This document shows positions 1 to 64,000 of a DNA stretch of 64,000 nucleotides, piece by piece. The DNA is from Guyparkeria halophila. GTDB taxonomy: Bacteria; Pseudomonadota; Gammaproteobacteria; Halothiobacillales; Halothiobacillaceae. The notes below the pieces were generated by a model. It searched no databases and was not told the origin of the DNA. It saw only the letters and a program-made list of their open reading frames with translations. The first letter of the stretch is position 1. Each line of letters starts with the position of its first letter. The position numbers and the translations under genes are program-made. The DNA is taken from contig NZ_CP140153.1 in assembly GCF_034479635.1 (NCBI RefSeq), forward strand, positions 689,501 through 753,500. Reading direction: 5' to 3'.

Positions 1-2
1 AA

Positions 3-935
3 TTGAGCGAGCGGCGCGAATGGCGCTACTGGCGGGCCGTTGCCGACGATCACCTGGGGCAGGCGACAGCGGCACGTACGGTCTGGCGCGAGTTGGCCAA
101 GACACCTGACTACCATGGTTTCCTGGCCGCTGACCGGCTCGGTATCGTCTATCCCCTGCCCGCGGATCAAGGCGCGCCGCCGAGGCCCGCGGACGAGGCC
201 GTCGCCACGCTGGCCGCCAATCCTTGGCTGTCGCTCGCCTTTGCCCTGCATCGGCTCGATCGCCCCGACGATGCCCGTCGCCTGTTCAATCACGAGATCG
301 ACGGATTGGGCGAGGATCTCCTGCCGGCACTTGCCTACCTCACCGACCGGGCCGAATGGCACGACCGGGCCTCGGTGGTGATCGCGCGCATGGACAAGCT
401 GCACGATCCCGAGTGGTATGCGACCCGTTTTTCGCTGCCGCACCGGGCACTGGTGCAGGCACAGGCCGAACGACAAGGCGTGCCGGCCGAATGGGTCTAC
501 TCGATCATGCGCCGCGAAAGCCTGTTCATGCGCGACATCGGCTCGGGTGCCGGGGCGCAGGGGCTGATGCAGTTGATGCCGGCGACCGCACGCTGGATCA
601 ATCGGCAGGCCGGGCTGGGGTTATCGCCGGGACAGCTGGCCGACCCCGGCACCAATGTCGCGCTGGGTACGGCCTACATCGGGCACATGGCCGAACGGTT
701 CAAGGGACAGTACCCGTTGGCCACCGCGGCCTACAATGCGGGTCCGGGGCGCATCAAGGGGTGGTTGCCGGCGGTGCCGTTGCCGGGGGATGTCTGGGTT
801 GACACGATCCTGTTCGACGAGACGCGCGCCTATGCGCAGGCGGTGCTGGCGGGCATGGTGACCTATCGTTGGCGGCTGACCGGTGAGCCCCGTCGCCTGG
901 GCGAACTGCTGTCGGTGGTCACGCCGCAGGAATGA
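3..935 (+). CDS. slt: Soluble lytic murein transglycosylase, C-terminal part (5' end outside window)
   Basis: This periplasmic muramidase cleaves the MurNAc-GlcNAc bond to give 1,6-anhydromuropeptides. The visible 310 residues match the last half of Slt70, which is about 640 residues long. A superhelical linker is followed by the SLT lysozyme-like domain from about residue 155. The catalytic Glu is residue 172 in IMRRES, followed by GAQGLMQLMPATA and the AYNAGPGR motif typical of family-1 transglycosylases. The reading frame is open to the left edge, so the TTG at position 3 is not the real start. sbcB follows 76 bases downstream on the same strand. Confidence 0.93.
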   Translation: MSERREWRYWRAVADDHLGQATAARTVWRELAKTPDYHGFLAADRLGIVYPLPADQGAPPRPADEAVATLAANPWLSLAFALHRLDRPDDARRLFNHEIDGLGEDLLPALAYLTDRAEWHDRASVVIARMDKLHDPEWYATRFSLPHRALVQAQAERQGVPAEWVYSIMRRESLFMRDIGSGAGAQGLMQLMPATARWINRQAGLGLSPGQLADPGTNVALGTAYIGHMAERFKGQYPLATAAYNAGPGRIKGWLPAVPLPGDVWVDTILFDETRAYAQAVLAGMVTYRWRLTGEPRRLGELLSVVTPQE

Positions 936-962
936 ACCGGAGCGATCCGGAATTCCCCGGAG

Positions 963-992
963 TGACCCCGGAATGACCCCGGAACACCGGGG
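963..992. repeat. Short tandem repeat and hairpin between slt and sbcB
   Basis: The 11-mer TGACCCCGGAA occurs twice in tandem and is followed by CCCCGG-AACA-CCGGGG (977-992), a 6-bp perfect stem. No T-run follows, so it is a weak terminator candidate at best. Confidence 0.35.
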
Positions 993-1011
993 CTGATCCC
1001 CTTATTCACTG

Positions 1012-2580
1012 ATGCCACGGAGTCGGGCCTTGTCTGTTGCCACCACGCCACCGAGCTTCCTGTTTTTCGACCTGGAGACCACGGGGGCCGACCCGGTCTT
1101 CGACCGCCCGCTGCAGTTCGCGGCGATCCGTACCGACATGGCGCTCGAGCCGATCGGCGAGCCGGTGGTCTGGTACGCGCGTCCCCCCGAGGATTGCCTG
1201 GCGCATCCCGCGGCGGTCATGACCACCGGCCTGCTGCCCGATGACCCGGTACTGGCCGGGGCCGATAGCGAGGCGAATCTGGCCAATCGCATCCACCGAC
1301 TGGTGAGCCAACCGAACACCTGCGTGGTCGGATTCAACAACCTGCGCTTCGATGCCCCGATGTTGCGCTTTCTCTTCTGGCGCAACCTGCTCGATCCCTA
1401 TCGTCACGAGTGGGCCGACGGCAACAGTCGGTTCGACGTGCTGGATGCCGCGCGCGCCTATCGCCTGCTGGCACCCGATGCGCTCAATTGGCCGGTGAAC
1501 GGCGAAGGGCGACCGACGCTGCGGTTGTCCGAGCTGTCGGCGGCCAACGGGCTGACGCACGAGAATGCGCACGATGCCCTCAGTGACGTCGAGGCCACCA
1601 TCGAGCTGGCGCGCGCCCTGCGCGATGCCGATCCGGTGCTCTGGGAGCGCCTGCTGGCGGCAAGGGACAAGCGGGAGGTGGCGCGTGTGATTGATCAGCC
1701 CGGTCACGGGCCTTTCCTGCACGTCTCGCCACGCCTGCCGGCGCGGGTGGCCTCGGCATCGATGTTCGCCTCCTTCGGTCAGGTCGACCGCAATCGCAAT
1801 CGGCGCGAATGCTGGGACCTGCGCTTCGACCCGCTGCCCTGGCTGGATCTGGATGCCGAGCAGTGGGCCGAGCGTCGCTTCCTGAAAAATCCGCCGATCG
1901 ACGCCGAACGAGACTGGGACGACCTGCGCCTGCCGATCAAGTCGATCCACCTCAACCGCGTACCGGTCGTCCTGCCCGCCGAGACGCTCGAGCGCGACGG
2001 GGTGGCCCAGCGCATGGTGATCGATCGCACCCGGATCGACGAGCATGCCGAGTCCTTCCGGCGTCACTTCGATGCCTTGCGCGACCGTCTGATGGGGGCG
2101 TTGGCGCAGACCGAGGGCGAGTTCCCGCCCCGGCCGGCCGAGCAGTCGCTCTACGCGGGCTTCGTGCCCAATGCCGACCGGCGCCACCTCGAGGATTGGT
2201 GGGGGCGGGCACGAAGCCTCCGGTCACGACGGGACGCGATCGCCCATGCGCGGGACCTGCTTGCCTGGTCGTTCGAGGATCCGCGCCTGCCGGACCTGGT
2301 GGAGGGCTTTGTCGCCCGCAATCTGCCCGAGGCACTGGATGCGGCCTCCGGGGAACGATGGCGGGCCCGTCTGGTCGATCAACTACGGCCCGGGCAGCGT
2401 GCCGGGCATGGCGACGGGACGGACATCGGGGTGGCGCGCGATTTTCCCTCGCTGTTCGCGGAGGTCGAACGCCTGGCCGACGACGACCACTGGTCGCCTG
2501 AGCAACGGGCGCTGCTCGGTCCGTATCGGCGCTGGCTCGAGGCGCGCGAGCGGGCGGTGGCCGAAGGCGTCGGTAAGTGA
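1012..2580 (+). CDS. sbcB: Exodeoxyribonuclease I
   Basis: This enzyme is a processive 3'-to-5' single-strand DNA exonuclease used in recombination and mismatch repair. The DnaQ-like DEDDh fold opens with FFDLETTG (Asp20 and Glu22 as metal ligands). FNNLRFDAPMLR and HDALSDVEA supply later acidic and His residues, followed by the ExoI SH3-like and helical C-terminal regions. The length of 522 residues is close to the E. coli enzyme at 475. The ATG at 1012 has no visible Shine-Dalgarno. A TTG at 1030, preceded by GGAG with a 7-base gap, would give an N-terminus closer to the E. coli length and may be the true start. Confidence 0.93.
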   Translation: MPRSRALSVATTPPSFLFFDLETTGADPVFDRPLQFAAIRTDMALEPIGEPVVWYARPPEDCLAHPAAVMTTGLLPDDPVLAGADSEANLANRIHRLVSQPNTCVVGFNNLRFDAPMLRFLFWRNLLDPYRHEWADGNSRFDVLDAARAYRLLAPDALNWPVNGEGRPTLRLSELSAANGLTHENAHDALSDVEATIELARALRDADPVLWERLLAARDKREVARVIDQPGHGPFLHVSPRLPARVASASMFASFGQVDRNRNRRECWDLRFDPLPWLDLDAEQWAERRFLKNPPIDAERDWDDLRLPIKSIHLNRVPVVLPAETLERDGVAQRMVIDRTRIDEHAESFRRHFDALRDRLMGALAQTEGEFPPRPAEQSLYAGFVPNADRRHLEDWWGRARSLRSRRDAIAHARDLLAWSFEDPRLPDLVEGFVARNLPEALDAASGERWRARLVDQLRPGQRAGHGDGTDIGVARDFPSLFAEVERLADDDHWSPEQRALLGPYRRWLEARERAVAEGVGK

Positions 2581-2631
2581 TTCAAAGCTTCTCTGACAGC
2601 AGCCAAGCAGCCGCAATTCAGACACTTGCGC

Positions 2632-2658
2632 TCAAGTGATCAGGCCCAAAGCCGATAA
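2632..2658 (+). promoter_or_regulatory. Candidate sigma-28 (FliA) promoter of the CBS-domain gene
   Basis: TCAAGT (2632-2637), 13 bases, then GCCGATAA (2651-2658). This matches the flagellar sigma-28 consensus of Pseudomonas-type bacteria (TCAAGT, spacer about 12-15, GCCGATA) without mismatch. It lies 27 bases before the ATG of the CBS gene. Confidence 0.6.
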
Positions 2659-2685
2659 CCCGACAGGGAACACGAGGAATTCAGC

Positions 2686-3324
2686 ATGAGCTTTACGGTC
2701 TTTGGTCGCGGGGTCAGCGACGGGGTGACCATCGACGAGGCGGCGTCACCCGGTCTGCTGCGCCCGCCAATGATGGTCGAGCCGCCGCCGGCGGTCCGCG
2801 AGGACCAGGCCGGTACGCCGTTCGCGCTGGATCGTGATGCCCGTGCCCCCCGTGATGATTCGCTGCGTGCCTATCGAGAGGCCGCCGGGCAGGTCAATCG
2901 GGAGCCGGCACCGGTGTCGGTGGCCGAGCAGATCATGTCGCGGCCGGCACTGACCATCCGCATCAATGAGACCGTGGGCCGGGCGCGCGACCTGATGGCA
3001 GAGCGGCGCATTGGCCTATTGCCGGTGCTGGGGGAGGACGGTCGCATCGAGGCGATCATCACCCGCGGGGACATCACGCGTCAGCGCATTCGCTATTCGG
3101 ATCTGGCCAAGATGCCCGTCGGAGCGATCGCTCGCTTCGAGGTGCTGACGGCCGGGCCCGCGACCAATATTCGTGAACTCGCTCGGGTGCTGCTCGAGCA
3201 GGATATTCGTGGCATGCCGATCGTCGACCAGGCCGAGGATCCGCCCCGGGTGGTGGGGGTGGTTACCCGCAGCGACATTTTGGGGGCCTTGATCAACTAT
3301 GCACCGCTCGAGCTCTGGCTGTAG
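2686..3324 (+). CDS. Two-CBS-domain protein of unknown role, possibly in the flagellar regulon
   Basis: This is a 212-residue soluble protein. Residues 1-75 are proline-rich with no recognised fold. Two CBS domains follow: about 90-145 (AEQIMSRPALTI, then EAIITRGDITR) and about 155-212 (FEVLTAGPATNI, then VVTRSDILGAL). CBS pairs usually bind adenine nucleotides and gate a partner protein. The start has a good Shine-Dalgarno (GAGGAA, 9 bases upstream). A sigma-28-like promoter stands directly upstream, which suggests co-expression with late flagellar genes. No effector domain is fused, so the partner is unknown. Confidence 0.85.
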   Translation: MSFTVFGRGVSDGVTIDEAASPGLLRPPMMVEPPPAVREDQAGTPFALDRDARAPRDDSLRAYREAAGQVNREPAPVSVAEQIMSRPALTIRINETVGRARDLMAERRIGLLPVLGEDGRIEAIITRGDITRQRIRYSDLAKMPVGAIARFEVLTAGPATNIRELARVLLEQDIRGMPIVDQAEDPPRVVGVVTRSDILGALINYAPLELWL

Positions 3325-3338
3325 TCGATCCTGAAGCC

Positions 3339-3767
3339 TTAGATGGCGGGCGTCGTGCCCTGCCGTTGGGCCAGCTCGCAGCTGTCGCTGTAGGCATCCC
3401 GCATCAGGTTGAAGCAGGTGGCCAGGAACAGGCTCTGCAGTTCGACGAACTCGTCAAAGGATTCTCGCTCGGCCTGTGTGCCGCCTTCGGCGCTGGTGAT
3501 CAGGGTGTCGGCCGACCGGTGCATCTTCACGTGCAACTGGTGGACGTTTTCGAACTCACCCTGACGCCCCGGCGGCGCGCCGTGGCTTTCCAGGAATCGG
3601 CCGAACCGACATTCGTGCTCACTCACTGTCGGTCGGGGCGTGCCGTACAGCAGTACCGCCATGATTCGTGAGTACCAGTCGAAGTGCCAGTAGGTCACTT
3701 CCTCGAAGCCGTCGATGAAGGCCTGGTAGTCGAACGGATCCGGCAGGTTTGGGGACGATGCGCTCAT
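3339..3767 (-). CDS. Stand-alone CZB (chemoreceptor zinc-binding) domain protein
   Basis: The protein is 142 residues. CZB domains bind zinc through a 3-His/1-Cys site and normally sit at the end of chemoreceptors or diguanylate cyclases. The pattern is visible here: TYWHFDWYSRI (first His-x-x-Trp), EHECRFGRFL (the Cys), and VHQLHVKMHRSAD (two His four residues apart). No other domain is present. The ATG at 3767 was chosen because the longer open frame upstream runs into a structured repeat and reads as non-coding. Its partner may be a chemotaxis or c-di-GMP protein; this is inference. Confidence 0.75.
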   Translation of the reverse strand: MSASSPNLPDPFDYQAFIDGFEEVTYWHFDWYSRIMAVLLYGTPRPTVSEHECRFGRFLESHGAPPGRQGEFENVHQLHVKMHRSADTLITSAEGGTQAERESFDEFVELQSLFLATCFNLMRDAYSDSCELAQRQGTTPAI

Positions 3768-3804
3768 GGGCGGTTTCACTTGCGGTGTAGGGCGTGGGGT
3801 CAGT

Positions 3805-4077
3805 TTAGGGAAGGGCTGCACGAATAGCCAACACCTCTGCGGGTCGCCAGGCGTCCAGATGCAAGGCGCAGTGCGTCGCCCAATGGCCGTCGCCATTGGC
3901 AAGCGCTGCAACACCGCAGATGGGCGCCTGGCGGCCCGCCCGAAGGGGCTTACCGGCTTGCCCGCCCTCGGTGTTGCCGATTCTCGCCGGGCACTGAGCC
4001 CGACTTCGAATCGGCGCCTTGATGGCGAACAAGCCGGTAAGCCAGAGGCATTGGCTATTCGTGCAGACCTTCCCTAA
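3805..4077 (+). repeat. Structured intergenic repeat, copy 1 (full length, 273 bp)
   Basis: Bounded by a perfect 16-bp inverted repeat (3816-3831 with 4051-4066), extended outward to TTAGGGAAGG/CCTTCCCTAA. It has two inner arms. Arm one is closed by CGCCAGGCG (3845-3853) with CGCCTGGCG (3925-3933) and carries an 8-bp hairpin at 3880-3899. Arm two is closed by a perfect 13-bp stem (3948-3960 with 4030-4042) and carries an inner stem at 3976-3983 with 4008-4015. It fills most of the 405-bp gap between the CZB gene and cbbY. It aligns end to end with the reverse complement of copy 2, with compensatory changes in every stem. Confidence 0.8.
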
Positions 4078-4172
4078 GCGATTTCATTTCGCCCTGACAG
4101 GATGATTCGAACATTCGGCCATGACGACTTGATGTCGCCAAGGCGGTATGGAATGCGGCGTGCCGACCTGTC

Positions 4173-4928
4173 CTAGCGTTCCAGCAGCCCAGCGAGATAA
4201 TGCAGATCGACCAAGCCGTTGTCGGGGGCGGGGCCGGCAACCGTTTCGGCGGGGTTGCCCGGCTCTCCCAGCTGGGTATGCACGGCAATCGCCCCCTCGA
4301 AATCGTCGCCGGCGGTGTAGTCGTTGATCGTGACCACCACCGGTACGTTGGCGGCGCAGGCCGACCGCACGCCGTTGGCCGAGTCTTCCAGGGCCATGGC
4401 CTCGTTGGCGGCGAGCCCCATTTTCTCGAGGGTCCAGGTATAGATGTCCGGCGCGGGCTTCTTTGCCGGCACGATGTCGCCGGCGGCGATCAGCTCGAAC
4501 CAGTCGGGGCTGTCATCGCCCAGCGTGGCGCGCAGCAGGCCGGTCACGTTCTCGGGAGTGGTTGTCGTGGTGATCGCCAGGCGCATGCCCGAGGCGCGGG
4601 CCTCGTCGATCAGCCGCTTTACCCCCGGGCGCAGCGGGATCTCGCCGCGGCGCAGGAGCTCGAGGTAATGCGCCGTCTTGGCCTTGTGTAGCCCGGCGAT
4701 CCAGCTGGCGAGGTCGTCGATGGCGGGCAGCGCGGGGGCATGGGTGTCGATGAAGTGCCGGATGCGCTCCTTGCCGCCGGTCACGGCCAGCAGCTCGCCG
4801 TAGGTGGGCACGTCCCAGCGCCAGTCGAGCCCGGCTTCACGGAAGGCGAGGTTGAAGGCGACACGGTGGCCGTCGCGCTCGGTGTCGGCCATGGTGCCGT
4901 CGACGTCGAAAAGAATGGCTTTCAGCAT
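4173..4928 (-). CDS. cbbY: HAD-family sugar phosphatase, CbbY type
   Basis: The protein is 251 residues, cytoplasmic. HAD motif I is DVDGTMADTE (nucleophile Asp8, acid/base Asp10), motif II lies in the TTTTTPENV stretch, motif III is the Lys in AKKPAPD, and motif IV is ALEDSANGV. The alpha-helical C1 cap lies between motifs I and II. The threonine-rich motif II and the cap match CbbY, which dephosphorylates xylulose-1,5-bisphosphate, a Rubisco inhibitor. A general beta-phosphoglucomutase/phosphoglycolate phosphatase-like role cannot be excluded. No Rubisco genes are in the window. Confidence 0.82.
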   Translation of the reverse strand: MLKAILFDVDGTMADTERDGHRVAFNLAFREAGLDWRWDVPTYGELLAVTGGKERIRHFIDTHAPALPAIDDLASWIAGLHKAKTAHYLELLRRGEIPLRPGVKRLIDEARASGMRLAITTTTTPENVTGLLRATLGDDSPDWFELIAAGDIVPAKKPAPDIYTWTLEKMGLAANEAMALEDSANGVRSACAANVPVVVTINDYTAGDDFEGAIAVHTQLGEPGNPAETVAGPAPDNGLVDLHYLAGLLER

Positions 4929-5004
4929 GCGGTGTCCGTGCGTTTGTGGTTACCATTGGGCCCGGCCGTCGGGCCACGAATCAAAACGAACGAGAGTCTA
5001 CTCA

Positions 5005-5811
5005 ATGCGCAAACGACCGGCCAGTTCCGGTGCCCGCTGGATTGCGGGTGGCTGGCAGCTTTTGAAGACCCGCCCGGGTCTCGTGATCGGCAGCGTACTG
5101 CTGATGTACCTGTTGGTGTTCCTGACGAGTTTCGTGCCGTTGATCGGCATGGGGGCGGGCTACCTGCTCGCCCCGATCCTTGGCGGTGGCGTGATCGTGA
5201 TCTTCGCCCGGATCGCCGAGATCCTCGAGCGGGCCGAGGAAGAGCCGCTGGCGCGCGAGCAGTCGATCGGTTTCGATCTGCTGTTCTCGCAGTTCTCCGG
5301 GCAGGCGCCGTGGCGCCCCTTGCTGGGTTTGGGTGGCGTGACCATCCTGGTGAACCTCGCCATCCTGCTCCTGCTGGCGGCCTTTCTCACCGCGGCGATG
5401 CCGGAGGGCGGCATGGCGGCCCTCAACAACCCCGAGACCACCGACAGCGAACGGTTGTCGCAATTGCTGCCCATCCTGACCTCGGGGTCGGCGATGGGCA
5501 TCTGGTTGGCGGTGGCCGTGATCTACGTGCTTTATCTTTCGGCCATGCTGTTCGCTATTCCACGGGTGGTGCTCGCCCAGGCGAGTCTGACCGCGTCGCT
5601 GGTGACCAGCTTTCGCGCCGTCTGGATCAACTGGTTGCCAATGCTGATTTTCGGCCTGATCTGGCTGGGGCTTTTCCTCACCATCCCGTTGACGGCCGGC
5701 CTGAGCGCGATCCTGCTGGTGCCTTGGGCCTGGGCGGGGCTTTATGCGGCCTATGTCTCGATCTTCCCGGCCGAGGACGTTCGGGCCGATGCCGCAGAGG
5801 CCGGGAATTGA
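5005..5811 (+). CDS. BPSS1780-type integral membrane protein
   Basis: The protein is 268 residues with about six hydrophobic segments (roughly residues 28-50, 52-72, 105-128, 165-190, 210-232 and 238-260). An N-terminal basic stretch precedes a WQLLKTRPG motif typical of the BPSS1780/DUF2189-like membrane family, whose function is unknown. The ATG at 5005 is the last start before the conserved region; the longer open frame upstream overlaps the start of cbbY on the other strand. It stands alone, divergent from cbbY, and ends at a strong bidirectional terminator. Confidence 0.75.
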   Translation: MRKRPASSGARWIAGGWQLLKTRPGLVIGSVLLMYLLVFLTSFVPLIGMGAGYLLAPILGGGVIVIFARIAEILERAEEEPLAREQSIGFDLLFSQFSGQAPWRPLLGLGGVTILVNLAILLLLAAFLTAAMPEGGMAALNNPETTDSERLSQLLPILTSGSAMGIWLAVAVIYVLYLSAMLFAIPRVVLAQASLTASLVTSFRAVWINWLPMLIFGLIWLGLFLTIPLTAGLSAILLVPWAWAGLYAAYVSIFPAEDVRADAAEAGN

Positions 5812-5851
5812 CGGAGCTGTTCCCTCGCTAGGTCCACAAACCGGGGCAAAT

Positions 5852-5886
5852 AAAAAAGGCAGCGTGTTGAGACACGCTGCCTTTTT
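5852..5886. terminator. Bidirectional rho-independent terminator
   Basis: An A-tract, then GGCAGCGTGT, the short loop TGAG, ACACGCTGCC and a T-tract. The symmetric stem can end both the membrane-protein gene (+) and slyD (-). Confidence 0.9.
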
Positions 5887-5927
5887 CTTGGCCGGGCGGA
5901 ACCCGGCTCGCGCCGATCGGCGTTCGA

Positions 5928-6410
5928 TCAGTGCTCGTGGCCGTCCGGGCCGTGGACGTGACCATGCTCGATCTCCTCTTCGGAGGCCGGACGCACGTCC
6001 TTGACCTCGACGTCGAAGTGCAGGGTCTCGCCGGCGAGCTCGTGGTTGCCGTCGAGGGTGATCTCGTCGCCGTTGACGTCCTTGATGGTCACGACCGTCA
6101 CACCGCCTTCGGTCTGCGCCTGGAAGCGCATGCCCGGCTCGATCTCATCGACGCCCTGGAACATGGAGCGCGGCACGGTCTGGATCATTTCCTCGTTGCG
6201 CTCGCCATAGGCATCGGCCGGCTCGATCGAGACGGACAGGGTGTCACCGACCGACTTCTCGTCCAGCGCCTTCTCCAGGCCCGGGATGATGTTCTGGTGG
6301 CCGTGCAGGTAGGCCAGCGGGCCGGTCTGCTCGGAGCTGTCCATGACTTCTCCGGCATCGTTTTTCAGGGTGTAGTCGATGGAAACGACGTGGTCGTTTT
6401 GAACTTGCAT
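5928..6410 (-). CDS. slyD: FKBP-type peptidyl-prolyl isomerase, SlyD family
   Basis: This is a 160-residue cytoplasmic prolyl isomerase and metallochaperone. The FKBP core (DYTLKNDAGEVMDSS and GLEKALDEKSVGD) is interrupted by an IF chaperone domain (about residues 70-125, including VPRSMF and AQTEGG). It closes with the NHELAGETLHFDVEV signature. A short His-rich tail (HGHVHGPDGHEH) is consistent with Ni/Zn binding but is much shorter than the E. coli tail. It is a monocistron ending at the shared terminator at 5852-5886. Confidence 0.93.
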   Translation of the reverse strand: MQVQNDHVVSIDYTLKNDAGEVMDSSEQTGPLAYLHGHQNIIPGLEKALDEKSVGDTLSVSIEPADAYGERNEEMIQTVPRSMFQGVDEIEPGMRFQAQTEGGVTVVTIKDVNGDEITLDGNHELAGETLHFDVEVKDVRPASEEEIEHGHVHGPDGHEH

Positions 6411-6512
6411 TGATTTGCCTCGCGTGGACGGCTGTGAATGTCGGGGATACCTTCGATTCCTTCTGCGACGTCAGGATCGACGAGAGGTTCCCCGTACGCG
6501 CGGGGAAAGGCC

Positions 6513-7334
6513 CTAGCGCGTGCTGAGGTGATAGAAGTGGTTGGTGGCGGCGACGAAGCCCGACGGGCTGCCGCAGTCGAAACGCCGTCCCTTGAACCGG
6601 TACGCGATCACCTTGCCTTGTTCGGCCTGCTCGCGCAAGGCGTCGGTGATCTGTATCTCGCCGCCGGTGCCCGGCGGGGTGTGTCGGAGGATGTCGAAGA
6701 TATCCGGGGTCAGGATGTAGCGACCGATGATGGCCAGGTTGCCCGGCGCGTCTTCGGCACTGGGCTTTTCCACCATGTCGGTGACGCGGATGACGTCGTC
6801 ATCGATGGGGGTGCCGCCGATGATGCCGTACTTGTGGATGTCGTGTTCGGGCACCTCCTCGACGGCGATCACCGAGCACTGGTGACGCTCGTAGATAGTG
6901 GCCATCTGCGCCATGATCCCGACCGGCGAGCCGACACACAGGTCGTCGGCCAGGACCACGCCGAATGGCTCGTGGCCGATCAGGCGCTCGCCGGTCAGGA
7001 TGGCGTGCCCCAGACCGAGCATTTCCAGTTGCCGGGTGTAGGAGAAGGTGCAGTGCTCGATCAGACGATCGATCGAGGCAAGCAGGGATTCCTTCTTGGT
7101 GCCGCGGATCTGATGCTCGAGTTCGTAGTTGACGTCGAAGTGATCCTCCAGCGCCCGCTTGCCGCGACCGGTGACCATGGCCATCTGGGTCATGCCGGCC
7201 TCGAAGGCCTCCTCAACACCGTACTGGATCAGCGGGCGATCGAGGATCGGCAGCATCTCCTTGGGCATGACCTTGGTGGCGGGCAGGAACCGGGTGCCGT
7301 ACCCGGCGGCGGGAAACAGACACTTGTCGATCAT
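6513..7334 (-). CDS. galU: UTP-glucose-1-phosphate uridylyltransferase
   Basis: It makes UDP-glucose from UTP and glucose-1-phosphate for envelope polysaccharides. The protein is 273 residues. The nucleotidyltransferase motif AAGYGTRFLPATK, the sugar-phosphate activating Lys in PKEMLPILDRP, and VVLADDLCVG are all present. The C-terminus holds FKGRRFDCGSP. The ATG at 7334 is the family start. The frame stays open further upstream into the DUF2069 gene, but that part is out-of-frame sequence of the neighbour. The upstream gene ends 2 bases before this start, so translation is probably coupled. Confidence 0.95.
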   Translation of the reverse strand: MIDKCLFPAAGYGTRFLPATKVMPKEMLPILDRPLIQYGVEEAFEAGMTQMAMVTGRGKRALEDHFDVNYELEHQIRGTKKESLLASIDRLIEHCTFSYTRQLEMLGLGHAILTGERLIGHEPFGVVLADDLCVGSPVGIMAQMATIYERHQCSVIAVEEVPEHDIHKYGIIGGTPIDDDVIRVTDMVEKPSAEDAPGNLAIIGRYILTPDIFDILRHTPPGTGGEIQITDALREQAEQGKVIAYRFKGRRFDCGSPSGFVAATNHFYHLSTR

Positions 7335-7336
7335 TG

Positions 7337-7804
7337 TCAGTCCTCTGGTTTGGGGCTTGCTTGTTCGGGGTCGGGGTCGGGGTCGGGGTCCCGGGCCATA
7401 TCCCGGGCCATGCCCTGGGCCGCATTGTTGCGGGCCTTGAGAAACCGCCGGCGCTTGATGCTGTGCCACCAGGCGGCCAGAAAGGCGAGCGTCGAAGCGG
7501 CGGCGATCAGCACGTGCCAGCCGCGATCGGCGGCAACCGCCCAGGCATCGGTGGCCGAGATCAGAAGGTAGAACAGGGCGACCAGCGCCGCCCAGATCAT
7601 GGTCTTGTAATGCCCGCGCCACAGGCCGGGCAACACGACGATCGCCGGCAGCAGCATCAGGATGGTGGTCAGTCCCGTCGGACGGATCTCGGCCTGACCG
7701 GCGAACCACAGGCCGATGTATCCCGCGACCACGCCGAGCAGCCCGAGCAGCATTACGTGCAGAGGCCAGATGGGCAAGCCTTCGCTGGTGTGGCCGGCGA
7801 GCAT
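7337..7804 (-). CDS. DUF2069 membrane protein
   Basis: The protein is 155 residues with four predicted membrane helices (about residues 14-36, 45-62, 68-90 and 98-116) and a charged C-terminal tail. It matches the DUF2069 family (COG3308), of unknown function, which commonly sits beside wrbA as here. The start overlaps the wrbA stop by one base (TGATG), indicating an operon wrbA-DUF2069-galU. The tail reads DPDPDPDPEQ because the DNA is a GGGGTC hexamer run. Confidence 0.85.
   Translation of the reverse strand: MLAGHTSEGLPIWPLHVMLLGLLGVVAGYIGLWFAGQAEIRPTGLTTILMLLPAIVVLPGLWRGHYKTMIWAALVALFYLLISATDAWAVAADRGWHVLIAAASTLAFLAAWWHSIKRRRFLKARNNAAQGMARDMARDPDPDPDPEQASPKPED
7367..7411. repeat. GGGGTC hexamer run and 11-bp direct repeat inside the DUF2069 tail
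   Basis: There are four perfect GGGGTC units at 7367-7390, then TCCCGGGCCAT twice (7389-7399 and 7401-7411). The G-runs on the + strand could form a quadruplex. The length of the acidic DP tail may vary by slippage. Confidence 0.7.
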
Positions 7805-8364
7805 CAGTTTAGCTGCCCGGCAATCGTGGCGACTCGGGCGCCGAGTGCGCGGGTAAGTTCGCGCTCGTCGCGGCTGAGTCGAGGATGGTCGTTGGCGGTG
7901 TGGCTGGCACCGTAAGGGGTGCCGCCGGTCTGGGTATGTGCAAGTTCCGGCTGCTGGTAGGGGATGCCGGTAATCAGCATGCCGTGATGGATCAGCGGCA
8001 CGATCATCGACAGCAGGGTGGTTTCCTGGCCGCCGTGCATCGAGCCCGTCGAGGTGAACACGCCGGCTGGCCGCCCGGTCAGCTCACCGCGGAACCATAA
8101 CCCGCTGGTGTCCTCGAGGAAACGCTTGACCGCCGAGGCCATGCCGCCGAAATAGGTCGGGCTCCCCAAAAGCAGGCCGCGGCACTCGCGCAGATCGTCG
8201 ATGCTGACCTCGGGGTCGCCATCGGCAGGCTGCTGGCCGTCCGGGCAGGGGATGCGTCGCAGACGGGCCTGGGCGCCGTCGACCTGTTCGACACCTCGCG
8301 CGGCCTGGCGGGCGAGCGATTCGGTGTTGCCGGTACGGCTGTAGTAGAGGATCAGGATATCCAC
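7804..8364 (-). CDS. wrbA: NAD(P)H:quinone oxidoreductase WrbA / flavodoxin-fold protein
   Basis: The protein is 186 residues. It is an FMN-binding flavodoxin fold that reduces quinones by two electrons, avoiding semiquinones. The phosphate-binding loop is YYSRTGNTES, and the second FMN loops are GSPTYFGGMAS and TSTGSMHGGQET, the last being the WrbA signature. It also has GTPYGASH near the C-terminus. It is the first gene of the wrbA-DUF2069-galU group. Confidence 0.92.
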   Translation of the reverse strand: MDILILYYSRTGNTESLARQAARGVEQVDGAQARLRRIPCPDGQQPADGDPEVSIDDLRECRGLLLGSPTYFGGMASAVKRFLEDTSGLWFRGELTGRPAGVFTSTGSMHGGQETTLLSMIVPLIHHGMLITGIPYQQPELAHTQTGGTPYGASHTANDHPRLSRDERELTRALGARVATIAGQLN

Positions 8365-8481
8365 GCGGTTTCCAAACGGGGTGGTCGCACCGAGGTGGCG
8401 GGCGTTGTCGCCGTGTCAGTTTAGCAATAACCTCGGCCAGGAGGGGCGACGGAGGGTGCTCGGCGGATCGAGCCGGGTGTA

Positions 8482-8510
8482 TTGACAAAACCGCGTTTCG
8501 GTTTGATTGT
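8482..8510 (+). promoter_or_regulatory. Candidate sigma-70 promoter with a palindromic spacer
   Basis: A perfect -35 TTGACA (8482-8487), a 17-base spacer, and a weak -10 GATTGT (8505-8510). The whole spacer is an inverted repeat (AAACCG, five bases, CGGTTT), a plausible operator. A second hairpin, CTGTCTTGC with GCAGGACAG (8522-8550), lies in the leader before the thioredoxin gene. Confidence 0.5.
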
Positions 8511-8573
8511 TAGGCCACTATCTGTCTTGCTGCATGTGCGTGCAGGACAGGGTGACATCGAGAGGATAACGCG

Positions 8574-9176
8574 ATGACTGCAAGCCACATAACGAGCCTT
8601 ACACCGGCGCAATGGGACGATCAACCGGCGAGGCTCGCGGGTTCGATCAGCGGCCGACTGGTTGCCCTCGCCACTACGCTGACTCTGGCCGTCGCCCTGG
8701 CGTTTGCGCCGGCCAGCCAGGCGCAGGAGCTCGAGGGCTTCTGGGACGATCCGTTCAAGGACCTGCAAGCCGACGTCGAGGCCGCCCGAGAGGAGGGCAA
8801 GGCCGGGGTGTTCGCCTTCTTTCAAATGGACGAGTGTCCCTTCTGCCATCGGATGAAGACCCAGGTGTTCACCGATCCGGCGGTACAGGGGTACATCAAG
8901 GAGCACTTCGTCACGGTCAGCATCGACATCGAGGGTGACGTGATGATGACCGCTCCCGATGGCGAGCAGATGAAAGAAAAGGATTTCGCCTTCAAGAAAT
9001 ACCGCGTGCGCGCCACGCCGGTAATGATCTTCTTCGACACCGAAGGCGAGCCGGCCTTGCGCTATACCGGACCGACCCAGTCGCCCGAGGAATTCCGGCA
9101 GTTGATGGCGTTTTTCGCTTCCGGCGCCTACAAGGAGCCGGGCATGAACTTCTTCAAGTACAAGAAGCAGCAGTGA
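8574..9176 (+). CDS. Periplasmic thioredoxin-fold protein, SoxW-like
   Basis: The protein is 200 residues. A hydrophobic segment at about 30-50 ending in ASQAQ suggests a signal peptide with a long N-region. The thioredoxin fold has DECPFCHRMK (the CxxC at about residues 84-87) and the cis-Pro loop VRATPVMIFF. The arrangement resembles SoxW-type thioredoxins of sulfur oxidisers and other periplasmic disulfide reductases. The Shine-Dalgarno is GAGAGG. It heads a three-gene group with the TolC-like and adaptor genes, 51 bases before the former. A role in redox maintenance of exported proteins is inference. Confidence 0.8.
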   Translation: MTASHITSLTPAQWDDQPARLAGSISGRLVALATTLTLAVALAFAPASQAQELEGFWDDPFKDLQADVEAAREEGKAGVFAFFQMDECPFCHRMKTQVFTDPAVQGYIKEHFVTVSIDIEGDVMMTAPDGEQMKEKDFAFKKYRVRATPVMIFFDTEGEPALRYTGPTQSPEEFRQLMAFFASGAYKEPGMNFFKYKKQQ

Positions 9177-9227
9177 CCGCTTGCGTCGTCCAGGGCGGCG
9201 TAACGATTCGGCAGGGAGGCAGCGAGC

Positions 9228-10661
9228 ATGGTGAAGCGGCGACTTTTCGGCACGGGCCGACCGGCTGAGTGGGCGTTGGTGGCCTGCCTGTTCGTCGGGG
9301 CGCCGCTCTCGACGGCGGCGGCCGCGGATAGCCTGCCGCCACCGCCGTCGGTTGGCGACGAAGGGCGGATCCATTCCGAGCCGCTGCCGGACGCCCTCAC
9401 CTTCGAGCAGATCCTGGCCCTGCCGCTGGACAACCAGTACGGCGTGGTGGCGGCAAGGGCGCGCTACGAGCGCCGGCGGGCCGAACAGCAGATGATCCGC
9501 TCGTCGAATCGACCGCAGGTTACCGTTGATGGACGGTTGCGTTACGTCGAACCGGGCGATCTCGCGGTCGAGAACGATCAGCACGACGATCACCGCGCCG
9601 GCCTATCCCTGCGGCAGAAACTGTTCGATTTCGGTCGGCAGCAGGATCGCGAGGATGCCGCCGAGGCCCGTCTGGTCGGCGAACGGCTGTCGCTGATGGA
9701 TGAGAATAAACGTCAGCGGCTGGCACTGTTGCGGGCCTACTTCGATGTCCTGCTCGCCGATCAGCGCTACCAGGCGCTCAACGAGCGCATGGCGATCCTG
9801 TTCATTCGTTACGACCGCGCCCGCGATCGGCGTGAACTGGGTCAGACCTCCGACTACGATATCGCCGTGTTCGAGCGCGATTACCAGGCGGTGATGCTGC
9901 AGCGTGCCCGGGCGGATGCCGATCGACGCCTGACCCGCCGCCACCTGGCCGAGATCGCCGGCCGTCCCGGACAGTTGCCGCGCGAGCTCGAGGCCCCCGG
10001 CCTGGAGCCGCTGTTCGAACGAGAGGTGCCGGCGGTGGGTGACCTGATCGAGACGGCACTCGACGAGGATCTCGCCCTCAACGCCCTGCGCCGCCTGCAC
10101 GACGGCAGCAAGTCCGACCTGGCCGCGGCGCGCTCGGGCAACCTGCCCAGCGTCCACGGCGAGATCAACGCCGATTACTACACCCGCGAAGGGGCCACCC
10201 GCGATCCGTTCCGTGCCGGCGTCTACCTGGAGTTCCCGCTCTTCCGGGGTGGCGCGCGCAACGCCGAGATCGCCGCGGCACAGGCCGAGCGCATGGACGT
10301 GGTCGCCCGCATGGCCGAGCGCGAGGCCGACATCCGCCGCTACGCCACCGAACTGGTGGAGATGATCCGGGTGAATCAGTCGATCGGGCAGCAGCGCATC
10401 GATGCACTGGATAACTACGCCGAGCTCAACTTCATGCGCAACCAGACCCTCTACCAGATGGAAAAGGCGGCCGACTTGGGCGATGCCATGGCGGAGATGT
10501 CGATGGCAAAGCTCGAGCGCATGCAGACCACCTACGCCTTGGCCATGCGCTGGGCCGAACTGGCCCTGTTGACCGACCAGTCGCTGGAGGCGGTGCTGTT
10601 GGGCGAGGCCGGCAAGGCGCTCGAGGACGGCGACCAGAACACCACGGAGGAAACCTCATGA
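9228..10661 (+). CDS. TolC-family outer membrane efflux protein
   Basis: The protein is 477 residues with a signal peptide to about residue 30 (WALVACLFVGAPLSTAAAA). Two OEP repeats follow, with long heptad-rich helices. The first contains ARYERRRAEQQMIRSSNRPQ and RQKLFDFGRQQ; the second contains YLEFPLFRGGARNAEIAAAQ. LFDFG and FPLF are typical beta-strand-entering motifs. It forms a trimeric outer-membrane channel for a tripartite or type I exporter. The stop overlaps the adaptor start by four bases (ATGA). No inner-membrane pump gene is adjacent. Confidence 0.88.
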   Translation: MVKRRLFGTGRPAEWALVACLFVGAPLSTAAAADSLPPPPSVGDEGRIHSEPLPDALTFEQILALPLDNQYGVVAARARYERRRAEQQMIRSSNRPQVTVDGRLRYVEPGDLAVENDQHDDHRAGLSLRQKLFDFGRQQDREDAAEARLVGERLSLMDENKRQRLALLRAYFDVLLADQRYQALNERMAILFIRYDRARDRRELGQTSDYDIAVFERDYQAVMLQRARADADRRLTRRHLAEIAGRPGQLPRELEAPGLEPLFEREVPAVGDLIETALDEDLALNALRRLHDGSKSDLAAARSGNLPSVHGEINADYYTREGATRDPFRAGVYLEFPLFRGGARNAEIAAAQAERMDVVARMAEREADIRRYATELVEMIRVNQSIGQQRIDALDNYAELNFMRNQTLYQMEKAADLGDAMAEMSMAKLERMQTTYALAMRWAELALLTDQSLEAVLLGEAGKALEDGDQNTTEETS

Positions 10662-11446
10662 AACGAATCCAATCGAGCTGGGCGCGTCGCCTGATCGGGC
10701 CGGTCGCCCTGCTGGGCGCCGGGCTTGCCGCACCGGCCTGGGCCGTCGAGATCGAGGGGCAGCTTGGATTTGCCGACCGCGTGGCCCTGTCGACGCCGGT
10801 TGCCGGGGTGGTGGAGTCGGTGCCGGTGCGGGCCGGGGAACGGGTCGAGGCAGGCGCGCTGCTGTTGGCGCTGGATTCGACGCCGTTCGATCAACGCCAC
10901 CGTATGGCGGCCGCGCAGATCGAGGGATTGAGCCTGGCGGCCGACGAGGCCGCGCTGGATGCCGAGCGTGTCCAGGCATTGTATGACCGCACAGTCGGTT
11001 CGGATTCCGAGCGTGCCCTGGCGGTAATTGCACGCGAGCAGGCCCAGGGCGAGCGCGACCGTGTCAGGGCGCAGGCGGCCCTGCGGGCCTGGGAGCGTGA
11101 CCAGGCCCGGCTGGAGGCGCCGTTCGCCGCGCGGATCCTGTCGGTCGATGCCGCGGTGGGTGAGGTGGTCTCGCCGCAATTGACGCCCCCGACCCTGATC
11201 GAGATCGCGCGGGCCGATCAGTTGCTGGCCACGTCGCGGATAAGTGCCGACCAGCTGGGTTCGCTGGCGTTGGGCGACGAGGTCACGGTAGCCCGGGGCG
11301 ATGACCGTCGGACGGGAATGGTCGATGCCATTCGCGCGTTTAGCGATGGCAACGGGCCGGTGCAGTACGAGCTGGCGGTGCGAGTGGAGCGGGGTGACGG
11401 CTGGCGTGCCGGTCAATCGGTCGTGCTGGAACTGCCTGACGACTGA
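10658..11446 (+). CDS. HlyD/RND-type periplasmic adaptor protein
   Basis: The protein is 262 residues, short for the family (usually 350-400). It has a signal peptide to about residue 28 (ending APAWA), a lipoyl-like half-motif GVVESVPVRAGERVEAG, a helical hairpin with many Ala/Glu/Arg heptads (about 85-150), the second lipoyl half LEAPFAARILSVDAAVGEVV, and a beta-barrel domain. The membrane-proximal domain looks reduced. It overlaps the TolC-like gene, so the two are coupled, but no RND, ABC or MFS pump follows. The gene ends at a strong terminator. Confidence 0.85.
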   Translation: MKRIQSSWARRLIGPVALLGAGLAAPAWAVEIEGQLGFADRVALSTPVAGVVESVPVRAGERVEAGALLLALDSTPFDQRHRMAAAQIEGLSLAADEAALDAERVQALYDRTVGSDSERALAVIAREQAQGERDRVRAQAALRAWERDQARLEAPFAARILSVDAAVGEVVSPQLTPPTLIEIARADQLLATSRISADQLGSLALGDEVTVARGDDRRTGMVDAIRAFSDGNGPVQYELAVRVERGDGWRAGQSVVLELPDD

Positions 11447-11471
11447 ACCCGGAGGCTCGTTGGAGGGTAAC

Positions 11472-11514
11472 GAAACGGGGCGGGATGAATATCATCCCGC
11501 CCCGTCTCGTTTTC
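11472..11514 (+). terminator. Rho-independent terminator after the adaptor gene
   Basis: A 14-bp perfect stem ACGGGGCGGGATGA / TCATCCCGCCCCGT (11475-11488 with 11492-11505) with a 3-base loop, followed by TCTCGTTTT. It lies in the convergent gap with proS. Confidence 0.9.
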
Positions 11515-11531
11515 TGCCGGCGTGGGCCCGC

Positions 11532-13238
11532 TCAGGCCAGCTGGGCATCCAGCCAGTCGAACAGCCCGTCCGCGGCGATGTCCTCGCTGGCCTCGGCATC
11601 GCGGCGGCGCACCTCGATCTGGCCGGCGGCGAGTCCGCGCGGGCTGACCACGACGCGCAGCGGGATGCCGATCAATTCCCAGTCGGCGAAGGCCGCGCCC
11701 GGACGCATGCCGCGGTCGTCGAGGATGACCTCGATGCCGCGTGCCCGCAGGTCGGCGTAGATCGCCTCGGCCTTTTCCATGACCGTCTCGTCCTTGTTCG
11801 CGCCGATCGGCACGATCGCGATGGTGAACGGCGCAATCGGCTGCGGCCAGCGGATGCCGCGGTCATCGAAGTTCTGCTCGATCGCCGCGGCGACGATGCG
11901 CGAGACGCCGATGCCGTAGCAGCCCATCAGCGGCGTGATCGGCTTGCCGTCCTCGCCGAGCACCTCGCAGTTCATCGCCCGGCTGTACTTGTCGCCCAAC
12001 TGGAAGACGTGACCCACCTCGATGCCGCGGCAGATGTCGAGCTTGCCCTGACCGCCCGGCGCCCGGTCGCCGGCGACCGCATCGCGCAGGTCGGCGGTTG
12101 CCGGCTCGGGTAGGTCGCGGCCCCAGTTCACACCGGTCAGGTGGTGGCCGTTCTTGTTGGCCCCGCAGGCGAAGTCGACCAGTGCGGCGGCAGCAAAGTC
12201 GACGATCACCGGGGTGTCCAGGCCCACCGGGCCGATCGACCCCACCGAGGCGCCGGTCAGTTTGGGTGCCTCGGCCTCGTCGATGAAGGTCAGCGGTTCG
12301 GCAACGGCCTCGTGCTTGATCGCCTTGATCTCGTTCAACGAATGATCGCCGCGCAGCACCAGCGCGACAGCGGGCGCCTCGCTGCCAACGACGAGCAGCG
12401 TCTTGACGGTGCGTGAGGCCGGCAGCTCGAGGGCGGCCGTCACGTCCTCGATGGTCCGCGCGTTCGGCGTGGCGACCTCGGTCATCGCCTCCGTGGGCGC
12501 GGCACGCGGGCCGTCGACCGGGAAGGTGGGTGCCATCTCGACGTTCGCGGCGTAGTCGCCGTCGACGGCATAGGCGATGGCATCCTCGCCGGAGTCGGCC
12601 AGCACATGAAACTCGTGCGAGGCATTGCCGCCGATCGAACCGGTGTCGGCGACCACTGCGCGCCAGGCGAGCCCCATGCGCTCGAGGATGCGGCTGTAGG
12701 CGGTGTACATCAGCTGGTAGGTCTGCTCCAGCGACTCGGCATCGGCGTGGAAGGAGTAGGCGTCCTTCATGACGAACTCGCGGGCGCGCATGACGCCGAA
12801 GCGGGGCCGGATCTCGTCGCGGAACTTGGTCTGGATCTGGTAGAAGTTGACCGGCAGCTGGCGGTAGCTCTTGAGCTCACGTCGGGCGTAATCGGTGATC
12901 ACTTCCTCGTGGGTGGGGCCGAAGCAGAAGTCACGGCCGTGGCGGTCGGTCAGTCGAAGCAGCTCGGGGCCGTACTGCTGCCAGCGACCCGATTCCTCCC
13001 ACAGCTCGGCCGGCTGGACGGCCGGCATCAGCAGTTCGAGTGCGCCGGCGGCGTCCATTTCCTCGCGCACGATCGCCTCGACGCGTCGCAGCACCTTCAG
13101 CCCGAGCGGCGACCAGGTGTAGAGCCCCGAGGCCAGCTTCTTGAGCATGCCGGCGCGCAGCATCAGCTGGTGGCTGACGATCTCCGCCTCGGCCGGGGTT
13201 TCCTTCATGGTGTTGATGGCGAATTGGCTGGCGCGCAT
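11532..13238 (-). CDS. proS: Prolyl-tRNA synthetase, bacterial type with editing domain
   Basis: The protein is 568 residues. This class II synthetase charges tRNA-Pro. Motif 1 and the ATP site are in [16 protein letters not shown]. Motif 2 is [17 protein letters not shown], and motif 3 is [13 protein letters not shown]. An INS editing domain of about 180 residues (about 225-400, with [10 protein letters not shown] and [10 protein letters not shown]) separates motifs 2 and 3, as in E. coli-type ProS. The C-terminal anticodon-binding domain holds [22 protein letters not shown]. It is a single gene, convergent with the adaptor gene. Confidence 0.97.
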
Positions 13239-13360
13239 GAGGGTCTCGTTCGTGTTGGAAAGCGGGATGCCGGCGTGTCACCGGGGTGTGGCAGGCCGAG
13301 ATTGTACCGAGCCGGGCGAGGGGGCGTCGAGGGAATCCATGCCGGTGCCGAGTTTCCCGA

Positions 13361-13394
13361 GTGAAAACGAGAACGGCCGCCCGCGGCGGCCGTT
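13361..13394 (-). terminator. Rho-independent terminator of the DUF4124 gene
   Basis: Read on the minus strand, a 10-bp perfect stem AACGGCCGCC / GGCGGCCGTT (13394-13372) is followed by CTCGTTTTC. Confidence 0.82.
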
Positions 13395-13416
13395 ACCTGC
13401 AACGTTCGGGGGGAGG

Positions 13417-13950
13417 TTATTCCTCGGCGGCGCTGCAGGCCTCGTCGATGATCGCATCGAGCCGTTCGAGTCGCTCGGTGCGCTGTGCTTCGCTCATCGG
13501 CTGATACTTACCGGCTTCGTCCTGAACCATCAGCTGGTTGCCGCTGTTGGCTACCGCCTCGCGCTGTTCCCGTGCCTGGCGGCAGGCCTCGCGCGCCTTT
13601 TCCCGATCGACCACCTTGACCTCGGTGGCGGGATCGCTGGCGCGATCGCCGTCGACTGCCGGTGTCTCTTGGTCGTTCTCCTCGTTCGTCGATGCGCTGG
13701 GTGCGGGGTCCGAGCTGCCGGCCTCGACGGTCTCGGAGGGGCGGTCCTTGGGCGGGGTCTGCGAGAACTGGACGTTGCCGCGGTCATCGACGGACTTGTA
13801 GATGGTGGCCGCCTCGGCCGGGCTCATCGTGAACGCCAGCACGAGGGCGGCGGCCAATGCCACGGCGATTGCATGTGGTCCGGCTACGCGGTGACCGGCC
13901 CTCGTGGCGCGCGGGGTGAGGGAAGTGGGATGTGCTGCGATTCCTTGCAT
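13417..13950 (-). CDS. DUF4124-domain exported protein
   Basis: The protein is 177 residues. The N-terminal 50 residues hold a basic stretch and a hydrophobic core (AIAVALAAALVLAFTM) ending in PAEA, a signal peptide. The DUF4124 motif follows directly: ATIYKSVDDRGNVQFSQTPP. The middle is an acidic Ser/Pro/Glu linker, and the C-terminus is a charged coiled coil (DREKAREACRQAREQREAV and MSEAQRTERLERLD). The function is unknown and the location is probably periplasmic. The ATG at 13950 fits the signal peptide; a longer upstream frame lacks coding character. Confidence 0.8.
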   Translation of the reverse strand: MQGIAAHPTSLTPRATRAGHRVAGPHAIAVALAAALVLAFTMSPAEAATIYKSVDDRGNVQFSQTPPKDRPSETVEAGSSDPAPSASTNEENDQETPAVDGDRASDPATEVKVVDREKAREACRQAREQREAVANSGNQLMVQDEAGKYQPMSEAQRTERLERLDAIIDEACSAAEE

Positions 13951-14185
13951 GATGTCGGGTCCCGATGTGGTTGGACGATCCAGTAACGAGTTGGCTCCTG
14001 ATGGAAAAGGAACGTCGTTCGTCGGAGCATAAACCGCCTGACCCGCCCTGAAAAGCCTTGGGCGAGGCGTTCGCGCGGTGATCGCACGAGGTTTGCTGTT
14101 GGTCGCAAAGCACAAGGTGCCTTGATACACTCTCTGCCCAGTTTATCGCGCACCTTTACCGCTCACCGGAACAGAGACTGAACCA

Positions 14186-15139
14186 ATGGCCGATCGTCGC
14201 CTCAAGGTTTTCAACACCGTTGCCCGCCTGCTGAGCTTTACCAAGGCAGCCGAGGCGCTGCACATGACGCAGCCGGCGGTGACGTTCCAGGTTCGGCAGC
14301 TCGAAGAGCATTTCGATACCCGCCTGTTCGATCGGACGCACAACCGCGTGACGCTTACCGACGTCGGGCACACGGTCTACGAGATCTCCGAGCGGATCTT
14401 CGAGCTCTATGACGAGATGGACCGACGGGTCAAGGAGATGACCGGTGAGATCGGCGGCGCGCTCAATATCGGCGCAAGCATGACGGTGGCCGAGAACATG
14501 CTGCCCGCCCTGTTGGGCAACTTCCGCCAGGAGCACCCCGATCTGTCCGTGCGCCTGAAGGTGGGTAACACCGAATCCGTGGTCTCGATGGTCGAGCACA
14601 ACGTGGTCGACCTGGCCCTGGTCGAGGGCAGCGTCACCAACAAGAACCTGCTGGTCGAGACCTGCCGCCGGGACGAACTGGTGGTGATCATGCCGCCCGA
14701 GCACGAGCTCGCCGGCTATGGTGATGAAGGCGTGCCGGTTGAGAAGCTGGCGAAGTACCCCTTCATCTGCCGTGAAGAAGGCTCTGGCACCCGCGAGGTG
14801 GTTCTTTCCTACATGAACGACCAGGGTCAGTCCGAGGGCTGGGATGTGTGCATGGAATTGGGCAGTCCCGAGGCGATCAAGGGAGCCGTGGAGGCCGGCA
14901 TGGGCCTGTCGATCATGTCGTCGGCGGGCATCAGCAAGGAGCTCAAGCTGGGCCTGTTGACGGCCGTGCCGCTCAAACCGCGGCTGTACCGTGACTTCTC
15001 CTTCGTGCGCCAGCGCCACAAGTTCCGCCTGCCGGCGATGGAGCAGTTGCTGGAGTTCTCGCGTCATTACTGCCGTGACAGCACGCCGATGCACGATCTG
15101 GAAGTGATCCAGCACACGGCGAACGGCGAAGAGGCCTGA
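14186..15139 (+). CDS. LysR-family transcriptional regulator, CbbR-like
   Basis: The protein is 317 residues. An N-terminal winged helix-turn-helix (FNTVARLLSFTKAAEALHMTQPAVTFQVRQLEEH) precedes a two-lobed periplasmic-binding-like effector domain from about residue 90. It begins GALNIGASMTVAENMLPALL and contains ICREEGSGTREVV, typical of the CbbR/YeiE branch. In autotrophs CbbR controls the Calvin-cycle operon, but here no Rubisco genes are adjacent, so the target is open. It is divergent from the DUF4124 gene across 235 bases and ends at a strong terminator. Confidence 0.85.
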   Translation: MADRRLKVFNTVARLLSFTKAAEALHMTQPAVTFQVRQLEEHFDTRLFDRTHNRVTLTDVGHTVYEISERIFELYDEMDRRVKEMTGEIGGALNIGASMTVAENMLPALLGNFRQEHPDLSVRLKVGNTESVVSMVEHNVVDLALVEGSVTNKNLLVETCRRDELVVIMPPEHELAGYGDEGVPVEKLAKYPFICREEGSGTREVVLSYMNDQGQSEGWDVCMELGSPEAIKGAVEAGMGLSIMSSAGISKELKLGLLTAVPLKPRLYRDFSFVRQRHKFRLPAMEQLLEFSRHYCRDSTPMHDLEVIQHTANGEEA

Positions 15140-15173
15140 TTCGGCCGGTTCCGCTGAACTGAGCCGAACCGAG

Positions 15174-15205
15174 AAAACGCCCGGAGGTCGCCTCCGGGCG
15201 TTTTT
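15174..15205 (+). terminator. Rho-independent terminator of the LysR gene
   Basis: A 14-bp stem AAAACGCCCGGAGG / CCTCCGGGCGTTTT with a TCG loop, continuing into a five-T run. Confidence 0.93.
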
Positions 15206-15296
15206 CGTTGTGCGGGACGATGGCGGTTTGTGGCCGTCTCGTTCATCGACTTGATGATCCCATCCCCTTTGCGCGCGTGGTGGCTCGCCGCCGAGT

Positions 15297-15538
15297 GATT
15301 GTCCTCGCACGGGCGGCTCGCCAAGCCCCGCAGGGCGAGCCTCGGGCCGGGCATCTGCGGCGTCGCACGGCCCGCCCGCGGACTTTCCCTTCGGGCCGGC
15401 GAATGCTGGCCGGAGCGGCTTCCTGCCGATCCGGTTCCGTCCTGGGAAAGGGAATCTCCCTTCCACCGCGGACGGTCGCCTTGCCTCTGCCCGGCTCACG
15501 ACGCGCCAAGCGTTATCGGATCCGCGCCGAGTTTCCCA
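15297..15538 (-). repeat. Structured intergenic repeat, copy 3 (partial, diverged)
   Basis: It aligns with the right two-thirds of copy 2. CGCACGGGCGGCTCGCCAAG, GCCCCGCAGGG, GGGCATCTGCGGCGT, GGGAAAGGGAATCTCCCTTCC, GCCTTGCCTCTGCCCGGCTC and GTTTCCC all have counterparts in the same order. About 60 extra bases are inserted between the conserved CATCTGC block and the AAAGGG/CCCTTT hairpin. The outer arm on the left and the left terminal inverted repeat are not recognisable. It lies in the 547-bp convergent gap between the LysR gene and the DUF302 gene, which otherwise holds only two terminators. Confidence 0.65.
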
Positions 15539-15612
15539 AGCGCGCATGGCGTCGCGTGATCGTGGTGAACGGGCGCGGATGGTTCGGTTGTTGTGACGGC
15601 TCGACGGGCACG

Positions 15613-15643
15613 AAAAAACCCGGCGCGGGCGAACCCGGCCGGG
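15613..15643 (-). terminator. Rho-independent terminator of the DUF302 gene
   Basis: On the minus strand, CCCGGCCGGG, a TTCG tetraloop, CCCG-C-GCCGGG, then six T residues. Confidence 0.9.
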
Positions 15644-15686
15644 CTGGATGACATCGCCCCCGAAGGGGCGGTCGACCCAACGGGGC

Positions 15687-16256
15687 TTAGAAGCCGCCGC
15701 TGGCAGCCGACTGCATCATCTTCCACATGGTGTCGCGGACGTGCATGGCGTCTTTCTTGAACTCTTCCGGCATTTCCTTGCCGCCGTGAACGAACATGTC
15801 CATGTTCAGGCTGTAGAGATGGAAGCGACCCTCGTCGTCCTCGACCACGGCGATGCGGCACGGCAGGTAGGCCGAGAAGTACGGGCTGAAGTCGACGGCC
15901 TTGCGGGCGATCTGCGGGCTGCAGTACTGATAGATGTTCATGTACTTCTGCTCTTCGCCGGTCTCCAGCTCGAGCTGCTTGGACAGCGGCATCTCGCCGA
16001 CATTCATCAGGCCACTGCCGACGGCGGCCGACTCGATGCTCATCTTGATGTCGTCCGGCCCCAGGCCTTCGGCGACCTCCATATGCCAGACCGTGGCCGC
16101 GCCCAGGTCGCCGCCGCTTTCGACGAACTTGTCGTACATGTTGCTGTAGACGTCCATCGCCTTCGGATCGAGGTTGTCCTTGACGGACATGAAGCCGCAG
16201 CCGGACAGCGTCATGATGGCGGCACCGAGGATCGATACCTTGAGGAAATTGCGCAT
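15687..16256 (-). CDS. DUF302-domain lipoprotein
   Basis: The protein is 189 residues. The signal peptide ends in the lipobox LSGC (Cys20), predicting an outer- or inner-membrane lipoprotein. A DUF302-like region (about 60-150) includes QYCSPQIARKAVDFSPYFSAY and LPCRIAVVEDDEG, the typical end of DUF302 domains. Two Cys occur in that region. The function is unknown; DUF302 proteins are frequent in sulfur-oxidising bacteria. It is a single gene with its own promoter and terminator. Confidence 0.85.
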   Translation of the reverse strand: MRNFLKVSILGAAIMTLSGCGFMSVKDNLDPKAMDVYSNMYDKFVESGGDLGAATVWHMEVAEGLGPDDIKMSIESAAVGSGLMNVGEMPLSKQLELETGEEQKYMNIYQYCSPQIARKAVDFSPYFSAYLPCRIAVVEDDEGRFHLYSLNMDMFVHGGKEMPEEFKKDAMHVRDTMWKMMQSAASGGF

Positions 16257-16313
16257 GGGTGACTCTCCCTGTGTAATTTTTGGTCTTGAGGCCAGGTGGC
16301 CTCGACGACCTTG

Positions 16314-16342
16314 ATTATCTGCGCATTAGTACATGCTTACAA
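16314..16342 (-). promoter_or_regulatory. Sigma-70 promoter of the DUF302 gene
   Basis: On the minus strand, TTGTAA (16342-16337), a 17-base spacer, then GATAAT (16319-16314), about 58 bases before the ATG. The surrounding sequence is AT-rich compared with its neighbours. Confidence 0.65.
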
Positions 16343-16484
16343 ACTTGATTAATTTACTCCTGATAAAGGGGCTTAATTTGGCTATCCAGCCCTGTCATGT
16401 CGGGCTTTGATGGGATGATTAGCACCCGAAACCATGTAGGAGACGGGCGATTTTCCGTCGATTGGTGGTCGTTTTTTCGGCCCT

Positions 16485-17909
16485 TTAGAGCACGTCGGCG
16501 GCAAATTCGGCCAGGCGCGAGCGTTCGCCGCGGGTCAGCGTTACATGCGCCCCGTGGGGCCAGCCGCGGAAGCGGTCGACCACGAAGGTCAGCCCCGAAC
16601 TGGTCTCGGTGAGATAGGGGGTGTCGATCTGCGCGATGTTGCCCAGGCAGACCATCTTGGTCCCCGGGCCGGCGCGGGTGATCAGGGTGCGCATCTGCTT
16701 GGCGGTGAGGTTCTGCGCCTCGTCGATGATGACGAACTTGTTCTGGAAGGTCCGGCCCCGCATGAAGTTGAGTGACCGGATCTTGATGCGCGATTGCAGC
16801 AGGTCGTTGGTCGCGGCACGCTCCCACGAACCACCGCCGCCATCGGTCTTGGCAAGCACCTCGAGGTTGTCCATCAACGCGCCCATCCAGGGCGTCATCT
16901 TTTCCTCCTCGGTGCCGGGCAGAAAGCCGATGTCCTCGCCGACCGGGATGGTCACGCGGGTCATCACGATCTCGGTAAACAGCTTCTGCTCCAGCACCTG
17001 GGTCAGGGCGGCGGCGAGGGTCAGGAGGGTCTTGCCGGTGCCGGCCTGGCCGAGCAGGCTGACGAAATCCACCTCGGGGTCCATCAGTGCGTTCAGGGCG
17101 AAGCTCTGTTCCGGGTTGCGGGCGGTGATACCCCACACCGAGTGTCGTTCCTGCTGGTAATTGGTGACGCTCTCGAGCACGGCGCTGCCGTCGGCCTCGA
17201 CCTTGCGTACCACGGCGGTAAAGGGTGCCGGGGCCTCGAGTCGCAGGTAGAGGTTCGGGTACCACTCCGCGGTGTCGACGCCATGGATGCGGTAAAAGAC
17301 GCGCCCCTCCTCCTGCCAGGATTCGAGTGCCTCGCCGTGCGCTTCCCAGAAGTCCGGCCCGAGGGTTTCGTGGCCGGTGTGCAGTAACGAGACGTCATCA
17401 AGAACCTGATCGTTGTGGTAGTCCTCGGCCTTCAGTCCAACGGCGGTCGCCTTGATACGGAGGTTGATGTCCTTGGAGACCAGGATCACCTCGCGGTCGG
17501 TGATTCGCTCCTGCAAGGCCAGCGTGATGCCGAGGATCTGATTGTCGGCGCGGCTGCCCGGCAGACTCACCGGCAGGTCGTTGCTCTCCTCGCGCGTCTG
17601 CAGGAACAGTCGCCCGGTGGGCGTCACCGCATGCTCCGGCTGGCCATGCAGGGTGGTATGGATCGGGAGGCCCTGGTTGATCGTGGTGATGTCCACGTCG
17701 GTGAGCATCTCGTCGAGGAAACGACTCACCTGCCTTACGTTGCGGGCGGTCTCCGACTGGCCCTTCTTGCCGGCATCGAGCTCCTCGAGCACGATCATCG
17801 GCAGGTAGATATCGTGCTCCATGAAGCGGTAGAGGGCGGTGGGGTCGTGCATCAGCACGTTGGTATCGAGGATGAACAGGCAGCGGTGCTTGCGGGTGGT
17901 ATTGATCAT
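16485..17909 (-). CDS. PIN-PhoH fusion protein (PhoH2/YlaK type)
   Basis: The protein is 474 residues. An N-terminal PIN nuclease domain (about 10-145; LFILDTNVLMHDP with the first acidic residue, then VLEELDAGKKG, and the acidic VILVSKDINLRIKA) is joined to a PhoH P-loop ATPase (about 240-474). The Walker A is LLGQAGTGKTLLT, and Walker B is KFVIIDEAQNLT. PhoH2 proteins are ATP-dependent RNA helicase/RNases. The gene follows bcp on the same strand with 50 bases between, so the two may be co-transcribed. Confidence 0.93.
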   Translation of the reverse strand: MINTTRKHRCLFILDTNVLMHDPTALYRFMEHDIYLPMIVLEELDAGKKGQSETARNVRQVSRFLDEMLTDVDITTINQGLPIHTTLHGQPEHAVTPTGRLFLQTREESNDLPVSLPGSRADNQILGITLALQERITDREVILVSKDINLRIKATAVGLKAEDYHNDQVLDDVSLLHTGHETLGPDFWEAHGEALESWQEEGRVFYRIHGVDTAEWYPNLYLRLEAPAPFTAVVRKVEADGSAVLESVTNYQQERHSVWGITARNPEQSFALNALMDPEVDFVSLLGQAGTGKTLLTLAAALTQVLEQKLFTEIVMTRVTIPVGEDIGFLPGTEEEKMTPWMGALMDNLEVLAKTDGGGGSWERAATNDLLQSRIKIRSLNFMRGRTFQNKFVIIDEAQNLTAKQMRTLITRAGPGTKMVCLGNIAQIDTPYLTETSSGLTFVVDRFRGWPHGAHVTLTRGERSRLAEFAADVL

Positions 17910-17959
17910 CGCGTGGGTCTTGCTCCCTGCTGGTGGTTAAAGGCGGGCTGTCGGCCTTC

Positions 17960-18454
17960 TTAAAGGGCCTTGACCGCCTCGAGTACCGCCTCGACGTGAC
18001 CCGGCACCTTGACCTTGCGCCAGGCCTGCCGGATCACGCCGTCGGCGTCGATGAGAAACGTGCTGCGCTCGATGCCCTCGAAGCGCTTGCCGAACATGTT
18101 CTTCATGCGCAGGACGTTGAAGGCCTGACTGATCGAGCGGTCCGTGTCGGCGATCAACGGGAACTCGATGCCCTGCTTGTCGCAGAACTTGCGATGGCTG
18201 GTCGCATCATCGTTCGACACGCCCACGACCTGGGCCCCGGCCGCCTCGAAGGCGGGCAGGGCCGCCTGGAAGTCGCGTGCCTCGGTGGTGCAGCCGGGGG
18301 TGTTGTCACGCGGGTAGAAGTAGAGCACCAGCGGGGCGCCGCGCAAATCGGCCAATCCCAGCGTCGCGCCGTCGGTGGTCAGACCAGTGAAATCCGGGGC
18401 TGGCTGGCCCGGACGGGGTTCGGGGGAGGGCGTGGCGGTGCTCTGGCTACTCAT
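17960..18454 (-). CDS. bcp: Thiol peroxidase of the BCP/PrxQ family
   Basis: The protein is 164 residues and cytoplasmic. It reduces hydroperoxides using thioredoxin. The peroxidatic Cys is residue 55 in YPRDNTPGCTTEARDF. There is no Cys five residues later as in E. coli, but Cys91 (HRKFCDKQG) lies 36 residues away, the position of the resolving Cys in the alpha-3 subtype of PrxQ, so a disulfide-forming two-Cys enzyme is likely. It is divergent from dapA. Confidence 0.93.
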   Translation of the reverse strand: MSSQSTATPSPEPRPGQPAPDFTGLTTDGATLGLADLRGAPLVLYFYPRDNTPGCTTEARDFQAALPAFEAAGAQVVGVSNDDATSHRKFCDKQGIEFPLIADTDRSISQAFNVLRMKNMFGKRFEGIERSTFLIDADGVIRQAWRKVKVPGHVEAVLEAVKAL

Positions 18455-18525
18455 TGGGCTTGATGGAACTCCTCGGCTGTGACGATGTGATGAAACCGGG
18501 TATCCGGCGATTGGCTCCTATGCTC

Positions 18526-18534
18526 AATATAGCA
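18526..18534 (-). promoter_or_regulatory. Possible extended -10 for bcp
   Basis: The minus strand reads TGCTATATT, an extended -10 element, about 70 bases before the bcp start. No convincing -35 is visible. Confidence 0.35.
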
Positions 18535-18593
18535 GTCGTCCGAAGACCCGTGCGGGCTGGGACGACAGGGCATGGGACCGTGGTTGCTCCGGC

Positions 18594-18623
18594 TTGTCAC
18601 TGGCGGATAACTGCCGGTACTAT
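18594..18623 (+). promoter_or_regulatory. Sigma-70 promoter of dapA-bamC
   Basis: TTGTCA (18594-18599), an 18-base spacer, TACTAT (18618-18623), about 100 bases before the dapA ATG. Confidence 0.6.
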
Positions 18624-18726
18624 GCGAGTTTGGCCCCGCCCTCTCGAGGACCTTCCACAAGGTTGTCAACGGGGCAGGACGGCCGCGATCCACCGATCCG
18701 TAGGCGATAGAGACACGCGAGGCGAC

Positions 18727-19623
18727 ATGGCGGCGAAAACCATTACCGGCAGCATGGTGGCCCTGGTCACCCCATTGCACGAAGACGGCGCAGTGGATTA
18801 TGTCGGTCTCAAACGCCTGATCGAATGGCACGTTGCCGCCGGGACTCACGCGATTGTCGCGGTCGGCACCACGGGCGAGTCGGCGACCCTCGACTACGAA
18901 GAGCACATCGCCGTGATCCGTGCCACCGTGGACCTGACCGGCGGCCGCGTGCCGGTGATTGCCGGCACCGGCGCGAACTCCACCCGCGAGGCGCTTGCCC
19001 TGGCGCGTGGTGCCCGATCCGCTGGTGCCGACGCGCATCTCTCGGTCACCCCCTACTACAACAAGCCCACCCAGGAAGGTCTCAAGCAGCACTTCCGCGC
19101 GATCGCCGACGCGGTCGACTTGCCGATGATTCTCTATAACGTCCCCGGCCGCACGGCGGTGGACATGGCGCCGGACACGACCTTGTCCCTGGCCGAGCAC
19201 CGCAACATCGTCGGCATCAAGGAGGCCACCGGCTCGATCGAGCGCATGCGCGACATCATCCAGCGTGGCCCGGCCGACTTCGCCGTCTACAGTGGCGAGG
19301 ACAATCTGGGTGCGGCCTGTATGCTCGCAGGGGGGCAGGGCAGCATCTCGGTGACCGCCAACGTCGCGCCGACATTGATGGCGCAGATGGCCGATGCAGC
19401 GCTCGCCGGTGACGAGGGGGCGACCGAGTCGCTGGACGCCCGCCTGGCACCGCTGCATCGCGAACTTTTCTGTCAGACCAATCCGATTCCGGTCAAATGG
19501 GCCCTGCACCGCATGGGCCTGATCGGACCGACGTTGCGCCTGCCGCTTACCCCGCTGGATGGCTATTGCCATGCGGGTCTCGAGCAGGCGCTCAACGAGG
19601 CCGGCTGCCTCGAGTCCGATTGA
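18727..19623 (+). CDS. dapA: 4-hydroxy-tetrahydrodipicolinate synthase
   Basis: The protein is 298 residues. It condenses pyruvate with aspartate semialdehyde in lysine/diaminopimelate synthesis. The TIM-barrel signature residues are visible: GTTGES (Thr-Thr pair), VTPYYNKP (Tyr), NVPGRT (Arg), and the Schiff-base Lys in VGIKEATG. The ATG at 18727 starts the family N-terminus MAAKTITGSMVALVTP; the frame is open further upstream but without coding character. bamC follows after 55 bases, the common dapA-bamC arrangement. Confidence 0.96.
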   Translation: MAAKTITGSMVALVTPLHEDGAVDYVGLKRLIEWHVAAGTHAIVAVGTTGESATLDYEEHIAVIRATVDLTGGRVPVIAGTGANSTREALALARGARSAGADAHLSVTPYYNKPTQEGLKQHFRAIADAVDLPMILYNVPGRTAVDMAPDTTLSLAEHRNIVGIKEATGSIERMRDIIQRGPADFAVYSGEDNLGAACMLAGGQGSISVTANVAPTLMAQMADAALAGDEGATESLDARLAPLHRELFCQTNPIPVKWALHRMGLIGPTLRLPLTPLDGYCHAGLEQALNEAGCLESD

Positions 19624-19678
19624 CCCGAACCGTCCTCAGACACCCGACACTCAAACAAGACACTGGAACCGAACAGGC

Positions 19679-20794
19679 ATGCGATACCCCACCCCCTCCC
19701 GGATGTTGACCTTCGCCGCACTGGCGGCCACGGGCCTGATCAGCGGTTGCTCCAGCATTCCGTTCATCGGCGGCGACGATGACCGCGATGCCGACCGTGC
19801 CGCGCAACTGGAAGTGCCGCCGGCGTTTTCCGCCCCGGCCGCCGGTGGTTCGGTCGCCCTGCCGGAGATCGCCTCGGCCCGTGCCGAGCAGATGTCGCGC
19901 AATCAGGACAGCGGTGTGCTCGCGACGGGTACCGACATCCGGGTGGCCGGTGAGCCGGGTAGCCGCTACCTGGTCGTGGGCACCGATCCCGACTCCGTCT
20001 GGCCGAAACTGCAGGGCTTTCTGCGCGACGAGGGTTATTCCATCCGTCGGCTGGAGCCGGGCGTCGGCCTGATCGAAACGGACTGGACCGGCGTGGCCAG
20101 CAACGACGGGGGAGGCTTCAACATCATGAGCTTCCTCAAGATCGCCCAGGACACGCTGTTCAAGCCGGACTCGATCGAGAAGGTGCGTCTGCGCATCGAG
20201 CGGGGCGAGGGCGACAACGAGACGCTGGTGTTCGTGACCGGGCAGAAGCGCGAGTTGACCGGTGACGAGCCGCTGGTGCCGGGCGACGAGAGCACCACCT
20301 TCGAGTACAGCAACCCGGTCGACTCGCAGGCCATGACCGCCGAGACCATGTCGCGTCTGGCGGCCTATCTCTCCGGCAGCGACGCCGAGGAGTCCCGCGC
20401 CCTGGTCGGGCAGAAGTTCTCGGCCCGTTCCAAGGTGATCACCGGCGAGGAGCCCGAGGATCGCTACATCGAGGTCAGCCAGTCCTTCCCGCGTGCCTGG
20501 AACCGCGTTGGCCTGGCGCTGGATCGCCTCGGTTTCGATCCGGTCTCGCGCGATCAGGACGAGGGCGAGATCGAGGTCAAGCACAGCTACCCGCAGGGTC
20601 TCTACGAGGGCATCGTGATGCGCGGCGTGACCATCGACAAGGGCGCCGACATGACTCTGCACCTGACCCTCGAGGTCGAGCCGCGGCGTGACGGTGGTAC
20701 CGACGTGCGTATCGATCGGATCAACGTGGCCGGCGGTACCCTGCCGCAGGATCGCGCCGTGATCCTCTCCAAGATCAACGCCGAACTCGAGTGA
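19679..20794 (+). CDS. bamC: Outer membrane assembly lipoprotein BamC
   Basis: The protein is 371 residues, near the E. coli length of 344. It is a component of the BAM complex that inserts beta-barrel proteins. The signal peptide ends in the lipobox LISGCSS. An unstructured N-terminal stretch with IRVAGEPGSRYLVV leads into two helix-grip domains (about 105-215 and 255-365), starting near DSVWPKLQGFLRDEGYSI and FPRAWNRVGLALDRLGF. The ATG at 19679 directly precedes the signal peptide. Confidence 0.92.
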   Translation: MRYPTPSRMLTFAALAATGLISGCSSIPFIGGDDDRDADRAAQLEVPPAFSAPAAGGSVALPEIASARAEQMSRNQDSGVLATGTDIRVAGEPGSRYLVVGTDPDSVWPKLQGFLRDEGYSIRRLEPGVGLIETDWTGVASNDGGGFNIMSFLKIAQDTLFKPDSIEKVRLRIERGEGDNETLVFVTGQKRELTGDEPLVPGDESTTFEYSNPVDSQAMTAETMSRLAAYLSGSDAEESRALVGQKFSARSKVITGEEPEDRYIEVSQSFPRAWNRVGLALDRLGFDPVSRDQDEGEIEVKHSYPQGLYEGIVMRGVTIDKGADMTLHLTLEVEPRRDGGTDVRIDRINVAGGTLPQDRAVILSKINAELE

Positions 20795-20833
20795 TCCGGT
20801 CGGGCCCGTCGGGGTCCGATCGTGACCTGCGGT

Positions 20834-20870
20834 AAAAAAAGGCCCCGTCTCGCCGAGACGGGGCCTTTTC
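20834..20870. terminator. Bidirectional terminator between bamC and folE2
   Basis: Seven A residues, GGCCCCGTCTCG, CC, GAGACGGGGCC, then a T-tract. It serves both convergent genes. Confidence 0.93.
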
Positions 20871-20908
20871 TATTTGCTGCGGCGGTCGGCCGTTGGCCTA
20901 ACGCCTCG

Positions 20909-21697
20909 TCATTGTCCGGGGCGATGGATCACGGCCCAGGCCGAGTGGTTATGGATCGACTCGAAATTCTCGACGCTGATCGAGAAGCCGTTGAGTCCCG
21001 GGTAGCCTTCCAGGGCATTGGCGACATCGCGCACCATGTCCTCGACGAACTTGGGATTGTCGAAGGCGTACTCGGTGATGTACTTCTCGTCCGGTCGCTT
21101 GAGCAGCCCCCACAGCGGGCAGGAACCCTGGTCTTCCACCGCGGTGATCAGATCGCGCAACGAGAGCGCCGGGTCGCCGATTTCCGTCTCGACGGTGATG
21201 TGAGAGCGCTGGTTGTGCGCCCCGTAGGCCGAGATCTCCTTCGAGCAGGGGCAGAGGCTGGTCACCGGGATCACCAGCTTGAGGCCGATGTGCGGTCGTC
21301 CACCCTCGACCCGTCCGATCAGGGTGACGTCGTAGTCCATCATCGCCCCCTGGCCACTGACGGGGGCGTCCTTGGCGATGAAGTAGGGGAACGAGAAGCG
21401 CGCCTCGCCCGAGTGTGCCTCCAGTCGCTCGATCATCGCCTCGGTCCAGTCGGCCAGGCTGTCCACGGAGAGCCGCAGCGGCCCTTCGTTGAGCAGTGCC
21501 ACGAAGCGCGACATGTGGGTGCCCTTCTTGTCGGCCGGCAGCCCCACGGTCAGTTGGCACTCGGCGACGGTCGACTGTTCCTTGCCGTGGTCGAGGAAGG
21601 TCATGGGATGACGAATCGCCTTGATGCCCACCTGGTCGATCGCGATATCGCGCGCATCGTGGCTGGACTGGACATCGGGCATGTCGTGGCTGTTCAT
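20909..21697 (-). CDS. folE2: GTP cyclohydrolase FolE2 (type IB)
   Basis: The protein is 262 residues. It converts GTP to dihydroneopterin triphosphate for folate and, through QueD, queuosine. The FolE2 signature VTSLCPCSKEIS with the catalytic Cys, QRSHITVETE, and the C-terminal FESIHNHSA are present. FolE2 can use metals other than zinc and in many bacteria is induced under zinc limitation. No FolE1 is seen in the window. queD lies upstream in the same orientation, but a 270-bp structured repeat occupies the 358-bp gap. Confidence 0.95.
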   Translation of the reverse strand: MNSHDMPDVQSSHDARDIAIDQVGIKAIRHPMTFLDHGKEQSTVAECQLTVGLPADKKGTHMSRFVALLNEGPLRLSVDSLADWTEAMIERLEAHSGEARFSFPYFIAKDAPVSGQGAMMDYDVTLIGRVEGGRPHIGLKLVIPVTSLCPCSKEISAYGAHNQRSHITVETEIGDPALSLRDLITAVEDQGSCPLWGLLKRPDEKYITEYAFDNPKFVEDMVRDVANALEGYPGLNGFSISVENFESIHNHSAWAVIHRPGQ

Positions 21698-21786
21698 GGG
21701 CAGTTCAAACGCTGTGTAAGTGGTTGGGGGAGTGGCATTTCGGGGCCCGACTCTAGCACGCCGTTGCAGGCTTCGCCGGGCGGCTC

Positions 21787-22056
21787 AAGGAAACTCTGCA
21801 CGAATGCCATGCCACTCTGGCTTGGCGAGACGTTCGTGATCAAGGCGCGATGTCGCCGGCGTGCCGGTGGCCACGTCAAGACATCGCAACGCCGAGCACG
21901 GGCGACTCGCTAAGCCCCGCAGGGCGCGCCTTGAGCAGGGCATCTGCTGCGTTGTCGTCCTTGGAAAGGGAACAACCCTTTCGCGGCGGACGAACGCCTT
22001 GCATCTGCCCGGCTCAAGGCACGCAGAGCGGTATGGCATTCGTGCAGGGTTTCCCT
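21787..22056 (-). repeat. Structured intergenic repeat, copy 2 (full length, 270 bp)
   Basis: Perfect 15-bp terminal inverted repeat (21796-21810 with 22033-22047). The arms on the + strand are GCTTGGCGAG (21820-21829) with CTCGCTAAGC (21906-21915), enclosing GCGATGTC/GACATCGC (21847-21854, 21880-21887); and GCGCGCCTTGAGC (21924-21936) with GCTCAAGGCACGC (22012-22024), enclosing GAAAGGG/CCCTTTC (21964-21970, 21976-21982). Its last base is the first base of the queD stop codon. Read in reverse it aligns with copy 1 over the full length. Confidence 0.8.
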
Positions 22057-22457
22057 CAGGGGCGGAAGGTGACCGCCGAGCGCGCATTTTCCCAGACCGT
22101 GACGGCCGAGACCCGGTAGGCCTCGGTGTCGAAGGTCGTGGCCAGGGCCTGGTGGAAGTAGGCGGCCAGGTGTTCGGCGGTGGGATTGACCGTGTCGAAG
22201 GGTGGCACCTCGTTGAGGTAGGCATGGTCGAGCTGCTTGGCGATCTCGCGGGCCCGGGTCCGGATCACCTTGAAGTCGACCACCATGCCGACGTCGTCGA
22301 GCCGTTGGCCGGTGACCTCGATCACCACGCGCCAGTTGTGGCCGTGCAGTCGGGCACAGTTGCCGTCGTAGCCGTGCAACCGGTGGGCCGCGGCGAATTC
22401 CACCTCGGTGGTCAGGGTGTAACTGCCCCCTGACGGCAGGGAAGACGGGGTGCTCAT
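22056..22457 (-). CDS. queD: 6-carboxy-5,6,7,8-tetrahydropterin synthase
   Basis: The protein is 133 residues. It converts dihydroneopterin triphosphate to 6-carboxytetrahydropterin, the second step of queuosine synthesis. The zinc ligands are His in FAAAHRLHGY and the two His in LHGHNW. The catalytic Cys is in GNCARLHGH, and LDHAYLNEV and PTAEHLA are typical. It overlaps the dxs 3' end by four bases, so it is likely translated with the dxs/ispA/xseB mRNA upstream or has an internal start there. Confidence 0.94.
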   Translation of the reverse strand: MSTPSSLPSGGSYTLTTEVEFAAAHRLHGYDGNCARLHGHNWRVVIEVTGQRLDDVGMVVDFKVIRTRAREIAKQLDHAYLNEVPPFDTVNPTAEHLAAYFHQALATTFDTEAYRVSAVTVWENARSAVTFRP

Positions 22458-24379
22458 GTGGCGCTTACCTTGTCTGGTTTCCCTATAAATGCGGCGATAC
22501 TAGCGGCGATCGACCGAGAATCAAGCCCGGAGTCGGCAAGGCATTCCTCGCGGCTACCATGCTCGATGAAGCGGTCTTCGATTCCCAGGCGCAGGCCGGG
22601 GAGATTTACGCCGTGCTCGGCCAGCGCGAGCAGTAACTCGCTGCCCACCCCGCCGATGCGGCTGCCTTCCTCGACGGTGACCACGGCGTCGTGTTCCGCC
22701 GCCAGTTCGGCCAGGGGAGCGATCGCCAGCGGCCGGGCCCAGCGCAGGTTCACCAGCGTGGTATCCAGCGTCTCGCTGATCGGAATCAGCCGTTCGACCA
22801 TCGCGCCAATGCCGATCAACAGCACCCGCCGGGGCGTCTGTGCCTCACTGCGACGCAGCAGGCGCGGGGAGGTGGCGGCCTTGTCCAGTGGCTGTCCGCC
22901 CAGGTCGTCCGGGCATCGGTCGCGCGGATAGCGAACCAGGCAGGGGCCATCGTGTACCAGGGCCCAGTCGATCGCCTCGCGCAGATCGTGTGCATCGGCC
23001 GGGACGGCGACGGCGAGATTCGGCACGCTCATCCCCAACGAAAGGTCAAAGCTGCCCGCGTGGGTGGGGCCGTCCGGGCCCACCAGGCCGGCGCGATCGA
23101 CCAAGAACGTCACGGGCAGGTCCTGCAGGGCGATGTCGTGGATCACCTGGTCCCAGGCGCGTTGCAGGAAGGTCGAATAGATCGCGACCACCGGGCGCAT
23201 GCCTTCGGTGGCCAGGCCACCGGCCAGCGTGACGGCATGCTGTTCGGCGATGCCTACGTCAAAGAGTCGCTCCGGGAAGCGGGCGGCAAACCCCTTGAGC
23301 CCGGAACCCTCGACCATCGCCGGGGTGATCGCGACCACGCGCTCGTCTTGCTCTGCGTGGTGTTCGAGTCGACCGGCGGCGACCTCGGTCCAGGTCGGTG
23401 GCGCGGCGGACTTGGGCTGGTGGTCGGTCGACGGGGTCATCGCCCGACTCACGCCGTTGCGGCCCACGCCGTGAAAACCGACCGGGTCGCGCTCGGCCGG
23501 GGCCAGGCCGCGACCCTTTTGCGTGACCACGTGCAGCAGGCGCGGCCCGCGTTGCTCGCGCAGGTTGCCAAGGGTGTCGAGCAGGGTGTCGAGATCGTGA
23601 CCGTCGATCGGGCCGAAGTAGCGAAAGCCCAGTTCCTCGAACAGGCTCGAGGTGCCCAGGAGATGGCGCATGCCGTCACGCAGCCCCGCGCGGGTCGAGC
23701 CGAGCAATTCGCCCAGCGGGCCGGCCTGGGCGAGCATTTCCTCGCCGGAGTGGCGGAATCGCTCGATCATCGGGTTGCTGCGCAGGCGGGTCAGGTGCTG
23801 GTTGAGCGCGCCGACATTCGCCGAGATGCTCATCTCGTTGTCGTTGACGATCACCAGCAGGTTGGCCTGGCGGTCGCCGGCGTGATTGAGGGCCTCGAAG
23901 GCCTGCCCGGCGGTCAGCGCCCCGTCGCCGATGATGGCCACGGCGTGCCGGTCCTCGCCTTTCTGTTCGGCCGCGAGGGCCATGCCCAGGGCGGCGCTCA
24001 CCGAGGTGCTGGAATGGCCGGCACCGAACGGGTCGTATTCGCTTTCCGCGCGCCGGGTGAAGCCGGCCGGGCCACCGTGCTGGCGCAACTGGCTCATCCA
24101 GGCGCGACGACCGGTGAGCATCTTGTGCAGGTAGGTCTGGTGGCCGACATCCCAGACCAGGCGGTCGTAGGGGGTGTCGAATACCCGGTGGAGTGCCAGA
24201 GTGAGCTCGACCACGCCGAGATTGGCGGCTAGGTGTCCGCCGGTCGCCTCGACCTGCTCGAGCAGCGCATGGCGCATCTCCTCGGCCAGCGTGGCGAGTG
24301 AACCGCGCGAGAGGGCTCGAAGGTCGGCCGGTCGCTCGATCAGATCGAGCAGGTGTGTCTGGCGGGGGGAGAGCGGCAT
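22454..24379 (-). CDS. dxs: 1-deoxy-D-xylulose-5-phosphate synthase
   Basis: The protein is 641 residues. This thiamine-diphosphate enzyme makes DXP from pyruvate and glyceraldehyde-3-phosphate, the first step of the MEP isoprenoid pathway. The ThDP motif GDGALTAGQAFEALNHAG ends in NDNEMSIS. DVGHQTYLHKMLTGR and the C-terminal VDRAGLVGPDGPTHAG are family signatures. The ATG at 24379 overlaps the ispA stop (TGATG); a longer frame upstream is antisense-like sequence over ispA. Confidence 0.97.
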   Translation of the reverse strand: MPLSPRQTHLLDLIERPADLRALSRGSLATLAEEMRHALLEQVEATGGHLAANLGVVELTLALHRVFDTPYDRLVWDVGHQTYLHKMLTGRRAWMSQLRQHGGPAGFTRRAESEYDPFGAGHSSTSVSAALGMALAAEQKGEDRHAVAIIGDGALTAGQAFEALNHAGDRQANLLVIVNDNEMSISANVGALNQHLTRLRSNPMIERFRHSGEEMLAQAGPLGELLGSTRAGLRDGMRHLLGTSSLFEELGFRYFGPIDGHDLDTLLDTLGNLREQRGPRLLHVVTQKGRGLAPAERDPVGFHGVGRNGVSRAMTPSTDHQPKSAAPPTWTEVAAGRLEHHAEQDERVVAITPAMVEGSGLKGFAARFPERLFDVGIAEQHAVTLAGGLATEGMRPVVAIYSTFLQRAWDQVIHDIALQDLPVTFLVDRAGLVGPDGPTHAGSFDLSLGMSVPNLAVAVPADAHDLREAIDWALVHDGPCLVRYPRDRCPDDLGGQPLDKAATSPRLLRRSEAQTPRRVLLIGIGAMVERLIPISETLDTTLVNLRWARPLAIAPLAELAAEHDAVVTVEEGSRIGGVGSELLLALAEHGVNLPGLRLGIEDRFIEHGSREECLADSGLDSRSIAASIAAFIGKPDKVSAT

Positions 24380-25353
24380 CAGTAGCGCCGCCGAGTGACG
24401 AAATCGAGGCAGGCGCTCAGGGCTTGGCCATCGGCTCCGAGGGTGGCCAGTTCCCAGAGCACGGCATGGGCGTGACGCACGGTATCGTCGAGCTCGCGGC
24501 GTGCCCCGTCGAGACCCGCGACGGTGACGTAGGAGCACTTGTCCGTGGCGGCATCCTTGCCTGGAGTCTTGCCCAGATCCTCGGCCGAGCCGGTGACATC
24601 GAGGATGTCGTCCTGGATTTGGAAGGCGCGGCCCAGCAGGCGGCCGAAGTCGTCGACCAGTCGGAGCTGGCGCTCTGGCAGGCCCGCCCAGCGGGCGCCC
24701 ATCACCAGCGAGGCGCGGATCAGTGCACCGGTCTTGCGATCGTGCAGGTCGGCCAGTCGGGCGAGATCCGGGGCGCCGTCCTCCCCCACCTGACCGGCGA
24801 GGGCCAGATCGATTGCCTGGCCGCCAACCATGCCGGCTGGGCCGATCGCCGCGGCGAGGCGGCGTGTCCAGTCGAGTCGGGTGGCGGTGTCGGCTTGTGC
24901 CTCGGCCAGTGTCGTGAAGGCCAGGCTCTGCAGGGCGTCACCGGCGAGAATCGCGGTGGCCTCGTCGAAGGCGCGATGCAGGGTAGGGCGCCCGCGGCGA
25001 AGGTCGTCGTCATCCATGCTCGGCAGATCGTCGTGGACCAGCGAGTAGACATGCACGAGTTCGACCGCAATGGCCGCCGGCCACAGGCTGTCAAAACGCG
25101 ACTCGTCCGTTTCGGGCCACGGTCGGCCAATCAGGCTGCCGAGGAATACCAGGGCCGGGCGAAAGCGCTTGCCGCCGTCGAGGGTGGTGTGGCGCAGGGC
25201 GCGGGCCAGTCGAGGCGGGGTGTCGACAAGTTGGTGGTCGAGCGCCGCCGTCAGGCGCCCCTCGACCTGATCGCGGAACGCGGTCAGCCAGTTGTCGAAA
25301 CCATCCGGTGCGGCCAGGGTGCGGTGCGGGGCGTGGGGCGTCGCGTTGGTCAC
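24379..25353 (-). CDS. ispA: Farnesyl diphosphate synthase
   Basis: The protein is 324 residues from a GTG start. It is a polyprenyl synthase making farnesyl-PP from IPP and DMAPP. The first Asp-rich motif is LVHDDLPSMDDDD, the second is FQIQDDILD, and GGKRFRPALV and GDALQSLAF are also typical. No ATG lies between the xseB stop and the conserved region, so GTG at 25353, six bases after that stop, is the best start. Overlapping stops and starts show an xseB-ispA-dxs operon, the usual proteobacterial order. Confidence 0.93.
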   Translation of the reverse strand: MTNATPHAPHRTLAAPDGFDNWLTAFRDQVEGRLTAALDHQLVDTPPRLARALRHTTLDGGKRFRPALVFLGSLIGRPWPETDESRFDSLWPAAIAVELVHVYSLVHDDLPSMDDDDLRRGRPTLHRAFDEATAILAGDALQSLAFTTLAEAQADTATRLDWTRRLAAAIGPAGMVGGQAIDLALAGQVGEDGAPDLARLADLHDRKTGALIRASLVMGARWAGLPERQLRLVDDFGRLLGRAFQIQDDILDVTGSAEDLGKTPGKDAATDKCSYVTVAGLDGARRELDDTVRHAHAVLWELATLGADGQALSACLDFVTRRRY

Positions 25354-25358
25354 GGCTG

Positions 25359-25628
25359 TCAGGACGAGGGCTCGTCGCGTCCGGACTGATCCGCTGCCGG
25401 GTCGTTGATGATCGCCACTCGCCGCTCGGCCTCGTCGAGGGCCCGCTGGCACTGACGTTCGAGTTCGACGCCGCGTTCGTAGTCCTTGAGCGACTGCTCG
25501 AGGCTCTGCTCGCCGGTTTCCAGACGCGCCACGATTTGCTCGAGCTCGGTCAGTGCCTGCTCGTAGCGCGTGATCGCGGAGGGATCGCCGTTCTCGACGG
25601 TTTGCGGATTGATGGTCTTGGAATCCAT
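25359..25628 (-). CDS. xseB: Exodeoxyribonuclease VII small subunit
   Basis: The protein is 89 residues, mostly helical. It is the accessory subunit of the exonuclease that degrades single-stranded DNA. The signature is YEQALTELEQIVARLETGEQ, followed by SLEQSLKDYERGVEL. It is the first gene of the operon with ispA and dxs. Confidence 0.94.
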   Translation of the reverse strand: MDSKTINPQTVENGDPSAITRYEQALTELEQIVARLETGEQSLEQSLKDYERGVELERQCQRALDEAERRVAIINDPAADQSGRDEPSS

Positions 25629-25709
25629 GGGAAGCCTCTCGGATAGCGGCCCCGATTATATCGTTGAGGGGGTGGGGCGGCCAAAAGCGGTGGCCGGAAC
25701 GCCCGAGGC

Positions 25710-27092
25710 TCAGAAGGTATCGACCGCCTCGATGGCCTGGTCGAGATGCGCCACCGCAATCACCTCCAGGCCCTCGATCGGCTTGGGCGGCTTGTTGCCG
25801 CGCGGCACGATCGCACGGGTAAAGCCGTGCTTGGCCGCCTCGGTCAGTCGTTCCGGGCCGCCGGGGACCGGACGAATCTCGCCGGCCAGCCCGACCTCGC
25901 CGAAGATTACCAGCCCCTGCGGCAGCGGCCGGTCACGAAAGCTCGAGAGCATGGCGATCAGGCTGGCCAGATCGGCGGCGGTCTCGTTGACGCGCACGCC
26001 GCCGACCACGTTGAGAAACACGTCCTGATCGAACAGTGCCACCTGGCCGTGGCGGTGCAGTACCGCGAGCAGCATCGCCAGCCGGTTCTGGTCGAGACCA
26101 ACCGTAAGCCGCCGCGAGCCGCCGCCCGGATGGTCGGCCACCAGCGCCTGCACCTCGACCAGCATCGGCCGGGTGCCTTCGCGCGTAACCATTACCACGC
26201 TACCCGGCACAGGCTTTTCGTGGCGGGAGAGGAAGATCGCCGAGGGATTGGAGACCGGTTTCAGACCGTGATCGGTCATGCCGAACACGCCCACCTCGTT
26301 GGCCGCGCCGAAGCGGTTCTTGACCGCGCGGATCACGCGAAAGCGCGCGCCGGGATCGCCCTCGAAGTAGAGCACCGTGTCGACCATGTGCTCGAGTACG
26401 CGCGGACCGGCCAGCGCCCCTTCCTTGGTGACGTGGCCGACGATCAGCACGATCACATCAAAGCGCTTGGCAAAGCGCACCAGCTGGGCGGTCGCCTCAC
26501 GGAGTTGCGAGACCGACCCCGGGGCGGCGGATAGCTCCTCGGTGTAGAGCGTCTGGATCGAATCGACCACCATCAGGCCGGGCAGGGATTTCGAGCAGGC
26601 GGCGAGGATCGACTCGATGCGTGTCTCGGAGAGCAGGGTCAGTTCGCCGGCCCGTCCGGCGAGATCCGTGCCCAGTCGACGGCCACGCAGGGCCACTTGC
26701 TGCAGGGATTCCTCGCCGGTGACGTACAGGCACTCGATGCGATCCTGCAGGCCCAGTACCGTCTGCAGCAGCAGGGTGGACTTGCCGATGCCCGGGTCGC
26801 CGCCGAGCAGCACCACCGAGCCGGGCACCAGTCCGCCGCCCAGGACCCGGTCGAGTTCTCCCAGGCCGCTGGATTCGCGTGGGGTCTCGGAGACCTCGAC
26901 CTCACTGATGGCGGTAATGCGCGCGGCCTCGCCGGCGTAGCCCGCCACCTCGCGTGTGGGCGACTTGCCGCCGGGTAGACGCATCTCGGCGAGGCTGTTC
27001 CAGGCGCCGCACTCCGTGCAGCGACCGGCCCACTTGGGGTGGTCGGCGCCACACTCGCGGCAGACAAAGGCGGTCTGGCTCTTTTTCGCCAT
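25710..27092 (-). CDS. radA: DNA repair protein RadA (Sms)
   Basis: The protein is 460 residues. It is a RecA-like helicase that drives branch migration in recombination. The N-terminal four-Cys zinc finger is VCRECGADHPKWAGRCTECG. Walker A is GGDPGIGKSTLL, and the RadA-specific KNRFG motif is present. The Lon-like C-terminal domain holds DLASLIAMLSSFRDRPLP and FGEVGLAGEIRPV. It follows the CNNM/CorC gene by six bases and is probably in one operon with it. Confidence 0.97.
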   Translation of the reverse strand: MAKKSQTAFVCRECGADHPKWAGRCTECGAWNSLAEMRLPGGKSPTREVAGYAGEAARITAISEVEVSETPRESSGLGELDRVLGGGLVPGSVVLLGGDPGIGKSTLLLQTVLGLQDRIECLYVTGEESLQQVALRGRRLGTDLAGRAGELTLLSETRIESILAACSKSLPGLMVVDSIQTLYTEELSAAPGSVSQLREATAQLVRFAKRFDVIVLIVGHVTKEGALAGPRVLEHMVDTVLYFEGDPGARFRVIRAVKNRFGAANEVGVFGMTDHGLKPVSNPSAIFLSRHEKPVPGSVVMVTREGTRPMLVEVQALVADHPGGGSRRLTVGLDQNRLAMLLAVLHRHGQVALFDQDVFLNVVGGVRVNETAADLASLIAMLSSFRDRPLPQGLVIFGEVGLAGEIRPVPGGPERLTEAAKHGFTRAIVPRGNKPPKPIEGLEVIAVAHLDQAIEAVDTF

Positions 27093-27098
27093 GGCGCC

Positions 27099-28373
27099 TT
27101 AGATCCCGCTGTCGTCGCGTTTGAAGGTGGTGATCAGGGCCGTGTCGACCGCGCGCTTTCGGACCGTGCGCACCTCGATGTGGGCGTCGGGCAACTCGAC
27201 CGCGGCACCCACGGTGGGCAGGGATTCGAGCTGCTCGATCACCAGGCCGTTGAGCGTGCTGGCCTCGTCGGTCGGCAGGTCAACCTCGAGCTCGCGGTTG
27301 ATCTCGCGGATTGGCAGGTTGCCGCGCACGATATAGCGGCCGTCGTCCTGCAGCGTAATCCCCTCGTGATCGGAATCGGGCGAGGTGGTGAACTCGCCCA
27401 CGATCTCCTCGAGGATGTCCTCGAGCGTCACCAGGCCCTGGATGTCGCCGTATTCGTCGACCACCAGCGCCGAGCGGCGCTCCTGTCGCTGGAAGTTCAG
27501 TAGCTGGGTGGTCAGCGGTGTCCCTTCCGGAACGTAGTAGGGCTCGGCCAGCCGTCGCTTGAGACGCGACAGCGTCAGACTCTGGTCGATCAGCGGGCCG
27601 ATCAGCCGGCGGACGTTGATGATGCCGATGGTGTGCTCCACCGAGCCCTCGAACACCGGCAGTCGCGAGTACTGGGCGTGGATCAACTGGTCGAGGATGT
27701 GATCCCAGTCCTGGGTGATGTCGATGCCGACGATCTCGGCGCGCGGAATCATGATGTCCTCCACGCTGGCCTGGCCGAGTTCGAGCACCGACAAGAGCAT
27801 GGTCTGGTCCAGATCCGGCAGCCGTTGCCCGGATTCACGCACGATCGTATGCAGCTCGGCGCGGGTCAGGGCGTTGGATCCCGCCCCGCTCGGGTGCAAG
27901 CCGAAGATCGACAACAGGCCGTTGGCCAGCCAGTTGATCATCCAGATCACCGGGCGCAGCGGGCGGATCAGGATCGAATAGACGAACGAGGCGGGAAAGG
28001 CGAACCGCTCCGGGAAGACCGCGGCGGCGGTCTTGGGGGCCACCTCGCCGAAGATCAGCAGCAGGAAGGTCATCGCGCCGGTGGCGATGGCGATCCCCGA
28101 GTCACCGAACAGGCGCAGACCGATGACGGTGGCGATCGACGAGGCGAGGATATTGATGAAGTTGTTGCCCAGCAGGATCAGGCCGATCAGCCGGTCGGGT
28201 TGCTCGAGCAGTTTCGATGCCCGCAGGGCACCCCGATGGCCCTGCTTGGCCAAGTGGCGCAACCGGTAGCGGTTGAGCGCCATCAGGGCGGTCTCCGAGC
28301 TGGAGAAGAAAGCGGACAGGACGATCAGTACGGCCAGGGCCGCGAACAGATAACCTAAGGGTATTTCGTTCAA
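27099..28373 (-). CDS. CNNM/CorC-family transporter-like protein (YfjD/CorB type)
   Basis: The protein is 424 residues. The N-terminal DUF21 membrane domain (about 1-190; FFSSSETALMALNRYRLRHL and LGNNFINILAS) carries four hydrophobic segments. A CBS pair (about 205-330; VEDIMIPRAEIVGID and QERRSALVVDEYGDIQGLV) is followed by a CorC_HlyC domain (about 345-424). Members are linked to magnesium/cobalt efflux. A CcsA-like YpjD gene lies just upstream, the pairing seen near ffh in other Gammaproteobacteria, although ffh itself is not here. Confidence 0.9.
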   Translation of the reverse strand: MNEIPLGYLFAALAVLIVLSAFFSSSETALMALNRYRLRHLAKQGHRGALRASKLLEQPDRLIGLILLGNNFINILASSIATVIGLRLFGDSGIAIATGAMTFLLLIFGEVAPKTAAAVFPERFAFPASFVYSILIRPLRPVIWMINWLANGLLSIFGLHPSGAGSNALTRAELHTIVRESGQRLPDLDQTMLLSVLELGQASVEDIMIPRAEIVGIDITQDWDHILDQLIHAQYSRLPVFEGSVEHTIGIINVRRLIGPLIDQSLTLSRLKRRLAEPYYVPEGTPLTTQLLNFQRQERRSALVVDEYGDIQGLVTLEDILEEIVGEFTTSPDSDHEGITLQDDGRYIVRGNLPIREINRELEVDLPTDEASTLNGLVIEQLESLPTVGAAVELPDAHIEVRTVRKRAVDTALITTFKRDDSGI

Positions 28374-28542
28374 GAGTGGTGACGCTTGTGATTGAACCAG
28401 CGGGAAGTGTACGGCGAAGCCCCCGGCATTTCGAGCGGGCTCGACAAGGTGGGGGCATCCAGCGCAAGGACGTTCGATCTAGGGCCCGCCCAATCGCGCG
28501 GCAGGGAGTCGCGTCGAGCGAATCCTCGGATCACGGCTCGCC

Positions 28543-29364
28543 TCACTCGAGATTGAGGATCCACTCGAGCACGATCTTGGTGCCGAAATAGGCCAGCCCC
28601 ATCAGGATGAAGCCGGCCAGGGTCCACTGCACCGCGGTGCGTCCACGCCAGCCGGCGATATGCCGACCGGCGAGCAGCACGGCGAAGACCACCCAGGCGA
28701 TCACCGAGAGCACGGTCTTGTGCACCAGGTGCTGGGCAAGGATGTTCTCGAGGAACAGAAAGCCGCTGACCAGCGCCAGGGTGAGCAGCAGAAAGCCGAT
28801 CACGATAAAGCGGAACATCAGCTGCTCGACCGATTCCATCGGCGGCAGGCGGCGGACCCAGCCGGCCGGGTGATGGCCGTGCAGGGCCTGGTGCTGGATC
28901 AGCAGCATCACGCCCTGCAGGGCGGCGAGTGTCAGCAGGGCGTAGGCCGACAGCGAAATCAGGATGTGCGCATCCAGGGCGATCTCGCCGGTGCGAATCG
29001 GCACGTTCGACTCCGGCACGAACACGGTGAGAAAGACCGTCAGGGCCGTGACCGGCAGCAGCACCACCGCGATTCCCTCGAGCCGTTCGCGAAAGGCGCT
29101 GACCACCGTGATGGCGCTTGCCAGACCGAATACGGAGGCCAGGGCATTGAGCACGCTTAGGTTGAGTGCGGTCGGTGCGGGCTCGAACACCAGCTGGTAG
29201 AGCAGGGCACCCTGGCCCACCAGGGCCGCCACCGCGATCAGCAGCCCGGGCAGGCGAAAGGATACACGCTCGAGTCGTTGCCACTGATCCACCAGCAGCA
29301 GGACGGTGGCAAGGACAAAGCCGGTGATGGTCGCGATGGCGAGAAAGGTCACGCTGTGGTCCAC
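28543..29364 (-). CDS. CcsA-like inner membrane protein (YpjD family)
   Basis: The protein is 273 residues with eight hydrophobic segments. It matches the cytochrome c assembly (CcsA/HemX-like) family, including LDAHILISLSAYALLTLAALQG and the tail HLVHKTVLSVIAWVVFAVLL, where His residues are candidate haem ligands. YpjD's precise role is unknown. It lies upstream of the CorC-like gene across 169 bases in which I see no other gene or terminator. Confidence 0.87.
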   Translation of the reverse strand: MDHSVTFLAIATITGFVLATVLLLVDQWQRLERVSFRLPGLLIAVAALVGQGALLYQLVFEPAPTALNLSVLNALASVFGLASAITVVSAFRERLEGIAVVLLPVTALTVFLTVFVPESNVPIRTGEIALDAHILISLSAYALLTLAALQGVMLLIQHQALHGHHPAGWVRRLPPMESVEQLMFRFIVIGFLLLTLALVSGFLFLENILAQHLVHKTVLSVIAWVVFAVLLAGRHIAGWRGRTAVQWTLAGFILMGLAYFGTKIVLEWILNLE

Positions 29365-29392
29365 GTGGGACGCTCCTCCTGGAATCGGGGCC

Positions 29393-29431
29393 CCGGGTCA
29401 GCCGCCGGGTCAGCCGGGTCAGCCGGGTCGG
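29393..29431. repeat. Tandem CCGGGTCAG 9-mers
   Basis: CCGGGTCAG occurs at 29393-29401, 29405-29413 and 29414-29422, with a partial fourth unit, in the gap between the YpjD gene and the FAD oxidase gene. Confidence 0.75.
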
Positions 29432-29467
29432 GATTCATGTCGATCGAGGGCACAGTCTGCCACAGAG

Positions 29468-30871
29468 TCAGTGTGGCAAATCCTCGCCGGGTCGGTCGGG
29501 CAGTTTCTTGTGCGGGTTGAGAATCCCGGCCGGGTCGAAGACGGCCTTGATGCCCCGCATCAGGTCGAGCGAATCGGGCGGGATCTCGCGGGCGACGAAC
29601 TCGCGCTTGACCAGCCCGATACCGTGCTCGCCGGAGAGTGTACCGTCCAGTCGCAATACGGCATCGAACACCTCGTCCAGCGCCCGCTCGGCGCCGCTCA
29701 TTTGTGCCGGGTCATCCGGGTCGACCAGGAGGTTGACGTGGATGTTGCCGTTGCCGGCATGACCGAAGCTGACGATGGTGATGGCGTGGCGGGTGGCGAT
29801 GTCATCCAGGGTCTCGATCAGCCGCGGGATGCGCGAGACCGGCACGACCACGTCCTCGTTGATCTTTTTGGGCGCGACCTGGCGCAGGGTAGGCGAGAGT
29901 GCCTTGCGGGCCGCCCATAGGCGCGCCTGCTCCTCGGCGGTCTGCGCCACGGCGATGTCGGCCTCGGCCGTGCTTGCCGCCGAGACCACCCGCTCGACCG
30001 TGGCGTCGATGCCGCTCTCGTCACCGTCGACCTCGATCATCAGCATGGCCCCGGCCCCCGCCGGGATCTCGACGGTCGAGTTGCGCCGCAGCAGGTCGAG
30101 GGCATTGCCGTCGATGAATTCGATCGCCGCCGGGGTGGCCGGTTGGGCCATCACGCGGGAGACCGCCGCCGAGGCGGCGTGCATGTCCGGGTAGAAGGCG
30201 CGCAGCAGGCGTCGGGTTTCCGGCAGCGGCGTGAGCTTGAGCGTGGCCTCGGTGATTACGCCCAGCGTGCCCTCGCAGCCGATCAGCAGCCGGGTCAGGT
30301 CATGCCCGACCACCCCCTTGGTGGTCTGCGAACCGGCCTTGATCGTCCGCCCCTGCCCGTCGACGGCGCGCAGGCCGAGGACGTTCTCGCGCGTGGTGCC
30401 GTACTTGACCGCGTGCGGGCCGGCGGCATTGCAACCGAGGTTGCCGCCGATGGTGCACAGGGCATTGCTAGTCGGGTCGGGTGGCCAGAAGAAACCCCGC
30501 TCGCCGACGATCCGCTGCAGGTCGGCGTTGATCATCCCGGCCTGGACCACGATCAGGCGATCTTCGGGACGAAAATCCAGCACTTGAGTCATGCGATCGG
30601 TGACCAGGACCACCCCGCCGAGCACCGGCACCGAGCCGCCGGCCGTGCCCGTGCCGCGTCCACGCGTGGTCACCGGTACGCGGTGGGCGTAGGCCAGGCG
30701 CATTACTTCGGCCACCTCGTCGTGGCTCTCGGGAAACACCACCACCGCCGGGCTGTGATGCACGCGACTGTTGTCCATGCCGTAGGCCCAGGTCGAGCCG
30801 GCATCCGAGAGGAGGCGTTCGGCGGGCAGGGCGGTGGCGAGCTGGTCGAGAAAGGCGTCGAGTCGGCTCAT
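29468..30871 (-). CDS. FAD-linked 2-hydroxy-acid dehydrogenase (GlcD/D-lactate dehydrogenase type)
   Basis: The protein is 467 residues. The FAD_binding_4 domain carries the PP-loop-like TTRGRGTGTAGGSVP and TIGGNLGCNAAGPHAVKYG. The C-terminal FAD-oxidase domain ends with SFGHAGNGNIHVN, LSGEHGIGLVKREF and KAVFDPAGILNPHKK. These define the family that oxidises D-lactate or glycolate; the sequence alone does not fix the substrate. No GlcE or GlcF partner follows. The start lies five bases after the diaA stop, so it is probably the last gene of the lpoA-yraN-diaA unit. Confidence 0.88.
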   Translation of the reverse strand: MSRLDAFLDQLATALPAERLLSDAGSTWAYGMDNSRVHHSPAVVVFPESHDEVAEVMRLAYAHRVPVTTRGRGTGTAGGSVPVLGGVVLVTDRMTQVLDFRPEDRLIVVQAGMINADLQRIVGERGFFWPPDPTSNALCTIGGNLGCNAAGPHAVKYGTTRENVLGLRAVDGQGRTIKAGSQTTKGVVGHDLTRLLIGCEGTLGVITEATLKLTPLPETRRLLRAFYPDMHAASAAVSRVMAQPATPAAIEFIDGNALDLLRRNSTVEIPAGAGAMLMIEVDGDESGIDATVERVVSAASTAEADIAVAQTAEEQARLWAARKALSPTLRQVAPKKINEDVVVPVSRIPRLIETLDDIATRHAITIVSFGHAGNGNIHVNLLVDPDDPAQMSGAERALDEVFDAVLRLDGTLSGEHGIGLVKREFVAREIPPDSLDLMRGIKAVFDPAGILNPHKKLPDRPGEDLPH

Positions 30872-30876
30872 GGCGA

Positions 30877-31440
30877 TCAATCGGTCAGACCGAGTAGCTG
30901 GCGGTCGACCAGGTCGACCAGCGCGTGGATGCACTTGATCTGCGTCTCGTAGGCAATGCCCGGGCGGTCGGTGGGGATGCAGATCAGCCGATCCTGACTG
31001 TGCAGGTGCGGGGCGATCACCTCCTCGGAACCCGCCGAGAGCAGGACCACCTGCATGTCGCGCTCGTGGGCCGCCCGCAGGGCCGGCAGGATGCCGTCGA
31101 CCGCGTTGCAGCTGATCGCGAACAGGACATCGTTCTGGGCGCCGAGCGCCCGGATGGAGCGAACGAACGGCTCCTTGCCACCCGGGTATTCGGACAGGGC
31201 CATGACGGGCAGGCCCGGTCGCGGGTGCTCCAGTTGCCCGGTCATCAGACGCGCGAAATAGTGCGCCATGTCGCTGCGTTCGCGCGAGCCGCAGGCGTAG
31301 ACGCGCTGGCCGTTGAGTACCGCGGTCAGAATGATGCCGGCGGCCTCCAGCGCCTGGGGCGCGCCCGCCTCCAGCAGCTGGCCGATTTCGGCGAGATCAT
31401 GGTCGATGCGTCGTTTCAGGCCGTCGAGGATGTCGCTCAT
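30877..31440 (-). CDS. diaA: SIS-domain protein, DiaA-like
   Basis: The protein is 187 residues. It is a sugar-isomerase-like phosphosugar-binding fold (QRVYACGSRERSDMAHYFARL and DVLFAISCN) of the GmhA/DiaA family. DiaA binds DnaA and times replication initiation; GmhA is a heptose isomerase. Position behind lpoA and yraN, with rsmI divergent, exactly matches the E. coli rsmI-lpoA-yraN-diaA cluster, which favours DiaA. Confidence 0.85.
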   Translation of the reverse strand: MSDILDGLKRRIDHDLAEIGQLLEAGAPQALEAAGIILTAVLNGQRVYACGSRERSDMAHYFARLMTGQLEHPRPGLPVMALSEYPGGKEPFVRSIRALGAQNDVLFAISCNAVDGILPALRAAHERDMQVVLLSAGSEEVIAPHLHSQDRLICIPTDRPGIAYETQIKCIHALVDLVDRQLLGLTD

Positions 31441-31521
31441 GGGCGTCGGGTCCGTGGAATGGGGGCGATATGATGAGTCATTGCTGTCGTGGCGATGGCG
31501 TCAGGGCTTCCCTGGCAGGCA

Positions 31522-31965
31522 TCAGAAGGCATTGGGCAGCCAGTCGATGTGATTGTGCGCGCCTCGCGCCGTGATCGCCACCACGTCGAAGCGGCAGTAG
31601 AGGCCCTGCCACGACGGCTGGCTGGCGATCAGGCGCTCGGCCGTCTCGCGCACCTTGGCGCACTTGCGGGCCGAGAGGCTTTCGGCGGCGGCGACCAGCG
31701 CCCCGTGTTCCCGGGCGCGGACCTCGACGAAAACCAGTGTGTCGCCATCGCGCAGGATCAGGTCGATCTCGCCACGACCGGCCCGCGCGTTGCGGCGCAG
31801 CAGTTCGAGGCCGGCCCGTTCGAGATGGCGCAGCGCCAATGTCTCGGCCTGTTGTCCGAGCCGTTGCCGGTGGGCCTGGCCGTCGCCGTTGTCACCGTGT
31901 GGTGTCTCGGGCTGGTCGTGGTTGCGCCACCAGCGTCGTAGGGCATCCATGCCGCGGCCTGTCAT
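31522..31965 (-). CDS. yraN: YraN-family (UPF0102) nuclease-like protein
   Basis: The protein is 147 residues. It is a restriction-endonuclease-like fold with the signature GQQAETLALRHLERAGLELL, RGEIDLILRDGDTLVFVEVR and ARKCAKVRETAERLI, which gives the E-x-D/E-x-V-K-like active site pattern. The function is not firmly known. The N-terminus is extended by about 30 residues, and an internal ATG at MDALRRW may be the start. It starts six bases after the lpoA stop. Confidence 0.9.
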   Translation of the reverse strand: MTGRGMDALRRWWRNHDQPETPHGDNGDGQAHRQRLGQQAETLALRHLERAGLELLRRNARAGRGEIDLILRDGDTLVFVEVRAREHGALVAAAESLSARKCAKVRETAERLIASQPSWQGLYCRFDVVAITARGAHNHIDWLPNAF

Positions 31966-31970
31966 GGGGG

Positions 31971-33908
31971 TCAGGGCATCGACGTTGGCTGACTGGGGTC
32001 GTTGGCGTCCTGGCCGGCCGGTGGCGTGGTCCCCGGCAGTCGAGCCGGACTGGTCAGCGACCCCGGCAGCGCCGCGCCCGGTGCCGGATCGACCGGCTGG
32101 ATCAGTCCTTGGCGGAACTGGCCCCAGCGCGGTTGGCGCTCGACCACCCCGGTGGGCGTAACCGACAGCTCGCCGGTCAGCCCGTCCAGCGTCCCGCCCT
32201 GCAAGAGCATCTCCATGCGTCCGGCCAGGGCCGCCGCGTCGGCGCCAAAGGCGAACAGGCGGGGCAATGGGCCGGCTAGTTGAGCCCGTTCATAGGTGAT
32301 GCGCAGCGGGTTCTCGGGGCCCGCCGTGCCGGCGAGCAACAGCGGGGCGATCGGGATGATCACGCCATTCTTGTCGGCATCGCCCCGTGGGTCGCGGTTG
32401 CCGTTGTAGGCCAGGCCCAGGCCGTAACGCGGCAGCTCTTCGGCGCCGAAGTAGTCGAGTTGGGGAACCACCAGGGCCAGCTCGTCGCCGCTGGCGGCGA
32501 GAAAGATGGCATCAAGGTCATCACGGATGATGGGCTGGAACGGTCCGTCGTCGGATTTCGTGCGGACTCGCAGCAGGGTGCGCAGTTCACCGGAGAAATC
32601 CGTCTGGCCGGAGGCGAATCGGGCGCGGTCGACCACCTCGCCGCCGAGCAGTTCGAACTCGTTGGCGAATGCCTCGCGGGTGCGCTCACCCAGCTGATGG
32701 TCGGCCGAGAAGATCGCCGCGCGCCGATGGCCGTCAGTCCACATGCGCTGCGCGACGGCGACCGCATCCTGTTCCGGTGACAGCGAGAAGCTCACGACAC
32801 CGCCGGGAAGCGAGTCGCCGGCCGGGGCCGAATTGAGGGCGATTGCCAGCGGTCCACCGGGCGGCAGGGCCGCCAGGGCGCCCAGTTGTTCCTTGAGCAA
32901 CGGGCCGATGATCAGTGCCACGCCAGCCCGCTGGGCCTGTTCGATCGCGGCACTGGCGCCGATGCGATCACTGCCCGAGTCGTAGAAGAGCACTTCCCGG
33001 CCGCCGAGGGCGCCGTTGTCGCGGGCGTATTCGATGCCGGCGCGGATCTCGCGGGTGATGCCGGCATAGCGTTCGCCCTCGGGCAACAGGACTCCGACCG
33101 GGCCCGTCTGGGACGGCGCCGTCAGTTGACCCATGGGTTCGGTGGCCCCGAGCATTGCCACCAGGCCGCTCTCGATGGCCGGATGCCCCCGGTGGCTGGC
33201 AGTCCAGCGATCGATCTGGCCCGGTTGCTGGCGGTAGGTCAGTGCCAGCTCCAGCCAGCCGGCAAACTGGCGGTTGCCGGTCTGTTCGGCCTCGCGGCGC
33301 AACTGGTCGGCCGGCACCTCGGTCAGCAGATTCCACAGCCGGGCGTGGTTCGTTTCCCGCGCATTGTCGTCGAGGCGCTCATCGACGGCGTCATAGTAGC
33401 GAGCGGCGGTCAGCGGATTGCCGAGTTCGGCCTCGAGCGCGCCCAGCAGGATCAGGCGACGGCGTTCACTGTCGGGGTCCAGTGGCAGCGGGAGGCGGTG
33501 GATGGTGCGTCGGGCCTGTTCGGGATTGCCACTGCTCCATTCGCCCAGTCCGCGGGCGATGCCCGCCCGGCGGGAATTGATGGTGTCCCAGCGCGCCTGG
33601 GTGTCGGCCTGCTGATAAAGTGCGCGGGCCAGTTCCAGTTCATGGGCGTCGATCGCCGTTTCCAGCGCGTTGAGTTCCTGCTCGGCGCGGGCGGCCCCGG
33701 CGAGGGTCTGCGACAGCGCCATCCGTGCCCGGGCAAGAGCGGCCGGGTCCTCGGCGCTGATGGCCTGGTCGATCTCGACCTGGGCGGCCTGGCGTTGGTC
33801 GTCCTGCGGCGAGGTGGCCATCTGGGCGCAGCCGCCCAAAGTCAGCAAGGTGGCCAACAGGGCCAGCCGCGTGACGGAATGGGCGAGCGGGCTTGGGCGT
33901 GTCGGCAT
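31971..33908 (-). CDS. lpoA: Penicillin-binding protein activator LpoA
   Basis: The protein is 645 residues (E. coli 678). It is an outer-membrane lipoprotein that activates PBP1A. The lipobox is LLTLGGCAQM. An N-terminal TPR-like helical domain (about 30-270) is followed by a PBP1-like Venus-flytrap domain (about 280-600; VGVLLPEGERYAGITREI and GVALIIGPLLKEQL). The C-terminus is Pro/Gly/Thr-rich. It is the first gene of the lpoA-yraN-diaA group and divergent from rsmI. Confidence 0.92.
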   Translation of the reverse strand: MPTRPSPLAHSVTRLALLATLLTLGGCAQMATSPQDDQRQAAQVEIDQAISAEDPAALARARMALSQTLAGAARAEQELNALETAIDAHELELARALYQQADTQARWDTINSRRAGIARGLGEWSSGNPEQARRTIHRLPLPLDPDSERRRLILLGALEAELGNPLTAARYYDAVDERLDDNARETNHARLWNLLTEVPADQLRREAEQTGNRQFAGWLELALTYRQQPGQIDRWTASHRGHPAIESGLVAMLGATEPMGQLTAPSQTGPVGVLLPEGERYAGITREIRAGIEYARDNGALGGREVLFYDSGSDRIGASAAIEQAQRAGVALIIGPLLKEQLGALAALPPGGPLAIALNSAPAGDSLPGGVVSFSLSPEQDAVAVAQRMWTDGHRRAAIFSADHQLGERTREAFANEFELLGGEVVDRARFASGQTDFSGELRTLLRVRTKSDDGPFQPIIRDDLDAIFLAASGDELALVVPQLDYFGAEELPRYGLGLAYNGNRDPRGDADKNGVIIPIAPLLLAGTAGPENPLRITYERAQLAGPLPRLFAFGADAAALAGRMEMLLQGGTLDGLTGELSVTPTGVVERQPRWGQFRQGLIQPVDPAPGAALPGSLTSPARLPGTTPPAGQDANDPSQPTSMP

Positions 33909-34050
33909 GCGGTCCGTCTCCGGTAACGTGACCCGGATGAAGTCCGGGGTGTTCGGTTCTGACTTCCGGTCGAGGTGGACCGCCGGGGCGGCGGTTCGTT
34001 CGATCGAGCCGGGTCGAGGAAAACGAAAAATCGTGAGTGAGTATAACCAA

Positions 34051-34950
34051 ATGTCCAGTCCGAATGCGGGGTCGCGGCCAGCGAGTGAAACTGGCGGCCG
34101 TTGGGTCGAGCCCGGCCATCTCTATGTGGTTGCCACGCCGATCGGCAATCTCGCCGATATCAGCGAACGGGCGGTGTCGGTACTCAAGGGGGTGGATTTC
34201 ATCGCCTGCGAGGACACCCGTCACGCGCGGGTTCTGCTTGATCACCTCGGGGTGCGCAAGGAGCTGGTCGCCTTGCACGAGCACAACGAACGCGGTGCGA
34301 GCGAGGCGATTCGTCGCCGGCTGGGGGAAGGGCAAGCCGCGGCCCTGATCAGCGATGCGGGTACGCCGGCGATCAGCGACCCGGGCGAGGTGCTGGTCGC
34401 GGTGCTGGCCGAGGCGGGGGTGCCGGTGGTGCCGGTGCCCGGGGCCTCGGCGGTGATCGCGGCGCTGTCGGCCGCCGGCCTGCCGGCCCGGCCCTTCTGG
34501 TTCGAGGGCTTTCTGCCAGCCCAGGACAAGGCGCGGCGAGATCGCCTCGATCGCTTGGCCGGTGTCGAGGCCACCCTGGTGTTCTACGAGGCGCCTCACC
34601 GGATCGTCAAGAGCGTGGCCGCGGCCGCCGATCGCCTGGGTGGGGCGCGTTCGGCCGTGCTGGCCCGCGAGGTGACCAAGCGCTTCGAGCAGTTTGCCCA
34701 CGGCTCGCTCGACGACCTCGTCGAGCGGTTGGCCGCTGGCGAGATCCCCGCCCGAGGTGAATTCGTGTTGATGGTGGCCCCGGCCGAGGAGCGGGCGGAT
34801 GCCCCGGCCGCCGAGGCCGAGGCCTTGATATCGGCGCTGATCGAGGAAGGCGTCGCACCCAAGACCATCGCCCGGGTCGTCTCGAGAACGACCTCGCTGG
34901 CCCGCAACGCCGTCTACGCCGAGGTGTTGGCGCGTCGCAAGGAGTCCTGA
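34051..34950 (+). CDS. rsmI: 16S rRNA 2'-O-ribose C1402 methyltransferase
   Basis: The protein is 299 residues. It is a tetrapyrrole-methylase-fold enzyme using SAM. Signatures are HLYVVATPIGNLADISERA, ACEDTRHARVLLDHLG, ISDAGTPAISDPG and FYEAPHRIVKS. ATG at 34051 was chosen; an in-frame GTG at 34033 is possible. A longer open frame reaches back over lpoA but lacks coding character. It is divergent from lpoA as in E. coli. Confidence 0.96.
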   Translation: MSSPNAGSRPASETGGRWVEPGHLYVVATPIGNLADISERAVSVLKGVDFIACEDTRHARVLLDHLGVRKELVALHEHNERGASEAIRRRLGEGQAAALISDAGTPAISDPGEVLVAVLAEAGVPVVPVPGASAVIAALSAAGLPARPFWFEGFLPAQDKARRDRLDRLAGVEATLVFYEAPHRIVKSVAAAADRLGGARSAVLAREVTKRFEQFAHGSLDDLVERLAAGEIPARGEFVLMVAPAEERADAPAAEAEALISALIEEGVAPKTIARVVSRTTSLARNAVYAEVLARRKES

Positions 34951-35001
34951 GCGCCATGTTACCGCTAGGCGAGGGATTCGATTGGCGTAAGAGAGCCATG
35001 A

Positions 35002-35019
35002 TTGGCACGCATGCTGCAT
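35002..35019 (+). promoter_or_regulatory. Candidate sigma-54 (RpoN) promoter of the GGDEF gene
   Basis: TTGGCACGCATGCTGCAT carries the invariant GG and GC separated by exactly 10 bases. It departs from the TGGCACN5TTGCA consensus only at one base (CTGC for TTGC). It is about 95 bases before the chosen ATG at 35115 and just after rsmI. Flagellar class II genes in Pseudomonas/Vibrio-type bacteria are sigma-54 dependent. Confidence 0.65.
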
Positions 35020-35114
35020 AGCCCGTAGGTCATTGACGCGGCGAGCCGATGGTGGCCGCCGCGACGGTCCAAACCGATGGCCATCTCGTTGGCCAGACAC
35101 GGGGGTTTAACCGC

Positions 35115-36071
35115 ATGGCCTATTACCTCACCAGCGACGAATCACTTTGCGGCCAGCCGCCTTCCGGCCTGAGTGCTTCCGTCTCCCATCGGCTGTCATT
35201 CGCCCGCCACGCCGCGGCCGAGGCACCGGGTGAGCGCGGACAGGCGCTGCTCGAGGCGTTGTTGCGTTGCGTGAATGTCGGGGTGGCACTCGACACGATC
35301 CGCACCCATGTCGAAGGACTGCTGGCGGTGACGTCAATTTCCTGGCAGGTGGATGATGAGCGCTATTGCGGCACGATCTGTGAGCCGTCCGAGCACACCA
35401 TCCCCGTCGCCTTGTCGCTCGACGATCGTCCCTTCGGTCGGCTGCGCCTGCACAGTCGTCGCCCGGTCGCTGAGGACGAGCTGGTCCAGTTGCGCGAGAT
35501 GCTGTCCGTGGTTGCCTACCCGCTGCGCAACCTGCGCATGCTCGAACATGCCCTGATTGCCGCCGAACACGATGCATTGACTGGATTGAAGAACCGGCGG
35601 GCCTTCGATCTGGAGCTCAAGGCGGTGCATGCCCGAGTGGCGCGATATGGTGGCCAGGCAAGCCTGCTGATCCTGGACATGACGCGCTTCAAGGCGATCA
35701 ACGATACCTACGGCCATGACGTCGGTGACCGGGCGCTGGCCCGCGTCGCCGAGGGGCTGGATCGCTGCCTGCGGGAAACCGACAGTGCCTATCGCCTCGG
35801 CGGGGACGAGTTCGTGGTGATCCTGCCCGAAACCCCGTATCAGGGCGCACGACGTCTGGGAACGCGTTTGCTCGACTGGTTTCGTGACCATCCGATGCGG
35901 GAACCCGGCGGTGAATGGGTGCCGCTCAAGGCGCGTATCGGGATGGCCCAGTTCCGCAAGGGGGAAGACGCGGATGACTGGTTCCGCCGTACCGACCAGG
36001 CGTTGTACGGCAACGTCGAGCCTGGCGGCACCACTGGCGGCGCCAACCGTCGGTTGGGTCGATTGGCCTGA
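35115..36071 (+). CDS. Diguanylate cyclase (GGDEF protein)
   Basis: The protein is 318 residues and soluble. It makes c-di-GMP from two GTP. The C-terminal GGDEF domain (about 155-310) has the start motif DALTGLKNRRAFD, the metal/GTP residues in LLILDMTRFKAINDTYGH, and an intact active site RLGGDEFVVIL. No RxxD inhibitory site is evident five residues before GGDEF, where the sequence reads DSAYR. The N-terminal 150 residues hold a small GAF-like sensor fold (SISWQVDDERYCGTI). It lies at the head of the fliL operon behind a sigma-54 site, suggesting flagellar or surface control. Confidence 0.9.
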   Translation: MAYYLTSDESLCGQPPSGLSASVSHRLSFARHAAAEAPGERGQALLEALLRCVNVGVALDTIRTHVEGLLAVTSISWQVDDERYCGTICEPSEHTIPVALSLDDRPFGRLRLHSRRPVAEDELVQLREMLSVVAYPLRNLRMLEHALIAAEHDALTGLKNRRAFDLELKAVHARVARYGGQASLLILDMTRFKAINDTYGHDVGDRALARVAEGLDRCLRETDSAYRLGGDEFVVILPETPYQGARRLGTRLLDWFRDHPMREPGGEWVPLKARIGMAQFRKGEDADDWFRRTDQALYGNVEPGGTTGGANRRLGRLA

Positions 36072-36200
36072 CGCGCGCCCGGTATCGGGCAGGGGAGTGG
36101 CAAAACACCGCCAAACACGTGAGAATCGCGGACGTTTGCAATTGAACAGCACAGGCCCCGGGCTCGGGGCGAACCCCGAAAACGAGACGAGGTGCGGGAA

Positions 36201-36722
36201 ATGGCCGAAGGCGACGAGGCAGCCACGGAAAAGAAGGGTGGCAACAAGCTGATCGTGATCCTGCTGGCGGTGTTGATCGTCGTGATCCTGGCGATCGGTG
36301 GCGTGGTGACCACGTTGTTGCTTACCGGTGACGACGACAAGGCGGCCGGCAAGGGTGAAGAGACCGCCGAGCAGAGCGAGGAGGTCGAGGAGCCCAAGGG
36401 GCCCCCGATCACCGTCTCGCTGGGCGATCCCATCACGGTCAACCTGAGCAAGCCCAACGACGCCAACGTGCTGCAGGTGCAGCTCGATCTGGTCACCCGT
36501 GCCCCGAAGGTCGAGGAGCTGATCAAGACGCAGCGTTCGCGGATCGTCAATGACGTGATGCTGGTGCTGAGTGACGTCGACTCGGCCGAATTGCGTACGC
36601 GTGCCGGCAAGGAGGCGCTGCAGGAGACGTTGAGCGAAGAGATCAACCGGATCCTCGAGGACGGCAGCGAGCTCGAGCAGCCGGTCGAAAATGTCTATTT
36701 CACCAAGCTCCTGATGCAGTGA
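36201..36722 (+). CDS. fliL: Flagellar basal body-associated protein FliL
   Basis: The protein is 173 residues. It has a single membrane helix (about 16-40; LIVILLAVLIVVILAIGG), then an acidic linker (EETAEQSEEVEEPK) and a periplasmic stomatin-like domain. It stabilises the stator-rotor interface at high load. The C-terminus NVYFTKLLMQ is the family's typical ending. The ATG at 36201 is preferred to a GTG nine bases upstream. It is the first gene of the fliLMNOPQR run. Confidence 0.93.
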   Translation: MAEGDEAATEKKGGNKLIVILLAVLIVVILAIGGVVTTLLLTGDDDKAAGKGEETAEQSEEVEEPKGPPITVSLGDPITVNLSKPNDANVLQVQLDLVTRAPKVEELIKTQRSRIVNDVMLVLSDVDSAELRTRAGKEALQETLSEEINRILEDGSELEQPVENVYFTKLLMQ

Positions 36723-36767
36723 TGCGCCAGGAGTCGCAGCCACAGGGCCAACGGGCGCGAGGCACTT

Positions 36768-37820
36768 ATGTCTGAAGCCGACATCCTCTCCCAGGACGAG
36801 ATCGACGCGCTGTTGAATGGCGTCGACGAGGGCGACGTCGAGACCGAGCAGGGGGTCGGTGATCCCGATCAGGCCAAGTCGTACGACCTCACCACCCAGG
36901 AACGTATCGTCCGGGGCCGGTTGCCGACCCTGGAGATGCTCAACGAGCGTTTCGCGCGCAGCCTGCGTATCCGGCTGGTCTCCATGCTGCGTCGCTCGGT
37001 CGAGATCTCGATCGAGGGCGTGGAGATGACCAAGTTCTCGGAATACATCCACACGTTGTTCGTTCCCACCTCGATGACGCTGATGCACGTGCGTCCGCTC
37101 AAGGGATTGGGGATGTTCATGATGGAGTCCCGGCTGGTCTTCTCGCTGGTCGACAACTTCTTCGGCGGGTTCGGCATGCACGCCAAGATCGAAGGGCGCG
37201 ACTTCACCCCCACCGAGCTGCGGGTGATCAAGCGGGTGCTCGAGCAGGCCACCGAAGAGATGCAGAACGCCTGGGCGGGCATCTACCCGATCATGTTCGA
37301 GACCGTCAGCCACGAGATGAACCCGCAGCTGGCGAATATCGTCTCGGCGACCGAGGTGGTGGTGGTCTCGAGCTTCCGCATCGAGGTCGAGGGCGGTTCG
37401 GGCAAGTTCGACTTCGTGGTCCCCTACTCGATGATCGAGCCGATCCGCGATCTGCTCGATGGCGGCATGCAGGGCGACCGGCTGGAGGTCGACGAACGCT
37501 GGACCAAGGCGCTCAAGCGCGAACTGGGTTTTGCCGAGGTCGAGATGACCGCGCATCTGGCCGACGTTCGCATGTCGCTCAAGGACGTCGCTCACATGGA
37601 GGTGGGTCAGGTGATTCCCTTCGAGATGCCGGAGTATTCCACGCTCGCCTCCGACGGCCTGCCCCTTTATCGCGGCAAGATGGGCGTCTTCAAGGGCAAC
37701 AAGGCGATCCGGGTCGAGGAACCGGTGCCCGAGCGGCTCGAGCGGGCAGCGCATCCCAACGAGATCCTGCGGGCGCAGATCCCCGGGGTGAACCAATCAG
37801 GAGATAAAGACGATGGCTGA
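36768..37820 (+). CDS. fliM: Flagellar motor switch protein FliM
   Basis: The protein is 350 residues. The N-terminal CheY-P binding peptide ILSQDEIDALLNG is intact. The middle CheC-like domain contains the GGFG motif (NFFGGFGMHAKIEGRDFTPTE, split here as NFFGGFG and EGRDFTPTE), and the C-terminal SpoA domain ends near LPLYRGKMGVFKGNKAIRV. It forms the C-ring that switches rotation. It overlaps fliN by eight bases. Confidence 0.97.
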   Translation: MSEADILSQDEIDALLNGVDEGDVETEQGVGDPDQAKSYDLTTQERIVRGRLPTLEMLNERFARSLRIRLVSMLRRSVEISIEGVEMTKFSEYIHTLFVPTSMTLMHVRPLKGLGMFMMESRLVFSLVDNFFGGFGMHAKIEGRDFTPTELRVIKRVLEQATEEMQNAWAGIYPIMFETVSHEMNPQLANIVSATEVVVVSSFRIEVEGGSGKFDFVVPYSMIEPIRDLLDGGMQGDRLEVDERWTKALKRELGFAEVEMTAHLADVRMSLKDVAHMEVGQVIPFEMPEYSTLASDGLPLYRGKMGVFKGNKAIRVEEPVPERLERAAHPNEILRAQIPGVNQSGDKDDG

Positions 37821-38229
37821 AGAATCCGACAAGTCCACCGATGACGATTGGGCGGCGGCCATGGCCGAACAGGGCGACACGGAAGACGATCCGGGTGGTG
37901 ATGCCCAGGCCCAGGCGGTCGGCATGGAGCAGTTCAGCGAGGGCGGCCATCCCGACGATGACGAGAACCCGGTCAATTTCGACGTCATCATGGACGTGCC
38001 GGTCAATATCTCGATGGAGATCGGTCGTACCGCGATCAATATCCGTAACCTGCTCCAGCTAAACCAGGGCTCGATCGTCGAACTCGACCGACTGGCCGGC
38101 GAGCCGCTCGACGTGCTGGTCAACGGCACGCTGATCGCGCGGGGCGAGGTGGTGGTGATCAACGAGAAGTTCGGCATCCGCCTGACCGACGTGATCAGCC
38201 CGGCCGAGCGCCTGCGCAAGCTGCGTTGA
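37813..38229 (+). CDS. fliN: Flagellar motor switch protein FliN
   Basis: The protein is 138 residues. An acidic N-terminal 60 residues precedes the SpoA domain (IMDVPVNISMEIGRTAINI, LLQLNQGSIVELDRLAGEP, RGEVVVINEKFGIRLTDV). It forms the base of the C-ring and contacts the export apparatus. It overlaps both fliM and fliO. Confidence 0.97.
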   Translation: MAEESDKSTDDDWAAAMAEQGDTEDDPGGDAQAQAVGMEQFSEGGHPDDDENPVNFDVIMDVPVNISMEIGRTAINIRNLLQLNQGSIVELDRLAGEPLDVLVNGTLIARGEVVVINEKFGIRLTDVISPAERLRKLR

Positions 38230-38675
38230 TGATGCGCGCGCTCCTTCCCCTGATGCTGTTGGTGATGGCCGGCCCGGTCGTGGCGGCCGAGGCCATCGAT
38301 CCGTTGGCGCCGAGCTACCTGCTCAAGCTGGTGGTGAGCCTGGTCCTGGTCCTGGTCCTGATGTTCGCGCTGGTATGGGTGATCAAGCGCGTCGGTCGAC
38401 TGGATGCCCGGGCAGGCAATTACCCGATGCAGGTGCTCACCCAGATGTCGATCGGCCCGCGCGAGCGCATCCTGCTGGTCGCGGTGGGTGATCGGCAGAT
38501 GCTGGTCGGCGTCAGCCAGGGGGCGATCGAGTCGCTCGGCTGGGTCGACCCGCCTCTCGAGCCCCGGCGGCGCGACGGGCAGAACCCGAGTTTCGGCGAG
38601 GCCTTCCAGGAACAACTGGCGGCTCGCTTCGGCCGACGCGGTCAGGGGGGCAAGGGAGGCTCAAATGAGGGCTAA
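38226..38675 (+). CDS. fliO: Flagellar biosynthesis protein FliO
   Basis: The protein is 149 residues. A cleavable-looking N-terminal hydrophobic segment ending VVAAEA is followed by one membrane helix ([22 protein letters not shown], about 22-45) and a cytoplasmic FliO domain ([32 protein letters not shown]). It assists FliP ring assembly. ATGA overlap with fliN and 11-base overlap with fliP. Confidence 0.92.
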
Positions 38676-39435
38676 CGTCTCCAGGCGGCTGATGTCGGCA
38701 TTGCTGTTGGGATTGGGTCTGCTGGCGATCAGTCTGCCGGTGTTCGCCGAACCGGGGCTGCCGGCGGTCACCCTGACCGAGGGCGAGAATGGCGAGACGC
38801 AATACAGTCTCACGCTGCAGATCCTCGCCCTGATGACGGTGCTGACCCTGCTGCCGTCGCTGTTGCTGATGATGACCTCGTTCACGCGGATCATCATCGT
38901 GCTGGCCCTGCTGCGCCAGGCGCTGGGTACCGTGCAGACGCCGTCGAACCAGATCCTGCTGGGTCTCGCGCTTTTTCTGACGCTGTTTATCATGGCGCCG
39001 GTGTTCCAGACGGCCTATGACGAGGGGATCGGTCCCTACATGGCCGAGGAGATCGGCGCGATGGAGGCGATCGATCGCGCCTCGCAACCGCTGCGCACCT
39101 TCATGCTCAACCAGACGCGCGAGAGCGACATCGCCCTCTACCAGGAGATCGGTGACTACCCCGACTTCGAGACGCCCGAGGACGTGCCGCTGACGGTGCT
39201 GATGGCCGCCTTCGTCACCTCGGAGCTCAAGACCGCGTTCCAGATCGGTTTTCTGATCTTCATCCCGTTTTTGATCATCGATCTCGTGGTTGCCTCGGTG
39301 CTGATGTCGATGGGCATGATGATGCTCTCGCCGATGATCGTGTCCCTGCCGTTCAAGATCATGCTGTTCGTGCTTGTCGATGGCTGGGCGCTGCTGATGG
39401 GCACGCTCGCCTCTAGCTTCTACATGGGGGGATAG
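38665..39435 (+). CDS. fliP: Flagellar export gate protein FliP
   Basis: The protein is 256 residues with an N-terminal signal-like segment ending VFAEPG. It is a core component of the FliP5Q4R1 export gate. The signatures [19 protein letters not shown] and [18 protein letters not shown]-like (here [18 protein letters not shown]) are present, plus the C-terminal [15 protein letters not shown]. The ATG at 38665 gives the family N-terminus. Confidence 0.97.
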
Positions 39436-39438
39436 GCC

Positions 39439-39708
39439 ATGAGCCCGGATACCGTCATCGATCTCACCCGCCAGGCATTGATGGTCATCCTGTACCTCTC
39501 GATGCCCATCCTGCTCACCGCGCTGGCGGTGGGTCTTTTGATTGGCATGTTCCAGGCGGCCACGCAGATCAACGAGATGACCCTGAGCTTCATCCCCAAG
39601 ATGATCGCGGTGGTGGTCGCCATCCTGCTGGCCGCCCCCTGGATGTTGCAGGTGATCGTCGATTTCACCGAGCGGCTGTTTCACAACATCCCCTCGCTGA
39701 TCGCCTGA
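39439..39708 (+). CDS. fliQ: Flagellar export gate protein FliQ
   Basis: The protein is 89 residues with two membrane helices. The motif GLLIGMFQAATQINEMTLSFIPK is characteristic (GLLIGMFQAATQIN, then LSFIPK). It starts three bases after the fliP stop. Confidence 0.97.
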   Translation: MSPDTVIDLTRQALMVILYLSMPILLTALAVGLLIGMFQAATQINEMTLSFIPKMIAVVVAILLAAPWMLQVIVDFTERLFHNIPSLIA

Positions 39709-39718
39709 GGCCCCCGCC

Positions 39719-40489
39719 TTGGAGTTGGCGATCGAGCAGATCCTTGGCTGGACCGCCACCTACCTGTGGGTGCTGGTGCGGGTCGGGGCGATGCTCATGG
39801 TCGCGCCGATCTTCGGTTCGCAGTCCCTGCCGGTGCGCATCCGGCTGTTGATCGCGCTGGCGGTCTCGCTGGTGATCACGCCGATGGTGCCCGAGATCCC
39901 GGCGGTCGATCCGCTGTCGATCGCCGGGATCACCATGATCGTCCAGCAGATCCTCATCGGCGTGGCCATGGGCTTCATCCTCAACCTGGTCATCTCGGCG
40001 TTCGTGGTCGCCGGCGAGTCGATTGCGATGAGCATGGGCCTGGGTTTCGCCCAGACCGTCGATCCGCAGAACGGCGTCAGCGTGCCGCTGATCTCGCAGT
40101 TTCTGACCATCGTGGTCACCTTGCTGATGGTGGCGCTCAACGTGCCGGCGATGATCGTCAAGATGCTGGCGGACTCGTTCACCATCCTGCCGGTCTCGCC
40201 CGTGGGGCTGACGGCCGAAGACTTCCGTGCGATCGCCTGGTTCGGTCAGCAGATGTACATCAACGCGGTGTTGGTCGCGTTGCCGGTGGTGACCACCTTG
40301 CTGATGGTGAACCTCGCCATGGGCGTGATCACGCGGGCCGCGCCGCAGATGAACATCTTCTCGGTGGGTTTCCCGGCCACCCTGATGATCGGCTTCTTCG
40401 TGTTGTTCCTTGCCGCTCCCCTCTGGTTCCCGAACGTGGAACAGTTCGTGCATCAGTCGTTCGTGCTGATCACGGAAATCCTGAGGTGA
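39719..40489 (+). CDS. fliR: Flagellar export gate protein FliR
   Basis: The protein is 256 residues with six membrane helices. Start is TTG at 39719, giving MELAIEQILGWTATYLWVLVR; no ATG fits before the first helix. Family motifs are RVGAMLMVAPIFG, MGFILNLVISAFVVAGESIAM and the C-terminal FPATLMIGFFVLFLAAP. It is part of the FliPQR gate. Confidence 0.95.
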   Translation: MELAIEQILGWTATYLWVLVRVGAMLMVAPIFGSQSLPVRIRLLIALAVSLVITPMVPEIPAVDPLSIAGITMIVQQILIGVAMGFILNLVISAFVVAGESIAMSMGLGFAQTVDPQNGVSVPLISQFLTIVVTLLMVALNVPAMIVKMLADSFTILPVSPVGLTAEDFRAIAWFGQQMYINAVLVALPVVTTLLMVNLAMGVITRAAPQMNIFSVGFPATLMIGFFVLFLAAPLWFPNVEQFVHQSFVLITEILR

Positions 40490-40493
40490 GTGG

Positions 40494-41633
40494 GTGGCAG
40501 AGAACGAGAACGGCCAGGAGAAGACCGAAGAACCGACCGAGAAACGATTACGCGACGCCCGCGAGAAGGGCCAGGTCGCCCGCTCGCGCGAGCTCAATTC
40601 GTTTCTGCTGACCGTCGGTTCGGCGGTCGTGTTCCTGGTGTTCGGTGGCCAGATGATGCTGGGGCTGGCCGAGGTCGTGCGCGACTCGTTCATCATCTCG
40701 CGCTCGGACGTCTTCGATCAGGCGGCGATGTTCTCGCGTCTGGCGAACGCCTTCGCCAACGGCTTTATTTCCTTTGTGCCGCTCTTTTTCGCCACGATCG
40801 TGCTCGCGATTGCCGCCACGCTTGCCGTGGGCGGCTGGAACTTCTCCACCCAGGCGATGGCGCCGAAGCTGTCCAAGATGAATCCCATTTCCGGCCTCAA
40901 GCGCATCTTCGGTGTCCAGGCGTTGATGGAACTGGGCAAGACCTTCGCGAAGTTCACGTTGATTGCCGCGATCGGTGTGGCGGTGTTCCTGGCCTTCGAG
41001 CCCGAGGTGCTGAGTCTGGGTCTGCAGCCGTTCGATGCCGCCCTGGCCCATGCCGGCTGGCTGATCGGCTGGGGGTTCCTGGCCGTGTCCTTCGGGCTGC
41101 TGCTGGTGGCGCTGGTGGACGTGCCCTTTCAGATCTGGAACCACAACAAGCAGCAGCGCATGACCTTCCAGGAGGTCAAGGACGAGCACAAGGACGTCGA
41201 AGGGCGGCCCGAGATCAAGCAGCGTATCCGCCAGACCCAGATGCAGATGTCGCAACGCCGGATGATGGAAGCGGTGCCCGAGGCCGACGTGGTGGTCACC
41301 AACCCGACCCACTATGCCGTCGCGCTCAAGTACGACGCCGAGGGTGTCGGCGCGCCGATGGTGGTGGCCAAGGGGGTCGACGAGATGGCGCTCAACCTGC
41401 GCAAGATCGCCGCCTCTCACGGGGTCGAGATCTTCGAGGCCCCGCCATTGGCACGGGCCTTGTATACGCATGTCGAGATCGACGAGGTGATCCCCGCCGC
41501 GCTCTACACCGCGGTGGCCCAGGTACTGGCCTATGTCTACCAGCTCAAGCAGGCCGCGCGCGGCACCGGTGAAACGCCGGGACGTCCCGAGCCCGAGGTG
41601 CCGGATGGCTTCGATGTGCCGGCCGCCGAATGA
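40494..41633 (+). CDS. flhB: Flagellar export switch protein FlhB
   Basis: The protein is 379 residues from a GTG start (MAENENGQEKTEEPTEKRL; the EEPTEKRL motif is typical). Four membrane helices precede a cytoplasmic domain with the autocleavage site VVTNPTHYAVALKYD. Cleavage between Asn and Pro switches export from hook to filament substrates. It directly follows fliR. Confidence 0.97.
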   Translation: MAENENGQEKTEEPTEKRLRDAREKGQVARSRELNSFLLTVGSAVVFLVFGGQMMLGLAEVVRDSFIISRSDVFDQAAMFSRLANAFANGFISFVPLFFATIVLAIAATLAVGGWNFSTQAMAPKLSKMNPISGLKRIFGVQALMELGKTFAKFTLIAAIGVAVFLAFEPEVLSLGLQPFDAALAHAGWLIGWGFLAVSFGLLLVALVDVPFQIWNHNKQQRMTFQEVKDEHKDVEGRPEIKQRIRQTQMQMSQRRMMEAVPEADVVVTNPTHYAVALKYDAEGVGAPMVVAKGVDEMALNLRKIAASHGVEIFEAPPLARALYTHVEIDEVIPAALYTAVAQVLAYVYQLKQAARGTGETPGRPEPEVPDGFDVPAAE

Positions 41634-41696
41634 ACCGGGCCAGGTCCCTCGACGCCTGACCCCTAACGCAACCGCAGCCAAGAAGAACGCGCCCCA

Positions 41697-43814
41697 ATGA
41701 AACCCAGCCTGAACAACTTCAGTTTCGCCCGCCTCGGCGACAGCCTGCGTCAGTACCGCGGGCAGGGGATCGGGCCGCCGGTGATGATCATCATGCTGCT
41801 GGCGATGGTGATCGTGCCGCTGCCGCCGTTGGGTCTGGATGCGCTGTTCACCTTCAATATCACCCTGTCGCTGATCATCCTGATGGTGGTGCTCTACGTG
41901 GGCAAACCGCTGGATTTCGCCATTTTCCCGACGGTCATCCTGATCGCGACCCTGTTGCGCCTGGCGCTCAATGTCGCCTCCACCCGGGTGGTGCTGCTCA
42001 ACGGCCATGAAGGTCCGGGAGCCGCGGGCAGCGTCATCGAGGCCTTCGGCAACTTCGTCATTGGTGGCAACTACGCCGTCGGCTTGGTGGTGTTCATCAT
42101 CCTGATGGTGATCAACTTCGTGGTGATCACGAAGGGTGCCGGGCGGGTCTCCGAGGTGTCCGCCCGCTTCACGCTCGACTCGTTGCCCGGCAAGCAGATG
42201 GCGATCGATGCCGACCTGAATGCCGGCATCCTCAACCAGGAACAGGCAAGGGATCGACGCGAGGAAATCGCGTCCGAGGCCGACTTCTACGGCTCGATGG
42301 ATGGTGCCTCGAAGTTCGTGCGCGGTGATGCTATCGCCGGCATCCTGATCGTGTTCATTAACGTGATCGGCGGGTTGCTGATCGGCGTCGCCCAGCACGG
42401 CATGCCGTTCGGGAGTGCCGCCGAGACCTACGTCCTGCTGACCATCGGCGACGGCCTGGTCGCCACCATCCCCTCGCTGCTGATCTCGACCGCCACCGCG
42501 ATCATCGTCACGCGGGTCACCGCCTCCAAGGAGGACATGGGCAAGCAGGTCCAGCGGCAGATGTTCTCCGACCCGCGCGTGCTGGGCGTGGCCGCAGGCC
42601 TGATGGCCGGCCTCGGCCTGGTGCCCGGGATGCCGAACGCCGCCTTCCTCGGCCTGGCGGTTCTGGCCGGTGGCGGCGCCTGGCTGGTCTCGCGGCGCCA
42701 GGCGACCGAGGCCGCCGAGCAGGCCGCCGCCGAGGCCGCGCCGGCTCAGGCCAAGCCCGAGGTCAAGGAATTGACCTGGGACGACGTGCCACCGGTGGAC
42801 CTGATCGGCCTGGAGGTCGGCTACGGGCTGATCCCGCTGGTCGATCGCAACCAGGGTGGCCAGTTGATGCCGCGCATCAAGGGCGTGCGCAAGAAGCTTT
42901 CGCAGGACCTGGGCTTTCTGATCTCGACGGTGCACATCCGTGACAACCTCGACCTCAAGCCCAACGAGTACCGCATCAGCCTCAATGGCGTGCCGATCGG
43001 CACCGCCGAGATCTTCCCCGACCGCGACATGGCCATCAATCCGGGCCAGGTCTCCGGTGATATCAAGGGGATCCAGACCACCGATCCGGCCTTCGGCCTG
43101 AAGGCCTACTGGATCGATCGCGGCCAGAAGGAAGAGGCCCAGGCGCTCGGCTACACCGTGGTCGACCCGGCCACGGTGGTCGCCACTCACCTGTCCCAGA
43201 TCCTGGGCGACAACGCCGCCGACCTGTTCGGCTACGAGCAGGCCCAGCAGCTGCTCGACACGCTCAAGCAGAGCAGCCCGAAGCTGGTCGAGGACCTGGT
43301 GCCCAAGACCCTGCCGATGACCACCATCGTCGAGGTGCTGGGGCAGTTGCTCGCCGAGCGGATTCCGATCCGCGACATCCGCACGATTGCCGAAACCTTG
43401 ACGATCCAGGGGCAGCGCACCCAGGACGTCGGGGAATTGACGGAGAGCGTGCGCATGGCCCTGGGTCGGATGATCGTCCAACACATCAACGGCTTGGCGC
43501 CGACCGTGCCCGTCATCACGCTCGATCCGCAGTTGGAACAGCTCTTGCTTAATAGTACCCAGCGCGGGAATCAGGCCCCCGGAATCGAGCCCGGCCTGGC
43601 CGAGCGGCTGCACAAGTCGCTCAAGGACGCGGCCGAGCGTCAGGAGCAGAGTGGCAAGCCGGCCATTCTCCTGGTGGCTCCCCAGATTCGCAGCTGGCTC
43701 TCGCGCATGGTCCGGCACTCGATCCCGACGCTCAGCGTGCTGAGTTATCACGAGATACCGGACAACAAGGAAATACGCGTGGTGGCGAGCGTCGGCAACC
43801 AGAACGATGGCTGA
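41697..43814 (+). CDS. flhA: Flagellar export platform protein FlhA
   Basis: The protein is 705 residues. Eight N-terminal membrane helices (to about 330) include the FHIPEP-type loop (VVITKGAGRVSEVSARFTLD and LPGKQMAIDADLNAG). The large cytoplasmic domain (from about 370) forms the nonameric ring that docks chaperone-substrate complexes. Export is proton-driven. flhF follows after 43 bases. Confidence 0.97.
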   Translation: MKPSLNNFSFARLGDSLRQYRGQGIGPPVMIIMLLAMVIVPLPPLGLDALFTFNITLSLIILMVVLYVGKPLDFAIFPTVILIATLLRLALNVASTRVVLLNGHEGPGAAGSVIEAFGNFVIGGNYAVGLVVFIILMVINFVVITKGAGRVSEVSARFTLDSLPGKQMAIDADLNAGILNQEQARDRREEIASEADFYGSMDGASKFVRGDAIAGILIVFINVIGGLLIGVAQHGMPFGSAAETYVLLTIGDGLVATIPSLLISTATAIIVTRVTASKEDMGKQVQRQMFSDPRVLGVAAGLMAGLGLVPGMPNAAFLGLAVLAGGGAWLVSRRQATEAAEQAAAEAAPAQAKPEVKELTWDDVPPVDLIGLEVGYGLIPLVDRNQGGQLMPRIKGVRKKLSQDLGFLISTVHIRDNLDLKPNEYRISLNGVPIGTAEIFPDRDMAINPGQVSGDIKGIQTTDPAFGLKAYWIDRGQKEEAQALGYTVVDPATVVATHLSQILGDNAADLFGYEQAQQLLDTLKQSSPKLVEDLVPKTLPMTTIVEVLGQLLAERIPIRDIRTIAETLTIQGQRTQDVGELTESVRMALGRMIVQHINGLAPTVPVITLDPQLEQLLLNSTQRGNQAPGIEPGLAERLHKSLKDAAERQEQSGKPAILLVAPQIRSWLSRMVRHSIPTLSVLSYHEIPDNKEIRVVASVGNQNDG

Positions 43815-43857
43815 CGACTCGACCCGACAACCCAACCGTTAAGGGTCTGGTGGATAC

Positions 43858-45387
43858 ATGAAAATCAAGCGAATCATCGCCAGTGACATGCGCGAGGCCA
43901 TGCGCCAGGTACGGCGCGTGTTCGGTGACGAGGCCGTCATCCTCTCCAACAAGCCGGTCTCCGGTGGGGTGGAGGTGATTGCCGCGATGGATTTCGACGA
44001 AAAGGCGATCCAGCTGGCGGCCGCCCAGCAGTCGGCCAGCCGGATCGCCGGCGGTTCGGATCGGCGGACCGCCAGTGCCGAGCGCAAGACGGAGCCGCGC
44101 AAGACGCCGCCCCCGCCGCAACCTGTTGCCGACGAGCCCGAGCCGGCCGAGGCCGAAGAGGCCGCGCCGAAGACCACCGCCGAGATGCTGGCCGAGCGCA
44201 GCCGGCGTGCCGAATCGGTGGAGTCCGCCGCAGCGAGCGAAAACGGGGCGTCGACCGATAGCGGGGAGACCGAAGACGATCGTGCGGCCTTCTCCGAGGC
44301 ACTGGCCGCCTGGAGCGAGCAGCTGTCCAGCCCATCGACCGACTCCACGGCGGAGGATGTGGCCGAGGAGCCGGCCGCCCGCGCGTCCAATCGAACGCCA
44401 TCGCACTGGGACTGGCTGGTCGAGGATCAGGGCGCGGCCGAGGGGCGCCTGTCGACGCTGACCGAGGAAGTGGCGCAGTTGCGCGACCTGTTCGAGCGGC
44501 AATTGTCGGTCATGGAATGGCACCGTTTCAGCCAGGCTCATCCCGCCGAGGTCTCCACCGTGCAACGCCTGCAGGACATCGGCCTGCCGACGGGGCTGGC
44601 GCGCGATCTGGGTCGGGCCGCGGCCCAGGCGGCGCCTGATCGCGCCTTCGTCGAGGCACTCAAGATGCTGGGCGAGCAGCTCGAGCATCGTGCCGATGAC
44701 CCGGTCGAGGCCGGCGGTACCTACGCCTTCGTCGGCCCGACCGGGGTGGGCAAGACCACCACGCTCGCCAAGCTGGCCGCCCGCGCGGTCCTGCATCGCG
44801 GTCGAGACTCGGTGGCGCTGATCAGCACCGACCGCTTTCGCATCGGCGCCCAGGAGCAGTTGCGCAACTACGCGCGTATCCTTAATGTGCCGCTGCATAT
44901 CGCCCGTGACGAGACACATCTGGCGCAGTTGCTCGAGGCCGTGTCCGACCGGCATCTGGTACTGATCGACACCTCCGGGATGTCGCAGCGCGATTTCCGC
45001 ATGATGCAGAAACTCGAGGCCCTGATGGGGGCCGGCGAGGCGGTCAAGCTGCTGCTGGTACTGTCGGCCAATGCCCAGTACCCGGCACTCGAGGACGTCA
45101 AGAAACGCTTTGCCGGCCTGCCGCTGCACGGCACCGTGTTGACCAAGCTCGACGAGACCGTCCTGCTTGGCGGCGGACTGGCCGCCCTGGTGCGTCCGCT
45201 GGCCGGCGCCGACGGCGAGCCGCGTCGCCTGCCGCTGGTTTGCGCGGGCGTCGGTCAGCGCGTCCCGGAAGATCTCTGGTTCCCGAAGGCCGCCGACCTG
45301 ATCAAGCAGGCCCTGGAAATGGGGCAATCGCAACTCGAACACACCGACCGGGATGATCCGCTGTGGATGCTCAATCAAGCCGGATGA
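43858..45387 (+). CDS. flhF: Flagellar SRP-like GTPase FlhF
   Basis: The protein is 509 residues. The B domain (1-~60; MKIKRIIASDMREAMRQVR) is followed by a long acidic/Pro/Ala-rich linker (about 65-185). The N-G GTPase region carries GPTGVGKTTTLAKLA (P-loop), ISTDRFRIGAQEQL and LIDTSGMSQRD. FlhF places the flagellum at the pole, consistent with polar flagellation. ATGA overlap with flhG. Confidence 0.96.
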   Translation: MKIKRIIASDMREAMRQVRRVFGDEAVILSNKPVSGGVEVIAAMDFDEKAIQLAAAQQSASRIAGGSDRRTASAERKTEPRKTPPPPQPVADEPEPAEAEEAAPKTTAEMLAERSRRAESVESAAASENGASTDSGETEDDRAAFSEALAAWSEQLSSPSTDSTAEDVAEEPAARASNRTPSHWDWLVEDQGAAEGRLSTLTEEVAQLRDLFERQLSVMEWHRFSQAHPAEVSTVQRLQDIGLPTGLARDLGRAAAQAAPDRAFVEALKMLGEQLEHRADDPVEAGGTYAFVGPTGVGKTTTLAKLAARAVLHRGRDSVALISTDRFRIGAQEQLRNYARILNVPLHIARDETHLAQLLEAVSDRHLVLIDTSGMSQRDFRMMQKLEALMGAGEAVKLLLVLSANAQYPALEDVKKRFAGLPLHGTVLTKLDETVLLGGGLAALVRPLAGADGEPRRLPLVCAGVGQRVPEDLWFPKAADLIKQALEMGQSQLEHTDRDDPLWMLNQAG

Positions 45388-46277
45388 CAATGCAGCCCAC
45401 CATTAGCGGCCACGACCAGGCCGACGGCGCGCGCCATGCCAATGCCAATCGCCCGGTGCGGGTGATTGCCGTGACCAGCGGCAAGGGCGGTGTGGGCAAG
45501 ACCAACGTGTCGGTGAACCTGTCCGTGGCCCTGGCGCGCGGCGGCGAGCGGGTGGTGCTGATGGATGCCGACCTGGGGCTGGGTAACGTCGACGTGCTGC
45601 TTGGTCTACAGTCCCGGGGCAATCTGTCCCACGTGCTGTCCGGCGAGGCCACGCTTGACGAGATCATGCTCGAAGGCCCCGAAGGCATCGGCATCCTGCC
45701 GGCAGCCAGCGGGGTGGCCAGCATGGCCGGCCTGACGGCCGCCGAGAACGCCGGGCTGATCTCGGCCTTCTCCGGCATGCGCTGGCCGGTCGACACCCTG
45801 GTGGTCGACTCGGCCGCGGGCATCGCCGATTCGGTGGTGCGCTTCGCCGAGGCGGCCAACGAGGTCGTGGTGGTGGTCTGCGACGAGCCGGCCTCGATCA
45901 CCGACGCCTACGCCGTGATCAAGGTGCTCTCGCGCGAACACGACGTCACGCGGTTCCACGTGGTGGCGAACATGGTGCGTGATGCCGCCGAGGGCCGGCG
46001 TCTGTTCGAGAAACTCTCGGTAGCGGCCAAGCGCTTTCTCGATGTGACGCTCACCCACATGGGCTCGGTGCCGTTCGACGATTACCTGCGCCGGGCCGTG
46101 CAGCGTCAGAAGACCGTCGTGCAGCTCTACGGCGGCGCGAAGTCGACGCGGGCGTTCACGGCGATGGCGGACAAGGTCAATCAGTGGCCGGTGCCGCGCG
46201 GACCGCAGGGGCAGTTGCAGTTTTTCGTCGAGCGACTGGTGAACAACGCCGAGCTGGACCCCGAGAACCTGTTATGA
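45384..46277 (+). CDS. flhG: Flagellar number regulator FlhG (FleN), MinD-like ATPase
   Basis: The protein is 297 residues. The deviant Walker A is VTSGKGGVGKTNVSVN. MDADLGLGNVDVLLGL and VDSAAGIADSVV (the last in the Walker B region) follow. The N-terminal DQADGAR resembles the DQAxxLR element by which FlhG activates the FlhF GTPase. It limits flagellar number. ATG at 45384 overlaps the flhF stop; an in-frame ATG at 45363 is possible. Confidence 0.95.
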   Translation: MTMQPTISGHDQADGARHANANRPVRVIAVTSGKGGVGKTNVSVNLSVALARGGERVVLMDADLGLGNVDVLLGLQSRGNLSHVLSGEATLDEIMLEGPEGIGILPAASGVASMAGLTAAENAGLISAFSGMRWPVDTLVVDSAAGIADSVVRFAEAANEVVVVVCDEPASITDAYAVIKVLSREHDVTRFHVVANMVRDAAEGRRLFEKLSVAAKRFLDVTLTHMGSVPFDDYLRRAVQRQKTVVQLYGGAKSTRAFTAMADKVNQWPVPRGPQGQLQFFVERLVNNAELDPENLL

Positions 46278-46996
46278 ATGCACGCGCCATGTATCAGAAC
46301 GTTCAGGCCGGATCGACCGAAGCCCTGGTGGCCAAGCACGCGGACCTCGTCAAGCGGGTGGCCTTTCACCTGCTCGGGCGGCTGCCCTCCCATGTGCAGG
46401 CCGAGGATCTGATTCAGGCGGGCATGGTCGGGCTGCTCGATGCCGCCCGTCTGTTCGATGGCGACAAGGGGGCCTCGTTTGAGACCTACGCGGGCTTGCG
46501 CATACGCGGCGCGATGCTCGACGAGGTGCGTCGCAACGACTGGGCGCCGCGCTCGGTCTATCGGCGCCAGCGGGAAATCGCGCAGACGGTGGCCGCCATC
46601 GAGGCCGACACCGGGTGCGAGGCGCGAGACGCCGAGGTCTGCGAGCGCATGGGCATCACCCTCGACGAGTACCATGCCGCCATCAGTGATTCCTCCTCGG
46701 TCCATGTGGGCTCGCTGGATCACGGCGGCGAGGCGGAAAACGAGACCTTCGACATTGCCGATCCCAACAGCCAGCAACCCGACGAAGCGCTGGCCGAGGA
46801 TCATTTCCAGCGCGACCTGGCCGATTGCATCGATGAGTTGCCGGAGCGGGAAAGACTGGTGATGTCCCTGTACTATGTCGAGGAACTCAACCAGAAAGAG
46901 ATTGGCGCGGTGCTCGGCGTCAGTGAGTCGCGCGTCTGTCAGATTCACAACAAGGCGATCATGCGGCTCAAGACCGCGATGAACGCCTGGAAATAG
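46274..46996 (+). CDS. fliA: Flagellar sigma factor FliA (sigma-28)
   Basis: The protein is 240 residues. Region 2 contains DLIQAGMVGLLDAARLFD and FETYAGLRIRGAMLDEVR. Region 3 contains WAPRSVYRRQREIAQTV, and region 4 contains LNQKEIGAVLGVSESRVCQIH. It directs late flagellar and chemotaxis transcription. ATGA overlap with the flhG stop. Two sigma-28-like sites are visible in the window, at 2632 and 47018. Confidence 0.97.
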   Translation: MNARAMYQNVQAGSTEALVAKHADLVKRVAFHLLGRLPSHVQAEDLIQAGMVGLLDAARLFDGDKGASFETYAGLRIRGAMLDEVRRNDWAPRSVYRRQREIAQTVAAIEADTGCEARDAEVCERMGITLDEYHAAISDSSSVHVGSLDHGGEAENETFDIADPNSQQPDEALAEDHFQRDLADCIDELPERERLVMSLYYVEELNQKEIGAVLGVSESRVCQIHNKAIMRLKTAMNAWK

Positions 46997-47007
46997 GGCG
47001 CCGGGTG

Positions 47008-47044
47008 CGGAAAAGGCTCAATCTTTTCCGGTCGGCGCCGATAG
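47008..47044 (+). promoter_or_regulatory. Candidate sigma-28 promoter for cheY, overlapping an inverted repeat
   Basis: TCAATCTT (47018-47025), 11 bases, then GCCGATAG (47037-47044); the -10 has one mismatch from GCCGATAA and the -35 is weak. An 8-bp perfect inverted repeat CGGAAAAG/CTTTTCCG (47008-47015 with 47023-47030) overlaps the -35. It lies 66 bases before the cheY ATG. Confidence 0.45.
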
Positions 47045-47109
47045 ACCCTCATACCCACGTTCGAACAAGGCAACCTGCCTGGTACTGACAAACGATCCCA
47101 GGGGCGAAA

Positions 47110-47496
47110 ATGGACCGAAACATGAAGATCCTCGTGGTGGATGATTTCTCCACGATGCGCCGGATCATCAAGAACCTCCTCAAGGAGCTTGGCTTCACCA
47201 ACCTCGAGGAGGCCGATGATGGCCAGACGGCACTGCCACTGCTCAGGCAGGGCAATTTCGATTTCCTCGTGACCGACTGGAACATGCCGGGAATGACCGG
47301 CATCGACCTGCTGCGGGCGGTCCGTGCCGATCCGAACCTCGCCAGTCTGCCGGTGCTCATGGTGACCGCCGAGGCCAAGCGGGAACAGATCGTGCTCGCC
47401 GCCCAGGAGGGCGTGAACGGCTATATCGTCAAGCCGTTCAACGGGGCCACGCTCAAGGAGAAGATCGACAAGATCTTCGAACGCGTCGAATCATAG
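47110..47496 (+). CDS. cheY: Chemotaxis response regulator CheY
   Basis: The protein is 128 residues, a single receiver domain. The acidic pocket is [10 protein letters not shown], the phosphoacceptor Asp56 is in [11 protein letters not shown], Thr is in VTAEAKRE, and Lys is in YIVKPFN. Phospho-CheY binds FliM. It is the first gene of the chemotaxis run after fliA. Confidence 0.97.
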
Positions 47497-47505
47497 GGGC
47501 GCGGG

Positions 47506-48276
47506 ATGACTCAAGCAGACGAACAGGATTTCCAGCCGGTGGTCGGCCGCGAAAAGCGATTGGCCGACGCCCGCGCCTTGGTCGAGGCGATCGAGAACGA
47601 GGATTCGCCGAGCGAGGCGCAGCTGATCGGTGAGCTCACGGCGGCCTACTCGGGCAACATCTTCGACGAGGTCGGTCGGATGACGCGCGAGGTGCACGAC
47701 ACCCTCAGGAGCTTTGCCGAGGACGAGCGTCTCGGGGCACTGGCCGAAGACGAGATGCCGGACGCGCGTGATCGCCTGCGTTACGTGATAACCCTGACCG
47801 AGCAGGCGGCGACACGCACCTTGACGGTCACCGAAGAGGCCACGCCCACGGCCGAGCAGATCGTCGAGCGCTCGCAGCGGCTCAAGGACGAGTTGGCTAA
47901 AGTCGCCGCCAGCGAGGCCGATAACGCCCGTCTGAGTGGCGTGGTCGACTCGATGACCCGCTACCTGGATTCGACCACCCGCTGTGGCGAGCAGCTCAAG
48001 GGTCAGTTCACCGAGATCATGATGGCCCAGGAGTTTCAGGATCTGTCCGGTCAACTGCTGATGCGAGTGATCGACCTGCTCGAGCAGCTCGAGGAAAAGC
48101 TGGTCGGGCTGTTGCAGATCACCGCGCCGGTTCGCAACGCCAAGGGAGGGGACGGCAAGACCGCCCCGGCCGAGCGTGCCGAGGATGGCGTCGGGCCGCA
48201 GTTGCCCCACGCGGGCGACAACGTGGTCAAGAATCAGGACGACGTCGACGATCTACTCGCCAGCCTGGGTTTCTGA
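47506..48276 (+). CDS. cheZ: CheY phosphatase CheZ
   Basis: The protein is 256 residues, a long helical hairpin. The active-site region MMAQEFQDLSGQLLMRVIDLL holds the catalytic Gln (MAQEFQDLSGQ). The C-terminal peptide QDDVDDLLASLGF is the CheY-binding tail. The N-terminal 60 residues are less conserved. It starts nine bases after cheY. Confidence 0.96.
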   Translation: MTQADEQDFQPVVGREKRLADARALVEAIENEDSPSEAQLIGELTAAYSGNIFDEVGRMTREVHDTLRSFAEDERLGALAEDEMPDARDRLRYVITLTEQAATRTLTVTEEATPTAEQIVERSQRLKDELAKVAASEADNARLSGVVDSMTRYLDSTTRCGEQLKGQFTEIMMAQEFQDLSGQLLMRVIDLLEQLEEKLVGLLQITAPVRNAKGGDGKTAPAERAEDGVGPQLPHAGDNVVKNQDDVDDLLASLGF

Positions 48277-48324
48277 CCCGGTCGGTGGAGGGAAATGCCG
48301 GGCCCAGGTGGCCGGGCGGGAACG

Positions 48325-48352
48325 TGGCACATCCCCGTTGGGGGTGTCACAG
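48325..48352 (+). other. Hairpin between cheZ and cheA
   Basis: ACATCCCC-GTT-GGGGGTGT forms a GC-rich stem, with GTG/CAC outside, 19 bases before the cheA ATG. No T-run follows. It may tune cheA translation or mRNA stability. Confidence 0.35.
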
Positions 48353-48370
48353 AGCGCATGAGAGGCAAGC

Positions 48371-50482
48371 ATGGCATTCGAACCGGACAACGAGCTGTTG
48401 CAGGACTTCCTGATTGAGGCCGGTGAGCTGCTCAACGGGCTGGATGAACAGCTGATCGAGCTGGAGCAGTCGCCTGATGACGCGGACCGGCTCAATTCGG
48501 TGTTCCGCGCCTTCCACACCATCAAGGGTGGGGCCGGCTTCCTCGAGGTCCATCCGCTGGTGGAGGTCTGTCACCGGGCAGAGGACATCTTCAACCTGCT
48601 GCGCAACCAGGAAATCACCATGAACAGCCGGATCATGGACGTGATGCTGCAGGTGATCGACGTGCTCAATGACATGTTCGATTCCCTGCGCGGCGGACAG
48701 TACCCGGAAGACGTTTCCAAGGCCTTCCTCAAGGAAATCGAAGCGTTGGCGCATCAGGATGCGGCCGCGCCGCCGGCTGCTTCCGCCCCGAGCGAGCCCG
48801 TACCGAGTGACGACACCCCGGCCGCCGAACCGACCGCAGTGGCCGAGGAGGACGATGCCTTCGACCGCATGCTGGCCGACCTGGACGCGGCCGAGTCCGA
48901 GGCGCCAGCGGCAAGCGGTGGTGCGGGTGATGACCTGATCAGCGACGACGAGTTCGAGAGCCTGCTCGACGAGCTGCACGGCAAGGGCAAGTTCCAGGCC
49001 CCGGCGCCGGAAGCCGATCCGGCTGCCGCCGAAAAGGCGGCAGGTGCCGCGGATTCCGACGAGATCACCGACGAGGAGTTCGAGGCGGTGCTCGATGAGC
49101 TTTACGGCAAGGGCAAGGGGCCGACCGTGACCGCACCGCAGGCCGACGAAGAGCCGGCCGAGGCTGCGCCCGAGCCCAAGGCTGAAACCAAGCCCGAACA
49201 GCCGCCCGCCAAGCCCGCGGCACCGGCCAAGCCCGCCGCCAAGTCCCAGGACAACCCCAAGGCGGCAGAGGCGCACAAGGCACCGGTGGAAACCACCGTG
49301 CGCGTGGACACCGAGCGGCTCGACAGCATCATGAACCTGGTGGGCGAGCTGGTGCTGGTGCGCAATCGCATGAACACCCTCAAGACGACCTTCGAGAACG
49401 AAGAGATCTCCTCGGTGATCGCCACGCTCGACATGGTGACCTCCGATCTGCAGGGGGCGGTGATGAAGACCCGAATGCAGCCGGTCAAGAAGGTCTTCGG
49501 CCGCTTCCCGCGCGTCGTGCGGGATACCGCGCGCACCTTGGGCAAGGAGGTCAACCTCGAACTCGAGGGCGAGGACACCGATCTCGACAAGAATCTGGTC
49601 GAGGCGCTCGCCGATCCCTTGATCCACCTGGTGCGCAATGCCGTCGACCACGGCATTGAGATGCCGGATGCCCGCGAGGCCAATGGCAAGGACCGGGCCG
49701 GCACCGTGTTGCTGTCGGCCGCCCAGGAGGGCGACCACATCCGTCTGTCCATCCAGGACGATGGTGCCGGGATGGACGCCGAGGTGCTGCGTCGCAAGGG
49801 CGTCGAGAAAGGGATCGTCGATCCCGACACCGCCGAGCGCCTCACCGACCAGGAATGCTTCGAGCTGATCCTGCACCCGGGCTTTTCCACCAAGGATCAG
49901 ATCTCGGATATCTCCGGCCGCGGCGTGGGCATGGACGTGGTCAAGACCGCGATCACCAAGCTTTCGGGCACCATCAGCATCGACTCGGCGCAAGGCGAGG
50001 GTACCCAGATCAACATCAAGGTGCCGCTGACGCTGGCCATCCTGCCGACGCTGATGGTGATCGTCTCCGGGCGCAAGTACGCCATTCCGCTGTCGGTGGT
50101 CAACGAGATCTTCGAGATGGCCGACAAGGAAGTGAACGTCGTCGACGGTCAGTCGACCATCACCGTTCGCGATCGTGCCGTGCCGCTGTTCCGCATGACC
50201 GATTGGCTGGCCCTGCGTGGCGAGAAGCCAGGCACGCGCTGCGAGACCGACCAGGTGGTCATGGTCCAGCATGGTGCGCAACTGATGGCCCTGGTGGTCG
50301 ACTCGGTCATCGGTCAGGAGGAAGTGGTGATCAAGCCGCTGGGCGAGCTGCTGCGGGTGGTCGATGGTTTTGCCGGTGCGACCATCACCGGCGACGGGCA
50401 TATCGCCCTGATCCTCGACCTGCCGGGCATGGTGCGCCGCAACACGGGCCGTGGTCGTCAACGTCTGCGCTCGGTGGCCTGA
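48371..50482 (+). CDS. cheA: Chemotaxis histidine kinase CheA
   Basis: The protein is 703 residues. The P1 Hpt domain carries the phosphorylated His49 in RAFHTIKGGAGFL. A linker of about 190 residues holds three related short acidic motifs near 160-176, 190-208 and 232-250. P3 dimerisation begins at VRVDTERLDSIMNLVGELV. The P4 kinase has HLVRNAVDHGIE, DDGAGMD and GRGVGMDVVK, and P5 is a CheW-like domain from about 560. The linker motifs match the region that in Vibrio CheA binds ParC/ParP; parA and a parP-like gene follow. Confidence 0.97.
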   Translation: MAFEPDNELLQDFLIEAGELLNGLDEQLIELEQSPDDADRLNSVFRAFHTIKGGAGFLEVHPLVEVCHRAEDIFNLLRNQEITMNSRIMDVMLQVIDVLNDMFDSLRGGQYPEDVSKAFLKEIEALAHQDAAAPPAASAPSEPVPSDDTPAAEPTAVAEEDDAFDRMLADLDAAESEAPAASGGAGDDLISDDEFESLLDELHGKGKFQAPAPEADPAAAEKAAGAADSDEITDEEFEAVLDELYGKGKGPTVTAPQADEEPAEAAPEPKAETKPEQPPAKPAAPAKPAAKSQDNPKAAEAHKAPVETTVRVDTERLDSIMNLVGELVLVRNRMNTLKTTFENEEISSVIATLDMVTSDLQGAVMKTRMQPVKKVFGRFPRVVRDTARTLGKEVNLELEGEDTDLDKNLVEALADPLIHLVRNAVDHGIEMPDAREANGKDRAGTVLLSAAQEGDHIRLSIQDDGAGMDAEVLRRKGVEKGIVDPDTAERLTDQECFELILHPGFSTKDQISDISGRGVGMDVVKTAITKLSGTISIDSAQGEGTQINIKVPLTLAILPTLMVIVSGRKYAIPLSVVNEIFEMADKEVNVVDGQSTITVRDRAVPLFRMTDWLALRGEKPGTRCETDQVVMVQHGAQLMALVVDSVIGQEEVVIKPLGELLRVVDGFAGATITGDGHIALILDLPGMVRRNTGRGRQRLRSVA

Positions 50483-50485
50483 CCG

Positions 50486-51562
50486 ATGCCGATACGCCTT
50501 CTGATCGTCGACGACTCGCTGTTCTTCCGTCGCGCGCTGCGAGAGGTCTTCTCCAGCGATCCGCGCCTGGAGGTCGTGGGCGAGGCGTCCAACGGGCGCC
50601 AGGCCGTGCTCAAGGCCTGCGAACTCAAGCCCGATATCATCACCATGGACGTCGAGATGCCGATCATGGACGGCATCTCGGCGGTACGGCGCATCACCGA
50701 ACGCTGTCCGACCCCGATCCTGATGCTCTCGGCACTGACAAAGGCCGGGGCCGAGGCCACGCTGGATGCCATCGATGCCGGCGCGGTCGACTTCTTCCCC
50801 AAGAACGGCGATGACCCCGAGGACACGCTGGCCCGCTCCGGGCGGCGTCTGTGTTCCCGGGTACGGATGCTGGCGCTGCGCTCGCAGCGGGAATCGGCGT
50901 CCTCTCCCGGCAGCGCCCGCCCGGACGCCTCGCCGGCCACGGCCGAACCGCGCCCGCGCAGCGGGCGGAGCGCGCCCAGCGGTTTTCTCAGTCGACAGGG
51001 CCTGGTGGTGATTGGCGCCTCGACCGGGGGGCCGGCGGCGGTGCCGGCGGTACTCGGCAAGTTGCCGCCGGATTTCTCCGTGCCGATCGTGATCGCCCAG
51101 CACATGCCCGGCGCCTTTACCGGCCCGTTCGCGCAGCGGCTGAACGACTCCATGCCGATTCGCGTGGTCGAGGCCTCCGACGGCGAAATGCTGCGTCCGG
51201 GCACCGCCTACGTCATCCCGGGTGGCCGGCACGGTGAGCTGGCCGGGCGACCCGGTGCCTACAAACTCAATCTGCGCGACCCGGTGGCCGATGAACATTA
51301 CCGGCCGAGCGTGAGCCTGGCGTTCTCCTCCGCCGCCGGCGTCGCCGGTGACGACCTGTTGGCGGTGGTCCTCACCGGCATGGGGGACGATGGGGCCGAC
51401 GGGGCTCGAAAGATTACCGCGGCACGCGGTCATGTCTGGGCACAGGATCAGGCGACCAGTGTCATCTACGGGATGCCGGCGGCCGTGGCCAAGGCGAACC
51501 TGGCCGAATCGATCCTGCCGCTGGGACAGATCGGCGCGGCCGTCGGAGGGGCGTTGCGATGA
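50486..51562 (+). CDS. cheB: Chemotaxis methylesterase/glutamine deamidase CheB
   Basis: The protein is 358 residues. The receiver domain has IVDDSLFFRR and the phosphoacceptor Asp in ITMDVEMPIMDG. A Ser/Pro/Arg-rich linker precedes the catalytic domain with Ser in IGASTGGPAAV, His in QHMPGAFTG and Asp in MGDDGADGA. It removes methyl groups from chemoreceptors. It starts three bases after cheA and overlaps parA by four. Confidence 0.97.
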   Translation: MPIRLLIVDDSLFFRRALREVFSSDPRLEVVGEASNGRQAVLKACELKPDIITMDVEMPIMDGISAVRRITERCPTPILMLSALTKAGAEATLDAIDAGAVDFFPKNGDDPEDTLARSGRRLCSRVRMLALRSQRESASSPGSARPDASPATAEPRPRSGRSAPSGFLSRQGLVVIGASTGGPAAVPAVLGKLPPDFSVPIVIAQHMPGAFTGPFAQRLNDSMPIRVVEASDGEMLRPGTAYVIPGGRHGELAGRPGAYKLNLRDPVADEHYRPSVSLAFSSAAGVAGDDLLAVVLTGMGDDGADGARKITAARGHVWAQDQATSVIYGMPAAVAKANLAESILPLGQIGAAVGGALR

Positions 51563-52395
51563 AGATCTGGGCAGTTGCCAATCAGAAGGGTGGGGTGGGC
51601 AAGACCACCACCAGCGTGAGCCTGGCCGGTCACCTTGCCCGCGAGGGTAAGCGGGTGTTGCTGGTCGACCTTGATCCGCACGGCTCGATGACGGTCTATT
51701 TCGGCATGGAACCCGAGGCCCCGGGCGCCAGTGTCTACTCGCTGTTCAAGTCGGCCGCCGAGGGCCAGCCGCTCGACCCGGCGCGCGTGGTCCACCCCAC
51801 GGCGTTCGACGGCATCAGCCTGATGCCTGCCTCGACGGCCCTGGCGACCCTGGATCGTCAGCTGGGCATGCGCGACGGCATGGGGCTGGTGCTCAAGCGT
51901 TCGATCGACCGCATCCGCGACGATTACGATTACGTGCTGATCGATTGCCCGCCCATCCTGGGCGTGACCATGGTCAACGCCCTGGCGCTGGCGGAATTCC
52001 TGATCGTGCCGGTGCAAACCGAGTTCCTGGCGCTCAAGGGTCTCGAGCGGATGTTGCGAACCCTGGCGATGGTGCAGCGCTCGCGGCGCCAGCGACTGGA
52101 ATACGTGATCCTGCCGACCATGTTCGACCGTCGCACCCGCGCCTCGCACGACACGCTGCGTCTGCTGCACGATCGTTACCACGACGATGTCTGGACCGAT
52201 GTCATTCCGATCGATACCCAGTTCCGCGAAGCGAGTCGCCAGGGCAAGCCCTTGCCGATGATTCAACCCGACGCCCGCGGCAGCGAGGCGTACAAACAGT
52301 TTCTTCACTGGCTGGAAGCCCATGTCGGCGGGCAGGCGATGGCCCCGGCTGCCGAACTGGGCGCCAGCGGTGCCCGTCTGCAGGAGTCCCGCTGA
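51559..52395 (+). CDS. ParA-family ATPase for chemotaxis-array positioning (ParC-like)
   Basis: The protein is 278 residues. Deviant Walker A NQKGGVGKTTTSVSLA, LLVDLDPHGSMTVYF and LIDCPPILGVTMVNAL mark a ParA/MinD ATPase. In Vibrio and Pseudomonas the homologue next to cheB (ParC) places chemotaxis arrays at the old pole. The C-terminal 25 residues are Ala/Gly-rich. TGATG overlap with the next gene. Confidence 0.9.
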   Translation: MKIWAVANQKGGVGKTTTSVSLAGHLAREGKRVLLVDLDPHGSMTVYFGMEPEAPGASVYSLFKSAAEGQPLDPARVVHPTAFDGISLMPASTALATLDRQLGMRDGMGLVLKRSIDRIRDDYDYVLIDCPPILGVTMVNALALAEFLIVPVQTEFLALKGLERMLRTLAMVQRSRRQRLEYVILPTMFDRRTRASHDTLRLLHDRYHDDVWTDVIPIDTQFREASRQGKPLPMIQPDARGSEAYKQFLHWLEAHVGGQAMAPAAELGASGARLQESR

Positions 52396-53285
52396 TGGCC
52401 GCCGAGAAACAGCACGACAGCCGGCAACCGATCGTCGACCAGGACGCCGCGATCACCGCCTACCTCGATGGGCTGTTGCGCGATCCGGATGCCGACGAGG
52501 CGACGGAGGGCAGCGCGCCGCGCAAGTCGCCGGGTCTCAAGGTGATCAATGTGCCGGATTCGCCGGCCGCCAGCGCACCGCCGGTCGAGGAAAGCCCGGC
52601 GGCGGCGGGTGACGACGTCCCGTCGGGGTCGGCCGCGACTGATGCAGTCCCTCATGCTCCCGACATCGACTCGTCGACGTCGTCGACCGAGCCCGAGGAG
52701 ATGGGCGAGGTCGCAGACGGGGTCGGTGTCCCGGAGCCGGTCGCAGCCGAGATGCCCGTTGAACAGGCGCCGGTGGCGGTTGCCGAGACGGTCGACCCGA
52801 CCGAGGCCTCGCCCGAAGCGGACCCTACGCCAGCCGAGGCCAGTGACTCGAGTCAGGCGGCGGAGGATGCCTGCTGGGGCTGGTTGCGTATCGGCGGAAT
52901 GACCATGGCGATTCCCGCCGATGCGATCGACTCGCGACACCCCGAGCCGGCGCTTGAGCCAGTGCCCGGTGCGCCGTCACAGGTGGCCGGCTCCCTGTCC
53001 CTCGAGGGGCGTCCGCGCCTGATCCTGTCGCTGGCCGCGGTCACGGGCCTGCGGGAGCGTGCCGATGCCGAGACGGAGGTATTCCTGTTGGGCAAGGGGG
53101 GCTTGTGGGGGGTGGCCGGCGAGCGTGTCGAGCAGCCGCCCGAACTGAATGACGAGTCCGTGGAGTGGCGCAATGAGACCCAGCGGGCGGCGCGTCGTCA
53201 GTGGCTTGCGGGAACGGCCTCGGCGGCGGGCGTGGCCGTACTTGACGTGGCTGGCCTGCGGGCGGCCCTGAAGGCGTCCCGGTAG
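52395..53285 (+). CDS. ParP-like protein with C-terminal CheW-type domain
   Basis: The protein is 296 residues. Residues 1-150 are acidic, Pro/Ala/Glu-rich and probably disordered, apart from a short helix DAAITAYLDGLLRDPD. Residues about 155-296 form a CheW-like (AIF) domain (WLRIGGMTMAIPADAID and EGRPRLILSLAAVTGL). The architecture and place between parA and cheW match ParP, which links ParC to CheA. The start overlaps the parA stop. Confidence 0.8.
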   Translation: MAAEKQHDSRQPIVDQDAAITAYLDGLLRDPDADEATEGSAPRKSPGLKVINVPDSPAASAPPVEESPAAAGDDVPSGSAATDAVPHAPDIDSSTSSTEPEEMGEVADGVGVPEPVAAEMPVEQAPVAVAETVDPTEASPEADPTPAEASDSSQAAEDACWGWLRIGGMTMAIPADAIDSRHPEPALEPVPGAPSQVAGSLSLEGRPRLILSLAAVTGLRERADAETEVFLLGKGGLWGVAGERVEQPPELNDESVEWRNETQRAARRQWLAGTASAAGVAVLDVAGLRAALKASR

Positions 53286-53313
53286 TCGTGGCGGCGATCC
53301 AAGAGGTGAACAG

Positions 53314-53820
53314 ATGATGAATCAAGCGATGGAAAAGACCCGGACTCCGGAAGAGTACGACGAGGAGCTCGAGGCGCAGGACCAGGGGCCGTTGTCGCGC
53401 TGGGTCAATTTCACGGTCGACGAGGAGACCTATGCCCTGAACGTGCTTGACGTTCAGGAGGTCCTGCGGGATGCCGAAATCACACCGATCCCGGGTGCGC
53501 CGGATGCCATCATGGGCATCATCAATCTGCGCGGCAACGTGGTCACCGTGGTGGATGCGCGTACCTTCTTCGGTCTGGAGGAGAAGCCCTGGGACGAGAA
53601 CAGCCGCATCATGGTCATCGAGGTAGCCTCGGGCGAGATCGTCGGTCTGGTGGTCGATAGCGTGGCCGAGGTGATCGCGCTGCCCCAGACGGTGGTCGAT
53701 CAGGCCATGATGGCGGTGGCCGACGATCGTGCCCGTCACATCCTCGGCATCGTGCCCCAGGATGAGAAATTGATTATCCTTGTCGACATGAAGAGCCTCT
53801 CCGACATCTCCGCGACATGA
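53314..53820 (+). CDS. cheW: Chemotaxis coupling protein CheW
   Basis: The protein is 168 residues. It is an SH3-like scaffold that joins CheA to chemoreceptors. VNFTVDEETYALNVLDVQEV, IMGIINLRGNVVTVVDART and VGLVVDSVAEV are typical (each a CheW core strand pair). ATGA overlap with the DUF2802 gene. Confidence 0.96.
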   Translation: MMNQAMEKTRTPEEYDEELEAQDQGPLSRWVNFTVDEETYALNVLDVQEVLRDAEITPIPGAPDAIMGIINLRGNVVTVVDARTFFGLEEKPWDENSRIMVIEVASGEIVGLVVDSVAEVIALPQTVVDQAMMAVADDRARHILGIVPQDEKLIILVDMKSLSDISAT

Positions 53821-54251
53821 TCGTCCCGCCGCTCTGGCTTGCTGCCGCCGCGTTGATCCTGGGGCTGCTCGTCCTGCTGGTCACGTTGTCGCTGTATCGG
53901 GGGCTCAAGCGGGCCCAACTCACGCGCGAACGGTGGTTCCAGACCCAGATGGAGCGTCTCGAGCGCGAGCATCGCGGCCTGGAATCGGCGCTGGCCGGTT
54001 TCGGTCGACATATCGACCAGATCGACGAGCGCGTCGCCACGCTGGGTGAACGCATCACCCAACTCAACGCGCGGATCGATGCCGTTGCCTCGGACGACGA
54101 CGAGCCCGGCTTCGGACACGCGTTGCGCTTGGCCTCGCAGGGTCGGGTGAGTGTCGATGAGCTGATCGAGGACTTCGGCCTCTCGGAAAGCGAGGCGCGC
54201 CTGCTGATGCGGGTCAACCGCCCCGAGGAGGATCGGCGCTTCTCGCCCTGA
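53817..54251 (+). CDS. DUF2802 protein, end of the chemotaxis operon
   Basis: The protein is 144 residues. It has an N-terminal membrane helix (about 4-28; LWLAAAALILGLLVLLVTLS), a coiled coil (about 35-90; MERLEREHRGLESAL, then ITQLNARIDAV) and a small DUF2802 helical domain with ASQGRVSVDELIEDFGLSE. Function is unknown, but it is conserved behind cheW in Pseudomonas and relatives. Confidence 0.85.
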   Translation: MIVPPLWLAAAALILGLLVLLVTLSLYRGLKRAQLTRERWFQTQMERLEREHRGLESALAGFGRHIDQIDERVATLGERITQLNARIDAVASDDDEPGFGHALRLASQGRVSVDELIEDFGLSESEARLLMRVNRPEEDRRFSP

Positions 54252-54293
54252 GGCGGGGTGGCTGCCCGATCAGCTCGCCACCAGCAGAAACGC

Positions 54294-54321
54294 AAAAAGG
54301 CCCGCCAAATGGCGGGCCTTT
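54294..54321. terminator. Terminator after the chemotaxis operon
   Basis: AAAAAGGCCCGCC, AAAT, GGCGGGCCTTT. It is near-symmetric and can also serve aroE on the minus strand. Confidence 0.88.
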
Positions 54322-54347
54322 GTCATTGCAGCCGAATGCCGGGCCGG

Positions 54348-55220
54348 TCAGTCCTCGGCGTCGCGCTCGGCGGCTTCACGGATCTCCTGGCGCAACTGCT
54401 CACGCACCGGCGCGGTATCCGGGCGCTTGCCGTGCCAGAGGGCGAAGCTCTCGGCCGCCTGTTCGACCAGCATGCCCAGACCATCCAGCGCATGTGCACC
54501 ACGTTCCTCGGCCCAGTCCATGAAGACGGTCGGCTCGGCCCCGTAGGCCATGTCGTAGGCCGCCGTGCCCGCGCCGATCAACGCATCGGGCAGCGGCGGG
54601 AGCTGGGCGCTCAGGCTGGCCGGCGTGGCGTTGATGATCAGGTCGAAGCGGGACTCCTCGATTCCGGCCAGCGGACAACCGGAGAGCAGACAGTCGCCGG
54701 CGGCATCGCTGAATTCTTCGACCAGGCCGTAGGCGCGATCGGGGTTGCGGTTGGCGACCACCAGTTCGCGTGGGGCTTCCTGCAGCAACGGGGCGAGTAC
54801 CCCGCGTGTCGCGCCCCCGGCCCCCAGGATCAGCAACCGGCGGTCAGCGATCTTGACCCCGTGGAAGGCCAGGTCGTTTACCAGGCCGACGCCGTCGGTG
54901 TTGTCGGCGTAGATAGGCTCGCCAGGATTCGTCGGGAACACCAGGGTGTTGGCCGCCAGGGCGCGCCGGGCGCGCTCGCTGTGACCACCGGCGAGATCGA
55001 AGGCCTCGAGCTTGAATGGCACGGTGACGTTCATGCCGCGACCACCGCGTTCGATGAAGGCGGCGACGGTTTCCTCGAAGCCGTCGATCGGCGCCCAGAT
55101 CTTTTCGTAGGCCAGCTCGATGCCCAGCTGCCGAGCGAAGGCCCGGTGGATCAGGGGGGATCGGGAATGTTCGATCGGGTTGCCGATCACGGCGTACAAC
55201 AGGGGCGTGCTGGGGGCCAT
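54348..55220 (-). CDS. aroE: Shikimate dehydrogenase (NADP+)
   Basis: The protein is 290 residues. It catalyses the fourth step of the shikimate pathway. Substrate-binding motif GNPIEHSRSPLIHRAFA, catalytic Lys in NVTVPFK, catalytic Asp in DNTDGVGLVND, and the NADP loop LGAGGATRGV are visible. The C-terminal extension of about 15 charged residues is longer than in E. coli. It lies 11 bases after the ATP-grasp gene. Confidence 0.95.
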   Translation of the reverse strand: MAPSTPLLYAVIGNPIEHSRSPLIHRAFARQLGIELAYEKIWAPIDGFEETVAAFIERGGRGMNVTVPFKLEAFDLAGGHSERARRALAANTLVFPTNPGEPIYADNTDGVGLVNDLAFHGVKIADRRLLILGAGGATRGVLAPLLQEAPRELVVANRNPDRAYGLVEEFSDAAGDCLLSGCPLAGIEESRFDLIINATPASLSAQLPPLPDALIGAGTAAYDMAYGAEPTVFMDWAEERGAHALDGLGMLVEQAAESFALWHGKRPDTAPVREQLRQEIREAAERDAED

Positions 55221-55231
55221 TGCGGTCTACG

Positions 55232-56212
55232 TCACAGGTTCATGGGGGCGAGGTGCTCGCGCGACCACGCGGCGCGTTCGGCCGCCGTTTCGTCGCTCAA
55301 GAGATGATCGACGTGCCGGTCGACGCGCTCGATACGGTGACGCAATCCCTCACCGTTTGCAACCTGGATGGACAGCCCCGGACGGGCGTTGAGCTCGAGG
55401 ATCAAGGGGCCCAGATCCCGGTCGAGCACCACGTCCACTCCCAGGTAGCCCAGGCCGGTTATGTCACTGCATTTGGCGGCCATTTCCAGCAGCGACTGCC
55501 AGCCCGGGATGTCCACCCCGCTGATGGGTTCGCGCGTGTCCGGGTGGTGGGTGACCCGCCGGTTGTGGGCGACCCCGTCGAGCGTCCGACCACCGGCCAT
55601 GTCGACGCCGGCACCGATGGCGCCCTGGTGCAGGTTCGCCTTGCCGTCGGATTGCGTGGTCGGCAGCCGCACCATCGCCATCACCGGGTAGCCCCGGTAG
55701 ACGATGGTGCGGATGTCCGGTACGCCCTGGAAGCTGATCTTCTCGAACAGGGGGGAGAACTTGACCCGGTACTCGATCATTGCCACGTCGGGGCGACCGC
55801 CCAGGCTGTAGGCGCCGGCCAGGATGTTGGAGATATGCAGCGCGATCGCATCGATGCCGATCGCCTTTCCCGAACTCTTGCGATAGACCAGCGGCCGGTC
55901 GGACTGCTTGCCTTCGAGCACCAGGATGCCGTCCCCGCCCGCCCCATTGGCCGGCTTGATCACGAACTCTTCGTGCTCGCCGACCAGTTTCGACAGGTTC
56001 TTGATCTGATGGGTGCTGCTGATCACCCCGTAGAGGGCGGGGACGTGCAGACCGGACTCCTCGGCCAACTCCTTGGTCAGCAGCTTGTCGTCGACCAGCG
56101 GGTAAAAGCGCCGCGCGTTCATCTCGGCGATGAACTCGCCGTTGCGCTGGTTCATGCCCAGCACCCCCAGCTCCTTGAGCCGACGCGGCGAAATCGGCCA
56201 GTTGATGGCCAT
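55232..56212 (-). CDS. ATP-grasp alpha-L-glutamate ligase-like protein
   Basis: The protein is 326 residues. It is an ATP-grasp fold related to RimK. FVIKPANGAGGDGILVLEG is the ATP-binding Lys/Gly loop, IEYRVKFSP follows, and the metal-binding end is LILELNARPGL. The substrate is unknown. The start coincides with the stop of the membrane transglutaminase gene (one-base overlap). Together with that gene and the retropepsin-like gene upstream it forms a conserved but poorly characterised trio. Confidence 0.87.
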   Translation of the reverse strand: MAINWPISPRRLKELGVLGMNQRNGEFIAEMNARRFYPLVDDKLLTKELAEESGLHVPALYGVISSTHQIKNLSKLVGEHEEFVIKPANGAGGDGILVLEGKQSDRPLVYRKSSGKAIGIDAIALHISNILAGAYSLGGRPDVAMIEYRVKFSPLFEKISFQGVPDIRTIVYRGYPVMAMVRLPTTQSDGKANLHQGAIGAGVDMAGGRTLDGVAHNRRVTHHPDTREPISGVDIPGWQSLLEMAAKCSDITGLGYLGVDVVLDRDLGPLILELNARPGLSIQVANGEGLRHRIERVDRHVDHLLSDETAAERAAWSREHLAPMNL

Positions 56213-57771
56213 CAGCGGTCATCTCCCGGCGGGTCGGGACGACGGGCCTGCGCCAGCGTCTTGAAGGCACGGAAGCGGAACAATTCCGTCAATCGGTAGC
56301 CGGTGTAGCGCCCCACCAGCAGCGTGAAGGCCAGCACCACCAGCAGGAGTTCGGGGAAGACGAAGAACAGGTGGGTGACGTAGGCGTTGACCATCACGAG
56401 ATAGGCCATGGCGGCGACGACCAGCGACCCGGTCGCCTGTGCGAGGGCATCACCGGCCCCGTGCTCCTCCCAGACGATCGACACCCGCTCGATGGTCATC
56501 GCCAGGATTACCATCGGGAACAGTCCGACCGACAGGCCGATGTCGAGCCCGAGGCGATGCGAGACGATGCTGATCAGGGCCATCAACAGGATCACGACGA
56601 TCACCACCGCCGCCAGCCGAGGCACGAGCAGCAGCTTGAGGCGTTCGAGGTAGAAGCGGATCGCCAGACCAAGCGCGACGATCAGGGTGAACAGCACCAC
56701 GCCGCCCACCAGTTGCGTCTCGCGGAACGACAGCGCGATCAGTACCGGCATGAAGGTGCCGAAGGTGCGAATGCCGATCAGGTTGCGCAACAGCACGATG
56801 ATCAGCGCACCCAGTGGCACCAGCAGGAGCACGCGATAGGTGTTCTGTGCATCGATCGGCAGGTCGAGCAGGGAGAAGTCCATCAGCCGGGACTCGGCAA
56901 TCGACGATTGCAGCTGGGCCGTCTCGACCGCGTCGCGCAGGTTGCGCGTGGTCGCGAAGGTCAGCCCCACGTCCTGCAGGCCCGAGGTGGCCAGCGCCGA
57001 TTGGTCGCCATGCCACCAGACCAGGAACTGACGTGGATAGCCGACCGAGCCCGTGCGCGGGTCGATCGGCACCCAGCGCCGCGAGTTGTGGACCTCGAGC
57101 CAGGTGGTCGGCGTGAGATTGCGTCCCTCGTCGGTCAGCATCACGCCATGGGACATGCGTGCCGGGATACGGGCGATCGCCAGCAGGCGGATCGCCAGCC
57201 GGGTGCGTTCGGTCTCGGTGGCGTCCGGTTTGAGGAACGCGGCGATGTTCTCGTTCGGTCGACTGGCGTTGACCTCCTTGACCAGCAGGGTCGCGAAGGT
57301 CTGGATATCGGCCGATCCGGCGCGGATTTCCTCGACGAACGACTCGGCGGCCGACTTGAGCGGCTCCTCAAGCGTCGGTGCTGCCGCCGGGCCGGGGTAG
57401 GGTGAGGGCTGGATCTCCTCCTGATCGCGGTAGACCGTTGCCTGGTAGTACAGGGTCTGGTTGCCTTCCGGGCTGCGCTTGGTCCAGACCGCCTCGCGTT
57501 GTCGATCGCTCGACTGGGTGGTCAGGCCCCAGCCACGCGAGACAAAGCCTTCATCCAGGAGGGTGTAGTGGGGCGGATCGCTGGGCAGGGCGAACCGGAC
57601 CGAGGCCGGGGCCGTGCCCGGGTTTACCTCGATCTGCGCCTCCACCGTCCAGGTCTCTGTCTCCCGGTCCGGCGTCAGCGGAAAGCCCAGCGTGTCGTAC
57701 TTGTACCAGGCGACCGACAGGCCGACCACGGTCAGCAGCAGGACGACGAAAAGAAGGTGGATGCGTCTCAT
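56212..57771 (-). CDS. Inactive-transglutaminase/7-TM membrane protein (UUP1 type)
   Basis: The protein is 519 residues. It has an N-terminal membrane anchor (about 5-25), a periplasmic region (about 30-290) with a transglutaminase-like core (SFVEEIRAGSADIQTFATLLV and MSHGVMLTDEGRNLTPTTWLEVHN), and seven membrane helices (about 305-490). The usual Cys of the transglutaminase triad is not seen, hence inactive. It probably senses or binds a periplasmic peptide. Confidence 0.87.
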   Translation of the reverse strand: MRRIHLLFVVLLLTVVGLSVAWYKYDTLGFPLTPDRETETWTVEAQIEVNPGTAPASVRFALPSDPPHYTLLDEGFVSRGWGLTTQSSDRQREAVWTKRSPEGNQTLYYQATVYRDQEEIQPSPYPGPAAAPTLEEPLKSAAESFVEEIRAGSADIQTFATLLVKEVNASRPNENIAAFLKPDATETERTRLAIRLLAIARIPARMSHGVMLTDEGRNLTPTTWLEVHNSRRWVPIDPRTGSVGYPRQFLVWWHGDQSALATSGLQDVGLTFATTRNLRDAVETAQLQSSIAESRLMDFSLLDLPIDAQNTYRVLLLVPLGALIIVLLRNLIGIRTFGTFMPVLIALSFRETQLVGGVVLFTLIVALGLAIRFYLERLKLLLVPRLAAVVIVVILLMALISIVSHRLGLDIGLSVGLFPMVILAMTIERVSIVWEEHGAGDALAQATGSLVVAAMAYLVMVNAYVTHLFFVFPELLLVVLAFTLLVGRYTGYRLTELFRFRAFKTLAQARRPDPPGDDR

Positions 57772-57874
57772 GATCGCGGGTCAGGGCTCCGGCGGGGACA
57801 GAAGGAGGGGGCAGATTGAGGGCAGACCGTCGTCTGTCCTCACGTTCCCCAGGGCGTGGGTCCGGTCACGACGG

Positions 57875-58408
57875 TCAGTCGCAACTCGGCTCCCGGGTAT
57901 CCTTGATGGCGGAGTCCACCAGCACGTGGCCGGCCAGGTGGTTACGCCCCACGAGCAATGGGTAGTTCCACTTTTCGCGGTTGGTCAGGCTGACTTCCTC
58001 GGTAATGAGTCGATCGCCAATGCAGAAATCGAGATCGACCACGTACCGTTCCTGCGAGTCCTTGCCGTGGCGCTTGATATGAACGATCCGGCTTACTGGC
58101 TCTTCCAGTACCCGGCGTTCATCGGTGTCCCGATTGACCACCGTGAAACGGACCCAGTCCTCGTCGTCCTTCTCGAATTTCTCGATCTCGCGGGCATCGA
58201 TCGATGAGGTGGTCGCGCCGGTATCGAGCTTGGCGCGCATGCTGCGCTCCAGCTCCATCACGCGTACGTCCTCGATATAGCCGTAGATCTGCTTGTGCTT
58301 GGCCTCGTCGGCTTGTGCCGGGGTGACCAGCAGGCAGGCCAGCAGGGCCGCCGTCAGCGCGCCAGGTCGTGCGATTCGGTAACCCTTCATCGTCGCCCTC
58401 ATCCTCAA
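57875..58408 (-). CDS. Periplasmic retropepsin-like aspartic protease (DUF785 / RimK-associated)
   Basis: The protein is 177 residues. The signal peptide ends PAQADE. The retropepsin flap motif AKLDTGATTSSIDA has the D-T-G-A catalytic triad, and NYPLLVGRNHL marks the C-terminal strand. Databases often name it ATP-dependent zinc protease, which the sequence does not support. An in-frame ATG at 58390 may be the start. It lies 103 bases upstream of the UUP1-type gene; a small gap with no terminator suggests co-transcription. Confidence 0.85.
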   Translation of the reverse strand: MRMRATMKGYRIARPGALTAALLACLLVTPAQADEAKHKQIYGYIEDVRVMELERSMRAKLDTGATTSSIDAREIEKFEKDDEDWVRFTVVNRDTDERRVLEEPVSRIVHIKRHGKDSQERYVVDLDFCIGDRLITEEVSLTNREKWNYPLLVGRNHLAGHVLVDSAIKDTREPSCD

Positions 58409-58421
58409 TCCGTTCGTCGAT

Positions 58422-59087
58422 TTACCCGTTGATCTTGCGAATATCGCCGTCGGCGGTGCCGAGGATCAGCACGTCGGCCGGCCGGAGGGCGAAAATGCCG
58501 ACGGTTACGACGCCGGGCAGGTCGTTGAGTTCCGCCTCGAGCTTGGCCGGCTCCATGATGCGGAGATTGTGGACATCGAGGATCTGGTTGCCGTTGTCGG
58601 TCACAAAGCCGTCGCGGTAGACCGGCTGGCCGCCGCGCTTGACCAGTTCGCGGGCGATCATGCTGCGCGCCATCGGGATCACCTCGACTGGCAGCGGGAA
58701 GTCGCCGAGTACGTCGACCAGCTTGGTCTCGTCGGCGATGCAGACGAACTTCTTCGCCAGTTGCGCGATGATCTTCTCGCGCGTCAGCGCGCCACCGCCG
58801 CCCTTGATCAGCTGCAGGTTCTCGTTGGACTCGTCGGCGCCGTCGATGTAGACGGGCACGTCGTTGACGCTGTTGAGATCGAACACCTCGATGCCGTGGT
58901 CCTTCAGGCGCTGGGTGCTGGCCTCGGAGCTGGAGACCGCGCCCTCGATGCGGTTCTTGATCTTGGCCAGCTCGTCGATGAAGTAGTTGACCGTCGAGCC
59001 GGTGCCCACGCCGACGATGCTGCCGGCCGGGACGTATTCGATTGCAGCCTGGGCGGCGAGTTTCTTGCCTTGTTCTGTGTTGCTCAT
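58422..59087 (-). CDS. rpiA: Ribose-5-phosphate isomerase A
   Basis: The protein is 221 residues. It interconverts ribose-5-P and ribulose-5-P in the pentose phosphate and Calvin cycles. [16 protein letters not shown] (phosphate loop), [24 protein letters not shown] (DGADE and [10 protein letters not shown]) and the Glu in LTREKI are intact. The ATG at 59087 was chosen over an upstream GTG. It is divergent from ilvA; no terminator separates it from the protease gene 13 bases downstream. Confidence 0.96.
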
Positions 59088-59216
59088 GCTTGTCTTCACT
59101 CTAGTCGAGGTCAGGGCCCATCAGGGCGGCTCGCCGCCGCGGGGCCCGAGGTTTTTCCGGGTTTCTGATAACCTCATATCCTATATCACTACCACCGTTT
59201 GGCGGGCAAAAGCCCC

Positions 59217-59258
59217 ATGAAATTGCCGCCGACCACCCATTACGAGGTACGGACTTGA
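59217..59258 (+). CDS. Possible 13-residue leader peptide overlapping ilvA start
   Basis: ATG at 59217 opens MKLPPTTHYEVRT and stops at TGA 59256-59258, which overlaps the TTG start of ilvA (TTGA). It contains no Ile, no Leu run and only one Val, so it is not a classical attenuator. Translational coupling of the weak TTG is possible. Confidence 0.3.
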   Translation: MKLPPTTHYEVRT

Positions 59259-60778
59259 CGCCCCTGTTGCGCGACTATCTCGAGGCGATCCTCAAGGCCC
59301 GGGTCTACGACGTGGCCATCGAATCGCCGCTCGAGCCGGCCATCCAGCTTTCCGAACGTATCGGCAACCGCGTGCTCTTGAAGCGCGAGGACATGCAGCC
59401 GGTCTTCTCCTTCAAGCTGCGTGGTGCCTATCACAAGATCCACAAGCTCTGGCGTGAGGACCGAATCGGCGGCGGCGTGATCGCCGCCTCGGCGGGCAAT
59501 CATGCCCAGGGCGTGGCGTTGGCCGCCCAGACGCTCGGTCTGCGCGCGGTGATCGTGATGCCCGAGACCACCCCGGCGATCAAGGTCGATGCCGTGCGTC
59601 GTCGCGGGGCGGAAGCGGTGCTGGTCGGCGATGCCTTCGACGACGCCTTCGCGCACGCCAAGACGCTGATCGCATCCGAGGGGCTGACCTACATCCCGCC
59701 CTACGACGACCCGGACATCATCGCCGGCCAGGGCACGGTGGGCGCCGAGATCCTGCGCCACCATCCCGATCCGATCCACGCGATCTTCGTGCCGGTCGGC
59801 GGCGGTGGCCTGATCGCCGGGGTCGCGGCCTACGTGAAGGCCCTGCGTCCCGAGATCCGCGTGATCGGGGTCGAGCCGACCGATGCCGCCTGTCTCGCCG
59901 CGGCGCTGGCCGCCGACGAGCGCGTGATCCTTGACCAGGTGGGCCTGTTCGCCGACGGGGTCGCGGTCAAGCAGATCGGCGAGTACCCCTTCGAGGTGGC
60001 GCGCGAGGCGGTCGACGAGGTGGTCACCGTCGACACCGACGAGATGGCCGCGGCGATCAAGGACATCTTCGACGACACCCGCAGTATCAACGAGGCGGCC
60101 GGCGCGCTGGCTACCGCGGGACTCAAGCGCTATGCCCGCGAGCGCAACCTCTCCGGCGAGACGCTGGTGGCGATCGCCTCGGGGGCGAACATGAACTTCG
60201 ACCGCCTGCGTTTCGTTGCCGAGCGCGCCGAGATCGGCGAGCACCGCGAGGCACTGTATGCGGTCACCATCCCGGAACGTCCGGGCGCCTTTCTCGCCTT
60301 TTGCGAACTGTTGGGGCGGCGGCAGATCACCGAGTTCAACTACCGCTACGCCGATGCCGACCGGGCGCACATCTTCGTTGGCATCAAGCTCGCCGAGCAG
60401 GCCGATCGCCAGCTCGTCTACGAACAACTGTGCGCCGCCGACTATCCCGTGATCGACCTGACCGACAACGAGATGGCCAAGCTGCACGGCCGGCACATGG
60501 TCGGCGGGCACGCCGGGGATATTGCCGACGAGCGGCTGTTCCGCTTCGAGTTCCCCGAGCGCCCCGGCGCGTTGCTGAAATTCCTCTCCCACCTGGGCGC
60601 GCGCTGGAACATCAGCCTGTTTCACTACCGCAACCACGGCGCCGACTACGGTCGCGTGCTGGTCGGCATCCAGGTGCCGGAAGGCGAGGTTGGCGAGCTG
60701 ACCACCTATCTTGAACGCTTGCGTTATCCCTACTGGGCCGAGAGCGACAACCCGGTCTATCCGCTGTTTCTCGCTTAA
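59255..60778 (+). CDS. ilvA: Threonine ammonia-lyase, biosynthetic
   Basis: The protein is 507 residues (E. coli 514). It deaminates threonine to 2-oxobutanoate for isoleucine synthesis. The PLP Lys is in SFKLRGAYHK, and the phosphate loop is VPVGGGGLIAG. Two C-terminal ACT-like regulatory domains (about 325-400 and 420-500) each begin with a PERPGA or FPERPGA motif, so Ile/Val regulation is expected. Start is TTG at 59255 with GAGG upstream; no in-frame ATG precedes it. No terminator follows its stop, and a diverged copy of its last 22 codons lies 2.6 kb downstream. Confidence 0.95.
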   Translation: MTPLLRDYLEAILKARVYDVAIESPLEPAIQLSERIGNRVLLKREDMQPVFSFKLRGAYHKIHKLWREDRIGGGVIAASAGNHAQGVALAAQTLGLRAVIVMPETTPAIKVDAVRRRGAEAVLVGDAFDDAFAHAKTLIASEGLTYIPPYDDPDIIAGQGTVGAEILRHHPDPIHAIFVPVGGGGLIAGVAAYVKALRPEIRVIGVEPTDAACLAAALAADERVILDQVGLFADGVAVKQIGEYPFEVAREAVDEVVTVDTDEMAAAIKDIFDDTRSINEAAGALATAGLKRYARERNLSGETLVAIASGANMNFDRLRFVAERAEIGEHREALYAVTIPERPGAFLAFCELLGRRQITEFNYRYADADRAHIFVGIKLAEQADRQLVYEQLCAADYPVIDLTDNEMAKLHGRHMVGGHAGDIADERLFRFEFPERPGALLKFLSHLGARWNISLFHYRNHGADYGRVLVGIQVPEGEVGELTTYLERLRYPYWAESDNPVYPLFLA

Positions 60779-60820
60779 GGCGGCGCAAACGGCCAACAAG
60801 GAAGGCAATGTAAGGCGCCT

Positions 60821-60869
60821 AAGGTGCTGGCCTCGCCTCACGCACCTTGATCTAACTGCATAAGCAGTT
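60821..60869. repeat. Two hairpins just after ilvA
   Basis: AAGGTGC (60821-60827) pairs with GCACCTT (60842-60848), and AACTGC-ATAA-GCAGTT (60854-60869) is a perfect 6-bp stem. Neither has a T-tract. The 290 bases between ilvA and the first insert gene hold nothing else I can support. Confidence 0.5.
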
Positions 60870-61069
60870 GATCATGCAGTGATAGACACGGACTATTCGC
60901 CGAGGTTGTCACGGATGGACGACGAACTTGCCTTGGGCGCACTCGCGCTCGAACCCCCTTTGTCGCTGGCTCTGCTCAACGAGCGTCGGGTATCTCTTGG
61001 CGACGCTTGTGCCTGTCGTATCTTTGTTACGAGTCCCATTTCGGTTGTCCGTCCCGCCGGGTGTCTGAC

Positions 61070-61693
61070 ATGGGTGTGAAGCAATCGATCATCGATTGGC
61101 TGGAGAGCGTGCCCGGCCCTACGGAAGCGCAGGCCCGCCGCTGGTGTCGAATTCGCTGGGGACTGGTGGGCTTGGCCGTGCTGGCCGAAGTCCTGTTGTG
61201 GTACGTCCTTTACGCCATGGATGTGAATCACCCGCCGATTTGGTTGAGTGTGCCGTCCGCTTGGCTACTTGTGCATGTGCCTGCTGCGCAGGGGCACGCC
61301 AATTTTTCTTACTCTTTACGAGAGGAAATGCCTTACGCATTTACGGTCGTTTTTTTCTTCTCCATCTTGGTCGCGTCTTTCTTTGCTTTATTTAATAATA
61401 ATAGGCTGGCGCTTCGCGGTGTTGCGAATGTTCTTCGCGTTCCGTTGAGTAGGTTGTTTGTCCCTATTTTTGGAGAGATTTTTTTTCTGTCCATAGTGGC
61501 GTATTACTTATTTTTATTTTACTCTCAACCTACGGCAACGGCCGACAAGAGGTTGCTTTCAAATATTCATGAATATGCCCCGTCGCTACTCGTTTTTTGG
61601 GTACCTATGTTTGGCTTTCTTGGGATGATTTTGGGGCAGCACTTGGTGTTTTTCCGTGATCTTTTTGCGCATGCAGTACGGCAGTCGCATTAG
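61070..61693 (+). CDS. Unrecognised membrane protein A of the insert
   Basis: The protein is 207 residues from ATG at 61070 (MGVKQSIIDWLESVPGP). An amphipathic N-terminus (TEAQARRWCRIRW) precedes about four membrane helices (residues about 32-52, 84-106, 125-148 and 170-195). The C-terminus is basic (FAHAVRQSH). I recognise no family. Codon use shifts along the gene: the first 70 codons look like the host, and the rest are T-rich. A 17-codon fragment starting with a similar MDMKQS lies 86 bases downstream, suggesting an eroded paralogue. Confidence 0.6.
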   Translation: MGVKQSIIDWLESVPGPTEAQARRWCRIRWGLVGLAVLAEVLLWYVLYAMDVNHPPIWLSVPSAWLLVHVPAAQGHANFSYSLREEMPYAFTVVFFFSILVASFFALFNNNRLALRGVANVLRVPLSRLFVPIFGEIFFLSIVAYYLFLFYSQPTATADKRLLSNIHEYAPSLLVFWVPMFGFLGMILGQHLVFFRDLFAHAVRQSH

Positions 61694-61778
61694 CTAAACT
61701 GGGAGCAGTTGGCTAGTGCGGGGTGCCACGTCAGGCGCGTGACGACGGGTATTTTTTCCAGTTTTTGAGGCGCTGGGT

Positions 61779-61832
61779 ATGGACATGAAACAATCGATGG
61801 CCCGCCCCTCGGTGAAAGACGAAGCGAACTGA
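61779..61832 (+). pseudogene. 17-codon fragment resembling the start of protein A
   Basis: ATG GAC ATG AAA CAA TCG ATG... encodes MDMKQSMARPSVKDEAN and stops. The first codons resemble MGVKQSI of protein A, both preceded by similar spacing from T-rich sequence. It may be the remnant of a second copy. The rest of the 279-base gap to gene B shows nothing coding. Confidence 0.3.
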
Positions 61833-61972
61833 AGTGTTCGTCCGTCTTGTCAATGTCGGCGTTCGGTTTCCGCCAGGTCATCACGCTGTGCCCACGAGTC
61901 TGAGCCAGGGCAATCGACACGAGCGCCTCGCGTCGGTAACTCGACAGGTTGCAAACAAATCAGGAGATAGAT

Positions 61973-62569
61973 GTGCGATCTGAGCGGCGTGGACAATTTG
62001 CCCCGGTTATAAAGAATTACCAGGACGTTCAGAACCGGGTGGGCGCCCTGTCCTACAAGATCCTTTTCTTCGTCTGGTTTGTTTATTTTATTTTGCATAT
62101 GTTCATGCCGGGGCCCATGCATTCCCTGTCCGTGCTCATTTCCTTCTGGGTTCCCGGCATCGAGGGAATGGTCAAGGGGCGCAATGGGAGCGGCATGATC
62201 CGTGTGCTTGTGGTGACGATCCTCCTGATCATGCCGTTCCAGCTTGTCCATTTCGTTCGGACAATGATCCCCCGGCTCCAGGATGAGAATCCCGGGGTTA
62301 GGGAGTTGTTGAAAAGGCTTTGGAAGGCGTTTCTTGTCTCATTGTTTACGGGAACCATATTTCTTACGGCTTGGAATCTGCTCCTGACCCTTCCAGGGAA
62401 AGACCGAGCTGAACTGGGTAGCTGGGCAGGGTTGTTTAAAACATTTTTTGAGATTGATTTGTTTTCTGGGGCTTTTTTGCTCCTTGGAACGAGTGGGTCC
62501 ATGCAGGGTGTGGCGTATCTCGTGGTTGTCACGCAAGCATTGTTTTTCTATCCAGACAGTGAAAAGTGA
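61973..62569 (+). CDS. Unrecognised membrane protein B of the insert
   Basis: The protein is 198 residues from GTG at 61973, which has the best Shine-Dalgarno of the insert (AGGAGA, five bases upstream). A charged N-terminus (RSERRGQFAPVIKNYQ) is followed by four hydrophobic segments: KILFFVWFVYFILHMFM, MIRVLVVTILLIMPFQ, AFLVSLFTGTIFLTAWNLLL and MQGVAYLVVVTQALFFY. No family is recognised. Gene C starts three bases after its stop. Confidence 0.6.
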   Translation: MRSERRGQFAPVIKNYQDVQNRVGALSYKILFFVWFVYFILHMFMPGPMHSLSVLISFWVPGIEGMVKGRNGSGMIRVLVVTILLIMPFQLVHFVRTMIPRLQDENPGVRELLKRLWKAFLVSLFTGTIFLTAWNLLLTLPGKDRAELGSWAGLFKTFFEIDLFSGAFLLLGTSGSMQGVAYLVVVTQALFFYPDSEK

Positions 62570-62606
62570 TTTATGTCAGATATGACAACGGATAACCAGG
62601 GAGCGC

Positions 62607-63185
62607 ATGCTGATCTGGGTCAATTCACTAGCAGCCTCTTTGACGCCACGGTTCGGGCCAATCCCAGCTCGAGAAAAAGCCCTACAGCGTTTTCAAACTT
62701 CGATCTCGGGTTGGTTTCTGGTGATTATTAGAAAATGCGACTACATTGGCGTTGCGGAATTCGTTTGCAGGTATCGGCTTTATTTTTTTATGGCCATCTG
62801 TGTCTGGGTTGGTTTCGTTATCGTTGGCCCCGTTTTTAGTGGCTTCGCGAGGACGATCGTTTTCTCGACCCCGTTTCTGCGGCCTGTTCATTTCTTTTTC
62901 TTGGGTATTGGCTTCTGGGTCATTTTCCCATTGTTTGTTTACTCCCTGATGTTGTATGTAGCGTTTCGTTTCAAGCCAACGGAGTTTCCGGGTGGTTGGA
63001 ATTATGAAGCTGAGGGTGCCATGCCGAAACCGTGCGAAGTTGTAGAAAGACGTCTGTTGCCTAGCAGCCTAACAGAGGAGTATGTTTTCATTACATGGCT
63101 GATCGGGGTTTTATTTATGACCTTCTGGATTCCCCAAATTGTCGGGGGATTGGTTTCTTTCTCAGTTATCACATGGATTAAGTGA
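62607..63185 (+). CDS. Unrecognised membrane protein C of the insert (start uncertain, possible frameshift)
   Basis: The protein is 192 residues from ATG at 62607, with three strong membrane helices (YFFMAICVWVGFVIVGPVF, LGIGFWVIFPLFVYSLML and FITWLIGVLFMTFWIPQIV). A second frame starting at ATG 62573, three bases after gene B, reads MSDMTTDNQGAHADLGQF and continues 52 codons to a TAG at about 62730. That hydrophilic peptide looks more like a natural N-terminus than the first 40 residues of the 62607 frame. A +1 frameshift joining them is possible. Confidence 0.5.
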   Translation: MLIWVNSLAASLTPRFGPIPAREKALQRFQTSISGWFLVIIRKCDYIGVAEFVCRYRLYFFMAICVWVGFVIVGPVFSGFARTIVFSTPFLRPVHFFFLGIGFWVIFPLFVYSLMLYVAFRFKPTEFPGGWNYEAEGAMPKPCEVVERRLLPSSLTEEYVFITWLIGVLFMTFWIPQIVGGLVSFSVITWIK

Positions 63186-63244
63186 TGCCTGATTTTTACA
63201 TTACTGACCCAGCGGGGATGGCTGCTAGATCGGATGCTGCCTGA
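63185..63244 (+). pseudogene. Truncated 19-residue reading frame coupled to gene C
   Basis: ATG at 63185 overlaps the gene C stop (TGATG) and encodes MPDFYITDPAGMAARSDAA before a TGA. Tight coupling suggests it was the start of a fourth gene whose remainder is lost. From 63245 to 63408 I see no coding sequence beyond an ilvA-like PEG motif near 63340. Confidence 0.35.
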
Positions 63245-63408
63245 AGCGGTGTCGGCGGCGGGGTCGGACCGAGGTGACCTTGAGTTTCCATTTATTTTTA
63301 ATAAAAAATCTGGCCTTGGGGCGCCTTAGGTTGCCTGAGGGGGTATGCCGTGCCCCAGGGCTGTTCGACGCACGCAAGCGCTATGGTCTTTGTGTACTCA
63401 ATCACACA

Positions 63409-63474
63409 GAACATCTGTGCTACCCCAATGCGCACGAAAGCGACAATCCGGTCCATCCGTTGTTCCTGGCCTGA
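63409..63474 (+). pseudogene. ilvA: Diverged copy of the ilvA 3' end
   Basis: The last 21 sense codons and the stop of ilvA (ending ESDNPVYPLFLA) recur here as ESDNPVHPLFLA followed by TGA. By hand count 46 of 66 aligned bases match, and 32 of the last 40. A few matching residues (LPEG against VPEGE) lie upstream with extra sequence between. A terminator follows 26 bases later, as expected behind an authentic ilvA end. Confidence 0.7.
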
Positions 63475-63499
63475 CCGCAACGGATTGTCGGGTGTCATG

Positions 63500-63530
63500 A
63501 AAAAACCGCGCCTCCGCGCGGTTCTTTTCG
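63500..63530. terminator. Terminator behind the displaced ilvA 3' end
   Basis: A-tract, AACCGCGC-CTCC-GCGCGGTT (63504-63523), then CTTTTC. It can also serve the EVE gene on the other strand. Confidence 0.85.
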
Positions 63531-63555
63531 TTTCCAGGGCGTGGGAGCAGGTGCC

Positions 63556-64000
63556 TTAGTCCGGATCCTCCAGCGAGAGGATGTGTTCCCACTGATCCTC
63601 TGTCACCGGCATGATCGACAGGCGGTTGCCGCGGCGCACCAGCGGCATTTCCTCGAGGGCCGGGTCGGCCTTGAGTTCGGGCAGCGGGATCACGCGCTGG
63701 GTGTGGCGGACGTACTTGACGTCGACCAGCAGCCAGCGCGGCTTGTCCGGATCGGATTTCGGGTCGTAGTACTTCGCGTCGGGATCGAAGGCGGTGGGGT
63801 CGGGGCGCGCCTCGCTGACGATATCCATGATGCCGACGATGCCCGGTACCTTGGTGTTCGAGTGATAGAAGAAGGCGCGGTCGCCCGGCTTCATCTCGTC
63901 GCGGATCATGTTGCGCACCTGGTAGTTGCGGATGCCGTCCCAGGGTTCGATGCCGACGCGCTCGAGATCGTCGATGGAAAAGGCGTCGGGCTCGGATTTC
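63556..64000 (-). CDS. EVE-domain protein (5' end outside window)
   Basis: The EVE fold is a PUA-like domain thought to bind modified nucleic-acid bases. The visible part includes KSEPDAFSIDDL, EPWDGIRNYQVRNMI, KPGDRAFFYHSNTKVPGIVGI and PRWLLVDVKY. About 148 codons are visible and only a few N-terminal residues (typically MAYWLM) are missing past the right edge. The in-frame ATG at 63918 is internal. It is convergent with the ilvA insert. Confidence 0.92.
   Translation of the reverse strand, partial: KSEPDAFSIDDLERVGIEPWDGIRNYQVRNMIRDEMKPGDRAFFYHSNTKVPGIVGIMDIVSEARPDPTAFDPDAKYYDPKSDPDKPRWLLVDVKYVRHTQRVIPLPELKADPALEEMPLVRRGNRLSIMPVTEDQWEHILSLEDPD

Follow-up and report, generated by a model that had tools for sequence, protein, structure and literature searches.

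A CTAG-targeting MITE of Guyparkeria halophila and a hairpin arm that recurs in many bacterial phyla

Introduction

A 64,000-nucleotide stretch of the Guyparkeria halophila genome (contig NZ_CP140153.1, positions 689501-753500; hereafter the window) contains a structured, intergenic repeat of about 270 bp. In an earlier note, made from the sequence alone, the repeat was described as a two-armed family whose helices had changed on both sides between copies while certain unpaired blocks stayed constant. This was read as selection on a folded RNA or DNA, and not as the remains of a transposon. The locus raises the question of whether such a repeat is a structured molecule, a mobile element, or both, and of what maintains its fold.

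Results

Copies of the element and evidence for mobility

The repeat is a MITE, a non-autonomous mobile DNA element. It is bounded by inverted terminal repeats (GGAANNTCTGCACGAAT), a target duplication and empty sites are found, and its copies are many and gene-less; at 265 bp the element is too short for a transposase gene, and none lies inside it. The 4-base YTAR/CTAG target is as in the IS5 group, and IS5 itself uses YTAR.

Arms were located with R1, a covariance model of the arm (in genome scans, cut-off E <=1e-4 per genome). The two complete copies lie where they had been claimed, the elements proper being 3809-4073 and 21789-22054; the span 3805-4077 given for the first also takes in a 4-base target duplication. 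The reported position of copy 2 beside the stop codon of a putative queD frame was likewise borne out. The third copy is real, but decayed and interrupted, and its fold reaches a z-score of only -2.6. The features in the window are:

3809..4073, plus strand: MITE copy 1, 265 bp, two arms (BLAST family in its own genome, scan for terminal inverted repeats, empty orthologous site)
3805..3808, no strand: left target-site copy TTAG (single CTAG in the empty sites of genomes G002, G007 and G005)
4074..4077, no strand: right target-site copy CTAA (empty orthologous sites)
3809..3836, plus strand: left terminal inverted repeat of copy 1 and base of the outer stem, inner limit approximate
4046..4073, minus strand: right terminal inverted repeat of copy 1, inner limit approximate
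3844..3934, plus strand, motif strand plus: arm A of copy 1 (R1, 75.3 bits, E 2.4e-20 in the window)
3954..4036, minus strand, motif strand minus: arm B of copy 1, convergent (R1, 29.4 bits, E 1.3e-6)
21789..22054, minus strand: MITE copy 2, 266 bp, beginning one base past the stop codon of frame 22056-22457
21929..22019, minus strand: arm A of copy 2 (R1, E 4.5e-16)
21823..21912, plus strand: arm B of copy 2 (R1, E 1.8e-9)
15307..15542, minus strand: decayed third copy, with arm A carrying an insert, the start of arm B and a worn end (BLAST pieces 15307-15363 and 15438-15527)

Over the window, R1 recovered the five expected arms and one weak match (E 0.15); the matched arm of the third copy spans 15340-15501, with E 1.6e-4. 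Paired end sequences CTGCACGAAT...ATTCGTGCAG at the given spacing are found twice in the window and in none of 100 shuffles.

Insertion can be followed at the site of copy 1. Between the same flanks, G002, G007 and G005 have a single CTAG, and the window reads TTAG-element-CTAA. At the orthologous place the element is present in G001, with 96% identity over the aligned bases, and in G003, where arm A and about ten bases near one end are missing. In the G001 ortholog the tip of arm B (window position 3992) carries 12 inserted bases, and a like insert is seen in G003. Because empty sites exist, a conserved, non-mobile host ncRNA or riboswitch family is refuted as the sole account. The strong covariation and wide phyletic spread described below would suit such a family, but the CTAG duplication, the many copies per genome, the unrelated ends and the missing Rfam match make it highly improbable. 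The contrast with a transposon drawn in the earlier note also fails, on the terminal inverted repeats, the YTAR/CTAG duplication, the three empty sites and an IS5-type insertion sequence with like outer ends.

Around 36 copies, the flanking 4-mers match at 86 of 144 positions against 74.4 in shuffles, a total that 19 of 5000 shuffles attained. Only 5 of these copies have the same 4-mer at either end, with 2.7 expected, and this is not significant (511 of 5000 shuffles reach 5). REP/REPIN elements are mobilised by a Y1 transposase (RAYT) and have a GTAG-type hairpin foot; inverted ends with a CTAG duplication favour a DDE route.

The host genome is complete (2,452,836 bases). Searched with copy 1 it gave 66 matching pieces, and with copy 2, 67. 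A scan of the retrieved loci, rather than of the whole genome, found at least 25 full-length copies (257-271 bp, at most 3 mismatches to a 15-nt pattern at each end), seven shortened copies (161-198 bp) and seven armless stubs (42-92 bp, at most one mismatch per end). One arm is kept in five of the seven shortened copies, those inspected by eye, some of them with a trace of the other arm. A copy at 2091440-2091771 of the genome has 332 bp and bears an extra GC-rich hairpin inserted between both arms.

Fold and covariation

Copies 1 and 2 are strongly folded (z -16.4 and -13.9), and none of 200 shuffles reaches either value. The compensatory change reported from two copies extends to the family: among 26 full-length copies chosen by the authors, 46 of 91 consensus pairs show two-sided change with pairing kept, many of these being differences between subfamilies, so that there are fewer events than cells. 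Searches of this genome and its relatives, which the earlier note had proposed, found many further copies. None of the outcomes that the note had named as refuting its reading occurred, since copies are numerous, the covariation lies beyond all shuffles and Rfam has no matching family.

In each arm, a hairpin, two variable stems are separated by the conserved internal loop CAAGGC/AACRCNG. In a MAFFT alignment of 67 diverse arms, out of 81 non-redundant ones, all 17 pairs of both variable stems show double changes, so that covariation also holds across species. The covariation score of 0.552 lies above every shuffle (0.147 +/- 0.009) and falls to 0.135 or less when the alignment is slid. The core of these arms was fixed by the search pattern, and its conservation here is by construction. 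It can be judged on 38 second arms, which were found by R1 and not chosen by exact pattern: C-A-A-G-G-C and A-A-C-R-C-N-G are kept in 36-38 of the 38 at each fixed position, counting R, in an alignment made by the model, which weights the core and tolerates G.U pairs. The block CAGATG is kept much less than the loop core in these arms. Among the unpaired blocks said to be constant, CAAGGC/AACRCNG is thus firm across species, whereas CAGATG is strong in one arm only.

No curated Rfam model matches the element, and the three Rfam matches obtained over eight loci all lie outside the elements. One region beside a MITE in G005 (locus L090, 1161-1276) matches the Rfam family TwoAYGGAY (RF01731) with 50.7 bits, the gathering score being 43. 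Comparison of the letters by eye with a kink-turn and other named RNA motifs gave no match.

The favoured strand

Mismatches in the outer arm stem, read on the motif strand, comprise 76 G.T against 20 A.C, and slid controls give about 1.1 to 2.1 to 1. Arm by arm, 44 lean towards G.T, 8 towards A.C and 15 are tied; by cluster, the lean is 28:4 with 43 clusters, 19:3 with 26 and 10:1 with 12. First and second arms lie on opposite DNA strands, and each leans to G.T on its own motif strand (24:10 and 43:3, counted in the alignment made by the model that tolerates G.U pairs). In the 67-arm alignment no such excess is seen for the inner arm stem, which has 18 G.T against 33 A.C; its slid controls range from 25:114 to 31:38, mostly further towards A.C.

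A lean on each arm's own strand indicates that a folded single strand is favoured, by selection or by mutation, and the single-stranded form of the arm seems to be constrained. C-to-T mutation of a hairpin-exposed strand could be an alternative source of the outer-stem excess. The favoured strand is RNA or single-stranded DNA, and the data fit both alike. Of the selection on folded RNA or DNA proposed earlier, what stands is a real covarying fold with one strand favoured in the outer arm stem.

Architecture of arms and ends

When 100 loci were scored with R1, 150 arm matches were listed. Adjacent arms are convergent in 36 of 38 pairs, and 34 of the 38 are spaced by 16-20 nt. Several arms of the same kind stand in a row over a few hundred bases at two loci, L158 (titled Candidatus Kuenenia) and L205; elsewhere arms are single or paired.

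Ends of at least 11 nt were recognized in 69 of 175 elements merged from R1 matches, 16 of the 69 belonging to one Streptomyces family; the other 106 show no such ends by the simple method used. YTAR occurs within 7 nt near the left end in 48 of the 69, near the right end in 46 and near both in 37; the frequency in random 14-mers is 2.9%. Two-armed elements with ends (n=34) measure 264-293 bp. The ends themselves vary widely between arm-bearing elements, as illustrated by CTAGTGCCGCGTCAGCC (Streptomyces), CTAGTGTGGTGTAAGG (Microbulbifer), TTAGGGCCCGTCAG (an acidobacterium) and TAACAGGCCGTTGAAAA (a betaproteobacterium).

Distribution of element and arm

Within the genus, 9 of 10 other genomes carry the element; in the family, 3 of 16 others do, one of them with a fragment at a contig end. 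Weaker matches were found in 2 of 30 genomes from other families of the class. In these two, genomes G041 and G047, the matches are complete two-armed elements with the same architecture and unrelated ends.

The arm is far more widespread. The exact loop pattern CAGATGCAAGGC-N32-60-AACRCCGCAGATG occurs in at least 118 stretches, with about 0.03 expected by chance on our own estimate, which assumes equal base frequencies. By title, the records among the matches listed (80 titles) come from about ten phyla, including Pseudomonadota, Deltaproteobacteria/Desulfobacterota, Acidobacteria, Bacillota, Streptomyces, Nitrospirae, Bacteroidota, Omnitrophota, Planctomycetota and Chlorobiota. Many of them are metagenome bins, the isolates being Pseudomonadota, Streptomyces, Geomobilimonas and Geothermobacter. 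R1 matched 81 of 274 genomes of the class, presumably Gammaproteobacteria, in 67 of 221 genera, three of the 81 being the host genome and two others of its genus; in the phylum of Geomobilimonas, presumably Desulfobacterota, 79 of 198 genomes were positive. A plasmid collection gave one weak match.

Search for a transposase

No match to the DDE transposase families PF01609, PF13586 and PF05598 was found in the host genome; old MITEs often lack a resident autonomous partner. Genome G019, from another genus of the same family, contains an IS5-type insertion sequence of 1.2 kb (PF05598) at locus L328. Its ends, GGAAGGTCTGATCAA, are flanked by TTAA on both sides, and the outer 10 of 15 bases are identical to those of the MITE. 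It has no arm, and no match to the MITE was obtained in G019. The proposed IS5 link by way of the ends draws on these ten bases of a single insertion sequence from another species.

An autonomous element with matching ends and an arm was absent from 30 PF01609 loci inspected after a search of 14 genomes (a single typed end for each genome, G305 having none) and from 10 PF05598 loci inspected after a search of 27; the search for PF13586 in 17 genomes gave 5 loci. An arm-bearing autonomous transposon was also looked for, and none was seen among the inspected loci.

At L175 (2099-3453), an outward-facing pair of one-armed elements about 1.1 kb apart surrounds a 337-codon frame and resembles a composite transposon. 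Locus L269, in the genome of Thioalkalivibrio denitrificans that also provided L166, holds a DDE insertion sequence (about 0.8 kb, 201-codon frame) with ends, AACAGGCCGTTGAAAA, that resemble those of a one-armed betaproteobacterial MITE (L184).

Change at resident sites and genomic setting

Rates of change in place come from five copies that each occupy the same place in two species. Paired sites changed at 52 of 910 (consensus fold) or 68 of 1131 (either fold), i.e., 5.7-6.0%, and unpaired sites at 34 of 416 or 18 of 195, respectively, i.e., 8.2-9.2% (p 0.09 and 0.11). A first count, in which stems appeared protected (4.7% against 13.5%, p 4e-6), was biased since the fold of one partner defined what was paired. 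A criterion based on both folds (3.0 against 16.6%) suffers from the same kind of bias, and the claim of stem conservation at resident sites was dropped. Compensation between orthologous copies is seen in only 3 of 47 changed pairs. Resident copies thus drift almost neutrally, and selection is not visible at resident sites. In two of the five orthologous pairs (L005/L104 and L008/L090, host against G006 and G005), the interior is inverted in place between the ends, with unchanged flanks.

These observations bear on a purely mutational origin of the covariation, in which hairpin-templated copying (quasi-palindrome correction or strand switching at the fork) rewrites one side of a stem from the other and the arms are functionless. 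Several features are in keeping with such copying: the element forms a single long nested palindrome, its orthologous copies are near neutral, and the inversion of interiors in place together with the loss of arms shows that the hairpins are mechanically active. The same process would, however, also wipe out the unpaired core, and the AA/AAC bulges and CAAGGC/AACRCNG persist across phyla, as the near-complete core of the second arms found by R1 shows; the low number of compensated pairs between orthologs is also at odds with it. Templated copying is accordingly considered an unlikely source of the pattern.

The genomic setting was examined on 164 elements, of which 52 are two-armed and 88 are usable one-armed elements, 85 with both neighbours; open reading frame calling was crude, and its frames overlap 31 of the 88. 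One-armed elements between tandem genes divide equally by orientation, 23 to 26, and 21 to 21 once one Streptomyces family is left out. Convergent genes flank another 25 and divergent genes 11. Near-neutral resident copies and the lack of a preferred orientation of one-armed copies relative to genes speak against an ordinary host RNA.

A related possibility is a cis-acting RNA, in which the arm in a read-through transcript would alter termination, stability or translation and so render insertions harmless; put-type antitermination RNAs and RNase III-processed repeats are models for such action. The outer-stem G.T excess on the motif strand fits RNA, convergent arms would provide a sense arm whichever way transcription runs, and one-armed elements are commoner between convergent than divergent genes. 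Against this stand the equal orientations between tandem genes and the lack of clear in-place constraint on resident copies, so that a cis-acting RNA appears rather doubtful, though still worth weighing.

Discussion

Taken together, the repeat is best explained as an IS5-type MITE moved in trans, whose single-strand arm module is selected for the element's own propagation or tolerance, a reading to which a probability of roughly 0.7 is given. An IS5-group transposase would act in trans on the outer ends. Insertion takes place at CTAG/YTAR with a 4-base duplication, and between the ends lies a module of one or two convergent arms, common to MITEs with unrelated ends in many phyla. The internal loop of each arm is fixed and asymmetric, CAAGGC facing AACRCNG, and bulges of AA and AAC stand one to each side. 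The arm is predicted to fold as a single strand, either as RNA or as single-stranded DNA during transposition or replication. Such an arm may be selected as an aid to propagation or tolerance of the element and not for use by a host gene at each site; the fold would then matter in the propagation of source copies rather than at each host site. The convergent pair might provide one correctly oriented arm per DNA strand or per read-through direction.

It is conceivable, as a tentative extension, that the loop hairpin is older or more mobile than any transposon family and serves as a general signal letting gene-less elements with unrelated ends amplify in many bacterial phyla. The reader of the single strand might be a widely conserved cell factor or IS5-like transposases, and the two-armed form would offer one signal per DNA strand.

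In two large groups, some 30% and 40% of the genomes sampled contain a structured element that has no Rfam match where tested. Should spread depend on the arm, different transposon families would have this cis signal in common, and a partner, protein or nucleic acid, would be implied. If only templated copying is at work, the arm would be a natural case of strong covariation without RNA function and a caution for covariation-based RNA discovery.

Comparison with known systems

ERIC, NEMIS/Correia, BOX and REP/REPIN are palindromic, mobile, mostly intergenic folding repeats, and the element resembles them in these respects. Each of them is confined to few lineages or has other ends or transposases (RAYT for REP), and to our knowledge none shares the arm loop. 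The put antitermination RNAs of HK022 consist of two hairpins acting in cis on transcription; they may be likened to the present arms by analogy only, in having two hairpins, the arms here being convergent with one per strand.

The literature text searched, in which preprints were outside the scope and subscription papers few, held no description of the arm or end sequences. A partial antecedent comes from the Geobacter metallireducens genome, for which 24 predicted short RNA elements were reported, intergenic and multicopy, with the central palindrome GRCGTAGCGCTGCTACGCC; similar sequences were given for G. sulfurreducens, G. uraniireducens and Desulfotalea psychrophila (PMC2700814). This palindrome resembles the tip of long arms, such as that at L139, and the Geobacter elements are likely identical with the arm. 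They were described as short RNA, and mobility, a common core or a wider spread are not described in the part of that paper available (PMC2700814).

As far as searched, the MITE itself is ordinary and the multi-phylum hairpin module is undescribed as such. Bacterial MITEs are mobilised in trans by insertion-sequence transposases, and the available part of a review on them contains nothing about a core common to many MITEs (PMC10969869). Like the elements treated there, the present one is short and gene-less, with inverted ends, a target duplication and transcripts predicted to form stable stem-loops. Unlike them, as far as seen, its interior is not the remnant of one insertion sequence but a fixed-loop hairpin module found across phyla.
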